Positions 1 to 45,909 of a DNA stretch of 45,909 nucleotides are shown here, piece by piece (within the stretch, counting starts at the first letter, position 1; each line of letters begins with the position of its first letter). Source of the stretch: Bacteroidota bacterium (GTDB taxonomy: Bacteria; Bacteroidota; Ignavibacteria; UBA10030). The translations under genes and the position numbers were made by a program. Under the pieces are notes generated by a model, which did no database searches, was not told the origin of the DNA, and saw only the letters and a list, made by a program, of their open reading frames with translations. The stretch covers positions 1-45,909 of the forward strand of contig JACVXU010000015.1 of the NCBI GenBank assembly GCA_015661185.1, read 5' to 3'.

Positions 1-542
1 GATTCATAACCACGGAGCGCGGCCAGTTTCTGTTGGATAAGACAATCATCAAGGTGCCGGTCGTAGGCCCGTTGCTCCATAAAACCGCAATCGAAATCTA
101 CTGCCGTGTCTTCTACGCGCTTTACAGAGGGTCCGGAGAAAACATCGACGTTATCCGCATGGCCGCTGAAGCCTGCGGTAACAAATACATGGAGCACCAG
201 ATCAAGACTATCGCGATCCCGATGATGCTTGAGAAAGGAAAGGGCTTGACAGAAGCCTTCCAGGCAACCGGGGTCTTCACGGCGACCGCGATCTCGCGGT
301 TCAACTCGGGTGCGGAGACCGGAACTGTGAAGAATACGGCGATGCAGCTTGCAGAGTACTACGAGAAGGAAACCACATACAAGCTGGCAAACGCTATCGA
401 AGCAATTCAGCTTTTCGTATCTATGATCATCATGGTCGTGCTCATGGGGCTTACCCTTGTATCATCCGAAACAGCTACGATCCGTCCGAAAGCGCCCGGA
501 CAGATTATTCGTTATCTGATATACTACTTCGGTTTAAACTAG
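1..542 (+). CDS. PilC/GspF-family inner-membrane protein, C-terminal part
   Basis: The reading frame is open from base 3 to the stop at 542, so the gene starts upstream of the window and only about 179 C-terminal residues are present. They match the second T2SS-F domain of the PilC/GspF platform protein: the inter-domain stretch with KVPVVGPLLHK, the helical cytoplasmic repeat with an FNSGAETGTVKNTAMQL-type segment (family form: GExSGxLxxxL), then a hydrophobic helix (AIQLFVSMIIMVVLMGL). In the family this protein sits in the inner membrane at the base of a type IV pilus or type II secretion system and couples the ATPase to pilin assembly. A TTG at 33 could be read as a start, but family similarity runs through it. 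It ends a few residues longer than usual. The downstream ATPase and secretin genes support the call. Confidence 0.85.
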   Translation, partial: FITTERGQFLLDKTIIKVPVVGPLLHKTAIEIYCRVFYALYRGSGENIDVIRMAAEACGNKYMEHQIKTIAIPMMLEKGKGLTEAFQATGVFTATAISRFNSGAETGTVKNTAMQLAEYYEKETTYKLANAIEAIQLFVSMIIMVVLMGLTLVSSETATIRPKAPGQIIRYLIYYFGLN

Positions 543-570
543 TGCCAATTCCAATAATTCATATTGTATT

Positions 571-664
571 TTTCAACGCAGAGGCGCTGAGGACGCAGAG
601 AATCGCAGAGAAAAAAGCAATAGACTCTGCGGTGATCCGCGATCTCCGCGTCTCCGCGTTGAGA
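571..664. repeat. Imperfect inverted repeat of the 'acgcagag' type
   Basis: Left arm 571-610 (aacgcagaggcgctgaggac onward) pairs imperfectly with right arm 623-664 (ending ctccgcgttgagaa), giving a long hairpin with internal mismatches around a short A-rich loop. The arms are internally periodic on a cgcagag/ctccgcg theme. From memory, this style resembles dispersed non-coding palindromes found between genes in many bacterial genomes; copy number in this genome is not visible from one window. No gene is supported in 543-924. Confidence 0.6.
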
Positions 665-742
665 ACCATAATACCAAAACACAATGTCTTTTTCTGGGTA
701 TGGCACTAGAAGTGATCTCAAAAATACTGTTCCTGTCTCCAA

Positions 743-838
743 TGTCATTCCCGCATGTCTTAAGCGGGAATCGCATGTCTTAAGCGGGAATCCAGACGGC
801 GTGTTCTGGACTCCCGACGGAGACATTCGGGAGTGACA
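743..838. repeat. Palindromic intergenic repeat with internal 20-bp tandem duplication
   Basis: The ends tgtcattcccg (743-753) and cgggagtgaca (828-838) are inverted copies with one mismatch. Inside, gcatgtcttaagcgggaatc occurs twice in perfect tandem at 753-772 and 773-792. The element looks like a dispersed palindromic repeat that has suffered a recent internal duplication. It lies between the PilC end and the ATPase gene and leaves about 75 bases before the ribosome binding site at 912-919. Confidence 0.65.
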
Positions 839-924
839 GGGCTTTTTGAGATGGGTTCTAGTTCTGTGTTCCGTCCCGGTTGTGGTACGTGCCATCGAGA
901 TTCTGGAATTGAAGGAGAGCATCT

Positions 925-2718
925 ATGCCAGAAATAGATATAACTGATAAAATCGGTTATACTCTGTTGAAAAAAGGGGTCATTGATTTTGAGACCCTTG
1001 AAAAATCGCTCAAGCTCAAGGATTCCGAGGAGAACAAGAAAAACCGGAAGAACCTCGGACAAATCCTTGTGACGGAGTTTGGTGCCGACCATGACTCGGT
1101 CTTTCGTGAAGTCGCAAACCTGTACGCGTTTCGTGAGGTCTTTCTGGCGGATGAAAAAACCGACGACACGCGCATCGCATTCATCAAGAAGCTCGTCGAG
1201 GTTTTGCCTGACCAACAGCGTGACATGATGGTGCAGGCCAAGATGGTGCCATTTAAGTACGATGAACGCCAGCCCGACAAGCTTGTAATCATCGCAGCGG
1301 ATCCAACGGACCGCAACCTGCCGGTTGTCGCCCGGAGTTTCAACGTCAAGAAGTACGAAATCTGCTACGTACGCCTGAAGGACCTCCAGGGTTTGATGGA
1401 GAAGATCGTCCCGGCTCAGAACGAGTTCCTGAAGCTCCTGAAGCAGGAGGGAGAGGTCACGATCAGCGATGGATCAACCGGCGACGAGGCAGTCGACGAA
1501 TCGGCGTTGGAAGCAGAAATCAGCAAGAGCGCGCTCGTGAATCTGTTCGAGGGTTGCCTGGTTGAAGCCGTTCGACGGGGAGTCAGCGACGTTCACATCG
1601 TGCCGTCCGAAGGGAACAAGACGAATTTCATGTTCCGCGTGGACGGAAACCTGCAGGTTTGGCACTGTCAGGAAAACACATTGCCTGAAGCTGTTTTGGC
1701 TGTCGTGAAAGACAGGACGAAGAATGTGGACCGGTTCGAGCGAGAAGCGTCGCAGGACGGATTCATACAGCGTGTCATTGACGGGCATCAGCTTCGTTTC
1801 CGTGTTTCTATCATGCCAATCGTGACCACGGAGTTCCAGCACAAGTTTGAGAGCGTCGTCATTCGTATCCTTGACGATAGGAAGGTTATCACTGACCTGG
1901 AGAAACTTGGCCTTCAGGGCCCTGCGAGAGGACTATTCTACAAGGCGATAGCAAAGCCGCAGGGTATCATCATCCTTACCGGCCCAACAGGATCCGGCAA
2001 GTCTACAACCCTCATTGCCGCCCTCTACCAGGTGATTGACCCTACATTGAATGTGCTCACGATCGAAGAGCCGGTGGAGTATATTATCAAAGGTGCCCGT
2101 CAGCTGAAGATCGGACCGAAGATGGGCTTCGAGCAGTCCATTCGGGGTATTTTGCGTCACGACCCTGACATCGTGCTCGTTGGTGAAATGCGTGACAAGA
2201 TCACTGCAGAGACTGCTATCAAGCTGGCAAACACTGGTCACCTGGTGTTCTCCACGCTGCACACGAACGACGCCCCCAGCGCGGTCGCCCGTCTCTACAA
2301 GATGGGGATTGAGCCATTTCTTATCGCCTATGCGATCAACATTATCGTCGCACAGCGTCTTATTCGGACATTATGCAAGATCTGCAAGGAGCCGGTTGAA
2401 GGGAGTGAACTGGATGACATGCTTAAATTTGGATTCAGTGAAGGCGAACTCCATGCTCACACGTTCTACAAGGCAGTCGGATGTGACAAATGCGGTGGAG
2501 GTTACAAGGGGAGAGCCGCAATTCACGAAGCCCTCTATTTCACAAAAGAAATCAAGACTCTGATTCTTAATGCGGGTGATAAAGTTGACGAAAATAGAAT
2601 ACGTGATCAAGCCGCCAAAGATGGAATGTGGACTCTGCGACGGTCGGGCATGGAGCGCATGATGGAAGGTTCCACATCTTTGGAAGAGATTATCTCCTCG
2701 ACAACTGAAGAAGACTAG
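925..2718 (+). CDS. PilB/GspE-type assembly ATPase
   Basis: 597 residues, the usual length for a PilB/GspE hexameric ATPase that powers pilus or pseudopilus extension from the cytoplasmic face. An N-terminal MshEN/T2SSE_N-like domain covers about residues 1-150. The C-terminal ATPase has Walker A GPTGSGKST (about 353-361), the Asp box around EEPVEY, Walker B DPDIVLVGEMRD (about 413-424), the His box STLHTND (about 443-449) and a four-Cys zinc knuckle (C484, C487, C520, C523). The start has a clear AAGGAGAG ribosome site at 912-919. It is followed by a strong terminator, so it seems to be transcribed separately from the pilT-like gene although it clearly serves the same machine. PilB versus GspE cannot be settled; the PilT and PilMNOP-like partners favour pilus. 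Confidence 0.93.
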   Translation: MPEIDITDKIGYTLLKKGVIDFETLEKSLKLKDSEENKKNRKNLGQILVTEFGADHDSVFREVANLYAFREVFLADEKTDDTRIAFIKKLVEVLPDQQRDMMVQAKMVPFKYDERQPDKLVIIAADPTDRNLPVVARSFNVKKYEICYVRLKDLQGLMEKIVPAQNEFLKLLKQEGEVTISDGSTGDEAVDESALEAEISKSALVNLFEGCLVEAVRRGVSDVHIVPSEGNKTNFMFRVDGNLQVWHCQENTLPEAVLAVVKDRTKNVDRFEREASQDGFIQRVIDGHQLRFRVSIMPIVTTEFQHKFESVVIRILDDRKVITDLEKLGLQGPARGLFYKAIAKPQGIIILTGPTGSGKSTTLIAALYQVIDPTLNVLTIEEPVEYIIKGARQLKIGPKMGFEQSIRGILRHDPDIVLVGEMRDKITAETAIKLANTGHLVFSTLHTNDAPSAVARLYKMGIEPFLIAYAINIIVAQRLIRTLCKICKEPVEGSELDDMLKFGFSEGELHAHTFYKAVGCDKCGGGYKGRAAIHEALYFTKEIKTLILNAGDKVDENRIRDQAAKDGMWTLRRSGMERMMEGSTSLEEIISSTTEED

Positions 2719-2758
2719 GTCGGGATCCCCGATCTCACAAATCCCGCTTGTTTGGATG

Positions 2759-2787
2759 AGGCACTCACTCTGTGGGTGCCTTTTTTT
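2759..2787 (+). terminator. Rho-independent terminator after the PilB/GspE gene
   Basis: The arms AGGCACTCAC and GTGGGTGCCT form a near-perfect stem with a three-base loop, running straight into seven or eight T residues. It lies 40 bases after the ATPase stop codon on the same strand. Confidence 0.9.
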
Positions 2788-2822
2788 ACTCCCGCCAAAG
2801 GACCGTATTTTCTTGGCCCTGT

Positions 2823-2877
2823 ACAAGCATACAAGTCCCGCTCTGTCCCATAATGGGGCAGGCCTTGCCATGCTTGT
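2823..2877. other. Nested inverted repeats in the 2719-3217 gap
   Basis: Outer arms acaagcat (2823-2830) and atgcttgt (2870-2877) are perfect inverted copies. Between them, tgtcccataatggggca (2844-2860) is a palindrome with one mismatched pair. It could be an operator, a structured leader for the pilT-like operon, or a decayed repeat; nothing else distinguishes these. The rest of 2788-3217 holds no gene I can support. Confidence 0.35.
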
Positions 2878-3217
2878 CCCACGTCACAACACTTTTGGCA
2901 GCAAGGACTTAAATAACAAAACAGGATAGGAACAGAGCCCCCATTCCTCTCTTCGATCGATCCCCGGCGATCTAAATGACCTACAATCACGATCGCCCGG
3001 GGGCAAAAATGAGAATTTCTTCGGAATGGTCGTATCGGTCCAGAAGTCGTGAAGTGCCTATGGTGGAACGAAATGTAGAAAGCTATGGATTTTTCTCTTT
3101 AAGGGAGTTGCATTTTCGTTTGGAGTTTCGTATTATCACACCATTGGGGGCGCACTTCACATACCACCAATTTCCACAGCATTGGCGCGACCAAAAACGT
3201 AAAGTCGAGTACGCTGA

Positions 3218-4534
3218 ATGACGACTCCTGTTCAGAACCCCGTTGCTGCGAAGCCTCAAACACCCGATCCGCAGGCGACAACCTTCGCCCCTGAGCCTCC
3301 GTTTGTAGTTACCGCGCGGAAATTGCTCGCCGAGCTAGCCTCTCAACTTCCATCGACAGTTACTGGACTTGAGCGCCAGATGATGATCGGTGACGTCCTT
3401 GGACGGATGGATGAGGGGGACAAGCAAAAGCTGAGAGCTTTAATGAACTACTTCCTTTTGAGGATGCTGACAATTGGCGCATCCGACATCGATCAAGGGG
3501 GGTACGGATCCGGGGGGAGTGTGTGGTATCGGATATATGGTTCCAAGAAGCCGGACAAATCTCTGGGTCAGTACGCTCCCGATGAGGCGAACTACCTTAT
3601 TCAGAGCGTCCTAGGAGAGCGTCAACGAGCGTTTCTGTATGAGAATCGAAATCTGGATTTCTCCTACATGCTGTATTTGGAGAACGGCGAATTCCGCCGA
3701 TTCCGTGCCGACGCGTACTTTGATCTTGATCAGCTTGCGCTCAACATGCGGGCGATCAACAATGTGATTCGACCGTACAAAACTCTCGATTTGCACGCGA
3801 ATGTTACACGGATACTGAGTCTGGCGGGAACGAAGGAAGGGCTCTGTCTCGTTACCGGCATTACAGGATCCGGAAAAAGTTCTACGCTCGATGCAATCAT
3901 CGATGCAAACAATCACTCCGTCGATGCCCACATTGTTATCATCGCATCGCCCATCGAGTATGTTCACAAGTCCGACCGGTGCATTATCCGTCATCGTGAA
4001 GTTGGACGAGATGTGTTAGGATTCAAAGATGGCGCGATTCAGGCACTGCGCCAGGATCCCGATATCATCATGATCGGTGAGTTGCGCGACCCGGAGACGA
4101 TCCTGACCGCTCTCGAAATCACGGACTCCGGTCACAAGGTCTATTCCACATTGCACACGGCATCTGCGGTCGAAAGTATCGACAGGATCATCGGTGAGAC
4201 TCCGCCTGTCGAACAGGAGCGTGTGCGCAATCGTCTCGCTGACACGCTACGGTGCGTCATGTCGCAGAAGCTGATACCCAGTCTTGACGGCAAGCGAGTC
4301 ATGGCGAAGGAAGTGATGCTCGGGGTGCCGTCTGTCCGTGCTGCGATCAAGAACAACAACACGGGAGAAATCTATCAGATGATTTCCGAAGGACTCGACC
4401 AGGGAATGATCACGATGGAGCTGGACCTCAAGCGACTGTATTTGCAGAAGAAGATCTCTTTGGAGAGTGCTCTCAACTATGCAAACAACAAACGCCGAAT
4501 GCAGCAGCTCCTCCAGGTCACTCCCGCGGAGTGA
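3218..4534 (+). CDS. PilT-like retraction ATPase
   Basis: 438 residues. After a Pro-rich, divergent N-terminus comes a PilT/GspE-family ATPase: Walker A GITGSGKSS (about 214-222), Walker B DPDIIMIGELRD (about 280-291), His box STLHTAS (about 310-316), and near the C-terminus AIKNNNTGEIYQMI, which corresponds to the AIRNLIRE region characteristic of PilT. PilT proteins depolymerise type IV pili and drive retraction. The N-terminal GASDIH-type box reads GASDIDQGG, so its usual His is replaced. It is longer than typical PilT (about 350-370 residues). The start at 3218 has no obvious ribosome site. It heads the run that continues with the PilMN, PilOP and secretin genes, so a second motor dedicated to the same machine is likely. 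A divergent secretion ATPase remains possible. Confidence 0.85.
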   Translation: MTTPVQNPVAAKPQTPDPQATTFAPEPPFVVTARKLLAELASQLPSTVTGLERQMMIGDVLGRMDEGDKQKLRALMNYFLLRMLTIGASDIDQGGYGSGGSVWYRIYGSKKPDKSLGQYAPDEANYLIQSVLGERQRAFLYENRNLDFSYMLYLENGEFRRFRADAYFDLDQLALNMRAINNVIRPYKTLDLHANVTRILSLAGTKEGLCLVTGITGSGKSSTLDAIIDANNHSVDAHIVIIASPIEYVHKSDRCIIRHREVGRDVLGFKDGAIQALRQDPDIIMIGELRDPETILTALEITDSGHKVYSTLHTASAVESIDRIIGETPPVEQERVRNRLADTLRCVMSQKLIPSLDGKRVMAKEVMLGVPSVRAAIKNNNTGEIYQMISEGLDQGMITMELDLKRLYLQKKISLESALNYANNKRRMQQLLQVTPAE

Positions 4535-4604
4535 GAATCCGGCGATTGCAGTTCCACCAAACACCATCTCAACGAAATACTAACAACTAGGGACAAAGCC
4601 CGAA

Positions 4605-6191
4605 ATGCCATACCAGCCTGCTCAAGGCAAGACTGCGATTGCGTTGTTCGTCGACGGCTTGGAGTTGAAGTTCGTCCAGTTGTCGATGAAAAAAGGGAGG
4701 GTGACACTGAGGGACTACAAGACGGTCGCGCTGGTACAGAAGTTTGAAGAGAAGCAGGGAGCCGCTTTGGAGGGGGGGCTGCAAACGGAGGATGTGGCGG
4801 CAGAGTCGTTTGGTGAGCCAGCGATAACATCTGAAATGACAGAACAGGAAGGGCAAAACAATGCCGCTGTCCTCCTGAGCATCCTGACGGATCTCCCTTC
4901 GTCGAAGTATACAGTCTCCTACGCGCTCAGTGAGCCTGCCGTTACCTACCAAGAATTTGAAAGTGATTCCGGACTCAAAGGCTACAAGCTCAAGAAGCAC
5001 ATCGCCCAGGAGCTTTCTGCCATGCGTTCGGCTGCCCCCGCATTAGATGCAATCGATTTCATCCCGACGGCCCAGGGGGGGCTGCTCAGCATCGTCCGTG
5101 AAGACGGGATGCATATCTATGATCTGCTCAGGGAGATCAAGCCGTTCATCGGTAATCGGATCCCGAGGATCAACCTTATCGACAGTGCGGACACTGCTCT
5201 TCTCGGGCTCGTTCGCGGTTCCTATGATCAGCAGGAAGATGAAGTCTCCGTTCTGGTTTATGTTGGGAATGACTTCAGCCGTCTGATCTTCATGAAGGGG
5301 AAGAACTATCTCCACTTTGCTCCGATCATCAGCGAAGGCTATGGTTCGTCCAACATCGAGAACACGATCTACAGCCGTATCTTGCTTGAGCAGGACAATA
5401 TCGCCCTCACGCGGATCGACCGGATCGTTCTCTGTGGGGAGAGTCACAAGGTCAGTCTCCGTGAATCGCTCGCACCTCAGTTCACCAGTGCGACCGTTGA
5501 ATATCTGCAGTCGCCCGAGCTCGATGTCAGCCTTTACGAAGGACTCATTGGCGAAGCAGTCTCGGAGTACGCCATCCCCATCGCGACGGCTTGGCGTGCT
5601 CTCGACCCAGACAAGAAGGGCCTCTATTCGCTCAACCTCTGTCCTGTCATCATCACCGAAGGGCAAAAGGCCTTCAAGCTTGCCTGGCACGGGTGGGTTC
5701 TCGCCTTGTTGATCATAGGATCGATAGTTTTCTTTTCCACTTCCATCGAAACTCGAAGTGGGGAGATCAGGCGCGAGAATGAACTCCTTACACGAAAGAA
5801 AAGCGAACTCGTCGATCTTGAGCAACTGCGTATCGCACGGTCGGCGTTGCAGGCGGACATCAGCAGGTTCTCGAACGCGTATTCGGTCTATGACTCTATC
5901 GCTCCAGGAAGCGACCGATGGAGCCGCGTCTTCCACTATCTGGCTAACAGTGTCGAGGATCTGAACTCTCTCTGGATCTACAAAGTGGAGAAGGATGTTC
6001 AGAACCCCGGAATACTGAAAATCAGCGGTTATTCGATCTATCGGACACGCATCTCGCGCCTGGCAAGTCTTTTCGAACGGGCCACGTTGAAACAAGTCCG
6101 CACGTCGGATATCCGGGGCAAGATCGTCTATGATTTTGAGTTGATCGTCGAACAGGTCGACAAAGGTGATTTCGTGTCCCAAACAAAATAA
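4605..6191 (+). CDS. PilM-PilN-like fusion protein
   Basis: 528 residues in two parts. Residues 1-350 resemble an actin-like PilM/GspL cytoplasmic domain (start IALFVDGLELKFVQL; later AIPIATAWRAL near the end of the fold). A single membrane helix at about 362-384 (GWVLALLIIGSIVFF) follows, then a coiled-coil of about 40 residues and a PilN/GspL-like periplasmic ferredoxin-like domain to the end. In type IV pilus systems PilM and PilN are normally separate proteins that bind each other; in type II secretion GspL combines both parts. The arrangement here is therefore GspL-like, placed where pilM and pilN usually sit. Its neighbours, a PilO/PilP-like protein and a secretin, complete the alignment subcomplex. 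Domain calls are by pattern, without a profile search. Confidence 0.75.
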   Translation: MPYQPAQGKTAIALFVDGLELKFVQLSMKKGRVTLRDYKTVALVQKFEEKQGAALEGGLQTEDVAAESFGEPAITSEMTEQEGQNNAAVLLSILTDLPSSKYTVSYALSEPAVTYQEFESDSGLKGYKLKKHIAQELSAMRSAAPALDAIDFIPTAQGGLLSIVREDGMHIYDLLREIKPFIGNRIPRINLIDSADTALLGLVRGSYDQQEDEVSVLVYVGNDFSRLIFMKGKNYLHFAPIISEGYGSSNIENTIYSRILLEQDNIALTRIDRIVLCGESHKVSLRESLAPQFTSATVEYLQSPELDVSLYEGLIGEAVSEYAIPIATAWRALDPDKKGLYSLNLCPVIITEGQKAFKLAWHGWVLALLIIGSIVFFSTSIETRSGEIRRENELLTRKKSELVDLEQLRIARSALQADISRFSNAYSVYDSIAPGSDRWSRVFHYLANSVEDLNSLWIYKVEKDVQNPGILKISGYSIYRTRISRLASLFERATLKQVRTSDIRGKIVYDFELIVEQVDKGDFVSQTK

Positions 6192-6203
6192 CGGTAAGAC
6201 ACT

Positions 6204-7112
6204 ATGTCCTTCAAGATACGTAACTCGATTGTCCTTGCTGTTGTGTCGGTGATTATTACGGCTGGTGGACTCTTCTACTGGCTCTATCTTCAACCAAAGA
6301 AGTTGAATGCGACACGGACGGAGATTCAGGCGATCGAGAAAGAGCTTGTCAATTTCCCCCAGACAGTCAACGAGGTCGAGGAACTTACGAACACGTTAGC
6401 AGATACAAAGCGTCAGTATGATTCCCGCAGCAAGGAGATACCGCCGTTCGATATCACGTCGCAGACATACGCATACATGAGCAAGGGAATTGATGAAGCC
6501 GGGATCACGATCGAAAACGAGTTCGTCCGGTTCAATATGACCTTCGACGGCTCAAAGGACTTCGGCTCATACGGGTACAACGTGTATCAGCTCACGGACG
6601 GTCAGGCGGTGTTTGAGAACCTGTACAAGTTCATTTATTACCTCGAGAACGGCAGCCGACTTTACAAGATCGCCTGGATCAATCTGGAGGATAAAGAGGC
6701 GCTGAATACGGAGACAAAAGAGACGCGCAAGTATCTTGCCTTCTCCCTGGAGTTGCATGCGTACTATACGAAGATTCAGGAGCTTAACACGTCGCTGGCA
6801 GCAAAGTCTTTCACATCCACGCAATCACCGTTTGATCCATTCGAGCCGATCATCCTGCAGAACCCCTCAACTGTTGCCCCTCCCGGAGAATTGGACGCGA
6901 ACCTTGTGGACATACGGGCCGTGCTGCCGGGCAAAGCGTTTGTGATGTCCGAGGGAGAGCTGACTGTGATCCATCTCGGAGACAAGGTGTGGCGGGGGTT
7001 CGTGAGTCGCATCAGCCCCGCAGAGAGCAAGGTTGAGTTCACTCTGAACGTGGGGGGAATCGTGCAAAAAGTCACGAAATCAATGGTCTTTGAAAAAAAG
7101 AAACGACAATGA
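6204..7112 (+). CDS. PilO-like (possibly PilO-PilP) alignment protein
   Basis: 302 residues. One N-terminal membrane helix at about 8-29 (VLAVVSVIITAGGLFYWLYL) is followed by a coiled-coil (about 32-85) and a periplasmic alpha/beta domain to about 195, as in PilO/GspM. From about 225 to the end a beta-rich segment (around GELTVIHLGDKVWRGFVSRI) resembles the compact PilP/GspC homology-region fold that contacts the secretin. If so, PilO and PilP functions are joined in one chain, matching the fused PilM-PilN gene 12 bases upstream. The 3' end overlaps an upstream in-frame ATG of the secretin, but the secretin most likely starts at 7120. The PilP-like part is the less certain half. Confidence 0.65.
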   Translation: MSFKIRNSIVLAVVSVIITAGGLFYWLYLQPKKLNATRTEIQAIEKELVNFPQTVNEVEELTNTLADTKRQYDSRSKEIPPFDITSQTYAYMSKGIDEAGITIENEFVRFNMTFDGSKDFGSYGYNVYQLTDGQAVFENLYKFIYYLENGSRLYKIAWINLEDKEALNTETKETRKYLAFSLELHAYYTKIQELNTSLAAKSFTSTQSPFDPFEPIILQNPSTVAPPGELDANLVDIRAVLPGKAFVMSEGELTVIHLGDKVWRGFVSRISPAESKVEFTLNVGGIVQKVTKSMVFEKKKRQ

Positions 7113-7119
7113 GGGAGAC

Positions 7120-8355
7120 ATGAAAAAAAGGTTCACGTTGTTTATCACTTGTTGCCTGCTCCTTCTCGTGAGTTCCGCGCAAGCTCAGAGCCGGGATGAG
7201 CGAATGCTCAAACGCGCCGCCCAAGGCAAGGGAGGCTACACCCAGGAAGAACTGGTTTCATTCAAGAACGATGTTCCGTACAAGCAAGCGATCGAATCGC
7301 TGAGCAACCTGAGCAAGAAGTTTCTGAAGAAGCCAATCGTCGATCCGGCGCCATTGACGACCACGATTAACGTCGAGATCCAATCGATGTACTGGAAGGA
7401 TGCGCTTGAGCTTATCCTTCGTACGAACAGCTTGTGGTACACCGAACAGGAAGATCACATCCTGGTATCGAGCTTGGGGGCCTTGGCGTCGAGCGGCGCA
7501 CCCGGTATGGCAGGGATGTCCTCACCGGTTGATTCGGGGGCGATTATCTCTAAGTCCCGGGAAGTCACAATTTCCGCGATCTTCCTGGAGATCAATAAAG
7601 GAAAGTTGCATGAAAGCGGCATCAGCTTCAACATCTTCCGAGGTCGCGACCTCAACCTGGGAGTGGAATTCCGGGGGGCCACAAATGTAAAAAGCGATAT
7701 TTTCGGAGTGAGTGTCTCTCCAACATCGAACAAGCTAGCCGTCAATATCGACGCCGCGTTGAAGATTTTCGAGAGCGAACAACTCGGCGAGGTGATCGCC
7801 CGGCCACAAACGACGGTGCGATCAGGTTCCAAAGGACGTATTCAGATCGGGTCGGATTTCTCCACGAAAGAGCGCGACATTGGAGGTAATGTTATCGACA
7901 AGTTCTACAGCACAGGCACTATCCTCGAGGTTACACCGAAAGTCTACAAGTATGGGGCGGTTGATTTCATCGATCTACCGTACCACGCCGAGAAGAGCTC
8001 CGTTACCCCCGGAACGGTAACCACCCTGATCAACAGGAGCGCGGTCGACGGCAGGAGCACAGTCCTGAACGGCGAAGAGACGTTCGTCGGCGGCCTATAC
8101 TCGAGCGAGGAGCAGGTCGTTCGGGAGGGAATTCCCCTGCTCAAGGATCTGCCTTGGTGGGTCCTCGGGCTCCGGTACATCTTTGGGTATGACAGTCAAT
8201 CCAAAGCAACAAAAGAACTCATCATCCTTCTGAAGGCGGAGCTGGTTCCGACAATCGAAGATCGCATCAAAGAGCTCGCGAAAGAGCGCAATATTTTGCA
8301 GGAGAAGCTCAAAGATTACCGTGAGGACATCACGAAAAAGTTGAAAAAAGATTGA
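7120..8355 (+). CDS. Short secretin (PilQ/GspD family)
   Basis: 411 residues, much shorter than typical PilQ or GspD (600-800). A signal peptide (KKRFTLFITCCLLLLVSSA, cleavage near AQA) leads into an N0/STN-like domain (about 40-120) and then the secretin pore domain, with the conserved end GEETFVGGLYS ... GIPLLKDLPW. A 25-30-residue charged coiled-coil closes the protein. Secretins form the outer-membrane channel through which a pilus or folded exoprotein passes. I prefer ATG 7120 over ATG 7090 because GAGGGAG lies seven bases upstream and the signal peptide begins there. The missing N1-N3 domains suggest a simplified periplasmic vestibule, perhaps bridged by the PilOP-like protein encoded just before it. 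Confidence 0.85.
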   Translation: MKKRFTLFITCCLLLLVSSAQAQSRDERMLKRAAQGKGGYTQEELVSFKNDVPYKQAIESLSNLSKKFLKKPIVDPAPLTTTINVEIQSMYWKDALELILRTNSLWYTEQEDHILVSSLGALASSGAPGMAGMSSPVDSGAIISKSREVTISAIFLEINKGKLHESGISFNIFRGRDLNLGVEFRGATNVKSDIFGVSVSPTSNKLAVNIDAALKIFESEQLGEVIARPQTTVRSGSKGRIQIGSDFSTKERDIGGNVIDKFYSTGTILEVTPKVYKYGAVDFIDLPYHAEKSSVTPGTVTTLINRSAVDGRSTVLNGEETFVGGLYSSEEQVVREGIPLLKDLPWWVLGLRYIFGYDSQSKATKELIILLKAELVPTIEDRIKELAKERNILQEKLKDYREDITKKLKKD

Positions 8356-8402
8356 CCAGTCATTTTGAACGGCATACACTCAAAGTACTTGGGGAGTTCG
8401 TC

Positions 8403-11400
8403 ATGAACGTCCGTACGATCTTGTTGTGGGGGAGCATCGCGGTCCTGCTGCTTGTGCAAGCTTGTCAGAATCCGACAGGACCTGAACAGCAGGTTACGTC
8501 CATTCCGACGTCGGTCCGCGGCATGGTGATGAGGAACGACAACCTTGCGCCGATTGCCAATGCGATTATTTATGACATTGGAGGGCTTGCCCAGGATACA
8601 TCAAAAGGCGACGGCGCATTTCGGCTGATATACCAACTGCTGTCGCAAACGAAGACCCGGATCATCGGCTCACGCGCTGGATTCGGCAATGACACTGCCT
8701 CCGTAACTTTGAATCCGGGAGTTGACACGACGATTGTCTTGCGGCTCAGAGCAGACAGCACCAGCCCCTCCGGGGCGGTTTCGACCGGAAAGGCCGCGAA
8801 TATCGTTCTCATCACTTCAGGAGCAGACAACATCTCCATTCGTGGAACAGGGTCCAATGAAACTGCGCTGTTGTTGTTCGAAGTGCGGGACTCTCTCGGC
8901 AGCCCGATCGCCGGCGTCAACAAACTCAAAGTAAACTTCTCTATCCTCGGAGGACCAGGCGGTGGAGAGTACGTCTTCCCGATATCGGCTGAGACAGACC
9001 CTCTGACGGGGCGAGTGACTACGCGCGTTTCGAGCGGCACGAAAGCTGGTGTTCTTCAGATTGTCGCCACTACGACCGTGCCGGGCACACCACCACTTAC
9101 GATCAAGTCGAGTCCCATCAGGGTCACAATTTCAGGCGGCCTGCCAGTTGAGGAGCGCTTCTCACTTAGTCGCAAGCCGATCAACGTTGCTGGAGGAGTG
9201 TACGATAATCTTCGAGCCCAGATCATGGTCATTGTGGGCGACAAAGAAGGAAACCCTGTCCAGCCCGGAACGGCGGTTTCCTTTTCGACGACAGGCGGAA
9301 TCATCCAACCGAACGCACTTACCGACAAAGATGGAATCGCAACAGTTGATTTGATTTCAGGTAATCCACGTCCGGCGAATTCAGTCGCTCTCGTGACGGC
9401 GAGGACCATTGGAGATAGTGGTAAGGTCATCCAGAAGCAGACAGCGGTTTTGTTCTCTGGAGCGACACGTATCTTGACGCCTTCAACATCCATTGTTGTA
9501 CCCGATAGTGGTTCTACGACGTTTGAGTATCGGGTCCAGGATCCGAATGGATTCCCCCTCGTCGGGGGATCGAACATTACTCTGTCGGTGGACGGCCCGG
9601 GCTCCGGTGAATTGGAATTGTCTGGTGATGTGACCAGGTCGCTGGAGGACTCAGGTGATCCCACTACAACGCTCTTCAAGGCCACGGTTCTGGATAAGAA
9701 ACTGCGCGGACCGGCCGGCGCAGTCACTTTCAAACTCACGGTCGTCAGCCAGAATGGGAATGTAACTGCGACATTCCCCGGCCTGGTATTGCAGGACACG
9801 AGCGTGGTCCTCCCGGCATCCAAGTCCGGGCGCGCATCGAGCCTGACACTTGTTTCGATTTCCAATCCAGAGGTATCGGTTACAGGAACCGGATCTAATG
9901 AAACCGCGCGGCTGACATTTGTGGCAAAAGATTCAGCAGGAAATCCTGTGGAACTGCAAAAACGTGCGTTCGTCACATTCTCAATTTCTCCGCTTGGAGG
10001 AGTCGGTGGTGGCGAGTTCTTGTATCCCGTGTCCGATTCGACGGACCCGGCGGGGCAGGTTGGAACGACATTTAGCTCTGGTACGCGTTCTGGAGTTGTG
10101 CAGGTTGTTGCCCGGACGGTTGTGAGTGGTCGGACCATTACATCCTCGCCCGTCAGATTAACGATATCCCAGGGACTTCCCGATCCGTTACATTTCACTG
10201 CGAATTTGACGCCAGCGAACATTGTTACCTGGCCTACAAACGCCGGGCTACAGGTCGCGACTGTTCTGGTGCAAGTTGGTGACAGATACGGAAATCCCGT
10301 ACATGCGAATACGGCGCTCTATTTCAGCACAACTGCTGGTATCATCCAGGCGGGGGCTCTCACTGATAATCGCGGGATGGCTTCGGTCGCCCTGTTTGGG
10401 GGCAACCCGTTGCCTGTGGGTGATAGCTTGCAGGTCTCTGTGCAGACGGTGGGTGAGGGCGGTGTCTCGATTGTTCGAACCCTTGTATTCCGTATCACGA
10501 GCAGTACCGGCTCGTTCAAATCTGGCTTTGCATCCAGCCTGACGATTCTCTCCGTCGAAACTGCTCAGCTCGCTGTGCGTGGCACGGGAGCTGTTGAAGC
10601 TTCCACTCTTACTTTTGTGGCAAAAGACTCCGCCGGAAATTTGTTGGACGAGAAGCGTCGGATTCTCGTGAACTTTTCGATTTCTCCATCAGGCGGAATC
10701 GGAGGAGGTGAATTCTTATCGCCTTCGACCGGGTACACAGACGCGGCTGGCGAGGTAAAAACAACCTTTAATTCCGGTATCCGATCGGGTGTTGTGCAGA
10801 TAGTCGCGACAGCCAACGTGCTAGGCCAGACAATTTCTGTCGCCTCCGGGCGGTTGACAATTTCTGGCGGCTTCCCGGATCCAACGAAGTTGTCCGCCAC
10901 CCTCTCGCGAGTCAACATGCCCGGCATAGCCAGGAGTGGCATAGTCGGTTCGCTGACTGTTCAAGTCGGAGACAGATTTGGAAATCCGGTGCAGCCGGGA
11001 ACGGCTCTCTCTTTCAGCACCACGGGAGGACTCATCCAATCAGTGGCACAAACGGACGCCTCAGGACTGGCGACTGTGGTCTTGCAGGGAGGACTCCCAA
11101 CTCCGAGCGATCCAACACTCGGTCCTGGATATGGGATTATCACACTCCAGACCGTCGGTGAAGGTGGAATTGCCATCTCGAAGGCGATCCCATTCCTCTT
11201 CTCCGGCGCCCCAAGGGTAACGCTTCAGAATGTTCCGACTGACACGGTAAGGATCTTTGACGGGTCTTCATTTGATATCGACTACACGGTCGCAGATGTC
11301 AATGGCAACCCGGTTTCGGATGGACATACCGTCGTCGTAACGGTTTCTGGTCAGGGTGCCCCAGGGATTGCACTTTCCGGTGATGTCAGTGTCAACACGC

Positions 11401-12737
11401 CTGATACGCAAGACAAAGTCAACTTCACGCGTTACCGATTCCGGGCGACGGACAACGCTATCAATGGTGGCCCGAGCGGTGAGTTGGTGTTTACCATAAC
11501 GGTAAACGGGGAATCGGGAAGGTATATCCGGAAGTTCTATGGCATTCTCCAGACGCCGCAGGTGGCGAACACTGTACCGCCAACGGCGCGACAACCATCG
11601 CAGATCGCATTTCTCGGTATCACGAATTCTGACATCTACGTTGCTGGCGTCGGCAATACGGAGAACTCTGTCATAACGTACGAGGTGCGCGACTCGCTTG
11701 GTATTCCAATCGACAAGACGCGGCGCGTGTTTGCGACGTTTGGTCTCGAGTTCTACCCCAACAACAATGTCGGAGGAGGAATGCCCCCCCGGATCATCCC
11801 ATCTGCGGACAGCACTGACGATTCCGGAAAGCTCCGGACGGCTATCGTGAGTGGCACGCAGGCAGGTGTCGTGCAGATCGTTGCAAGGCTACAGCTCCCC
11901 GGCGGAGGTCAGGTTGCATCGCAGCCCGTGAGGGTCTCTATCCACGCGGGATTTGCAGACCAGAGACACTTTACGATCACTCCGAGCCGCTGGGTCACCC
12001 CTGGCTACGATCCGTTAACGGCTTTCCCATTCTTCAACCAGGTTCAATTCACTACCGTTGTCGCTGACACGTTCAGCAATCCGGTCCAGAAGAATACGGC
12101 AGTGTACTACAATACGCAGGCCGGTGTAATGCAGACAGGGACGACCGGTGACCTGTCGACTTACACAGACAGCAGGGGTATCTCGACATCGTGGTTGTTC
12201 ACGGTCAATCCAAAACCGATTGCTCCTCCGTTCGCGGATCTGGTTGCTGGCTCGGGCCGTCAGGGCTATCACTGGGTGTATGCTCAGACCCAGGGAAGGG
12301 GAGGGAAGTGGATCATTGACAGCGTCCTGGTGGTTTGGAACAAGGCGCCGATCGTCATAACAGGCATACCGGTTGTGGTGGTACCGGTCCCGGTTTCAGG
12401 GTCATCAGCCTCGATCTCTATCACCGTCAAGGATGCCAATGGTAACCCATTGTGCGACGGGACAACGATCACGGCGTCCGTCGAATTCACGTCGGATATC
12501 TCGGGCATCAAGTTCGGTGTCGGAGGTGACCTCTCGAGCTCGCGGGCATTCATCATGCCAAATGCTTCGTACGCGAGGTACCCCGGGTCGAACATAACTG
12601 ATTTCTCGTTCTTTGTCTCCGATCTTTCTACGGGTGGCGGCGCGCCAATCGGGCAGTCGATGATTGTGTCACTTGAAATCGTATCACCGAATCTCGCCTC
12701 TCGCGTTGTTTCCTTCGCAGCTGTGATCGTGCCGTAG
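8403..12737 (+). CDS. Giant lipoprotein with repeated Ig-like (Big_1-type) modules
   Basis: 1,444 residues. ATG 8403 follows GGGGAG and starts a lipoprotein signal with the lipobox LVQAC (Cys21); the longer frame from 8352 has no such support. After a carboxypeptidase-regulatory-like beta domain (about 40-120), four modules repeat. Each opens with a segment A (SLTLVS ... RGTGSNETA ... GGGEF ... SGTRSGVVQIVA), then an invasin-like segment B (VGDRxGNPVxxxTALxFSTTGGIIQ...TDxxGxA). Modules 1, 3 and 4 add a third segment C (VxDxNGNPxxxGxxIxxxV...GDVS); module 2 lacks it. Module DNA starts near 8780, 9827, 10524 and 11586. Big_1-like folds form rigid rods in adhesins and intimins. The gene directly follows the secretin, so its product may decorate or be exported by that machine. 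Ligand and exact topology are not visible. Confidence 0.8.
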   Translation: MNVRTILLWGSIAVLLLVQACQNPTGPEQQVTSIPTSVRGMVMRNDNLAPIANAIIYDIGGLAQDTSKGDGAFRLIYQLLSQTKTRIIGSRAGFGNDTASVTLNPGVDTTIVLRLRADSTSPSGAVSTGKAANIVLITSGADNISIRGTGSNETALLLFEVRDSLGSPIAGVNKLKVNFSILGGPGGGEYVFPISAETDPLTGRVTTRVSSGTKAGVLQIVATTTVPGTPPLTIKSSPIRVTISGGLPVEERFSLSRKPINVAGGVYDNLRAQIMVIVGDKEGNPVQPGTAVSFSTTGGIIQPNALTDKDGIATVDLISGNPRPANSVALVTARTIGDSGKVIQKQTAVLFSGATRILTPSTSIVVPDSGSTTFEYRVQDPNGFPLVGGSNITLSVDGPGSGELELSGDVTRSLEDSGDPTTTLFKATVLDKKLRGPAGAVTFKLTVVSQNGNVTATFPGLVLQDTSVVLPASKSGRASSLTLVSISNPEVSVTGTGSNETARLTFVAKDSAGNPVELQKRAFVTFSISPLGGVGGGEFLYPVSDSTDPAGQVGTTFSSGTRSGVVQVVARTVVSGRTITSSPVRLTISQGLPDPLHFTANLTPANIVTWPTNAGLQVATVLVQVGDRYGNPVHANTALYFSTTAGIIQAGALTDNRGMASVALFGGNPLPVGDSLQVSVQTVGEGGVSIVRTLVFRITSSTGSFKSGFASSLTILSVETAQLAVRGTGAVEASTLTFVAKDSAGNLLDEKRRILVNFSISPSGGIGGGEFLSPSTGYTDAAGEVKTTFNSGIRSGVVQIVATANVLGQTISVASGRLTISGGFPDPTKLSATLSRVNMPGIARSGIVGSLTVQVGDRFGNPVQPGTALSFSTTGGLIQSVAQTDASGLATVVLQGGLPTPSDPTLGPGYGIITLQTVGEGGIAISKAIPFLFSGAPRVTLQNVPTDTVRIFDGSSFDIDYTVADVNGNPVSDGHTVVVTVSGQGAPGIALSGDVSVNTPDTQDKVNFTRYRFRATDNAINGGPSGELVFTITVNGESGRYIRKFYGILQTPQVANTVPPTARQPSQIAFLGITNSDIYVAGVGNTENSVITYEVRDSLGIPIDKTRRVFATFGLEFYPNNNVGGGMPPRIIPSADSTDDSGKLRTAIVSGTQAGVVQIVARLQLPGGGQVASQPVRVSIHAGFADQRHFTITPSRWVTPGYDPLTAFPFFNQVQFTTVVADTFSNPVQKNTAVYYNTQAGVMQTGTTGDLSTYTDSRGISTSWLFTVNPKPIAPPFADLVAGSGRQGYHWVYAQTQGRGGKWIIDSVLVVWNKAPIVITGIPVVVVPVPVSGSSASISITVKDANGNPLCDGTTITASVEFTSDISGIKFGVGGDLSSSRAFIMPNASYARYPGSNITDFSFFVSDLSTGGGAPIGQSMIVSLEIVSPNLASRVVSFAAVIVP

Positions 12738-12758
12738 TTTGAGGCTGTAGGTCGAAGC

Positions 12759-12797
12759 AACTCCGTCTTCTCCTGTGCTGGAGGAGACGGAGTTTTT
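12759..12797 (+). terminator. Rho-independent terminator after the Ig lipoprotein
   Basis: aactccgtcttctcc (12759-12773) and ggaggagacggagtt (12780-12794) form a strong stem with a short loop, followed by a T-rich run (tttttatt) on the plus strand only. It ends the pilus-like gene run before the convergent minus-strand operon. The remaining bases to 12945 show nothing further. Confidence 0.9.
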
Positions 12798-12945
12798 ATT
12801 TGGATACGGCCTGGAGGGCGATAAGATGGGCAACCACAGTTGTTTGTATTTCCGTAATTGAGCGGCTTGATGTGGGGGAGGCGGCTTCAGACTGCGAGGA
12901 ACTGCGGGCGGCTGAGATCTTGTTTCTGTGTTTTCGGCATGGTAG

Positions 12946-13938
12946 CTAGAGGAAACCATGCTCTCGATACCATGCAAACGTCCTATGGACTGCTTCGCAG
13001 AACGGTGTGAACGCGTATCCCAACTCGGATTGAGCTTTTCTGCAGCTGATGTGATAGTTGAGGTCGGTGCCGGCTAGAAGCTCTCGTGTTACCCAGGGAC
13101 GCCGCTGAAGCACATCGGCGATGATTTCTGAAGACGTAGTCACGATCTTGACGAGACTCGTCGGCACCCGAAAGAGCGGCTTGATGCCCCCGACGATCTC
13201 AGCGATTGTCGTGATAATCTCCCGGCGCGACAGGTTTTCTCCGCTGAGAATGTAACGCTCACCCGTGCGTCCATAACGCGCCGCGAGCAGATGGCCTTGG
13301 ACGACATCATCTACATAAACCACGCTCATCCCCCCGCGAACGTAGTAGAATATCTTCCTCTGATAGACATCCCGGATCAACTGTCCACCGTGAAAGTGAA
13401 TGTCCCGCGGCCCGATGATGACAGTCGGGTTCACCATCACGGCATCGAGCCCGAGTTTCACGCCCCGGTGAATCTCCGTTTCAGCCTTGTGCTTGGAGAT
13501 CCGGTACCCTACATCGTACGGCTCCCAGTTGAAACGACACGTCTCGTCAGCAAGAGAACCATGCTCAGGGAACCCAACCGCTGCGGTCGAGCTGGTGTGA
13601 ACAAGTCTTCGGATGCCAAGTTGAAGGCAGGCTTCGACGACATTGCGCGTACCCAGGATGTTGACGTCGTACATGAGGGGGCGTTCTTTCCTCCAGTGCG
13701 ATATGACCGCTGCCGTGTGGAACACGGTGTCGCAGCCCTTCATTGCCATGCGGAGAGAGTCGATATCGCGCACATCTCCGAGAACATGCTCGACATCGAG
13801 TGTGCCAATTGCCCGCAGGTCAGACCCGGGACGACGGAGTATTCTGACGCCGCAGCCCACTTCGAGCAGCGAAGCGGCCAGGTTTGAGCCAAGAAAGCCG
13901 GTACCGCCAGTGACCAGGACGTTTTTCACTTCAGACAC
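12946..13938 (-). CDS. NAD-dependent epimerase/dehydratase (extended SDR)
   Basis: 330 residues, typical of extended short-chain dehydrogenases. The N-terminal nucleotide-binding motif is TGGTGFLG (about 10-17), a Ser-rich catalytic strand is HTSSTAAVG (about 114-122), and the catalytic pair is Y145xxxK149 (YRISK). The overall style is close to dihydroflavonol-4-reductase-like and HpnA-like sugar/lipid epimerases; substrate specificity cannot be read from the sequence. It is the last gene of a six-gene minus-strand run and begins 25 bases after the GT-C glycosyltransferase stop. Together with that enzyme and the MGDG-synthase-like enzyme upstream it suggests a role in envelope glycolipid or polyprenyl-sugar metabolism, which is inference. 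Confidence 0.85.
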   Translation of the reverse strand: MSEVKNVLVTGGTGFLGSNLAASLLEVGCGVRILRRPGSDLRAIGTLDVEHVLGDVRDIDSLRMAMKGCDTVFHTAAVISHWRKERPLMYDVNILGTRNVVEACLQLGIRRLVHTSSTAAVGFPEHGSLADETCRFNWEPYDVGYRISKHKAETEIHRGVKLGLDAVMVNPTVIIGPRDIHFHGGQLIRDVYQRKIFYYVRGGMSVVYVDDVVQGHLLAARYGRTGERYILSGENLSRREIITTIAEIVGGIKPLFRVPTSLVKIVTTSSEIIADVLQRRPWVTRELLAGTDLNYHISCRKAQSELGYAFTPFCEAVHRTFAWYREHGFL

Positions 13939-13963
13939 CCAAAGAATAAATAATCTGCAAATC

Positions 13964-16438
13964 TCACTTCGATGAGAGCTTCATTCGCGCGATGGTATTT
14001 GTTGAATCCAGTCCGAGAACGCGCTCGAATGCCAAGCGCGCTGCCAAAGGAGCTTCTTTGTCCTCGAAGAGCTGAGCCTGGAAGAGCCACGCGGCGACGC
14101 TGTGCGGGTCTTCTCGCAGCGCACGCTGTGCCTCGTCGATGGCCTCTTCCGTGAGATCCACGCTTCTGAAGGATCGTGCGATTGAGAGATGGAAAGCGCT
14201 TCGCTGTTGGGAGGTGAGGGCGCTTCGCAGTGAGTCTTCCGTTTGATCGATGAATGCAAATTGATGGACTATGGCGTTGGCGCGGTCGATTACTTTAAGA
14301 TGACGGAGGTATGCCCGTGCCTGGGATGTGTCACCCCGCTGTAAGGCATAATCCCATCCCCAGAGGAGCCCTACAAAGTACGTGGAGTCCTGGGCCAGGT
14401 GGTTGCGGAGAATAGTGTATGCGTAGTCGTAGTATCCAAGATCCCAGTAGAACCTTGCATTGTCAATCACGGTCAGCGAGCGGTCCTCAGGGTTTCCAGA
14501 CGATTCCACCCTGCGTTGAGAATACGCCACAGCGAGATGCTTCGACGCCAGGGAGATGTAAGACGTAGCTTGACCATACCTGTATAGTTTCTGGAGTTCT
14601 TCCGATGCCTCATCCAGCTGTCCGCTCATCGCGTACGCAAGCAGGAGCTGATACGGTATCAGGACCTGATCTGGCGCCAGCAGTTGGGCCCGTTTTAGCG
14701 GGGAAATAGCAGCGTCAAATCTTCCGCCCATCAACTCCCGGCGTCCTATGCGCAGGAGCCCGTTTGCGCTCGTTGTGTCGGGTTCCATTTGCTTGGTGGC
14801 CAGCGACACCTCTTTTGGACTGAGGTACGTTGGATGCACTTTGAACAATCGCATTCCCGCGATCTGGCAGACAGGCTCGAACCAGAATCGCCTTGACTCG
14901 CCCATCTGGAATTCATATGACGGGAAACCATCCCATGAGCTTGTCGAGATGACATAGTCTGCTGCAGATGTCCGCAGGTAGCGCTCAAAAGTCGTAACGG
15001 GGACGGCGCTATTCAGCTCAAGCAGTTTCCGATCTCCGATGAAGAGGCATACTTCCTTTGCCGATCCGGCTATGACTGATCCCCTTGGAGTGTGCTCCTT
15101 GATTGCCTGCCCGAGAATTGTCCAGGGCTTCGCGAACAGGTTTTTCCCAAGGCCGGCTTGCCGCAAATGATCATAGAATTCAAGGGAGTTTGTGGTGTAC
15201 CGCAAATTGGTCCGCTCAAGCTCGAAGATGCATATCAGGTTTGGCAGAACGACAAGACCGACGAGAATGAGGGCAAGATTGCGGGCGATCCGAACTCTCT
15301 TCTGGAGCCAGCGAACGAAAGCCCACTTGATCGCAACAAGCACATAGAAGATCAGGATCGGGATTACGGGCAACAGAAAGCGGACATCGCGGACCGGGTA
15401 GAGAAGGATGATCAGAAGATATGCCACGACGAACACGATCCGCGCGAGCCCCGTCGTTCGATCTCTCAGGTCCCGCCAGATGCCGAAGCATAGGAAAGGC
15501 AAAAAGAAAACAGGAACGACATACTTAAGCACATTCATCGCCCGGTAATAGCTGAGGAACAATCCTGTCGGCTCGACAATCAACACATCCGGAATTGGGT
15601 AGAAGATCAAGCCGGCGAGGTGAAGGGCGTATCCCGACGCATTGCTGACCAGGCGCAAACCGAATTCCTGCACCAGTGACGACTGCGGTGGTGTAAGGAA
15701 GTGCTCAAAGATGAAATTGACGTTCGTTGCCTGCGCGGCGGGAGGCGCGCCGACAAGAACCAGATTTCTGTACAGCCAAACACCAAGGCAGACGGCAAAG
15801 CCGAGAATAATCAGGACTGCTCTTCGGTACTGTTTTCTCACCAGGAAGTAGAGCACGATCGCCCCGACAAGAGCGACTGCGACCTCCCTGAGGAGGACGA
15901 TGAGAGATGTGATGAGGACGAGTGTGATCAGGTCGCTCTTTCTGGACGGGTCACCCGATTCAAGCCGCTCGAGCAACAGGAAGCACCAAGAGACCGCCCA
16001 AAGAAATGAAGTCTCTGAAAGAACCTCGGTTGAAAGAAGCAGCAGCAATGGATTGAAAACGATCGGAACAACGCCGATGATGGCGATCGTTTTGTCGAAG
16101 AACCGCCGCAAGAGCGAATAGAAGGCGAGAATGAACAATACGCCGAGGAGTAGCGTCCAGATCTTGCCGGCGAGAAGGGAATACGGGAAAAACAACAGTA
16201 CCGGAGATAGAAGGACAGAGAAGAACGGAGCGTTCACGACGAAGCGCTCGGGCTCTGGTTGGGTTTCGTCAATAAACCCCTTCGCATGGGCAAATGAGGT
16301 GCCCCAGATGACGTATCGGGTACTATCGGTATAGAGCGAAAGATCGTTCAGCCTGAGCGCTCCCAGGAGCACGTACGCCAGACTCAGCAGAACGACCACG
16401 CGGTATTCACGGAAAACGGAGGCACGGAGAAATGCCAT
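13964..16438 (-). CDS. GT-C-type membrane glycosyltransferase with C-terminal TPRs
   Basis: 824 residues. About residues 12-400 hold roughly ten hydrophobic helices, with an acidic residue in the first external loop (YTDSTRY, D38), as in ArnT/PMT-like GT-C glycosyltransferases that use polyprenyl-phosphate sugars on the outer face of the inner membrane. A soluble region follows, and from about 560 to the end there are several TPR-like helical repeats (for example AISPLKRAQLLAPDQ and DEAQRALREDPHSVAAWL) that probably bind partner proteins. The combination of GT-C core and TPR tail is common in Bacteroidota-type and deltaproteobacterial genomes. It follows the UDG gene by 15 bases. Acceptor and sugar are unknown. 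Confidence 0.78.
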   Translation of the reverse strand: MAFLRASVFREYRVVVLLSLAYVLLGALRLNDLSLYTDSTRYVIWGTSFAHAKGFIDETQPEPERFVVNAPFFSVLLSPVLLFFPYSLLAGKIWTLLLGVLFILAFYSLLRRFFDKTIAIIGVVPIVFNPLLLLLSTEVLSETSFLWAVSWCFLLLERLESGDPSRKSDLITLVLITSLIVLLREVAVALVGAIVLYFLVRKQYRRAVLIILGFAVCLGVWLYRNLVLVGAPPAAQATNVNFIFEHFLTPPQSSLVQEFGLRLVSNASGYALHLAGLIFYPIPDVLIVEPTGLFLSYYRAMNVLKYVVPVFFLPFLCFGIWRDLRDRTTGLARIVFVVAYLLIILLYPVRDVRFLLPVIPILIFYVLVAIKWAFVRWLQKRVRIARNLALILVGLVVLPNLICIFELERTNLRYTTNSLEFYDHLRQAGLGKNLFAKPWTILGQAIKEHTPRGSVIAGSAKEVCLFIGDRKLLELNSAVPVTTFERYLRTSAADYVISTSSWDGFPSYEFQMGESRRFWFEPVCQIAGMRLFKVHPTYLSPKEVSLATKQMEPDTTSANGLLRIGRRELMGGRFDAAISPLKRAQLLAPDQVLIPYQLLLAYAMSGQLDEASEELQKLYRYGQATSYISLASKHLAVAYSQRRVESSGNPEDRSLTVIDNARFYWDLGYYDYAYTILRNHLAQDSTYFVGLLWGWDYALQRGDTSQARAYLRHLKVIDRANAIVHQFAFIDQTEDSLRSALTSQQRSAFHLSIARSFRSVDLTEEAIDEAQRALREDPHSVAAWLFQAQLFEDKEAPLAARLAFERVLGLDSTNTIARMKLSSK

Positions 16439-16453
16439 ATGATCAGGTCGGGA

Positions 16454-17140
16454 TCAGGATTTCTTCAACAATGACTGTGCCCGGCGAAAGATCGAATCGA
16501 ACATTGGTTCTGTGAGTTTGCCGGTGAAAGTGTTTTGCTGGCTTGGGTGGAAGGAGCCGAGCAAGATGAACCGGTCATTGAGAGTGTACTCCGCTCCATG
16601 TGAAAACAGAGGCTTCTTGTCTTTCGGTCCCCCGCTGAATTCTCGAAGTGCAGCTACGGCGGCGTCGAATCCGATCCTCCCTAAACCCACAACAACCTTT
16701 ACACGGTTCAGAAGCAGCAATTCCTTCAGGAGGAACGGTCGACAGTTCATAATCTCCTTCGGGAGGAGCTTGTTCTGCGGTGGCGCACATCGGCAGGTCG
16801 CCGTGATATAGCAATTCGTGAGCATCAAACCGTCTTCTCGCGAAGCGGATGTCGGCTGGTTCGCGAAGCCGGCTTTGCAGAGTGCCCGATAGAGCCAATC
16901 TCCGCTCCGATCACCAGTGAACATACGTCCGGTTCGGTTCCCCCCATGTGCGGCGGGGGCGAGGCCGATGAGCAACAGTTCTGCACGCGGGTCGCCAAAA
17001 CTCGGGTTTGGTTTGCCCCAATACTCCTGGTCTGCGAATCGCCTGGTTTTCACCCGGGCGATCTTCTTTCGCCACCGGACCAATCGAGGACACCGTTGGC
17101 ACTTGATGACATGGCGTTGGAGCGTTTCGAGTTCACTCAT
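16454..17140 (-). CDS. Family 5 uracil-DNA glycosylase (UDGb-type)
   Basis: 228 residues. The signature GLAPAAHGGNRTGRMFTGD begins at about residue 59, and the second motif HPSQQNTFTGK at about 198; both are diagnostic for family 5 (UDGb) enzymes. Cysteines C14 and C17 at the N-terminus together with C116/C118 and C133 match the 4Fe-4S cluster of iron-sulfur UDGs. Family 5 enzymes remove uracil and some other deaminated bases from DNA, and lack the polar catalytic residue in motif A; the GLAPA form here agrees with that. Family 4 is less likely because of the AAHGGNRTGR stretch. It lies within a run of otherwise metabolic genes, so co-transcription may be incidental. Confidence 0.9.
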   Translation of the reverse strand: MSELETLQRHVIKCQRCPRLVRWRKKIARVKTRRFADQEYWGKPNPSFGDPRAELLLIGLAPAAHGGNRTGRMFTGDRSGDWLYRALCKAGFANQPTSASREDGLMLTNCYITATCRCAPPQNKLLPKEIMNCRPFLLKELLLLNRVKVVVGLGRIGFDAAVAALREFSGGPKDKKPLFSHGAEYTLNDRFILLGSFHPSQQNTFTGKLTEPMFDSIFRRAQSLLKKS

Positions 17141-17174
17141 GGGTTAAGCCGCAGCGCCGGGCATGACATGACCG

Positions 17175-17972
17175 CTAATTCAACCGATTGAGAAATTCTA
17201 TCAGGCGCTTGTTGAATTCAGGAGCATTCTCCAGATTGCTCATATGTCCTGCATGAACAACCACGTGTAACTCGGAGTTGACGATGCGACTGTGCATCGA
17301 TTCAGAGACTGTCGGAGGTGTCAGCTTGTCGTGTTCACCTACGAGAATGAGTGTTGGAACGTTGATCGTTGAAAGGGCGGCAGAGGTATCCGTTCGGCAT
17401 CCCAATGCAAGGGATGCTCCGGAGATGCCGATCGGGGAATTGGCACGGATCATCTTCTTGATGGATTCAACGATTTCAGGGTGTGTCTGAAATGTCTGGG
17501 GCGCAAGGATTGATGTCGCGAATTCGTCAGCAAATGGCCCGGTGCCGTTTGTCTTGACGTTCCTGACAATCGCGGAACGCTTGAGCTTTGCTTCATTCGT
17601 GTCCGCTTCGCTTTTCGTGTCGCACAAAACGAGCGCTTTGATTCGCTCGGGGGATCGCTCATAAGCACGCAGAGCAATATAGCCCCCCATCGAAAGCCCG
17701 CAGATGATCGCGCGATCGATGACGAGATGGTCGAGGAGAGAGAGAAGGTCATCGACGAAGAACTCGATGGTATACTGTCCATCGCCGATGTCGCTTTCGC
17801 CGTGCCCCCGAATGTCATACGTGATTGCCCGGAAGTGATTCGGTAATGCTTTCATCTGCGGTTCCCACATCGTATGGTTCAAGGGGAATCCGTGGATGAA
17901 GACGACCGGGATGCCTTGCGGCAAACCCCGCTCGGTGTAGTTGATCGTGGTACCGTTCAGTTTGATCTTCAT
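17175..17972 (-). CDS. Alpha/beta hydrolase
   Basis: 265 residues with the full alpha/beta-hydrolase layout: oxyanion segment HGFPLNH near residue 27, nucleophile elbow GLSMGG (Ser about 94), acid GEHDKLTP (Asp about 214) and catalytic HAGHMSNLE (His about 242). The closest style is 3-oxoadipate enol-lactonase/haloperoxidase-like hydrolases (PcaD family), but this group is broad and the substrate cannot be inferred. It is separated by 34 bases from the UDG gene and by 32 from the glycosyltransferase gene, so it belongs to the same transcript. Confidence 0.85.
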   Translation of the reverse strand: MKIKLNGTTINYTERGLPQGIPVVFIHGFPLNHTMWEPQMKALPNHFRAITYDIRGHGESDIGDGQYTIEFFVDDLLSLLDHLVIDRAIICGLSMGGYIALRAYERSPERIKALVLCDTKSEADTNEAKLKRSAIVRNVKTNGTGPFADEFATSILAPQTFQTHPEIVESIKKMIRANSPIGISGASLALGCRTDTSAALSTINVPTLILVGEHDKLTPPTVSESMHSRIVNSELHVVVHAGHMSNLENAPEFNKRLIEFLNRLN

Positions 17973-18004
17973 AAGATTCTCAGAGTTGATGAAAGGCAGT
18001 GTTC

Positions 18005-19147
18005 TTACATGGTAATTCGAGCGCAGACATCATCGATGATATCTGCAGCGGCCCGGGGTCTAGAGAGAGACACAGTAGATTCCCGAAGGTCCCGAAGCAA
18101 GGTTGGATCCTCGATAACCCTCTTGAGCTTGAACTGCAGATTGTGGTAGTCCAAAGCCAACAATCCGGCCCCCCGTTCCAGGATTATGCTCGCATTGCGC
18201 GTTTCCTGCCCCGGGATCGGGTCCACGATGATCATCGGCAAGTGCTTCGCCATTGCCTCTGCAGAAGTCAGCCCGCCCGACTTGGAAACAAGGATGTTTG
18301 CCGCATCCATCAAGTCGTGGATGTTGCTGACGTAGCCGAAGATGCTCGCATGAATATTGTGCGGAAATCCTCTCTTTTCCAAGTCGATTCTGAGTCTTTC
18401 GTTTCTCCCGCACACCACAAGCAAGTTGAATGAATGCCGGCGAAATGACGCGAGAAGGTTGGATACTCTCTCGACGATTTCTTCGACTCGCCCGACTCCA
18501 AAGCCGCCGGAGAGAAGCAGTACGGTGAACCGCCCAGTCGGTAGTTCAAGTTTCTGACGGGCCACGCGTTTTTCCGTCGTTGAGGTGAATTCGGTACCGA
18601 CCGGTATCCCCGTGACAGAGATCTTTTCTGCGGGGACCCCTTTGGCGGACAACTGCCATGCCGACTCTTCCTGAAAGACGTAGTAATGGCTTATGATCTT
18701 GTCCACCCAGAGCTGATGAACGTCGAAATCCGTTGTCACTGCGAAAAAGGGGGCGCTGATGTCCTTTCGTCTGGCCCGTTCCGAGATGGAGATGTACGGA
18801 AGGAAATGGGTGCAGATGATCGCGTCCGGTTTCAGACGGGATAACTCCGTGAGGTATCGCTGGTAGTTGAAGTGATCAAAAACGCTGAGAAGACCCCTCT
18901 TCGAATATTGCTTGCGTTCTGCCTGGGAATACAGATACCCCCAAAGTTCGGGGAGATGATTGACCATCGAGAGGTACGACTGGCTGTAGAGACGTTTGAA
19001 GGCCTTCGATGTGAAATCGAGACAGTCATAGTGCTCTGCGCGGACACTGAACTCGGCGGACCGGGTAGCCTGCACTAGAGCCTCTGCGGCACGTGCATGT
19101 CCGGCTCCACCGGAAGTCGAAAGGATCAGTATGAAAGGCTTTTTCAT
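18005..19147 (-). CDS. MGDG-synthase-like (GT28) glycosyltransferase
   Basis: 380 residues from ATG 19147. The longer frame to 19306 would overlap the citrate synthase gene and adds unrelated sequence, so the start at MKKPFILILS is preferred. The N-terminal motif STSGGAGHARAAEAL is the hallmark of monogalactosyldiacylglycerol synthases and processive diacylglycerol glucosyltransferases (UgtP-like). The C-terminal GT28/GT-B half has LLLSGGFGVGRVEE, a LVVCGRNE strand and the nucleotide-sugar site SKSGGLTSAEAMA. It probably transfers a sugar from UDP-sugar to a lipid at the membrane face. The stop lies 32 bases upstream of the hydrolase and the start 44 bases after citrate synthase. Confidence 0.85.
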   Translation of the reverse strand: MKKPFILILSTSGGAGHARAAEALVQATRSAEFSVRAEHYDCLDFTSKAFKRLYSQSYLSMVNHLPELWGYLYSQAERKQYSKRGLLSVFDHFNYQRYLTELSRLKPDAIICTHFLPYISISERARRKDISAPFFAVTTDFDVHQLWVDKIISHYYVFQEESAWQLSAKGVPAEKISVTGIPVGTEFTSTTEKRVARQKLELPTGRFTVLLLSGGFGVGRVEEIVERVSNLLASFRRHSFNLLVVCGRNERLRIDLEKRGFPHNIHASIFGYVSNIHDLMDAANILVSKSGGLTSAEAMAKHLPMIIVDPIPGQETRNASIILERGAGLLALDYHNLQFKLKRVIEDPTLLRDLRESTVSLSRPRAAADIIDDVCARITM

Positions 19148-19191
19148 GAACGCAATTCTCTCAACAACTGCCAGGTGACGGGCACTCCATT

Positions 19192-20478
19192 TCACCTCTT
19201 GTCGATCTGTATCCACGTGCGGCCGCGTTGCCCAAGATAGACCTGGCGTGGCCTCGCGATCTTCTGTTCCGGGTCCAGAATGTGCTCCTGCCAGTGTGCT
19301 AACCACCCGGCCGTCCGCGGGATGGCAAACAGGACGGGAAAGAAGTCCATAGGGATACCCATCGCTTCGTAGATGAGTCCGGAGTAGAAGTCGACGTTTG
19401 GATAGAGTTTCCGTTTCACGAAGTAATCATCTTCAAGGGCGATACGCTCAAGCTCAAGGGCGAGGTCGAGTTTCTTGTTTTTCCCGGTGACCTCGAAGAC
19501 GTCATCGGCGAGTTTCTTGATAACTCTGGCACGGGGGTCGTAGTTCTTGTATACACGGTGGCCGAACCCCATCAACTTCATTTTTCCTTCCTTGACGTCT
19601 TTGATGACTGAGGGGACTCTGTCCATCGAGCCGATCTCATCCAGCATGCGGAGCACAGCTTCATTCGCACCGCCGTGGAGTGGCCCCCACAGGGCGGCTG
19701 CCGCGCCCGCCACCGAGGAGTACGGGTCAACATACGAGCTCCCAATGCTTCGCATCGTGTTCGTGCTGCAGTTCTGTTCGTGGTCGGCGTGGAGGATGTA
19801 GAGCACTGTCAGCGCGTGCTCGAGCGTTGGATGGATCGTGTACTTCGAATCCCCGATTTTGAACATCATGTTCAGAAAATTGCCCGCGTAGGTCAAATCG
19901 TTGCTCGGGTAGACATAGGGCAGCCCTTTGGAGTGGCGATACGCGAATGCCGCGATCGTTGGAACCTTTCCAATCAGGCGATGAATCTGCTTGCGTCGGG
20001 CGTCGGGATCCATGATCTCTTTTGCTTCGGGGTAAAACGTGGAGAGGGCTGAGATGGTGCTGATGAACATTCCCATCGGGTGGGCGTCGTATCGAAATCC
20101 CTCCATCAATTTCTTGATATTCTCGTGCACGAAGGTGTGCATCTTGACATTGGTGCGCCATTCCTCAAGCTGGTTTTCTTTTGGCAGATCTCCGTGGATC
20201 AGGAGGTAGGCGACCTCCAGGAACGATGTCGACTTTTCGGCCAGGCGCTCGATAGGGTATCCCCGGTATTCAAGAATTCCCTTGTCGCCATCGATAAATG
20301 TAATCCTACTCTTCACCGGGGCGGTGTTCATGAACGCCGGGTCATAGCTCATCATGCCAAAATCATCATCCTTGACCCTTATTTGCCGCAGATCGGAAGC
20401 TCTGATCGTATCATTCTCGATTGCGATATCATACTTCTTTCCAGTGCGATTATCGGTGACGCTTAACGTATCCGGCAT
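19192..20478 (-). CDS. Citrate synthase, copy 1
   Basis: 428 residues, type II citrate synthase length. Catalytic motifs are present: the first His in GPLHGGANE, the second in GFGHRVYKNYDPRA, the Asp in NVDFYSG, and the conserved FAIPRTAGWLAHW near the end. The enzyme condenses acetyl-CoA and oxaloacetate to citrate. AAGGA precedes ATG 20478. It leads the minus-strand operon with lipid and DNA-repair genes. By eye it is about two-thirds or more identical to the second copy at 39618-40907, including the shared N-terminus MPDTL and DLRQI(R/K)VKDDDFGMM. Which copy is the main TCA enzyme is not visible; a methylcitrate synthase role for one cannot be excluded. Confidence 0.95.
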   Translation of the reverse strand: MPDTLSVTDNRTGKKYDIAIENDTIRASDLRQIRVKDDDFGMMSYDPAFMNTAPVKSRITFIDGDKGILEYRGYPIERLAEKSTSFLEVAYLLIHGDLPKENQLEEWRTNVKMHTFVHENIKKLMEGFRYDAHPMGMFISTISALSTFYPEAKEIMDPDARRKQIHRLIGKVPTIAAFAYRHSKGLPYVYPSNDLTYAGNFLNMMFKIGDSKYTIHPTLEHALTVLYILHADHEQNCSTNTMRSIGSSYVDPYSSVAGAAAALWGPLHGGANEAVLRMLDEIGSMDRVPSVIKDVKEGKMKLMGFGHRVYKNYDPRARVIKKLADDVFEVTGKNKKLDLALELERIALEDDYFVKRKLYPNVDFYSGLIYEAMGIPMDFFPVLFAIPRTAGWLAHWQEHILDPEQKIARPRQVYLGQRGRTWIQIDKR

Positions 20479-20902
20479 CTGTTTGTCCTTATGAGTTTCA
20501 AGTGCGAGGATTTTGCTCAGCGAAGAAACGAAAAAAATGCCTCATCTTCCACCGCAAACTCACCGCCTCCGTCGGCCATTTAATGCCTGAGTTCACGCAC
20601 GATTATGCGCATCTCGCGCTATTGGCTACGCGGCGGGCTTGCTCCTTGAGCTTCATATTTCAATTCGGATGTCGTTTACTCCTCGGCAATCGGCCACTCC
20701 TTTGGTTGGTCGAAATCTCGAATTGCCAATGTTCTAATGATGTTGGACAATCGTCACTCATCACGGGCATTGTCATTTCCGACTACTGCTTTTTGATTTA
20801 TTCATTCTGCCAAAAAGATCCCGAGCCTTCTCGAAAGTGGGAATGCTTCTCTCCATTTTGGCGATTTTTGCCTATTCTTGGCTGTTCCGGGTATCTTGCT
20901 GG
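20479..20902. other. Intergenic region upstream of PFOR, no gene seen
   Basis: This gap between divergent citrate synthase and PFOR genes has no ORF with family resemblance. A frame from 20502 has an unnatural composition (Cys, Trp and Ser rich) and overlaps the promoter. A loose palindrome ttggtcgaaatctcgaattg lies near 20705-20724. The sigma-54-type promoter follows at 20903. Confidence 0.5.
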
Positions 20903-20920
20903 TTGGAATAGTTCTTGCGA
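20903..20920 (+). promoter_or_regulatory. Putative sigma-54 promoter of the PFOR gene
   Basis: ttggaatagttcttgcga contains GG (20905-20906), ten bases, then GC (20917-20918), the invariant -24/-12 spacing of sigma-54 promoters, with the common TTG context at both elements. A start of transcription near 20930 would give a leader of about 40 bases to ATG 20971. A near copy (16 of 18 bases) precedes the rubrerythrin lipoprotein gene. Confidence 0.6.
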
Positions 20921-20970
20921 GGATTGCAGCGATTGACCATTCATCCTCAAGAAGAAAGGCAAGAGTAACG

Positions 20971-23900
20971 ATGTCAGCTCAAGGTGCTAACACGACTATC
21001 AAGCGTACAATGGTAACAATTGATGGCAATGAAGCTGCCGCATATTCAGCGCACAAGTGCAGCGAAGTGATTGCCATCTATCCTATCACGCCATCCTCAA
21101 CAATGGGTGAATGGGCAGATGAATGGTCTGCTCAGGGCAGGAAGAACATCTGGGGGACAGTTCCCCTGGTTGTCGAGATGCAAAGTGAAGGCGGAGCAGC
21201 TGGCGCCGTTCACGGAGCCCTTCAGACCGGTGCTCTCTCGACGACTTTTACGGCGTCTCAAGGCCTTTTGCTCATGATCCCTAACATGTTCAAGATAGCA
21301 GGCGAGCTCACGTCGACCGTATTCCATGTTTCGGCGAGGACGGTCGCGACCCACGCTCTCTCAATTTTCGGCGATCACAGCGATGTTATGGCCGTGCGCT
21401 CAACCGGTTGGGGAATGCTGGCATCGAACTCAGTCCAGGAGATCCACGATTTTGCGCTCATCGCTCAAGCCGCATCGCTTGAAGCGCGTGTCCCCTTTGT
21501 TCATTTCTTCGATGGCTTCCGCTCATCAGCGGAGGTGATGAAGATGGAACAACTGGCAGATGAAGACATTCGGCAGATGATCGACGATGAACTTGTGTTC
21601 AAGCACCGAGGACGGGCGCTCAATCCGGAGAAACCGGTTCTGCGCGGGACCGCACAAAATCCCGACGTATTCTTCCAGGCCCGCGAAGCGTGCAATCCGT
21701 ACTATCTCGCCTGCCCAGATATCGTCCAGAAGGCGATGGACAAGTTCGCGAAGATCGTCGGCCGTCAGTACAAACTCTATCAATACTACGGCGCTCAGGA
21801 TGCAGATCGGGTTATTGTCGTGATGGGCTCAGGTGCGGAGACGGCGCACGAAACAGTGGACTACTTGATGAACCGGGGAGAAAAAGTCGGATTGCTGAAG
21901 GTCCATCTCTTCAGGCCTTTTGCAATTGAGCATTTTGTCAACGCATTTCCAGCCACAGTGAAGCAGATCACCGTCCTCGACCGGACGAAAGAGCCGGGAG
22001 CACCCGGGGATCCCCTCTATATGGATGTCATCACGGCATTGAGCGAGGCGTTGTCAGAAGGCAAGGCTCCGTTCAAATCCTTCCCGAAAGTCACGGGGGG
22101 ACGATTCGGACTCTCGTCAAAAGAATTCACGCCGACGATGGTCATGGCTGTGTACGACGAAATGAAGAAAGAGCGCCCCAAAAACCATTTTACGATTGGA
22201 ATCAACGATGATGTAACGATGACAAGTCTGGCGTATGATCCGACATTCGGGATTGAGCCGGCCGATGTCGTTCGAGCATTGTTTTTCGGACTCGGAGCCG
22301 ACGGGACGGTTGGTGCAAACAAGAATTCCATAAAGATCATCGGAGAAGACACGGAGAACTACGCGCAAGGCTACTTTGTGTACGACTCGAAGAAATCCGG
22401 CTCAACGACGATCTCTCACCTCAGGTTCGGCCCGCGCCCGATTCATTCCTGCTACCTGATTACTCAGGCGAACTTCGTCGCATGCCACCAATGGTTCTTC
22501 CTCGAGAAATTCGATGTCCTTCAGAATGCCGAAAAAGGGGGCACGTTCCTCCTGAACAGTATCTACGGACCGGACGAGGTATGGGACAAGCTGCCACGAC
22601 ACATCCAGGAAGAAATCATCAAGAAGCAGCTGAAGTTCTACGTGATCGATGGCTACAAAGTCGCCGCTCAGACGGGTATGGGAGGGCGCGTTAACACGAT
22701 CATGCAAACCTGCTTTTTCGCGATTTCCGGTGTCCTGCCGAAAGAGCAAGCGATCCTGGCAATCAAGAATTCGATCAAGAAGACGTATGGCAGGAAGGGC
22801 GAAGCCGTTGTAGAGAAGAATTTTGCCGCTGTTGATGCGACACTGGCCAATCTCTTTCAGGTGACGATCCCAGCAAAGGCCACGAGCACACTCGAGATGC
22901 CTCCCGTGGTTTCAGTCGCGGCCCCCGATTTTGTGAAGAGTGTGACAGCGATGATCATTGCCGGGAAGGGAGACGAGCTTTCAGTTGGGCAAATGCCGCA
23001 AGATGGTACATTCCCGGTCGGAACTGCACAATGGGAAAAGCGGAATATCGCACTGGAAATCCCGGTTTGGGAATCGGAGATATGCATCCAGTGCAACAAG
23101 TGCGTCCTCGTCTGTCCGCATGCCACTATTCGTGTGAAGATCTATGATCCGGCGGAACTCAGGAATGCTCCTCCGACGTTCAAGTCGATGGACTACAAGG
23201 GGACGGAATACAAGGGGATGAAATACTCCCTCCAGGTTGGTCCGGAGGATTGCACCGGTTGCTCGCTTTGTGTGGAAGTCTGCCCGGCTAAGAGCAAGTC
23301 TCAGGTGAAAGTCAAGGCGATAAACATGAAGCCGCAGCCGCCGATTCGTGAGCAGGAGCGATCAAACTACGAATTCTTCCTGGGTCTCCCTGAGATCGAT
23401 CGACGGACAGTAAAGACCGACACGGTAAAGGGATCACAATTGCTCCAGCCGCTCTTTGAGTATTCGGGCGCGTGTTCAGGGTGTGGTGAGACACCATACG
23501 TGAAGCTGGTCAGCCAGCTGTTCGGGGATCGCACAGTCATAGCGAACGCGACGGGTTGCTCATCCATCTATGGTGGGAACCTTCCGACGACTCCGTGGGC
23601 AACGAATCTTGATGGCCGCGGACCTGCGTGGTCGAACTCTTTGTTCGAAGACAATGCGGAATTCGGACTCGGCATGCGCTTGACGATCGATAAACTGACT
23701 GAAATGGCATGGGAGCTGGTTGCCAGGCTGGCTAGCGAGATCGGGACGGATCTGGCGAGTGCAATCCTTGGCGCCAACCAGTCGGATGAGGCAGGTATCC
23801 ACGAACAACGTGAACGCGTGGTCATTCTGAAACAGAAGCTTCAAAGCAGCAAGACACCAGAATCAAAGAACCTCCTCCACATTGCCGACAATCTCGTGAA

Positions 23901-24582
23901 ACGCAGCGTGTGGATCATGGGCGGCGACGGATGGGCCTACGATATTGGCTACGGCGGACTGGATCACGTGCTCGCTTCGGGGAGAAATGTGAACATTCTC
24001 GTTCTGGACACTGAAGTCTATTCCAACACCGGTGGACAGATGTCGAAGGCAACATTCCGGTCGGCGATAGCAAAATTTGCCGCTGCCGGCAAGCCGAATC
24101 AAAAGAAAGACCTCGCGTTGATGGCGTTGACATATGGGAATGTCTACGTCGCGAAAATTGCCATGGGTGCAAACGATGCACAAACGGTTCGCGCAATTCT
24201 CGAAGCAGAGGCGTACGATGGTCCGTCGATCATCATCGCGTATAGTCATTGTATTGCGCATGGCATTGACATGGCAAAAGGCATGACAAACCAGAAGCTG
24301 GCGGTCGAAACTGGATACTTCCCGCTCTTCCGCTATAATCCGATGTGGGCGAAGGAAGGCAAGAACCCGATGAAACTGGATTCGAAGGCGCCAAAACAGC
24401 CGTTGATAGACTTCACGTCGCTTGAGACGAGATTCAATATGCTTGAGAAGATCTATCCCGAGCGCGCCCGTGAGCTGATGGCGCTGGCAGCCGGAGATAT
24501 CAAGAGCCGATGGGCGATGTACGAACAACTCGCAGGCGGTGATGGAGAAAAGGCGAAGCCAGAGGCTCTTCCGAAGCCATGA
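20971..24582 (+). CDS. nifJ: Pyruvate:ferredoxin (flavodoxin) oxidoreductase
   Basis: 1,203 residues, single-chain PFOR size. It reversibly converts pyruvate and CoA to acetyl-CoA and CO2 with reduced ferredoxin. Domains in order: the pyruvate-binding alpha domain (YPITPSSTMGEWAD), the gamma domain, a 2x4Fe-4S ferredoxin domain (C705, C708, C711, C715 and C761, C764, C767, C771), the proximal cluster motif CSGCGETPY, then the TPP domain with GCSSIYGGNLPTTPW, GDGWAYDIGYGG (about 985) and NTGGQMSK (about 1019). ATG 20971 is preferred over the in-frame ATG at 20878 because similarity begins there, AGAAAGG lies upstream, and the putative promoter lies between them. The DHOD-like gene follows closely, a pairing often seen with nifJ. 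Confidence 0.96.
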   Translation: MSAQGANTTIKRTMVTIDGNEAAAYSAHKCSEVIAIYPITPSSTMGEWADEWSAQGRKNIWGTVPLVVEMQSEGGAAGAVHGALQTGALSTTFTASQGLLLMIPNMFKIAGELTSTVFHVSARTVATHALSIFGDHSDVMAVRSTGWGMLASNSVQEIHDFALIAQAASLEARVPFVHFFDGFRSSAEVMKMEQLADEDIRQMIDDELVFKHRGRALNPEKPVLRGTAQNPDVFFQAREACNPYYLACPDIVQKAMDKFAKIVGRQYKLYQYYGAQDADRVIVVMGSGAETAHETVDYLMNRGEKVGLLKVHLFRPFAIEHFVNAFPATVKQITVLDRTKEPGAPGDPLYMDVITALSEALSEGKAPFKSFPKVTGGRFGLSSKEFTPTMVMAVYDEMKKERPKNHFTIGINDDVTMTSLAYDPTFGIEPADVVRALFFGLGADGTVGANKNSIKIIGEDTENYAQGYFVYDSKKSGSTTISHLRFGPRPIHSCYLITQANFVACHQWFFLEKFDVLQNAEKGGTFLLNSIYGPDEVWDKLPRHIQEEIIKKQLKFYVIDGYKVAAQTGMGGRVNTIMQTCFFAISGVLPKEQAILAIKNSIKKTYGRKGEAVVEKNFAAVDATLANLFQVTIPAKATSTLEMPPVVSVAAPDFVKSVTAMIIAGKGDELSVGQMPQDGTFPVGTAQWEKRNIALEIPVWESEICIQCNKCVLVCPHATIRVKIYDPAELRNAPPTFKSMDYKGTEYKGMKYSLQVGPEDCTGCSLCVEVCPAKSKSQVKVKAINMKPQPPIREQERSNYEFFLGLPEIDRRTVKTDTVKGSQLLQPLFEYSGACSGCGETPYVKLVSQLFGDRTVIANATGCSSIYGGNLPTTPWATNLDGRGPAWSNSLFEDNAEFGLGMRLTIDKLTEMAWELVARLASEIGTDLASAILGANQSDEAGIHEQRERVVILKQKLQSSKTPESKNLLHIADNLVKRSVWIMGGDGWAYDIGYGGLDHVLASGRNVNILVLDTEVYSNTGGQMSKATFRSAIAKFAAAGKPNQKKDLALMALTYGNVYVAKIAMGANDAQTVRAILEAEAYDGPSIIIAYSHCIAHGIDMAKGMTNQKLAVETGYFPLFRYNPMWAKEGKNPMKLDSKAPKQPLIDFTSLETRFNMLEKIYPERARELMALAAGDIKSRWAMYEQLAGGDGEKAKPEALPKP

Positions 24583-24653
24583 GGGGAACCGGATCAACTG
24601 ATGAGAACAGAACTCAACACCCCACCTAGAAATTGAACGAAGGACACGGTATC

Positions 24654-25643
24654 ATGGATCTAAAAACCACGTATCTTGGCTTGAAGCTCAAGAATCCTCT
24701 TGTTCCGTCGGCGAGTCCCCTTTCCCGCACACTGGATAGCATGAAGCGCCTCGAGGATGCCGGAGCGGCAGCGATCGTCATGTATTCGCTTTTTGAAGAG
24801 CAGATTGAACACGAGGCTGCAGAGCTGGAGCACTACCTCGCATACGGTTCCCGGGCTCACGCTGAGGCTCTCGACTATTTCCCTAGGCCTGAGGAATACA
24901 ACCTTGGACCAGAGCAATACGTCGAGCTGCTTCAGAAAGCCAAGGGATCGCTCGGCATCCCATTGATCGGCAGCCTCAATGGTATCTCGACCGGCGGCTG
25001 GATCGACTACGCCAAAAAGCTGGAACAAGCCGGTGCTGATGCAATCGAATTGAATATCTATTATATTCCCACCGACCCGGCGTTGGCGAGCCAGGAAGTG
25101 GAAGAACGCTACATCAATGTTCTACATGCGGTGAAGCGTGCGGTTCGAATTCCCGTTGCAGTAAAACTCAGCCCCTACTTCAGCTCGCTCGCGAATGTTG
25201 CGGCCCGCCTGGATCGTGCCGGCGCAAACGGCCTGGTGCTGTTCAATCGCTTCTATCAGCCTGATTTCGATCTCGACGCGTTGGAAGTTGTGCCGAACAT
25301 TGTGCTCAGCACGTCCGACGCGATGCGCTTGCCCCTGCGCTGGGTCGCAATCCTGCACGGCGTGGTGAAAACCAGTCTGGCTGGAACGGGCGGCATCCAC
25401 ACGGCTGAAGATGTGATCAAGATGGTCATGGCAGGAGCTGACGTTGCAATGATGTGCTCGGCACTTCTCAAGCATGGTCCGAGACATCTCACGACAGTGC
25501 TGGCGGATCTCAACAAATGGATGGTTGAGCATGAGTATCTCTCCATCGAGCAGATGAAGGGGAGCATGAGCCAGGCCTCGGTTGCCGATCCTGCCGCGTT
25601 CGAACGGGCGAACTACATGAAGGCGCTCAACAGGTACAAGTAG
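24654..25643 (+). CDS. Dihydroorotate-dehydrogenase-like flavoprotein
   Basis: 329 residues forming an FMN-binding TIM barrel like class 1 dihydroorotate dehydrogenase: [17 protein letters not shown] near the start, [30 protein letters not shown], and the phosphate-binding end ([29 protein letters not shown] in two parts). AAGGA lies nine bases before ATG 24654; a TTG at 24633 is less likely. True PyrD proteins carry a catalytic Cys or Ser in a conserved loop that I cannot place confidently here. This subfamily is commonly found beside nifJ and its reaction is not established. It is better called DHOD-like than a pyrimidine-pathway enzyme. It lies 71 bases after PFOR. Confidence 0.85.
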
Positions 25644-25687
25644 ATCCCGATGCATCCCCACTTCGTTCTTTCCAGTTGAGGTTTCCA

Positions 25688-26065
25688 GTGGCGCGTAAGT
25701 CGAAAAGGCAATCTGATTCCTCGACGCTCAGGAAGTTGAAAACAGCGCTTACGGAGATTTCCTTCACCCCCCCGGCGCTGTCTTTCGCTGAAGGGGAGGC
25801 GTTCGTCTGTTCCGTGTGTCAACTGCCGGTTAAGCTCTGCAACGCCGATCCGGAAATGCAGTGTGCAAGCAAGCTGCTTGACGGGACGCAGCTTCAGCTG
25901 TTGCGTCGCTCGGGGAAAGGGAGATCTGTCGCCTGTCTCCGCTGCAGCGGCCCCATTCCCAAAAAATCCCTCGAAAAGAATCCTCTTACAGAACTCTGTC
26001 CCAGCTGTCAACGATCTTCATCAAAATCGAAGCCGTCCAAGCGTTCGAAAGGAGCCTCCTCATGA
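25688..26065 (+). CDS. Small DksA/TraR-type zinc-finger protein
   Basis: About 125 residues from GTG 25688 (TTGAGG lies upstream; a TTG at 25676 is the alternative). Residues 83-108 read C83LRC86[12 protein letters not shown] ... C104PSC107Q, which closely follows the four-Cys finger of DksA/TraR (CxxCGxxIPxxRL...CxxCQ). A second Cys group lies before it (C41, C44, C51, C59). Both ends are strongly basic. The long coiled-coil of true DksA, which inserts into RNA polymerase, is missing. Its stop overlaps the malic enzyme start (ATGA), indicating translational coupling. A nucleic-acid or polymerase-binding regulator is possible; function is not known. Confidence 0.65.
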
Positions 26066-28350
26066 TCAGGAAACAAGAAGCGCTAGACTACCATTCCCAT
26101 GGCAGAAGGGGAAAGATAGAGGTGATCTCCTCGAAGCCCTGCCAGACTCAGCGCGATCTCTCGCTCGCCTATACTCCGGGAGTTGCTGAGCCTTGCCTTG
26201 ATATCCACGATAATCCTGATGATGCGTACCTCTACACGGCCAAGGGAAATCTCGTAGCCGGTGACATTGGTGCTCTTGCAGGCAAACCTGTCATGGAAGG
26301 CAAAGGCGTCTTGTTCAAAAGGTTTGCTGACATCGATGTATTTGACATCGAGCTGAACTCGCACAATTCTGACGATATTATCAAAACCGTCCAAATGCTT
26401 GAGCCGACGTTCGGCGGAATCAACCTTGAAGACATCAAAGCGCCGGAGTGCTTCTATATCGAAGAAGAGCTCAAGAAAACCATGAACATCCCGGTGTTCC
26501 ATGACGATCAGCACGGTACAGCGATCATCAGTGGCGCTGCACTCGTGAATGCGCTGGAAATTGTCGGGAAAAAGATTGAAAACATAAAAGTCGTTTTCAG
26601 CGGAGCCGGTGCAGCGGGTATCGCTTGCGCGAAGCTGTACGAAAAACTCGGTGTGCGGCGGGAGAATGTGCTCCTCGTCGATACGAAGGGAGTCTGCTAC
26701 AAGGGGCGGAAAGAAGGGATGAATCCCTATAAGGAGTATTTCGCAGTTAATACAGAGGCACGGAGTCTGGCAGATGCAATGAAAGGCGCAGATGTGTTCT
26801 GCGGTGTTTCGGTCAAGGGGATTTTGTCGAAAGAGATGGTTCGGTCTATGGCAGACAAGCCGATCGTGTTTGCGATGGCAAACCCCGATCCGGAGATCAC
26901 GTACGAAGATGCAACGTCTGCGCGTGATGACATCATCATGGCGACTGGACGGTCGGATTACCCGAACCAGGTCAACAACGTGCTCGGATTTCCCTTCATT
27001 TTCCGCGGTACGCTGGATGTCCGTGCAAAAATGATCAACGACGAAATGAAGATAGCTGCTTCCCATGCATTGGCGAAGTTGGCCAAACAGGAAGTGCCTG
27101 ATTCCGTCATCCGCGCCTATGGCGGCAAGAGGATAGAATTCGGAAAAGAGTACATTATTCCGAAGCCATTCGACCCGCGCGTGCTGATATGGGAAGCCAC
27201 GGCGGTCGCCAAGGCAGCCATGGAAACCGGAGTTGCCCGTATGCCAATTAAGGACTTCGAGCAGTACCGTGATTCACTCGAGGCCAGACTGGGCAAGTCA
27301 CGTGAAATCATGCGGTTCTTTATCCACAAGGCCCAAACCGAGCCGAAGCGCATCGTGTTCCCCGAAGGAGAAGAAGAGAAGATACTTCGCGCCGCGCAGC
27401 AGATCCTGGATGAAGGGGTCGCAAAACCAATCCTCCTCGGAAGCCGCACGCTCATCAGACAGCGAACCGCTGACCTCGGACTCGATCTCACAGGAGCCGA
27501 GATCATCAATCCCGGCAAGTCACCTCGATTCGATGAATATGTTACCGCGTTCTATGCGAGTCGTCAGCGTAAAGGCTTGACGCGTGTTGATGCAGAGCAC
27601 CAGATGAAGACACACAATGTGTTCGGCATGATGATGGTGGAAATGGATGATGCTGATGGACTGATCTCCGGCCTGACGCAACATTATCCAGAGACAGTTC
27701 GCCCCGCGTTGCAGATTATCGGAAAGAAGGAGGGGGTGCGGGTCATCGCCGGTCTCTACATGATGGTTTTCAAGAATCAGACTATCTTCATTGCGGATGC
27801 GACAGTTAACATCGAGCCGACTTCCGAGGACCTTGCCGAGATTGCACTTTTGGCGGCAGACAAAGTCCGGCAAATGGACATGGAGCCGCGCGTTGCGATG
27901 CTCTCGTTTGGCAACTTTGGTGGCGCAAAACACCCGCTGGCAAACAAGGTTCGGCTTGCGACCGAGATCGTGAAACGTCGCGCCCCAGACCTGATGGTCG
28001 ACGGTGAGATGCAGGCAGACACAGCCGTCTCACCCGAGCTCATATCCGAGGTGTACCCGTTCACGTCACTCAAAGGAGCGGCGAACGTCTTGATTTGCCC
28101 TGACTTGACATCCGCAAATATTGCTTATAAACTTCTCGCGCGGCTTGGTGGTGCAGTTGCCATCGGACCGATCCTGATGGGAATGCGGAAACCTGTGTAC
28201 CTGCTAATCCCGGGATCGGACGTTTCTGATATCGTCAATATTACCGCCATGGCCGTTTTCGAGTCTCAACAGCAAAGCAAGTCGGGCCCGAAGGGCGGAA
28301 AGGTCTTGGAGCGCTTCAAGGCCTCGATGCAGGGATCAGAGGCGAAATAG
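26062..28350 (+). CDS. maeB: NADP-dependent malic enzyme fused to phosphotransacetylase domain
   Basis: 762 residues, the size of MaeB-type hybrid malic enzymes. The malic domain has [24 protein letters not shown], the metal/substrate segment HDDQHGTAI and the dinucleotide motif [14 protein letters not shown] (about 173-186). From about 425 the phosphotransacetylase-like domain begins ([17 protein letters not shown]; later [19 protein letters not shown]). The N-terminal part decarboxylates malate to pyruvate; in known hybrids the PTA part senses acetyl-CoA rather than acting as an efficient transferase. AAAGGAG precedes ATG 26062, which overlaps the previous stop by four bases. With PFOR upstream it links C4 acids, pyruvate and acetyl-CoA. 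Confidence 0.95.
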
Positions 28351-28454
28351 TCGCTGGCCCTCAGTCGAGAGCCTTCAATCATCAATCCTAAGGAATTGGA
28401 GAGTTCTCAATCTTCGGAATCGAGAATGTGGGGTTCACTGTTTTCCTTATATGG

Positions 28455-28485
28455 TTTGCGAAAACCAAGCATGCTCCTTCGCAAA
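28455..28485. promoter_or_regulatory. Inverted repeat upstream of the rubrerythrin promoter
   Basis: tttgcgaa (28455-28462) and ttcgcaaa (28478-28485) are perfect inverted copies separated by 15 bases. The element is centred about 85 bases upstream of the -24 element of the putative sigma-54 promoter, the range where activator (enhancer-binding protein) sites lie. The assignment is inference. Confidence 0.35.
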
Positions 28486-28552
28486 ACTGAATGGTCAACT
28501 TCACATTTCCCTTCTCAGCCCTTCACTTCCTGCTGTTTCTCCACAATTGGCA

Positions 28553-28570
28553 TTGGAATGATTCTTGCGA
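28553..28570 (+). promoter_or_regulatory. Putative sigma-54 promoter of the rubrerythrin lipoprotein gene
   Basis: ttggaatgattcttgcga has GG (28555-28556), N10, GC (28567-28568). It differs from the PFOR element at only two adjacent positions, and both lie at a similar distance from their start codons (53 and 58 bases from GC to ATG). Confidence 0.6.
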
Positions 28571-28625
28571 CCCTTTAAGAGAGTTTTCTGCCAAGAACAC
28601 CTTACAAACATTGGAGGGGAAAGCC

Positions 28626-29285
28626 ATGAAAGCCACCGGGCGATTTGTTAGTAGTTCTCTCGTCATTGCTCTGACGGTACCTATGCTGTTCTGGTTCTCT
28701 TCCTGCCAGAAATCGGAAGAGGCCAAAATGCAGGAGCAGCTGCAGGCGATTCAGAAACTTGCCACAATTGGCAATCTGCAGACTGCGTATGGAACCGAAT
28801 TGAAGCGTTCTCTCTGGTATGATCGCTTCGCGAAGCAGGCGATGAAAGAGAACCTTGGCGACATCGGAGTGCTTTTCCGGGCTCTATCGAGTTCAGAAAA
28901 GGTACATGCTGAATCCATCGCAAGACTTCTGAAGAGCAAGGGAATTGAGCCGCTTGCACCGCCAATCGATTCCATTATTCCAGGCAAAGCCCGTCAATAT
29001 CTGAAGCTTTCCCTGAGTAATGAGAACGTGGAGCAGAGCCTCTACTCGGGCTTTTCTGCAAAAGCGCAGGAAGAGCAATTCACAGAGGCTGCGGAGTGGT
29101 TCAAGAAGGCCCTCGAAGCCGATGCGCGTCATGGACGTCTGTTGAAGAAAGCAATCGAGCAAGAAACCAACTTTGCGCGTCTACCGTACCTCATGTGTCC
29201 GGAGTGTGGCTACATCGTGGGTTCAGACAAGATGGAGGAATGTCCTGTCTGCAAGACGAAGAAGGAGAAGTTCCAGAAAATCTGA
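28626..29285 (+). CDS. Rubrerythrin-like lipoprotein
   Basis: 219 residues from ATG 28626, preceded by GGAGGGG. The N-terminus is a lipoprotein signal (hydrophobic stretch, lipobox FSSC, Cys27), so the protein should be exported and lipid-anchored. The mature part is a rubrerythrin: first ferritin-like helix pair NLQTAYGTELKRSLWYDRFA (E58) and SSSEKVHAESIA (E91, H94), a less regular second pair ending ADARHGRLL (H169), then a rubredoxin-type finger C191PEC194 ... C206PVC209. The second helix is shortened compared with classic rubrerythrins, and the usual GE-xx-E ligands there are not evident, so di-iron site geometry may differ. Classic rubrerythrins are cytoplasmic peroxide reductases of anaerobes; here a periplasmic peroxide defence is inferred. 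It stands just before the hydrogenase operon. Confidence 0.85.
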   Translation: MKATGRFVSSSLVIALTVPMLFWFSSCQKSEEAKMQEQLQAIQKLATIGNLQTAYGTELKRSLWYDRFAKQAMKENLGDIGVLFRALSSSEKVHAESIARLLKSKGIEPLAPPIDSIIPGKARQYLKLSLSNENVEQSLYSGFSAKAQEEQFTEAAEWFKKALEADARHGRLLKKAIEQETNFARLPYLMCPECGYIVGSDKMEECPVCKTKKEKFQKI

Positions 29286-29356
29286 GCACGACGGTCGCAT
29301 GTTCCTCGCGTGCAATGTCCCCTTAGCACTACATATCGAATAACTGGCAGATTCAT

Positions 29357-30402
29357 ATGTCGACACCAAGGATGTATCGAATAGAAACCGATGCGCTGAA
29401 TGAGTTGATACAATCACTTCGAAAACGCAGTATAGGCTCAAGGAGCGGGCGGACGACTCATTCTTCGCTTTCTCAGCCGGCCCACATTCATGGAAGCGAT
29501 ATTTGTTCCCGCCTGTGCTCAAGCTTTTCTCATCCCGGAAAAATGGAGAAGGTTTCCAGATTTCTGAGGAACTCCCATTGTCAGAACATGAAGAGAAGTA
29601 TGCACTCCTCGGCGTGCGAGCCTGTGACCTGAGTGCCATCCAGATTCAGGATAAGGTTTTTGGCGGTGGTACGTATCAGGACCCGGCCTATGTGCGCGTC
29701 CGGAACCAGGCTTTCATTATCGCGGTCAATTGCACCCATGCCGGCGGGACGTGTTTTTGCTCGTCCGTTCGGACGGGCCCACGCGCCCGTGTCGGATTCG
29801 ATCTGGCGATGAGTGAGGTGCTCGATGGTGAGCATTATTTCATCGTAGAGGTTGGTACCGATCGTGGAGAGAATGTGATCAGCACAGTAACGCGTCGCCC
29901 TGCTGAAGACCGAGAAGTCGAGAAGGCTGAGCACTTGATCCGTGCCGCGGCACAATCAACAGGCCGGTCACTCGAGCCGGACAATACACGAGAAATCCTT
30001 TATCAGAACACCGAACATCCCCGGTGGGACGCTGTTGCAGCCCGGTGTCTGTCGTGTGCAAACTGTACTATGGTGTGCCCAACCTGTTTCTGCGCGACCG
30101 TCGAAGATACTACAGATCTGGCGGGAACGAGCGCAGATCGTATTCGCAAGTGGGATTCATGTTTCACCCTCGATTTTTCCTATATCCACGGTGGGAGTGT
30201 CCGTCCCTCGTCGAGAGCGCGCTATCGGCATTGGATCACTCACAAGCTCGCGTCGTGGGTTGATCAGTTTGGTGCTATTGGATGCGTCGGATGCGGACGG
30301 TGCATAACATGGTGTCCTGTCGGTATCGACATTACCGAGGAATTCCGAGTTATACGCGAAACCTATCTCATGAATAGAGGCACAAGTCCAAACAAGGAGT
30401 GA
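29357..30402 (+). CDS. hydB: Group 3b hydrogenase iron-sulfur beta subunit, frame-disrupted N-terminus
   Basis: HydB/AsrA-like electron-transfer subunit. The N-terminal stretch (IETDALNELIQSLRKR) is read from ATG 29357. The remainder (YRLKERADDSFFAFSAGPHS... onward, with SWKRYLFPP) is in the -1 frame, open only from 29404 and without a plausible start codon except a TTG at 29503 that would cut into conserved sequence. The change falls at about 29420-29433, and the linker of a few dozen residues normally found there is missing. The rest is intact: CTHAGGTCFC, then two ferredoxin-type clusters CLSCANCTMVCPTCFC and CVGCGRCITWCP. In family proteins it passes electrons between HydG and the hydrogenase dimer. 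It may be a real micro-deletion, a frameshift error or recoding. The cNMP gene starts three bases later. Confidence 0.82.
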
Positions 30403-30405
30403 ACG

Positions 30406-30867
30406 ATGGAAACTCTTGAACGCTTGCTCAGCCAACATCCGTTCTTCAAGGAACTGGGCGGGGAATACATGCAGCTGGTCACGGGCTGCGCTTCGAACGT
30501 CCGGTTCGAGCCAGATCAGTTCATTTTCCGTGAAGGGACAGAAGCGAACCAGTTCTACCTTATCCGGGAGGGTCGCGTTGCCCTTCAATTGTTCTCTCCT
30601 GAACGTGGACACATTACGATTGAAACGCTGGGGGAAGGGGATATCCTCGGGTGGTCATGGCTGATCCCGCCGTACAGCTGGCATTTCGATGCCAAGGCGC
30701 TGGATCTGACTCGTGCGATTGCGCTCGATGGCAAATGTTTGCGCCGGAAATGCGAAGATGATCATAACCTTGGCTATGAACTGCTCAAACGCTTCTCCCA
30801 TATTATGGGCCAACGACTGGAATCAACCCGACTACAATTACTGGATCTTTATGGCGTCCGTTCTTGA
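30406..30867 (+). CDS. Stand-alone cyclic-nucleotide-binding-domain protein
   Basis: 153 residues with a Crp-type beta-barrel: [15 protein letters not shown], the [18 protein letters not shown] strand region and [14 protein letters not shown] at the phosphate-binding position. There is no helix-turn-helix after the C-helix, so it is not a DNA-binding Crp/Fnr factor by itself. AAGGAGTGA precedes ATG 30406; the 3' end overlaps hydG by 17 bases. Such single-domain proteins recur in group 3b hydrogenase operons and are thought to regulate or stabilise the complex, but no mechanism is established. The canonical Arg that contacts cNMP phosphate is not evident. Confidence 0.85.
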
Positions 30868-31717
30868 ACCTCAATCTGGCGTAGCGACCGTTTGTTCGAG
30901 TCCAATGGTGCCTCGTCCGTACGTTGTCAAGAGAATGCGGAAGGACACGGTTGATACATTCACACTGGAGCTCGGTCCGAAAGATGGCCGCTCACGCTTC
31001 TCTTTTGCCCCGGGCCAGTTCAACATGATTTACATCTATGGGGTAGGAGAAGTCCCTATTTCGATCTGTGGCGACCCGTCGAGTTCCACGCTCGTCCACA
31101 CAACACGGGCGGTTGGAGCCGTTACGAAAGCCATGAGCAAGTTGCGCCGCGGTGACATCGTTGGTATTCGCGGCCCCTTCGGCACCTCATGGCCCGTGGA
31201 GCAGGCTCGTACGCGGGATGTTGTGGTCGTCGCCGGTGGCATCGGGCTGCCGCCCTTACGGCCTGCGCTGTATCATCTCCTTGCTCATCGTGATGCATAC
31301 GGAAAAGTCGTACTGCTCTATGGGACCAGCACGCCCGATGATATTCTTTTCAAGGAAGAGTTGGAGAATTGGCGGGCTCGGTTCGACCTTGAAGTTTTCG
31401 TGACCGTCGATCGCGGAACTCCAGGGTGGAGGGGCAATGTGGGTGTTGTGACTACGCTGATCACCAAAGCGGGGTTCGATCCGACGAACACGATTGCCAT
31501 GATCGTCGGCCCGGAGGTCATGATGCGCTTCACCGCCCTGGAGCTCATGAAGCGCGGCGTCAAGGCCGAAACAATCTACGTTTCGATGGAACGGAACATG
31601 AAATGTGGTATCGGTCTTTGCGGGCATTGTCAATTCGGACCGCTGTTCACCTGCAAGGATGGTCCGGTGTTTCGCTATGACCAAATCAAAGATTTGCTCG
31701 TGAAGTGGGAAATATGA
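30851..31717 (+). CDS. hydG: Group 3b hydrogenase FAD/NAD(P)-binding gamma subunit
   Basis: 288 residues from ATG 30851; the longer frame from 30713 runs over the preceding gene. FAD-binding strand [21 protein letters not shown], nucleotide-binding motif [16 protein letters not shown], and a C-terminal 2Fe-2S cluster [17 protein letters not shown] are those of the PyrK/ferredoxin-NADP reductase-like HydG of sulfhydrogenases. It exchanges electrons between NAD(P)H and the iron-sulfur chain of HydB and HydD. It is 80 bases from hydD, the widest gap inside the operon. Confidence 0.93.
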
Positions 31718-31797
31718 TTTCGTGAGGTCTTCTGATGGTTCTACTGCCATGGCAGATCGAAACGCGATTTCCTGAATAGTGATCTCACTGAGAAGTC

Positions 31798-32577
31798 ATG
31801 AAGAAAAAACGTAAACCGAAGCTCGCGATATGGAAATTTTCCTCGTGTGACGGTTGCCAGCTGAGCTTGCTGGATTGTGAGGATGAACTCCTGGCTGTTG
31901 CAGAGAATATCGAGATTGCCAACTTTCCGGAAGCTTCACGCCAGGTTGTGAAGGGTCCCTATGACCTGTCACTCGTTGAAGGATCGATAACGACACCACA
32001 CGATGCCGAGCGCATCCACCAGGTGCGTCGGTCCTCCAAAGTGCTCGTCACGATTGGAGCCTGCGCGACAGCCGGAGGAATCCAGGCGCTGCGCAACTTC
32101 AAAGACGTACGCGAGTTCACATCGATCGTCTATGCGACTCCATCCTACATCGAAACTCTGAACAAGTCGACCCCGATCACCGATCACGTTTTCGTCGATT
32201 TTGAGCTTCGTGGCTGTCCCATCAGCAAGGTCCAACTTGTAGAGGTGCTGAGCGCCTTTCTGAATGACCGAAAGCCGACGACGCCGACGTACAGCGTCTG
32301 TCTTGAGTGCAAGCGCCGGGGAACGGTGTGCGGGCTCGTGACGCATGGCCCCCCGTGCCTGGGACCGGTGACACAGGCCGGCTGCGACGCCCTCTGTCCT
32401 TCCTATCATCGGGGATGTTTCGGCTGCTTTGGTCCTAAGGAAACTCCCAATACTTCATCGCTGGCGGAATACTGGAAGGGTCTGGGGATGAAGAACCTTG
32501 AGCTCCTGCATCTGTTCCGGAGCTACAACGCGTATGCCGAATCGTTCCGAAAAGAGAGCGAAGCACATGAAAAGTAG
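31798..32577 (+). CDS. hydD: Group 3b NiFe hydrogenase small subunit
   Basis: 259 residues, no signal peptide, so cytoplasmic. The proximal-cluster cysteines CDGCQLS (C17, C20), GACATAGG and RGCPIS are all present, and the C-terminal Cys-rich part ([31 protein letters not shown]) can hold two further 4Fe-4S clusters, as in HydD/delta of Pyrococcus-type sulfhydrogenase. It conducts electrons to the NiFe site of HydA. The stop overlaps the hydA start by 11 bases. Confidence 0.95.
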
Positions 32578-33850
32578 ATCCATCAAGGTTGACTATCTTG
32601 CCCGCGTCGAAGGTGAGGGGGGCATTCATGTTACGGTTCAGGACAAGGTCGTGACCGAAGTCCGGTTTGATATTTTCGAACCGCCGCGTTTCTTCGAGGC
32701 GTTTTTGCGCGGACGGATGTTTACGGAAGCTCCCGATATTACTGCCCGCATTTGCGGCATTTGCCCTGTCGCGTACCAAATGAGTTCCATCCACGCGATG
32801 GAGTCCGCGTGCGGCGTGTCTGTGACTGGACAACTGAGAGCCTTGCGTCGCTTGCTCTATTGTGGCGAGTGGATCGAGAGCCACGCCTTGCATATTTACA
32901 TGCTTCATGCCCCGGATTTTCTCGGGTACCAGGACGTGCTTCAGATGGCGAAAGACCACGGCGATGCCGTTAAGAAGGCGCTAAAGCTCAAGAAGACAGG
33001 AAATGAACTGGTTGCACTGCTGGGAGGAAGGGAAATTCACCCGATCAACGTGAGGGTGGGGGGATTCTACAGGTTGCCGACAAAGCAGGAGCTCAACGCT
33101 CTCGTCGACCGGCTGAAGTGGGCGCGAGACGCAGCTGTGGAAACCGTTTGGTTGACAGCGACATTCCCATTCCCGGACTTTGAGCGTGAATATGAATATG
33201 TCTCCCTCTGTCACGAGAATGAATACCCATTCAATGAAGGAAGGCTCATCTCGAACAAGGGGCTGAACATCCCGATTTCGGAGTATGAGAACAACTTCGC
33301 TGAAGAGCACGTGTCGTATTCAAATGCACTCCATTCAGTGCTCAGGAGCCGCGGCCCGTACCATGTCGGTCCGCTCGCGCGGTTCAATCTCAACTTTGAT
33401 CTACTTTCACCGGTGGCGAAGGAGGCAGCGACGGCGGCTGGCTTGGCCCTTCCGCTCAACAACCCGTTCAAGAGCATCGTGGTGCGGAGTGTGGAGACGG
33501 TGTTCGCGTGTGAAGAGGCCCTGCGGATCATACAGGAGTACGAGATGCCAGAGAAGCCGTTCGTCGATGTACGTCCAAAAGCAGGAACCGGCTATGGATG
33601 CACGGAGGCACCTCGCGGCTTCCTCTATCACCGGTACAGGCTGAACGAAAAGGGGCTGATCATGGACGCGAAGATCATCCCTCCGACATCGCAGAACCAG
33701 AAGACAATGGAGTTGGACCTCAGGGAGTTCGTCCCCCCCCGGCTTAACCTGACACAGGAAAAACTCACGTGGCAGTGTGAGCAGGCGATCCGGAACTACG
33801 ACCCCTGCATCTCATGTGCAACACATTTTATACGGTTGGATATTCGTTAA
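32567..33850 (+). CDS. hydA: Group 3b NiFe hydrogenase large subunit
   Basis: 427 residues from ATG 32567 (the frame from 32498 runs inside hydD). The NiFe ligand motifs are intact: L1 RICGICP (C63, C66) and L2 DPCISCATH (C414, C417). A seven-residue tail (FIRLDIR) follows H420 and would be removed by a maturation endopeptidase; such a protease gene lies at 34607. The [11 protein letters not shown] form and the soluble partner genes place it in group 3b (bidirectional, NADP-linked, sometimes sulfur-reducing). It produces or consumes H2 in the cytoplasm. It is the last gene of the hydB-cNMP-hydG-hydD-hydA unit. Confidence 0.96.
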
Positions 33851-33904
33851 AAGTCTTCTTGTGTGTATGCCAGGAAACCAGCCTCGGCACTTGCAGGGGG
33901 TTGA

Positions 33905-33918
33905 GGAACTGGTTTTGC
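33905..33918 (+). promoter_or_regulatory. Weak sigma-54-like element
   Basis: ggaactggttttgc has GG-N10-GC spacing with a good ttttgc downstream half but a poor -24 context (gagg). It lies 185 bases before the YbaK-like gene and in front of the two hairpins. Chance occurrence is likely enough that I rate it low. Confidence 0.2.
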
Positions 33919-33922
33919 AGTG

Positions 33923-33946
33923 GCGTCAGGAGTTGTCTCCTGACGC
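33923..33946. repeat. Perfect hairpin, gtcagga type, copy 1
   Basis: gcgtcaggag and ctcctgacgc pair perfectly over 10 bp with a four-base loop (ttgt). No T-run follows, so it is not a typical terminator, though it could protect the hydrogenase transcript end. Same core (gtcagga/tcctgac) as the hairpin at 33981. Confidence 0.7.
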
Positions 33947-33980
33947 TAACAGGCTAAGTTACTCGGAATTGGGCGTTGAA

Positions 33981-34004
33981 GTGTCAGGACGGAAGTCCTG
34001 ACAC
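33981..34004. repeat. Perfect hairpin, gtcagga type, copy 2
   Basis: gtgtcaggac and gtcctgacac pair perfectly over 10 bp around the loop ggaa, a stable tetraloop-like sequence. Together with copy 1 it forms a pair of sibling palindromes 35 bases apart in the gap after hydA, of the kind seen in dispersed intergenic repeats. Confidence 0.7.
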
Positions 34005-34102
34005 CGCTTCTGCCGGATATTGCAGGCCATTGTCAACAACCTGCGAAAGCGTGACAGCCCAGATGTTCGAGGTTCGATTTTCCATCAATGTGAAGGCTCC
34101 CC

Positions 34103-34597
34103 ATGGCGAAGATCACAGATCTGTTGCGTTATCTTAACAGTAACAAAGTCGAATTTCAGGTGCTCGAGCACGATCCCGCCTTCTCGGCGCACGATGTCGC
34201 AGTCCTTGCCCGTGTTCCCGATAGCGAGATGGCTAAAGCGGTTTTGATCAGGATCGATGACCATTACTGGATGGCGATCCTTCGAGCCGATCAACGGATC
34301 AACCATCAAATGATCCGACGGGCGTTCGGGGCGAAGAATGTCCAGCTTGCTCATGAAGAAGACCTCGGCATGTTGTTCCCGGATTGTCAGATTGGCGCAA
34401 TGCCCCCGTTCGGGAATCTGTACGGAGTTCCAGTCCTCGTCGAAGAATGTCTGGCCGAAGACGAAGAAATTGTTTTCAATGCCTGCACCCACACCAAATC
34501 GATACGGATGAAGTTCAAGGATTTTCGACGCCTGGCGAAACCGGTTATTACGGGATTCGCAGATTCGGTCCACGTGGTGCAAGAGCGGACCTTCTGA
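34103..34597 (+). CDS. YbaK/EbsC-family (aminoacyl-tRNA editing-like) protein
   Basis: 164 residues with the YbaK/ProX fold: N-terminal helix, FQVLEHDPAFSAHDVA, the conserved Lys in EMAKAVLIRIDDHYWMAIL, and GAMPPFGNLYGVPVLVEE, matching the GxxxPFG loop of the family. Members hydrolyse mischarged tRNAs (for example Ala- or Cys-tRNAPro), and some act on other substrates. It is placed between the hydrogenase structural genes and the maturation protease, nine bases before the latter. This looks like operon hitch-hiking, and no hydrogenase role is known to me. Confidence 0.85.
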   Translation: MAKITDLLRYLNSNKVEFQVLEHDPAFSAHDVAVLARVPDSEMAKAVLIRIDDHYWMAILRADQRINHQMIRRAFGAKNVQLAHEEDLGMLFPDCQIGAMPPFGNLYGVPVLVEECLAEDEEIVFNACTHTKSIRMKFKDFRRLAKPVITGFADSVHVVQERTF

Positions 34598-34606
34598 GGA
34601 GTCGCC

Positions 34607-35086
34607 GTGAAGACAGTGGTGGTCGGGATCGGTAATGATTTCCGTGGTGATGATGGAGCGGGGTTGGCTGCAGCCCGGGCGCTCATGAAGCTCGCGCTGC
34701 CCGATGTCGGGATCGTCGAGCTGAATGGCGAAGTAACACGTTTGCTCGATAGTCTGCAGCATTGCGATACGGCAATCGTCATCGACGCAGTACAGTCTCA
34801 GGTCCCGCCAGGAACCATCCATCGGCTTGACGCCAGCCAGAATCCTCTCCCCGGAAGCCGCAACAAACGCTCGACTCACGGCATCAGCCTGGGCTCCGTT
34901 CTCGAGCTTGCGCGGGCGCAGGGAGGTTTCCCCCGCCGGGTACTGATCTATGGAATCGAAGGTGCTTCCTTCGAGCACGGCCGTACATTGACGCCGCAGG
35001 TAGAGAAGGCGGTGGAACGGCTGGTACAAGAGATTGCTGAAGACCTGCGCGACGCTGGGGCTGTTCCGTCGAAAAGAGGAGAATGA
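34607..35086 (+). CDS. NiFe hydrogenase maturation endopeptidase
   Basis: 159 residues of the HyaD/HybD/HycI family. GTG 34607 follows GAGGAG. The family start VVGIGNDFRGDDGAG carries the nickel-sensing acidic residue D16; the other ligands are D60 (VIDAV) and H91 (STHGISLG), close to E16, D62 and H93 known in E. coli HybD. The enzyme clips the C-terminal tail of the large subunit once nickel is inserted; the substrate is very likely HydA just upstream, which ends CATH plus seven residues. Its place downstream of the hydrogenase genes supports this. Confidence 0.92.
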   Translation: MKTVVVGIGNDFRGDDGAGLAAARALMKLALPDVGIVELNGEVTRLLDSLQHCDTAIVIDAVQSQVPPGTIHRLDASQNPLPGSRNKRSTHGISLGSVLELARAQGGFPRRVLIYGIEGASFEHGRTLTPQVEKAVERLVQEIAEDLRDAGAVPSKRGE

Positions 35087-35145
35087 ATCTGCCGTTGATG
35101 ATGCCACCGAATAAAACACGACTCAGGAATTGATACCGGGAAACT

Positions 35146-35958
35146 ATGAACGACCTCCTCACGCCAACCACACTCGGTGCCACAGGAATCAAGTCCTCCA
35201 GGCTGGGTCTCTCCGCCTCGTATCGGCCCGGAGTCAGAACGGTCCACCGGGCAATTGATGAAGGCATCAACTTCTTTTTCGGATATGGATTCGATACTCA
35301 GCTTTCCAAAGGACTACGAGACGCCTTCAAGGGCAATCGGGAAAAGTTCGTACTCGCTACGGGAGCGTATAATCTACTGATCGGGTACCCGAACCTCCGA
35401 CGGACACTCGAAAAGCGGCTCCGCCAGTTCTCGACCGACTACATCGACGTGTTCTTGTTTCTCGGCGTTACCAAGGAAAAACAGTTCCCCCCAAAGGCTA
35501 TTGAAGAACTCGCACGCTTTCGGGAGGAAGGGAAAGTCCGATCCATTGGCATGTCGTGTCATGACCGCTCATTCATTGGGAAATTAGCATCTCAGGGTGT
35601 GCTCGATGTCATGATGATGCGTTATAACGCGGCACACCGGGGTGCCGAAAGGGATATTTTTCCCTACCTTGCAAAACACAATCCGGGAATCGTCAGCTAT
35701 ACAGCGACGCGCTGGACAGTGTTGACGCGGAGGCCGAAGGGTTGGCCGAAGGACGGGCATCTCCCGGATGCCGGAATGTGCTACCGGTTCGTTATCTCGA
35801 ATCCAAATGTGCATGTGTGTCTCACCGCCCCAACAAACGAAAAACAACTGATGGAGAACCTTGCCGCGTTGAAGCAAGGAACGTTGAATGAAGATGAGAT
35901 GCGCTTTATGAAGCAGTTCGGCGACTCCGTCTACATGAACCACAAGTGGTTCATGTGA
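35146..35958 (+). CDS. Aldo/keto-reductase-fold protein with altered active site
   Basis: 270 residues in the aldo/keto reductase pattern: LGATGIKSSRLGLS start, AIDEGINFF, DYIDVFLF, RSIGMSCHD and an NPNVHVCLTAPTNEKQLMEN cofactor end. The usual tetrad is not intact by eye: the Asp after GINFF is replaced (GINFFFGYGF), the Lys is not evident, and the DxxxxHW-type His strand reads DVFLFLGVTK with no His. A Tyr (GYG) could still occupy the catalytic place. It may be an AKR with a different chemistry or a binding role. It lies 59 bases after the protease gene. Confidence 0.75.
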   Translation: MNDLLTPTTLGATGIKSSRLGLSASYRPGVRTVHRAIDEGINFFFGYGFDTQLSKGLRDAFKGNREKFVLATGAYNLLIGYPNLRRTLEKRLRQFSTDYIDVFLFLGVTKEKQFPPKAIEELARFREEGKVRSIGMSCHDRSFIGKLASQGVLDVMMMRYNAAHRGAERDIFPYLAKHNPGIVSYTATRWTVLTRRPKGWPKDGHLPDAGMCYRFVISNPNVHVCLTAPTNEKQLMENLAALKQGTLNEDEMRFMKQFGDSVYMNHKWFM

Positions 35959-36009
35959 GTCTGCTGTTGAAGCAGACCAGTGGGCGGTGAACACAAACCC
36001 AGGCCCGCT

Positions 36010-37500
36010 ATGAACATCCTCCTCGTGTACCCCAAGTACCCTGACACCTTCTGGAGCTACAGGTACGCCCTCAAGTTCATCTCGCGTAAGGCGAGCTTTC
36101 CACCTCTGGGTCTCCTCACGGTTGCTTCGATGCTTCCGGGTGGTTGGCCGAAGAGGCTTGTCGACTGTAACGTCCAGCCTTTGAAAGAGAAGGAACTCCG
36201 CTGGGCGGATGCGGTCTTCATCAGCGGAATGTCAGCTCAAAAAGAATCGGCAGCAGAGATCATCGAGCAGTGCAAGGACCTTGGCAAGATGATCGTGGCT
36301 GGTGGCCCGCTCTTCACGGCTCATTCGCAGGGATACGGGGACGTGGATCACCTCGTGTTGAATGAGGCTGAAATCACCCTGCCGGAGTTTCTCAGGGACC
36401 TGGAAAACGGAACGCTCAAACATTCGTACACGACAGATCGGTGGGCGGACATCAAATCGACACCGATCCCGTCATGGGATCTCATCAACATGAAGCACTA
36501 TGGATCCATGAACATCCAGTACTCGAGGGGATGTCCGTACGATTGCGAGTTCTGCGACATCACGGTCCTGTACGGACGTGTACCACGTACGAAGACAAAA
36601 GAGCAGGTGTCAGCCGAGTTGGACGCACTCTACAATCGTGGGTGGAGGGGTGGGGTGTTTTTTGTCGATGACAACTTCATCGGTAATAAGGAAAAGCTCA
36701 GGAAGGAGATACTTCCGTCGATTGTCGAGTGGATGAAGAGCCACAACCATCCGTTCAACTTCAACACGGAGGCTTCCATCAACCTTGCGGACGACGAGGA
36801 ACTCATGCGCTTGATGACTCGAGCCGGGTTTGACACGGTGTTTGTCGGTATCGAGTCCCCCAACGAAGAGAGCCTGGTCGAATGCAAGAAAGTCCCGAAC
36901 AACAATCGCGACCTCGTTGGATCTGTGAAGAAGTTGCAGGAATTTGGACTGGAAGTGCAAGGGGGCTTCATCGTCGGGTTCGATCAGGATCCGTCGACGA
37001 TTTTCGAACGGTTGATCCAATTCATACAGGAAACCAACATCGTCACGGCGATGGTCGGACTTCTGAATGCTCCGCCGGGAACCCGCTTGCACAAAAGACT
37101 GCTGGGTGAAGGGCGAATTCTAAGCGCGTTCTCTGGCAACAACACTGATTTCTCCATGAACTTCCTCCCACGAATGGACATCCAGACACTGATGGAAGGG
37201 TATCATAAGGTTCTGAATCAGATATACTCTCCAAAGGATTACTACAAGCGGGTGAAAAGGTTCCTCAAGGACTATAAACCGATTGAGGGGCGACCCTTCC
37301 GGTTCCAATCTCACTATGTGAAGGCGCTCGTGAAATCGGTATTCATCCTCGGGATCGTGGGGAAAGAAAGAGTGTATTACTGGAGGCTGTTCTTCTGGTC
37401 TCTCTTCAATCGACCTCGAATGTTCCCGCTCGCCATTACATTCTCTATTTACGGGTTTCACTTCCGTCGAGTGTTTGAGCAGTATATGTCGGGGCTGTGA
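36010..37500 (+). CDS. B12-binding-type radical SAM protein (HpnP-like/DUF4070)
   Basis: 496 residues from ATG 36010 (start of MNILLVYPKYPDTFWS; the frame could begin at 35980). An N-terminal Rossmann-like cobalamin-binding domain (about 1-140) lacks a DxHxxG motif, so any cobalamin would be bound base-on or differently. The radical SAM core has C175PYDC179EFC182 in YSRGCPYDCEFCD, followed by VFFVDDNFIGN and the GIESPNEESL strand. The C-terminal region, with a hydrophobic end, is the DUF4070-like part. The closest style I recognise is the family that includes hopanoid methylases (HpnP), which methylate unactivated carbons; substrate here is unknown. The stop overlaps the next gene by four bases. 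Confidence 0.85.
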   Translation: MNILLVYPKYPDTFWSYRYALKFISRKASFPPLGLLTVASMLPGGWPKRLVDCNVQPLKEKELRWADAVFISGMSAQKESAAEIIEQCKDLGKMIVAGGPLFTAHSQGYGDVDHLVLNEAEITLPEFLRDLENGTLKHSYTTDRWADIKSTPIPSWDLINMKHYGSMNIQYSRGCPYDCEFCDITVLYGRVPRTKTKEQVSAELDALYNRGWRGGVFFVDDNFIGNKEKLRKEILPSIVEWMKSHNHPFNFNTEASINLADDEELMRLMTRAGFDTVFVGIESPNEESLVECKKVPNNNRDLVGSVKKLQEFGLEVQGGFIVGFDQDPSTIFERLIQFIQETNIVTAMVGLLNAPPGTRLHKRLLGEGRILSAFSGNNTDFSMNFLPRMDIQTLMEGYHKVLNQIYSPKDYYKRVKRFLKDYKPIEGRPFRFQSHYVKALVKSVFILGIVGKERVYYWRLFFWSLFNRPRMFPLAITFSIYGFHFRRVFEQYMSGL

Positions 37501-37808
37501 GCGAGTGCGTCCACCTTGCTGTGAGAAGCATTTGTTCCTCCAACGCCAAGGGGATGGCCCGGATCTACGGAGTCAGCGACGAAGTCGCTGTGCAATACGT
37601 GCGTCGTTGTCTCGAACAGGAGGGCTTGCGTCCATTTCTCTACTCGCGGAAGGCGAGCCCGATTTCTGGCGGTGGTCCTGACTATACCTTCTTCAGGGCT
37701 TCGGGTGAGTACGATGGTCACATTATCAACGAAGTGAAAATAATGGTACCTTGCCACGAGGTTTTCCGAGCAGAGCGCATGTTGAAAACGCTGGAAGCGA
37801 AACGATGA
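37497..37808 (+). CDS. Hypothetical protein coupled to the radical SAM gene
   Basis: 103 residues from GTG 37497, overlapping the radical SAM stop by four bases (GTGA), so probably translationally coupled. I recognise no family. It is a small soluble alpha/beta-looking protein with a central GGGPDYTFFRASGEYDGHI segment and a basic C-terminus (AERMLKTLEAKR). The two Cys near the start (C4, C13) are isolated. Codon use looks like its neighbours. Overlap and same strand support a real gene. Confidence 0.6.
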   Translation: MSECVHLAVRSICSSNAKGMARIYGVSDEVAVQYVRRCLEQEGLRPFLYSRKASPISGGGPDYTFFRASGEYDGHIINEVKIMVPCHEVFRAERMLKTLEAKR

Positions 37809-37842
37809 AACACTGAACAATAAACTATTGGAGGTCCCATCC

Positions 37843-38328
37843 GTGAACACATCGCAAACCGAAATCTATGACTTCATGTCGCAGCGTTCCCTGGCTGTCG
37901 TCGGCGTTTCGAGAACAGGGAAGAAATTCGGCAACACGATATACAAGACGCTGAGGCAGAATGGATACAAGGTGTTCCCCCTTCATCCAGAAGCAAGGAC
38001 GGTTGAAGGCGACCCATGCTTTCCTAGCTTCAGTGCGCTTCCTGAGAAGGTAGGCGGAGTAGTGATATGTGTGCCCCCCATTCAAACTGAACAAGTGCTG
38101 CCTCAGGCTCTTGAAGCAGGCATCAAGCTCGTCTGGTTGCAGCAAGGATCGGAATCATATACGGCGATCCGCTTCTGTGATAAGAACGGAATAAGCGCTG
38201 TGCACGGACAATGCATAATGATGTTCGCCGAGCCCGTCGGATCCTTCCATCGATTTCATCGATGGGTCTGGAAGCTCATCGGGAAATATCCGTCACGCAA
38301 TGCAGATTCAACGTCCACTGCGCATTAG
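37843..38328 (+). CDS. CoA-binding domain protein (YccU-like)
   Basis: 161 residues from GTG 37843 with GGAGG at 37831-37835. A single Rossmann CoA-binding domain: LAVVGVSRTGKKFGNTIYKTL, YKVFPLHPEARTVEG, VVICVPPIQTEQVL, LVWLQQGSES and a GISAVHGQCIMM segment, as in YccU/CoA_binding_2 proteins. These bind CoA, but their physiological role is not settled. A short basic tail follows the domain. It lies in the accessory cluster between the hydrogenase and the second citrate synthase. Confidence 0.88.
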   Translation: MNTSQTEIYDFMSQRSLAVVGVSRTGKKFGNTIYKTLRQNGYKVFPLHPEARTVEGDPCFPSFSALPEKVGGVVICVPPIQTEQVLPQALEAGIKLVWLQQGSESYTAIRFCDKNGISAVHGQCIMMFAEPVGSFHRFHRWVWKLIGKYPSRNADSTSTAH

Positions 38329-38365
38329 CAGATCATGCACCTCGGGACCTATACAATAGTTCGGT

Positions 38366-38905
38366 GTGTCTATGAATGCCATTGAGATTGCACTTCTTTC
38401 GGTCGGAACTGTCTCTCTCTTAGTCATCACGTGGAGAGTATCCCTCAAGGCTGGCCGCTATCACGGCGCCTATCGGTTCTTTTCGTTCGAGAGTATCTTG
38501 ATTCTCGTTCTCCTCAACTGGCGCTACTGGTTCGATGAACCATTCTCATGGCACCAGCTTGTTTCCTGGGTTTTGCTGATCGGTTCCATTGTACAGGCGG
38601 TCGAGGGATTCCGCCTTTTGAGAGTCGTCGGGAAACCGGAGGGTCAGTTCGAAAACACGACGTTGCTCGTGAAGGTCGGTGCCTACAGATACATCCGCCA
38701 TCCCCTCTATGCCTCCCTGATTCTGCTCGGGTTTGGGGTTTTGTTCAAACAGTTGTCTGGGATCGGAGCTTTGCTTGCGCTGGTCAATGTTGGCGCGATA
38801 CTCGCCACGGCCCGTCGGGAGGAGAAAGAAATGGTCGATAGGTTCGGATCGGAGTACACTACCTATATGCAGGAAACAAAAATGTTCATCCCGCACATCT
38901 ACTAG
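38366..38905 (+). CDS. Isoprenylcysteine methyltransferase-like membrane protein
   Basis: 179 residues from GTG 38366 (ATG 38372 is equally possible). About four hydrophobic helices and the ICMT/phospholipid-methyltransferase signature: GAYRYIRHPLYASLILLGFG (the RHPxY motif), then REEKEMVDRFGSEYTTYMQ, the EExxLxxxFGxxYxxY motif that binds S-adenosylmethionine. Bacterial members methylate small or lipidic acceptors that are usually unknown. The CoA-binding gene ends 37 bases upstream. A weak hairpin (38920-38941, ccccgaa/ttcgggg) follows its stop without a T-run. Confidence 0.85.
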   Translation: MSMNAIEIALLSVGTVSLLVITWRVSLKAGRYHGAYRFFSFESILILVLLNWRYWFDEPFSWHQLVSWVLLIGSIVQAVEGFRLLRVVGKPEGQFENTTLLVKVGAYRYIRHPLYASLILLGFGVLFKQLSGIGALLALVNVGAILATARREEKEMVDRFGSEYTTYMQETKMFIPHIY

Positions 38906-39617
38906 GAAAAACGAACCGTCCCCGAAGAAAGAAGTTCGGGGCAAGCACGCACGCAAGAAGGGCCAAGACAAGAATGAGATATTTTGATTCTACATAATTC
39001 CAAACATTTGGCGCCCTTTGCGGTTCATCTTTGTCCTTGAACTTAGAATTTCAACAACCTGATAGAGACAAACATGGGAGGAAAAGTCAGCGAGTACGGG
39101 ATCCATCCAGTCGAATTCCTGAAAAAGGAAATGCACTGAAACCTGTCAATCGCATTTGAATTGAGGTTGTCGGCCTCGGCCGCTCCGCTCTGTGTGTTCT
39201 CCTGCACATCGACCCTTCCGTCTCCTTCACGTAGACAACCTGTCCGCAAATGATGTTGCAGTTACCAATTGTGGGAAGGGATCGCCGATTTCTGTCATCG
39301 TTGGGAACAAAGTCTGCAAATCGGTCGCACCGTATATTTTTTCTGTGCATTTACGACGTTGCGGATGGCACGAAAATTGAACAAATCTCAATGCAAACTT
39401 GTTATCGCATTTGGGAAAACTCGTCTGATTTGGCCCCTGGAGATCGCCGTCGGCGGCGTCTTTCAAATCCCGGTTGGAGCCACCGGTCTTGACGTGCTGT
39501 ATGCGCGGCCAGATAATCGCTAGATTCGAACAAGTAGAGTCGACAGAGATTCTGATCCTGAACTAATTCCGAGTCTGAAGATGCATCACAACTCACCTGC
39601 ATAGGAGGAATTACAAA
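38906..39617. other. 712-base gap without a recognisable gene
   Basis: After the weak hairpin at 38920-38941, no ORF here has family resemblance. Short frames (39074-39139, 39192-39380, 39269-39523) have no good ribosome site or known pattern. A near sigma-54 box tggcacgaaaattga (39366-39380) has the -24 half perfect but A in place of the conserved -12 C. The last bases hold AGGAGG (39603-39608) for citrate synthase copy 2. Confidence 0.5.
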
Positions 39618-40907
39618 ATGCCTGACACCCTTCTGATCAAAGACAGCCGCACCAACAAAGAATACACGGTGCCTATCACGAACGACACTATCAAGGCCAT
39701 CGATCTTCGCCAGATCAAGGTGAAGGATGACGACTTCGGAATGATGACGTATGATCCTGCTTTCATGAATACGGCATCGTGCCATAGCAAGATCACGTAC
39801 ATCGATGGCGACAAAGGAATCCTGCGTTATCGCGGTTATCCAATCGAGCAGCTTGCTGGTAAATGCACGTACCTCGAGGTTGCCTACCTTTTGCTCCACG
39901 GCGAGTTGCCGACGAAATCCCAGCTTGACGATTGGACCTACAACGTCACGCACCACACATTGATCCATGAAAACATCAAGAAATTCATGGATGGATTCAA
40001 CTATGATGCACACCCGATGGGCATGCTGGTGAGCACGCTTGCGGCATTGTCCACGTTCTATCCCGATTCAAAAAACCTGTTTGATGCTGAAGCCCGAAAG
40101 CTCCAGATTTATCGCCTCATCGGCAAGATTCCGACCATCGCGGCATTCGCTTACCGACACCACCTGGGTCAGCCGTATGTGTATCCCGACAACGATCTGA
40201 GCTATCCTGGGAATTTCCTGAGCATGCTCTTCAAGATGACGGAGCCGAAGTACAAAGTGAATCCCATATTGGAGCACGCACTCGATGTCCTTTTCATTCT
40301 TCACGCTGACCACGAGCAGAACTGCAGTGCAAATGTCATGCGCAGCGTTGGAAGTTCGCAGGCGGATCCCTTCGTTTCGATGGCTGGTGCGGCTGCGGCG
40401 CTGTATGGACCGCTGCACGGTGGTGCAAACGAGCAAGTTCTCCGCATGTTGCGGGAAATCGGCTCGAAAGACAAAGTGCCAGAGTTCGTGAACAAAGTGA
40501 AATCGGGCGAGGGGGGCCGGTTGATGGGATTCGGCCATCGGATCTACAAGAACTACGATCCACGCGCCAAAATCATCAAGGAGACAGCGGACAAGGTGTT
40601 CGAAGTGACCGGTCGGAATCCGTTGCTCGACATCGCCATTGAGCTCGAGCGAATCGCGCTGCAGGACGATTATTTCGTCAAACGGAAACTCTATCCAAAC
40701 GTCGATTTCTACTCTGGTATCATCTACGAAGCACTGGGATTCCCTTCGGAAGTCTTCACGGTGTTGTTCGCTATCCCGCGCACGTCTGGATGGCTGGCCC
40801 AGTGGGAGGAGTTATTGTTAGATTCCGATCAGAAGATTGCACGTCCGCGCCAGGTATACCTTGGATACGACGCCCGCGATTTTGTCCCTATGGAAAAAAG
40901 GGGATAA
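39618..40907 (+). CDS. Citrate synthase, copy 2
   Basis: 429 residues. ATG 39618 follows a strong AGGAGG. It contains the same catalytic motifs as copy 1 (GPLHGGANE, GFGHRIYKNYDPRA, NVDFYSG, FAIPRTSGWLAQW), and the two align almost without gaps; a one-residue difference falls around CTYLEVAYLL. It is transcribed in the opposite direction from copy 1, alone between the accessory cluster and the hyp operon, with a long hairpin after it. Differences are spread along the protein, consistent with an old duplication and divergent use, for example growth-condition-specific isoenzymes. Regiochemistry (Si or Re) cannot be read, though the si-type family is clear. Confidence 0.95.
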   Translation: MPDTLLIKDSRTNKEYTVPITNDTIKAIDLRQIKVKDDDFGMMTYDPAFMNTASCHSKITYIDGDKGILRYRGYPIEQLAGKCTYLEVAYLLLHGELPTKSQLDDWTYNVTHHTLIHENIKKFMDGFNYDAHPMGMLVSTLAALSTFYPDSKNLFDAEARKLQIYRLIGKIPTIAAFAYRHHLGQPYVYPDNDLSYPGNFLSMLFKMTEPKYKVNPILEHALDVLFILHADHEQNCSANVMRSVGSSQADPFVSMAGAAAALYGPLHGGANEQVLRMLREIGSKDKVPEFVNKVKSGEGGRLMGFGHRIYKNYDPRAKIIKETADKVFEVTGRNPLLDIAIELERIALQDDYFVKRKLYPNVDFYSGIIYEALGFPSEVFTVLFAIPRTSGWLAQWEELLLDSDQKIARPRQVYLGYDARDFVPMEKRG

Positions 40908-40975
40908 TTCGTAGGCACTGGTATTTGACGGCATTTGCAGGGACCAGCTGTCTGCCCCAGGCGATGTTGTTGTGA

Positions 40976-41023
40976 GATGACCGCTATCTGTTTCCACGAG
41001 GTTTGTGGGAAATAGCGGTCATC
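40976..41023. terminator. Long hairpin after citrate synthase copy 2
   Basis: gatgaccgctat (40976-40987) and atagcggtcatc (41012-41023) pair perfectly over 12 bp; inside, tttccac and gtgggaa extend the stem with one mismatch after a small bulge. The following bases (attgtta) are only weakly T-rich, so it is either a poor intrinsic terminator or a stability element. The rest of 40908-41166 shows nothing else. Confidence 0.5.
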
Positions 41024-41166
41024 ATTGTTAATGCCCGGCCTTACAGAAGGAATAGCCTGATGCATGCCAGAAGCAGAGGGCTGGCTTTTAGGCGACGAAA
41101 GCCATATTATCTTTGGAAGCGTGTGTAGTTGAAAAGTCGAATAGCCTCACAAGAAGATTCTTGAAC

Positions 41167-41529
41167 GTGCACGAGCTATCATTCGCCGAGAACATCGTAG
41201 AGATCATCCACAAGAGCGTGCCACGGGACGAGTTGGAGGATGTGCGCATCGTAAGGCTGAAGATTGGAACGCTCTCCGGTATTGTGGCGGATTCGTTGGA
41301 TTTCTGCTTCTGCGCAATCTCGGCAGAGACTCCCCTCGCCAATGCTCGACTGGAAATCGAGCACATTCCATTTAGTGTTCGGTGCAATTCGTGTCAGAAG
41401 ACATTCGTCAATGATATCGGCATTGTGGTTTGCCCTGAATGCGGAGGGGTCGATACGAACGTGGTGGCGGGCAGAGAACTTCAACTGACAGAAATCGAAT
41501 TGGACGACAAAAAAGAAAAAACATCATGA
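41167..41529 (+). CDS. hypA: Hydrogenase nickel-incorporation protein HypA
   Basis: 120 residues. GTG 41167 is chosen because HypA must begin Met-His-Glu (MHELSFAENI), where His2 binds nickel; the frame extends upstream to 41113 but that would bury it. The zinc site is C73NSC76 and C89PEC92. HypA delivers nickel to the hydrogenase large subunit with HypB. Its stop overlaps the hypB start (ATGA). First gene of the maturation operon, whose substrate is presumably the group 3b enzyme encoded 7.3 kb upstream. Confidence 0.95.
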   Translation: MHELSFAENIVEIIHKSVPRDELEDVRIVRLKIGTLSGIVADSLDFCFCAISAETPLANARLEIEHIPFSVRCNSCQKTFVNDIGIVVCPECGGVDTNVVAGRELQLTEIELDDKKEKTS

Positions 41530-42176
41530 GTATCATTACCGTAGAACGGAAAGTGTTGGAGAAGAATGATGAGATCGCGCGCCGCAATCGGGCCCTGTTC
41601 TCATCCAAACAGATATTCGTCATCAACCTGGTGAGTTCACCGGGCTCTGGCAAGACGAGCATTCTGGAGCGGACGCTGGAGTACTTCAATCATCGCGTAA
41701 AGGTGGCTGTCATCGAAGGTGATGTGCAAACCGACTTCGACGCGCAGCGCATCGCACGCTACGACACCCCGGTTGTACAGATCGTCACGAATGGTGGATG
41801 CCATCTCGAAGCGAAACTCGTCGAAGATGCACTTGTCAATCTGGATTTGGCTGGCGTCAAGCTCCTCATCATCGAAAACGTGGGAAACCTGGTGTGTCCT
41901 TCGAACTACGACCTGGGTGAAGCCATGAAGGTGGTCGTGGCGAGCACGACAGAAGGGGATGACAAGCCGTTGAAGTATCCCGGGATGTTTCAACGCGCCT
42001 CGGCGCTGATCATCAACAAGATTGATCTCCTTCCGTATGTCAATTGCGAGATGACCGTCCTGAAGGGGAACGCGCTTAGTATCAATCCATCACTAAAGAT
42101 TTTTGAAACATCGTGCACGACAAAGTCGGGAATTCCCGACTGGTGTTCCTGGCTTGAACAGAACCTGCAGTCCTGA
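41526..42176 (+). CDS. hypB: Hydrogenase maturation GTPase HypB
   Basis: 216 residues from ATG 41526. G1/P-loop SSPGSGKT (37-44), the metal-binding pair in TNGGCHLEA (C92, H93), ENVGNLVCP (C124) and the NKID guanine-specificity motif are all present. The His-rich nickel-storage N-terminus of some HypB proteins is absent. The SIMIBI-class GTPase hydrolyses GTP to drive nickel transfer from HypA. Translation is probably coupled to hypA by the four-base overlap; the radical SAM gene starts 24 bases later. Confidence 0.96.
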   Translation: MSIITVERKVLEKNDEIARRNRALFSSKQIFVINLVSSPGSGKTSILERTLEYFNHRVKVAVIEGDVQTDFDAQRIARYDTPVVQIVTNGGCHLEAKLVEDALVNLDLAGVKLLIIENVGNLVCPSNYDLGEAMKVVVASTTEGDDKPLKYPGMFQRASALIINKIDLLPYVNCEMTVLKGNALSINPSLKIFETSCTTKSGIPDWCSWLEQNLQS

Positions 42177-42200
42177 GGTGGGACGCATGCAGAGGCACGT

Positions 42201-43157
42201 ATGCAGAAGGAGCTTCGTGACATACGCTCTGACGTCTTACCGGCCTATAGGGCGCGGTTGACGAGGGAAGAGCTCAGGAACCGAGCCGGGGCGCTCAAAG
42301 AGCTGATGCGTGAATGTGTATTGTGTCCGCACGAGTGCGGTGCTCAGCGTCTGGAAGGCAGATACGGCGTGTGTCGGTCAACCTCGGATGTGATGATTTC
42401 GAGTGCTGGGCCCCACTACGGAGAAGAGGCTCCCCTGACAGGGGGGCGGGGCTCAGGAACGGTTTTCTTCACTTCCTGCAATCTCAAATGCACATTCTGC
42501 CAGAATTATGACGTAAGCCAGATGCGCTTGGGGAGGCGGGTATCTGAACGCGATCTGGCCGAAATCCTGCTTCGCCTGCAGAAAAGCGGATGTCACAATA
42601 TCAATCTGGTGACACCGACGCACATGACGCCCCAGATTGTCGGAGCTTTGGCCCTGGCGTCCGAAGGTGGACTCTCTATCCCGATTGTCTACAACTGCGG
42701 AGGATATGAGTCTACTCAGACGCTGAGGCTCCTTGAGGATGTGGTCGATATCTATATGCCGGATATCAAGTATTCTGACAGTGAAATCGCTCGAAAGTTC
42801 TCAGGTGGCCCGGAGTATTGGGATCTCGTTCGCCTTGCTGTAAAGGAAATGCACCGCCAGGTGGGGGATCTCGTTATGGATGATCGGGGAATTGCGAAGC
42901 GGGGATTGTTGATCCGTCACCTGGTTCTACCGAATGGGCTTGCAGGCTCGCACGCGGTCCTGGATTTCGTCGTTCAGAAGATCTCCATCGATTCATACAT
43001 CAACATCATGGATCAATACCGGCCATCATATCGGGCACTTCGATACGATCAACTGAGCAGAATGATCACGAGAAGGGAACATGCCGAGGTCCTGGAGTAT
43101 GCTTCCGGTATCGGACTGCATCGGGGATTTCCTGCTCATCGCCGCTCGGTGATCTAG
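42201..43157 (+). CDS. Radical SAM protein (PflX/pyruvate-formate-lyase-activase-like) in the hyp operon
   Basis: 318 residues. Radical SAM cluster motif CNLKC-TFC is in FFTSCNLKCTFCQN, preceded by an extra Cys-rich segment ECVLCPHECGAQ ... GVCRS that may hold a second metal or cluster. Later segments (NINLVTPTHMTPQIV, IVYNCGGYES, DIYMPDIKY) are those of the PflX/AmmeMemoRadiSam-related group. AGAGG lies six bases before ATG 42201. Members of this group have no firmly known substrate. It sits between hypB and hypF on one transcript, the hypF start directly following its stop, which suggests a role in hydrogenase maturation or in the same regulon; that is inference. It is not one of the canonical HypA-F proteins. 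Confidence 0.85.
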   Translation: MQKELRDIRSDVLPAYRARLTREELRNRAGALKELMRECVLCPHECGAQRLEGRYGVCRSTSDVMISSAGPHYGEEAPLTGGRGSGTVFFTSCNLKCTFCQNYDVSQMRLGRRVSERDLAEILLRLQKSGCHNINLVTPTHMTPQIVGALALASEGGLSIPIVYNCGGYESTQTLRLLEDVVDIYMPDIKYSDSEIARKFSGGPEYWDLVRLAVKEMHRQVGDLVMDDRGIAKRGLLIRHLVLPNGLAGSHAVLDFVVQKISIDSYINIMDQYRPSYRALRYDQLSRMITRREHAEVLEYASGIGLHRGFPAHRRSVI

Positions 43158-45559
43158 TTGAACAGACCAACTCCATATCGAGCAGAAGAATCAAATCTCA
43201 GACTGAAGGTAAGCATCCGGGGCGCTGTGCAAGGCGTGGGATTTCGCCCCTTTGTGTACCGTCTCGCCTCAGATCTGAAATTATCGGGATGGGTTTCGAA
43301 TACTGCCCAGGGTGTCTTCAGCGAAGTCGAGGGCAACAAGGATGTTCTCGATCAATTCCTGCTTCGCCTGCAACAGGAGAAACCATCCCGGGCGTTCATC
43401 CAGAGCCTTGAGTTCTCATTCCTCGATCCTGTCGGATTTACATCATTTGAGATACGAGAAAGCGAAAGCACAGGACCAAAGACCGCCCTCGTTCTCCCCG
43501 ACATCGCAACGTGTCCCGATTGCCTGGCGGACATCCTCGACCCCAACAATCGCCGCTACCTTTATCCTTTCACAAACTGCACGAATTGCGGACCTCGCTT
43601 CTCCATCATCGAATCGCTCCCCTATGATCGCCCGAACACTTCGATGAAACGATTCGTCATGTGCCAGGAGTGCCAGAGGGAATATGATGACCCTACGGAT
43701 AGAAGGTTCCACGCCCAGCCTACTGCATGCCCTGCATGTGGACCGCACCTGGAACTTTGGGACGGACAAGGAAAAAGTTTGTGTCACCATCAAGAGGCGC
43801 TCCTGGGTGCGACAAAAGCGATCCGGGATGGTGCGATCGTTGCGATGAAGGGGCTCGGCGGCTTTCACCTGCTGGTTGATGCGCGCGATGAAGAGGCGGT
43901 CCATCGGTTGCGTGAAAGGAAACATCGGGAGGAGAAACCCTTTGCCTTGATGTTCCCGTCGCTCGAAATGGTTGAAGAAGAATGCTCTGTTTCGGACTTC
44001 GAGAAACGCCTCCTCCTTTCGCCTGAATGTCCGATCGTTTTGCTTCAGAGAAAGGATAACAGGGAGCTCTACGGGAAGCAACTGTCGATTCTCGGCCTGG
44101 CAAAAGCTCTCGCGCCCCAAAACCCGAACCTCGGAATCATGCTTCCCTACACGCCACTGCATCACCTTCTCATGAGGGAATTGGGGCATCCTGTTGTGGC
44201 GACAAGCGGCAATCTCTCCGATGAACCAATTTGCATCGACGAGCGCGATGCACTCAAACGGCTGAACGGAATTGCTGACCTCTTTTTCGTCCACAACCGT
44301 CCGATCGTCAGACACATCGATGATTCGATCGTCCGGGTCCTCATGGGAAGAGAGCTCGTGATACGCAGATCGAGGGGATATGCGCCTCTCCCGATCCAAT
44401 TGCGCGGCGCCGGCGGCGCACCGGTCCTCGCTGTCGGAGCACACCTGAAGAACACCGTCGCAATTGCGGTCGAGGGAAACGCATTTATCAGTCAGCATAT
44501 TGGTGATCTGGAGACACATCAATCGCTCGAAGCATTTCGGAAAGTGAATGCTGATCTTCAGAGTATGTTTGGTGTGAAGCCAACATTGATGGTTTGTGAC
44601 ATGCATCCAGACTACTTTTCCTCGGTGGAGGCCCGCAGCACCGGTCGGGATGTGCTTGAAGTCCAGCACCATCATGCGCACGTGTTATCGTGCATGGCAG
44701 AAAACCAAATTGAGGGCGAAGTGCTCGGGGTTTCGTGGGATGGAACGGGATACGGGACTGATGGAACTGTCTGGGGTGGCGAGTTCCTGATCACGAGGGG
44801 GGCAGGATTCGAGCGGTTCGCCGCCTTCAAAGCATTCCGGCTCCCGGGTGGAGAAAAGGCCATTAAGGAGCCTCGCAGGACTGCGGCTGGTCTTCTCTAC
44901 GAGGTATTCGGAGAAGATGTGCTCCGAGAAAGGGATCTGGCCCCGATGTCCGAGTTCTCGGTCGCAGAATTGAGTATAGTCCTCCAGATGCTGAAGAATG
45001 GAGTTCAAGCTCCCTGGACCTCGAGTGCGGGTAGGCTCTTTGATGGGATTGCGTCAATCATGGGCCTCCGCCACCGCAATAGCTTTGAGGGGCAAGCAGC
45101 GATGGAGCTCGAGTTCGCTCTGATCGGAGAAGCCTCAGAGCAGACGTATCGATGCGCCGTCCAGAGATCTCTTGACGAGGGAACCGGGGCGCAGAACGCG
45201 GGTCGAAGCCCAGCAGTGCGTCCCTTGTATGTTGTCGATTGGTCCCAGATGGTCAAAGATGCGTGGCAGCATCTCTTATATCAAAAAAATTCCATAATGC
45301 GCTTGTGGAAGCTCTTGTGGACGTTGTGCGTGAGGCGGGGCTCAAGCGTGTCGTTCTCACCGGCGGGTGTTTCCAAAACAGGTATCTCACCGAGCGTGCT
45401 GTCCACCGCTTGCGTTCTTCGGGATTTCAGCCTTACTGGCATCAACGGGTACCGCCGAACGATGGAGGTATTTCTCTGGGGCAAATCTACGCGGCCCGAG
45501 CCATGAACAGCGGCCGACACCGTGTGGATAATGAATTTGTGAAGGAGGGAGCCGAATGA
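43158..45559 (+). CDS. hypF: Carbamoyltransferase HypF, split by a -1 frame change near the C-terminus
   Basis: HypF makes the thiocarbamate on HypE that becomes the CN ligand of the NiFe site. From TTG 43158: acylphosphatase domain (GAVQGVGFRPFVYRLA), two zinc fingers (CPDC...CTNC and CQEC...CPAC), the YrdC-like domain (AIRDGAIVAMKGLGGFHLL; SGNLSDEPI) and the Kae1-like domain (VQHHHAHVLSCMAE; DGTGYGTDGTVWGGEF). The frame continues to a stop at 45506, but after about 45260 the conserved end (FHNALVEALVDVV, VVLTGGCFQNRYL, PPNDGGISLGQ) is in the -1 frame, ending at 45559. A slippery heptamer A-AAA-AAT lies at 45284-45290 in the right phase. The end of the TTG frame overlaps the next gene by four bases (ATGA). 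Either recoding, mutation or an assembly error. Confidence 0.9.
45284..45290 (+). other. Slippery heptamer A_AAA_AAT at the hypF frame change
   Basis: In the hypF reading frame the codons CAA AAA AAT give the heptamer A-AAA-AAT. A -1 slip here would place the ribosome in the frame that encodes FHNALVEAL, the conserved HypF C-terminus. The run of seven A is also a prime place for a replication or sequencing slip. Confidence 0.4.
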
Positions 45560-45750
45560 ACCTCATCTCGGGACAAATCGAAGAGATCTACGTACACGAA
45601 GGGATGACGATAGGGAAAGTGAACGTTCGTGGAGCCTTCCTCAGGGTTCCATTGACCTTCCTGATGGACGCAAAGATCGGTGATACGATTGTGATCGAAT
45701 CAGGCGTGGCTATCTCCAAAACTGATCCAGAACACCCAAGCAATATCTGA
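45556..45750 (+). CDS. HypC-like paralogue lacking the N-terminal Cys
   Basis: 64 residues. The pattern SGQIEEIYVHEGMTIGKV ... FLMDAKIGDTIVIESGVAIS follows the HypC/HupF fold (cf. IPGKI ... AkVdf ... akvGDyvlVHaGfAi) but starts MNLIS, so the Cys2 that HypC uses to carry the Fe(CN)2CO group and bind the large subunit is missing. Its ATG overlaps the stop of the hypF C-terminal frame. A canonical hypC follows 11 bases later. It could be a specialised chaperone subunit or a decayed copy; the intact frame and coupling favour a used protein. Confidence 0.75.
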   Translation: MNLISGQIEEIYVHEGMTIGKVNVRGAFLRVPLTFLMDAKIGDTIVIESGVAISKTDPEHPSNI

Positions 45751-45761
45751 CGGAGGAGCGT

Positions 45762-45909
45762 ATGTGTCTGGCAATTCCCGGCAAAGTCCTGAGTTTTGAT
45801 ACCAGTGTGCAACCCATGATGGGAGTCGTGAGCTTCGGCGGAATTCAGAAAAGGGTGTGTCTGGAATGGACACCGGATGTGGCGCTCGGCGATTATGTTA
45901 TTGTGCACG
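45762..45909 (+). CDS. hypC: Hydrogenase assembly chaperone HypC, partial
   Basis: Starts MCLAIPGKVLSFD at ATG 45762 after GGAGGAG, with the catalytic Cys2; 49 codons are visible (through GDYVIVH) before the window ends. HypC shuttles the iron-ligand precursor between HypD and the large-subunit apoprotein. hypD and hypE are not in the window and probably follow. Confidence 0.95.
   Translation, partial: MCLAIPGKVLSFDTSVQPMMGVVSFGGIQKRVCLEWTPDVALGDYVIVH

Follow-up and report, generated by a model that had tools for sequence, protein, structure and literature searches.

An apparent out-of-frame deletion between short direct repeats, rather than programmed recoding, interrupts hypF in a genome of the Ignavibacteria

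The carbamoyltransferase HypF delivers the carbamoyl group from which the cyanide ligands of [NiFe] hydrogenases are made, as described in two earlier publications (PMC4506123, PMC12130793). The family is captured by the model TIGR00143 and has solved members (3vth, 4g9i, 3ttc) against which a candidate gene can be compared. Where the conserved sequence of such a gene is divided between two reading frames and a slippery motif lies in the overlap, the closest described systems are the bacterial -1 recoding sites with A-rich heptamers, as in IS elements or dnaX. A-rich heptamers are able to slip in bacteria; in E. coli, a motif that lacks stimulators reaches an efficiency no higher than roughly ten times a background close to 0.05%, and the stimulatory structures start some 4-10 nt past the slippery motif (PMC4066793). 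For hypF itself, no report of a frameshift was found in the literature at the level of titles and abstracts. Frames can also be separated by deletion, and the loss of a stretch bounded by direct repeats, with one copy left behind, is the typical geometry of slipped mispairing between short direct repeats. PMC4134008 deals with replication slippage.

The stretch of DNA analysed here (the window), a complete contig of 45,909 bases, belongs to a metagenome-assembled genome of 4.33 Mb in 445 contigs with an estimated completeness of 99%. On its forward strand, an open reading frame of 782 codons at 43158-45506 (the 0 frame) codes for the acylphosphatase domain, the zinc fingers, the YrdC-like domain and most of the Kae1-like domain of a HypF protein; it matches positions 2-639 of the 741 positions of TIGR00143 with 757 bits (cut-off 466). 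Its domains follow the order of known HypF carbamoyltransferases, and its motifs and the make-up of the operon (hypA, hypB, hypF and a HypC-like gene) agree with them too; it differs from them in that the C-terminal 74 or so residues are out of frame and that seven codons plus one nucleotide are absent before the FHN motif. As the preliminary description had proposed, the 0 frame departs from recognisable family sequence at about 45261, and the Kae1-type C-terminus continues in the -1 frame, where an open reading frame at 45239-45559 matches TIGR00143 positions 665-740 (E = 1.1e-18). The Pfam domain HypF_C_2 is likewise divided, its positions 1-161 lying in the 0 frame and 159-241 of 241 in the -1 frame, so that no single frame of the window gene holds a complete Kae1-like domain with both GGxFQN and NDGG. 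These two motifs (GGCFQN and NDGG) occur in the -1 frame only. Both belong to the Kae1-like domain, to which the full-length relative aligns in the solved HypF 3vth, and a 0-frame product lacking them is predicted to have no activity. In the -1 frame, family-like sequence is present from about 45260 onwards, some eight codons ahead of the candidate heptamer, reading CVAASLISKKFHNAL where the 0 frame reads DWSQMVKDAW, and it runs to the original hypF stop codon at 45557 with no additional stop or indel.

The TGA of this -1 frame overlaps the ATG of the next gene (ATGA, 45556-45559). That gene, at 45556-45750 on the forward strand, is intact and codes for a HypC-family paralogue of 64 residues (MNLISGQIEEIY...; PF01455, 30.7 bits with a cut-off of 28.5) that has counterparts in relatives and sits between hypF and hypC. 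HypC needs a cysteine at position 2; the paralogue carries asparagine there. Numerous relatives within the family and order keep an MN(L/I/V) start, in genes often located directly upstream of an ordinary hypC, and the protein may thus represent a separate HypC-like factor that lacks the Cys. In one genome of the same genus (G002; L008, about 1034-1138, minus strand) the Cys-less HypC-like gene has an in-frame stop within its matched part (R*ALLRVS...); the adjoining hypC-like match is uninterrupted. The contig terminates at 45909 inside hypC, and hypE was located on another contig (C369:3867-4862 of G000). This assembly yielded no hypD, nor did two of the related ones (G005 and G001), but the gene is present in three other genomes of the genus; the missing hypD is probably an assembly gap. 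Between hypB and hypF, at 42201-43157 on the forward strand, lies a radical-SAM activase-like gene that was matched by several activase models, all far below their cut-offs.

In all five further genomes of the genus that were compared, hypF continues without interruption through the frame-switch point. The nearest relative (G005; public contig QYQB01000127.1, locus L071) shares 93% protein and 91% DNA identity in this gene, and its protein reads DWSQMIKDVWADSRRCVVTSLISKKFHNAL at the place where the window changes frame. When the two genes are aligned end to end, 22 gap bases fall in the window and none in L071, all of them at one spot. A wider set of relatives points in the same direction: among 79 pattern matches, 73 have a distance of exactly 25 residues from the D of the DW motif to the F of FHN, and of the other six, five are wrong-place matches or have a DT before the DW at 25, only one (L105) being truly longer. 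Read through a -1 slip, the window has a spacing of 18 residues, in agreement with the previously suspected shortness of this stretch. In 90 of 102 distinct hypF loci the FH(N) motif lies within the main open reading frame, the remaining 12 apparently being cut contigs, other spellings of the motif or the window itself; no readable relative requires a shift at the junction, and a conserved two-frame arrangement was thus not encountered. A net loss of 22 nt equals seven codons plus one nucleotide and therefore accounts for the short spacing and the frame switch alike. The A7 tract that in the window is followed by T at 45283-45290 is also there in the intact gene of the close relative. In L071 the tract is unchanged and reads TCA AAA AAA TTC, coding for S-K-K-F of the conserved SKKFHNAL.

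The manner in which the 22 nt might have been lost is indicated by the intact allele. In L071 an imperfect direct repeat of 11 nt (AAGATGTGTGG / AAGGTGCGTGG; 9 of 11 positions identical) bounds the missing stretch, its two copies starting 22 nt apart; the window keeps one copy (TGCGTGG at 45260-45266). No other position in the L071 gene has such a repeat pair at offset 22, and only about 0.02% of all combinations of position and offset (offsets 10-59) reach a match of 9/11. Within the window itself no direct repeats were found at the junction, the repeats being visible only in the relative. BLAST writes the gap as 1 + 21 nt, a reading by two events that gives slightly better local matches than a single gap of 22 nt; the single gap is more parsimonious, and it leaves the alanine codon GCA following GTG, as in the outgroup L008, although the sequence does not fix the exact breakpoints. 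The small out-of-frame deletion that had been placed near 45255-45275 is thus borne out as a net difference of 22 nt with repeat boundaries. It is very probable that hypF of the window has undergone a net deletion of 22 nt at about 45254-45270, most simply in one event by slipped mispairing between two imperfect copies of AAG(A/G)TG(T/C)GTGG. Such a deletion would have removed seven codons plus one nucleotide and put the last 74 or so residues of the 0-frame product, the last tenth of the gene, out of frame, and the product, having lost GGCFQN and NDGG of the Kae1-like domain, is predicted to be inactive. The net loss, the repeat bounds and the single remaining copy are as in other repeat-mediated frameshift deletions, with the difference that here the event is reconstructed from one relative and its breakpoints are approximate.

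With respect to the age of the break, the sequence downstream of the junction still diverges in the pattern of the ancestral frame. The differences between window and L071 are distributed over the three codon positions as 8, 5 and 17, showing a third-position bias, and dN/dS is 0.25 in the ancestral frame versus 1.07 when the same stretch is read in the 0 frame of the window. A raised replacement rate as a sign of decay was not seen in the conserved tail in comparison with L071 (13 synonymous and 6 replacement codons there, 101 and 48 in the part upstream of it; p = 1.0). Taken together, the lack of excess replacements and the third-position bias indicate that hypF was intact through most of the divergence of the two lineages and that the break is recent or not present in the organism.

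In the genome assembly, neither another copy nor a strain variant of hypF was found. Other matches to TIGR00143 look, by the segment of the profile they match, like a stand-alone acylphosphatase, a YrdC/Sua5 protein and a TsaD-like protein. Genes for the large subunit of [NiFe] hydrogenases with their cofactor-binding cysteine motifs are present, among them one at 32498-33850 in the window and one, coding for 497 residues, on another contig. Since the only hypF of the genome is thus interrupted while several [NiFe] hydrogenase genes are seemingly intact, the interruption is probably of recent origin, a polymorphism or an error of the consensus.

The last of these, by which misassembly or a mixture of strains would have removed the 22 nt from the metagenome consensus and the hypF of the organism would be intact, we regard as unlikely. 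A long-standing loss of the sole hypF would be odd next to hydrogenase genes that look intact, there is no signature of decay downstream, and the contig ends only about 640 bases past the junction, in a region where strain mixture might have led to an incorrect consensus. However, a loss of 22 nt is unusual as a short-read sequencing error, and direct repeats of 7-11 nt are too short to be collapsed in a de Bruijn assembly. Moreover, just one version of the region is present in the assembly, and the approximately 6.5 kb of the window that can be aligned to the relative showed no further coding indel. From these features of the sequence, the deletion is probably real in the sampled population.

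If the deletion is real, slippage might still supply some product. Low-level slippage of the ribosome or of RNA polymerase on the A7 tract, arising after the deletion, would yield a little full-length HypF that is seven residues shorter, and there is precedent in that RNA polymerase slippage at A tracts can rescue interrupted genes such as tssM with its run of A11 (PMC4256274), and that E. coli polymerase was found to make about 0.39% insertions at the A7 run of one gene (PMC6260861). However, the bacterial polymerase needs more than seven A for a measurable effect in a reporter (PMC6260861), so that by analogy transcriptional slippage at the A7 of hypF is likely to be weak, and the product would be without seven residues that the relatives keep. 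Such adventitious rescue is therefore very unlikely, and that the deletion allele would be tolerated because slippage on A7 supplies enough of the shortened HypF, as a natural recoding rescue of hydrogenase maturation, is more doubtful still.

As to programmed recoding, an A-AAA-AAT heptamer of the X-XXY-YYZ type is indeed present at 45284-45290 inside the overlap, and the 0-frame codons CAA AAA AAT (45282-45290) place it in the correct phase for a -1 slip, as had been stated beforehand. Because the A7 tract is ordinary Lys-Lys coding sequence in L071, it was the deletion only that moved the heptamer into slip phase, a by-product amounting to a one-in-three coincidence. A downstream stimulatory structure could not be substantiated: folds of 50, 80 and 140 nt of the RNA past the heptamer were none of them better than those of shuffled sequences (z = -0.93 for 80 nt and +0.29 for 140 nt) and none was common to the relative, and a hairpin that can be drawn at 45291-45321 directly abuts the heptamer and is absent from the predicted RNA of the relative. 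Neither was a Shine-Dalgarno-like motif of the list in PMC4066793 seen in the 30 nt upstream. Hence, programmed -1 frameshifting at a correctly phased, slip-prone heptamer, joining the frames into a functional HypF, is extremely improbable and the earlier suggestion of recoding is not upheld, given the ancestral role of the tract, family-like -1 frame sequence ahead of it, a joined product seven residues short in a stretch of fixed length, a sole nearby hairpin outside the usable spacing and the lack of any relative that needs the shift. Compared with the known bacterial sites, the window shares the phased heptamer but differs in having no stimulator, in a shift site that is not conserved and in an overlap that was created by deletion.

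The out-of-frame deletion in hypF therefore illustrates that an ordinary Lys-Lys-Phe stretch can be shifted into an apparent slip phase and so mimic recoding. Outside this genome its significance is small. If the deletion is real, however, the organism, or a strain of it, may be incapable of producing the cyanide ligands for its [NiFe] hydrogenases, and a metabolic reconstruction based on the hydrogenase genes alone would then be misleading.
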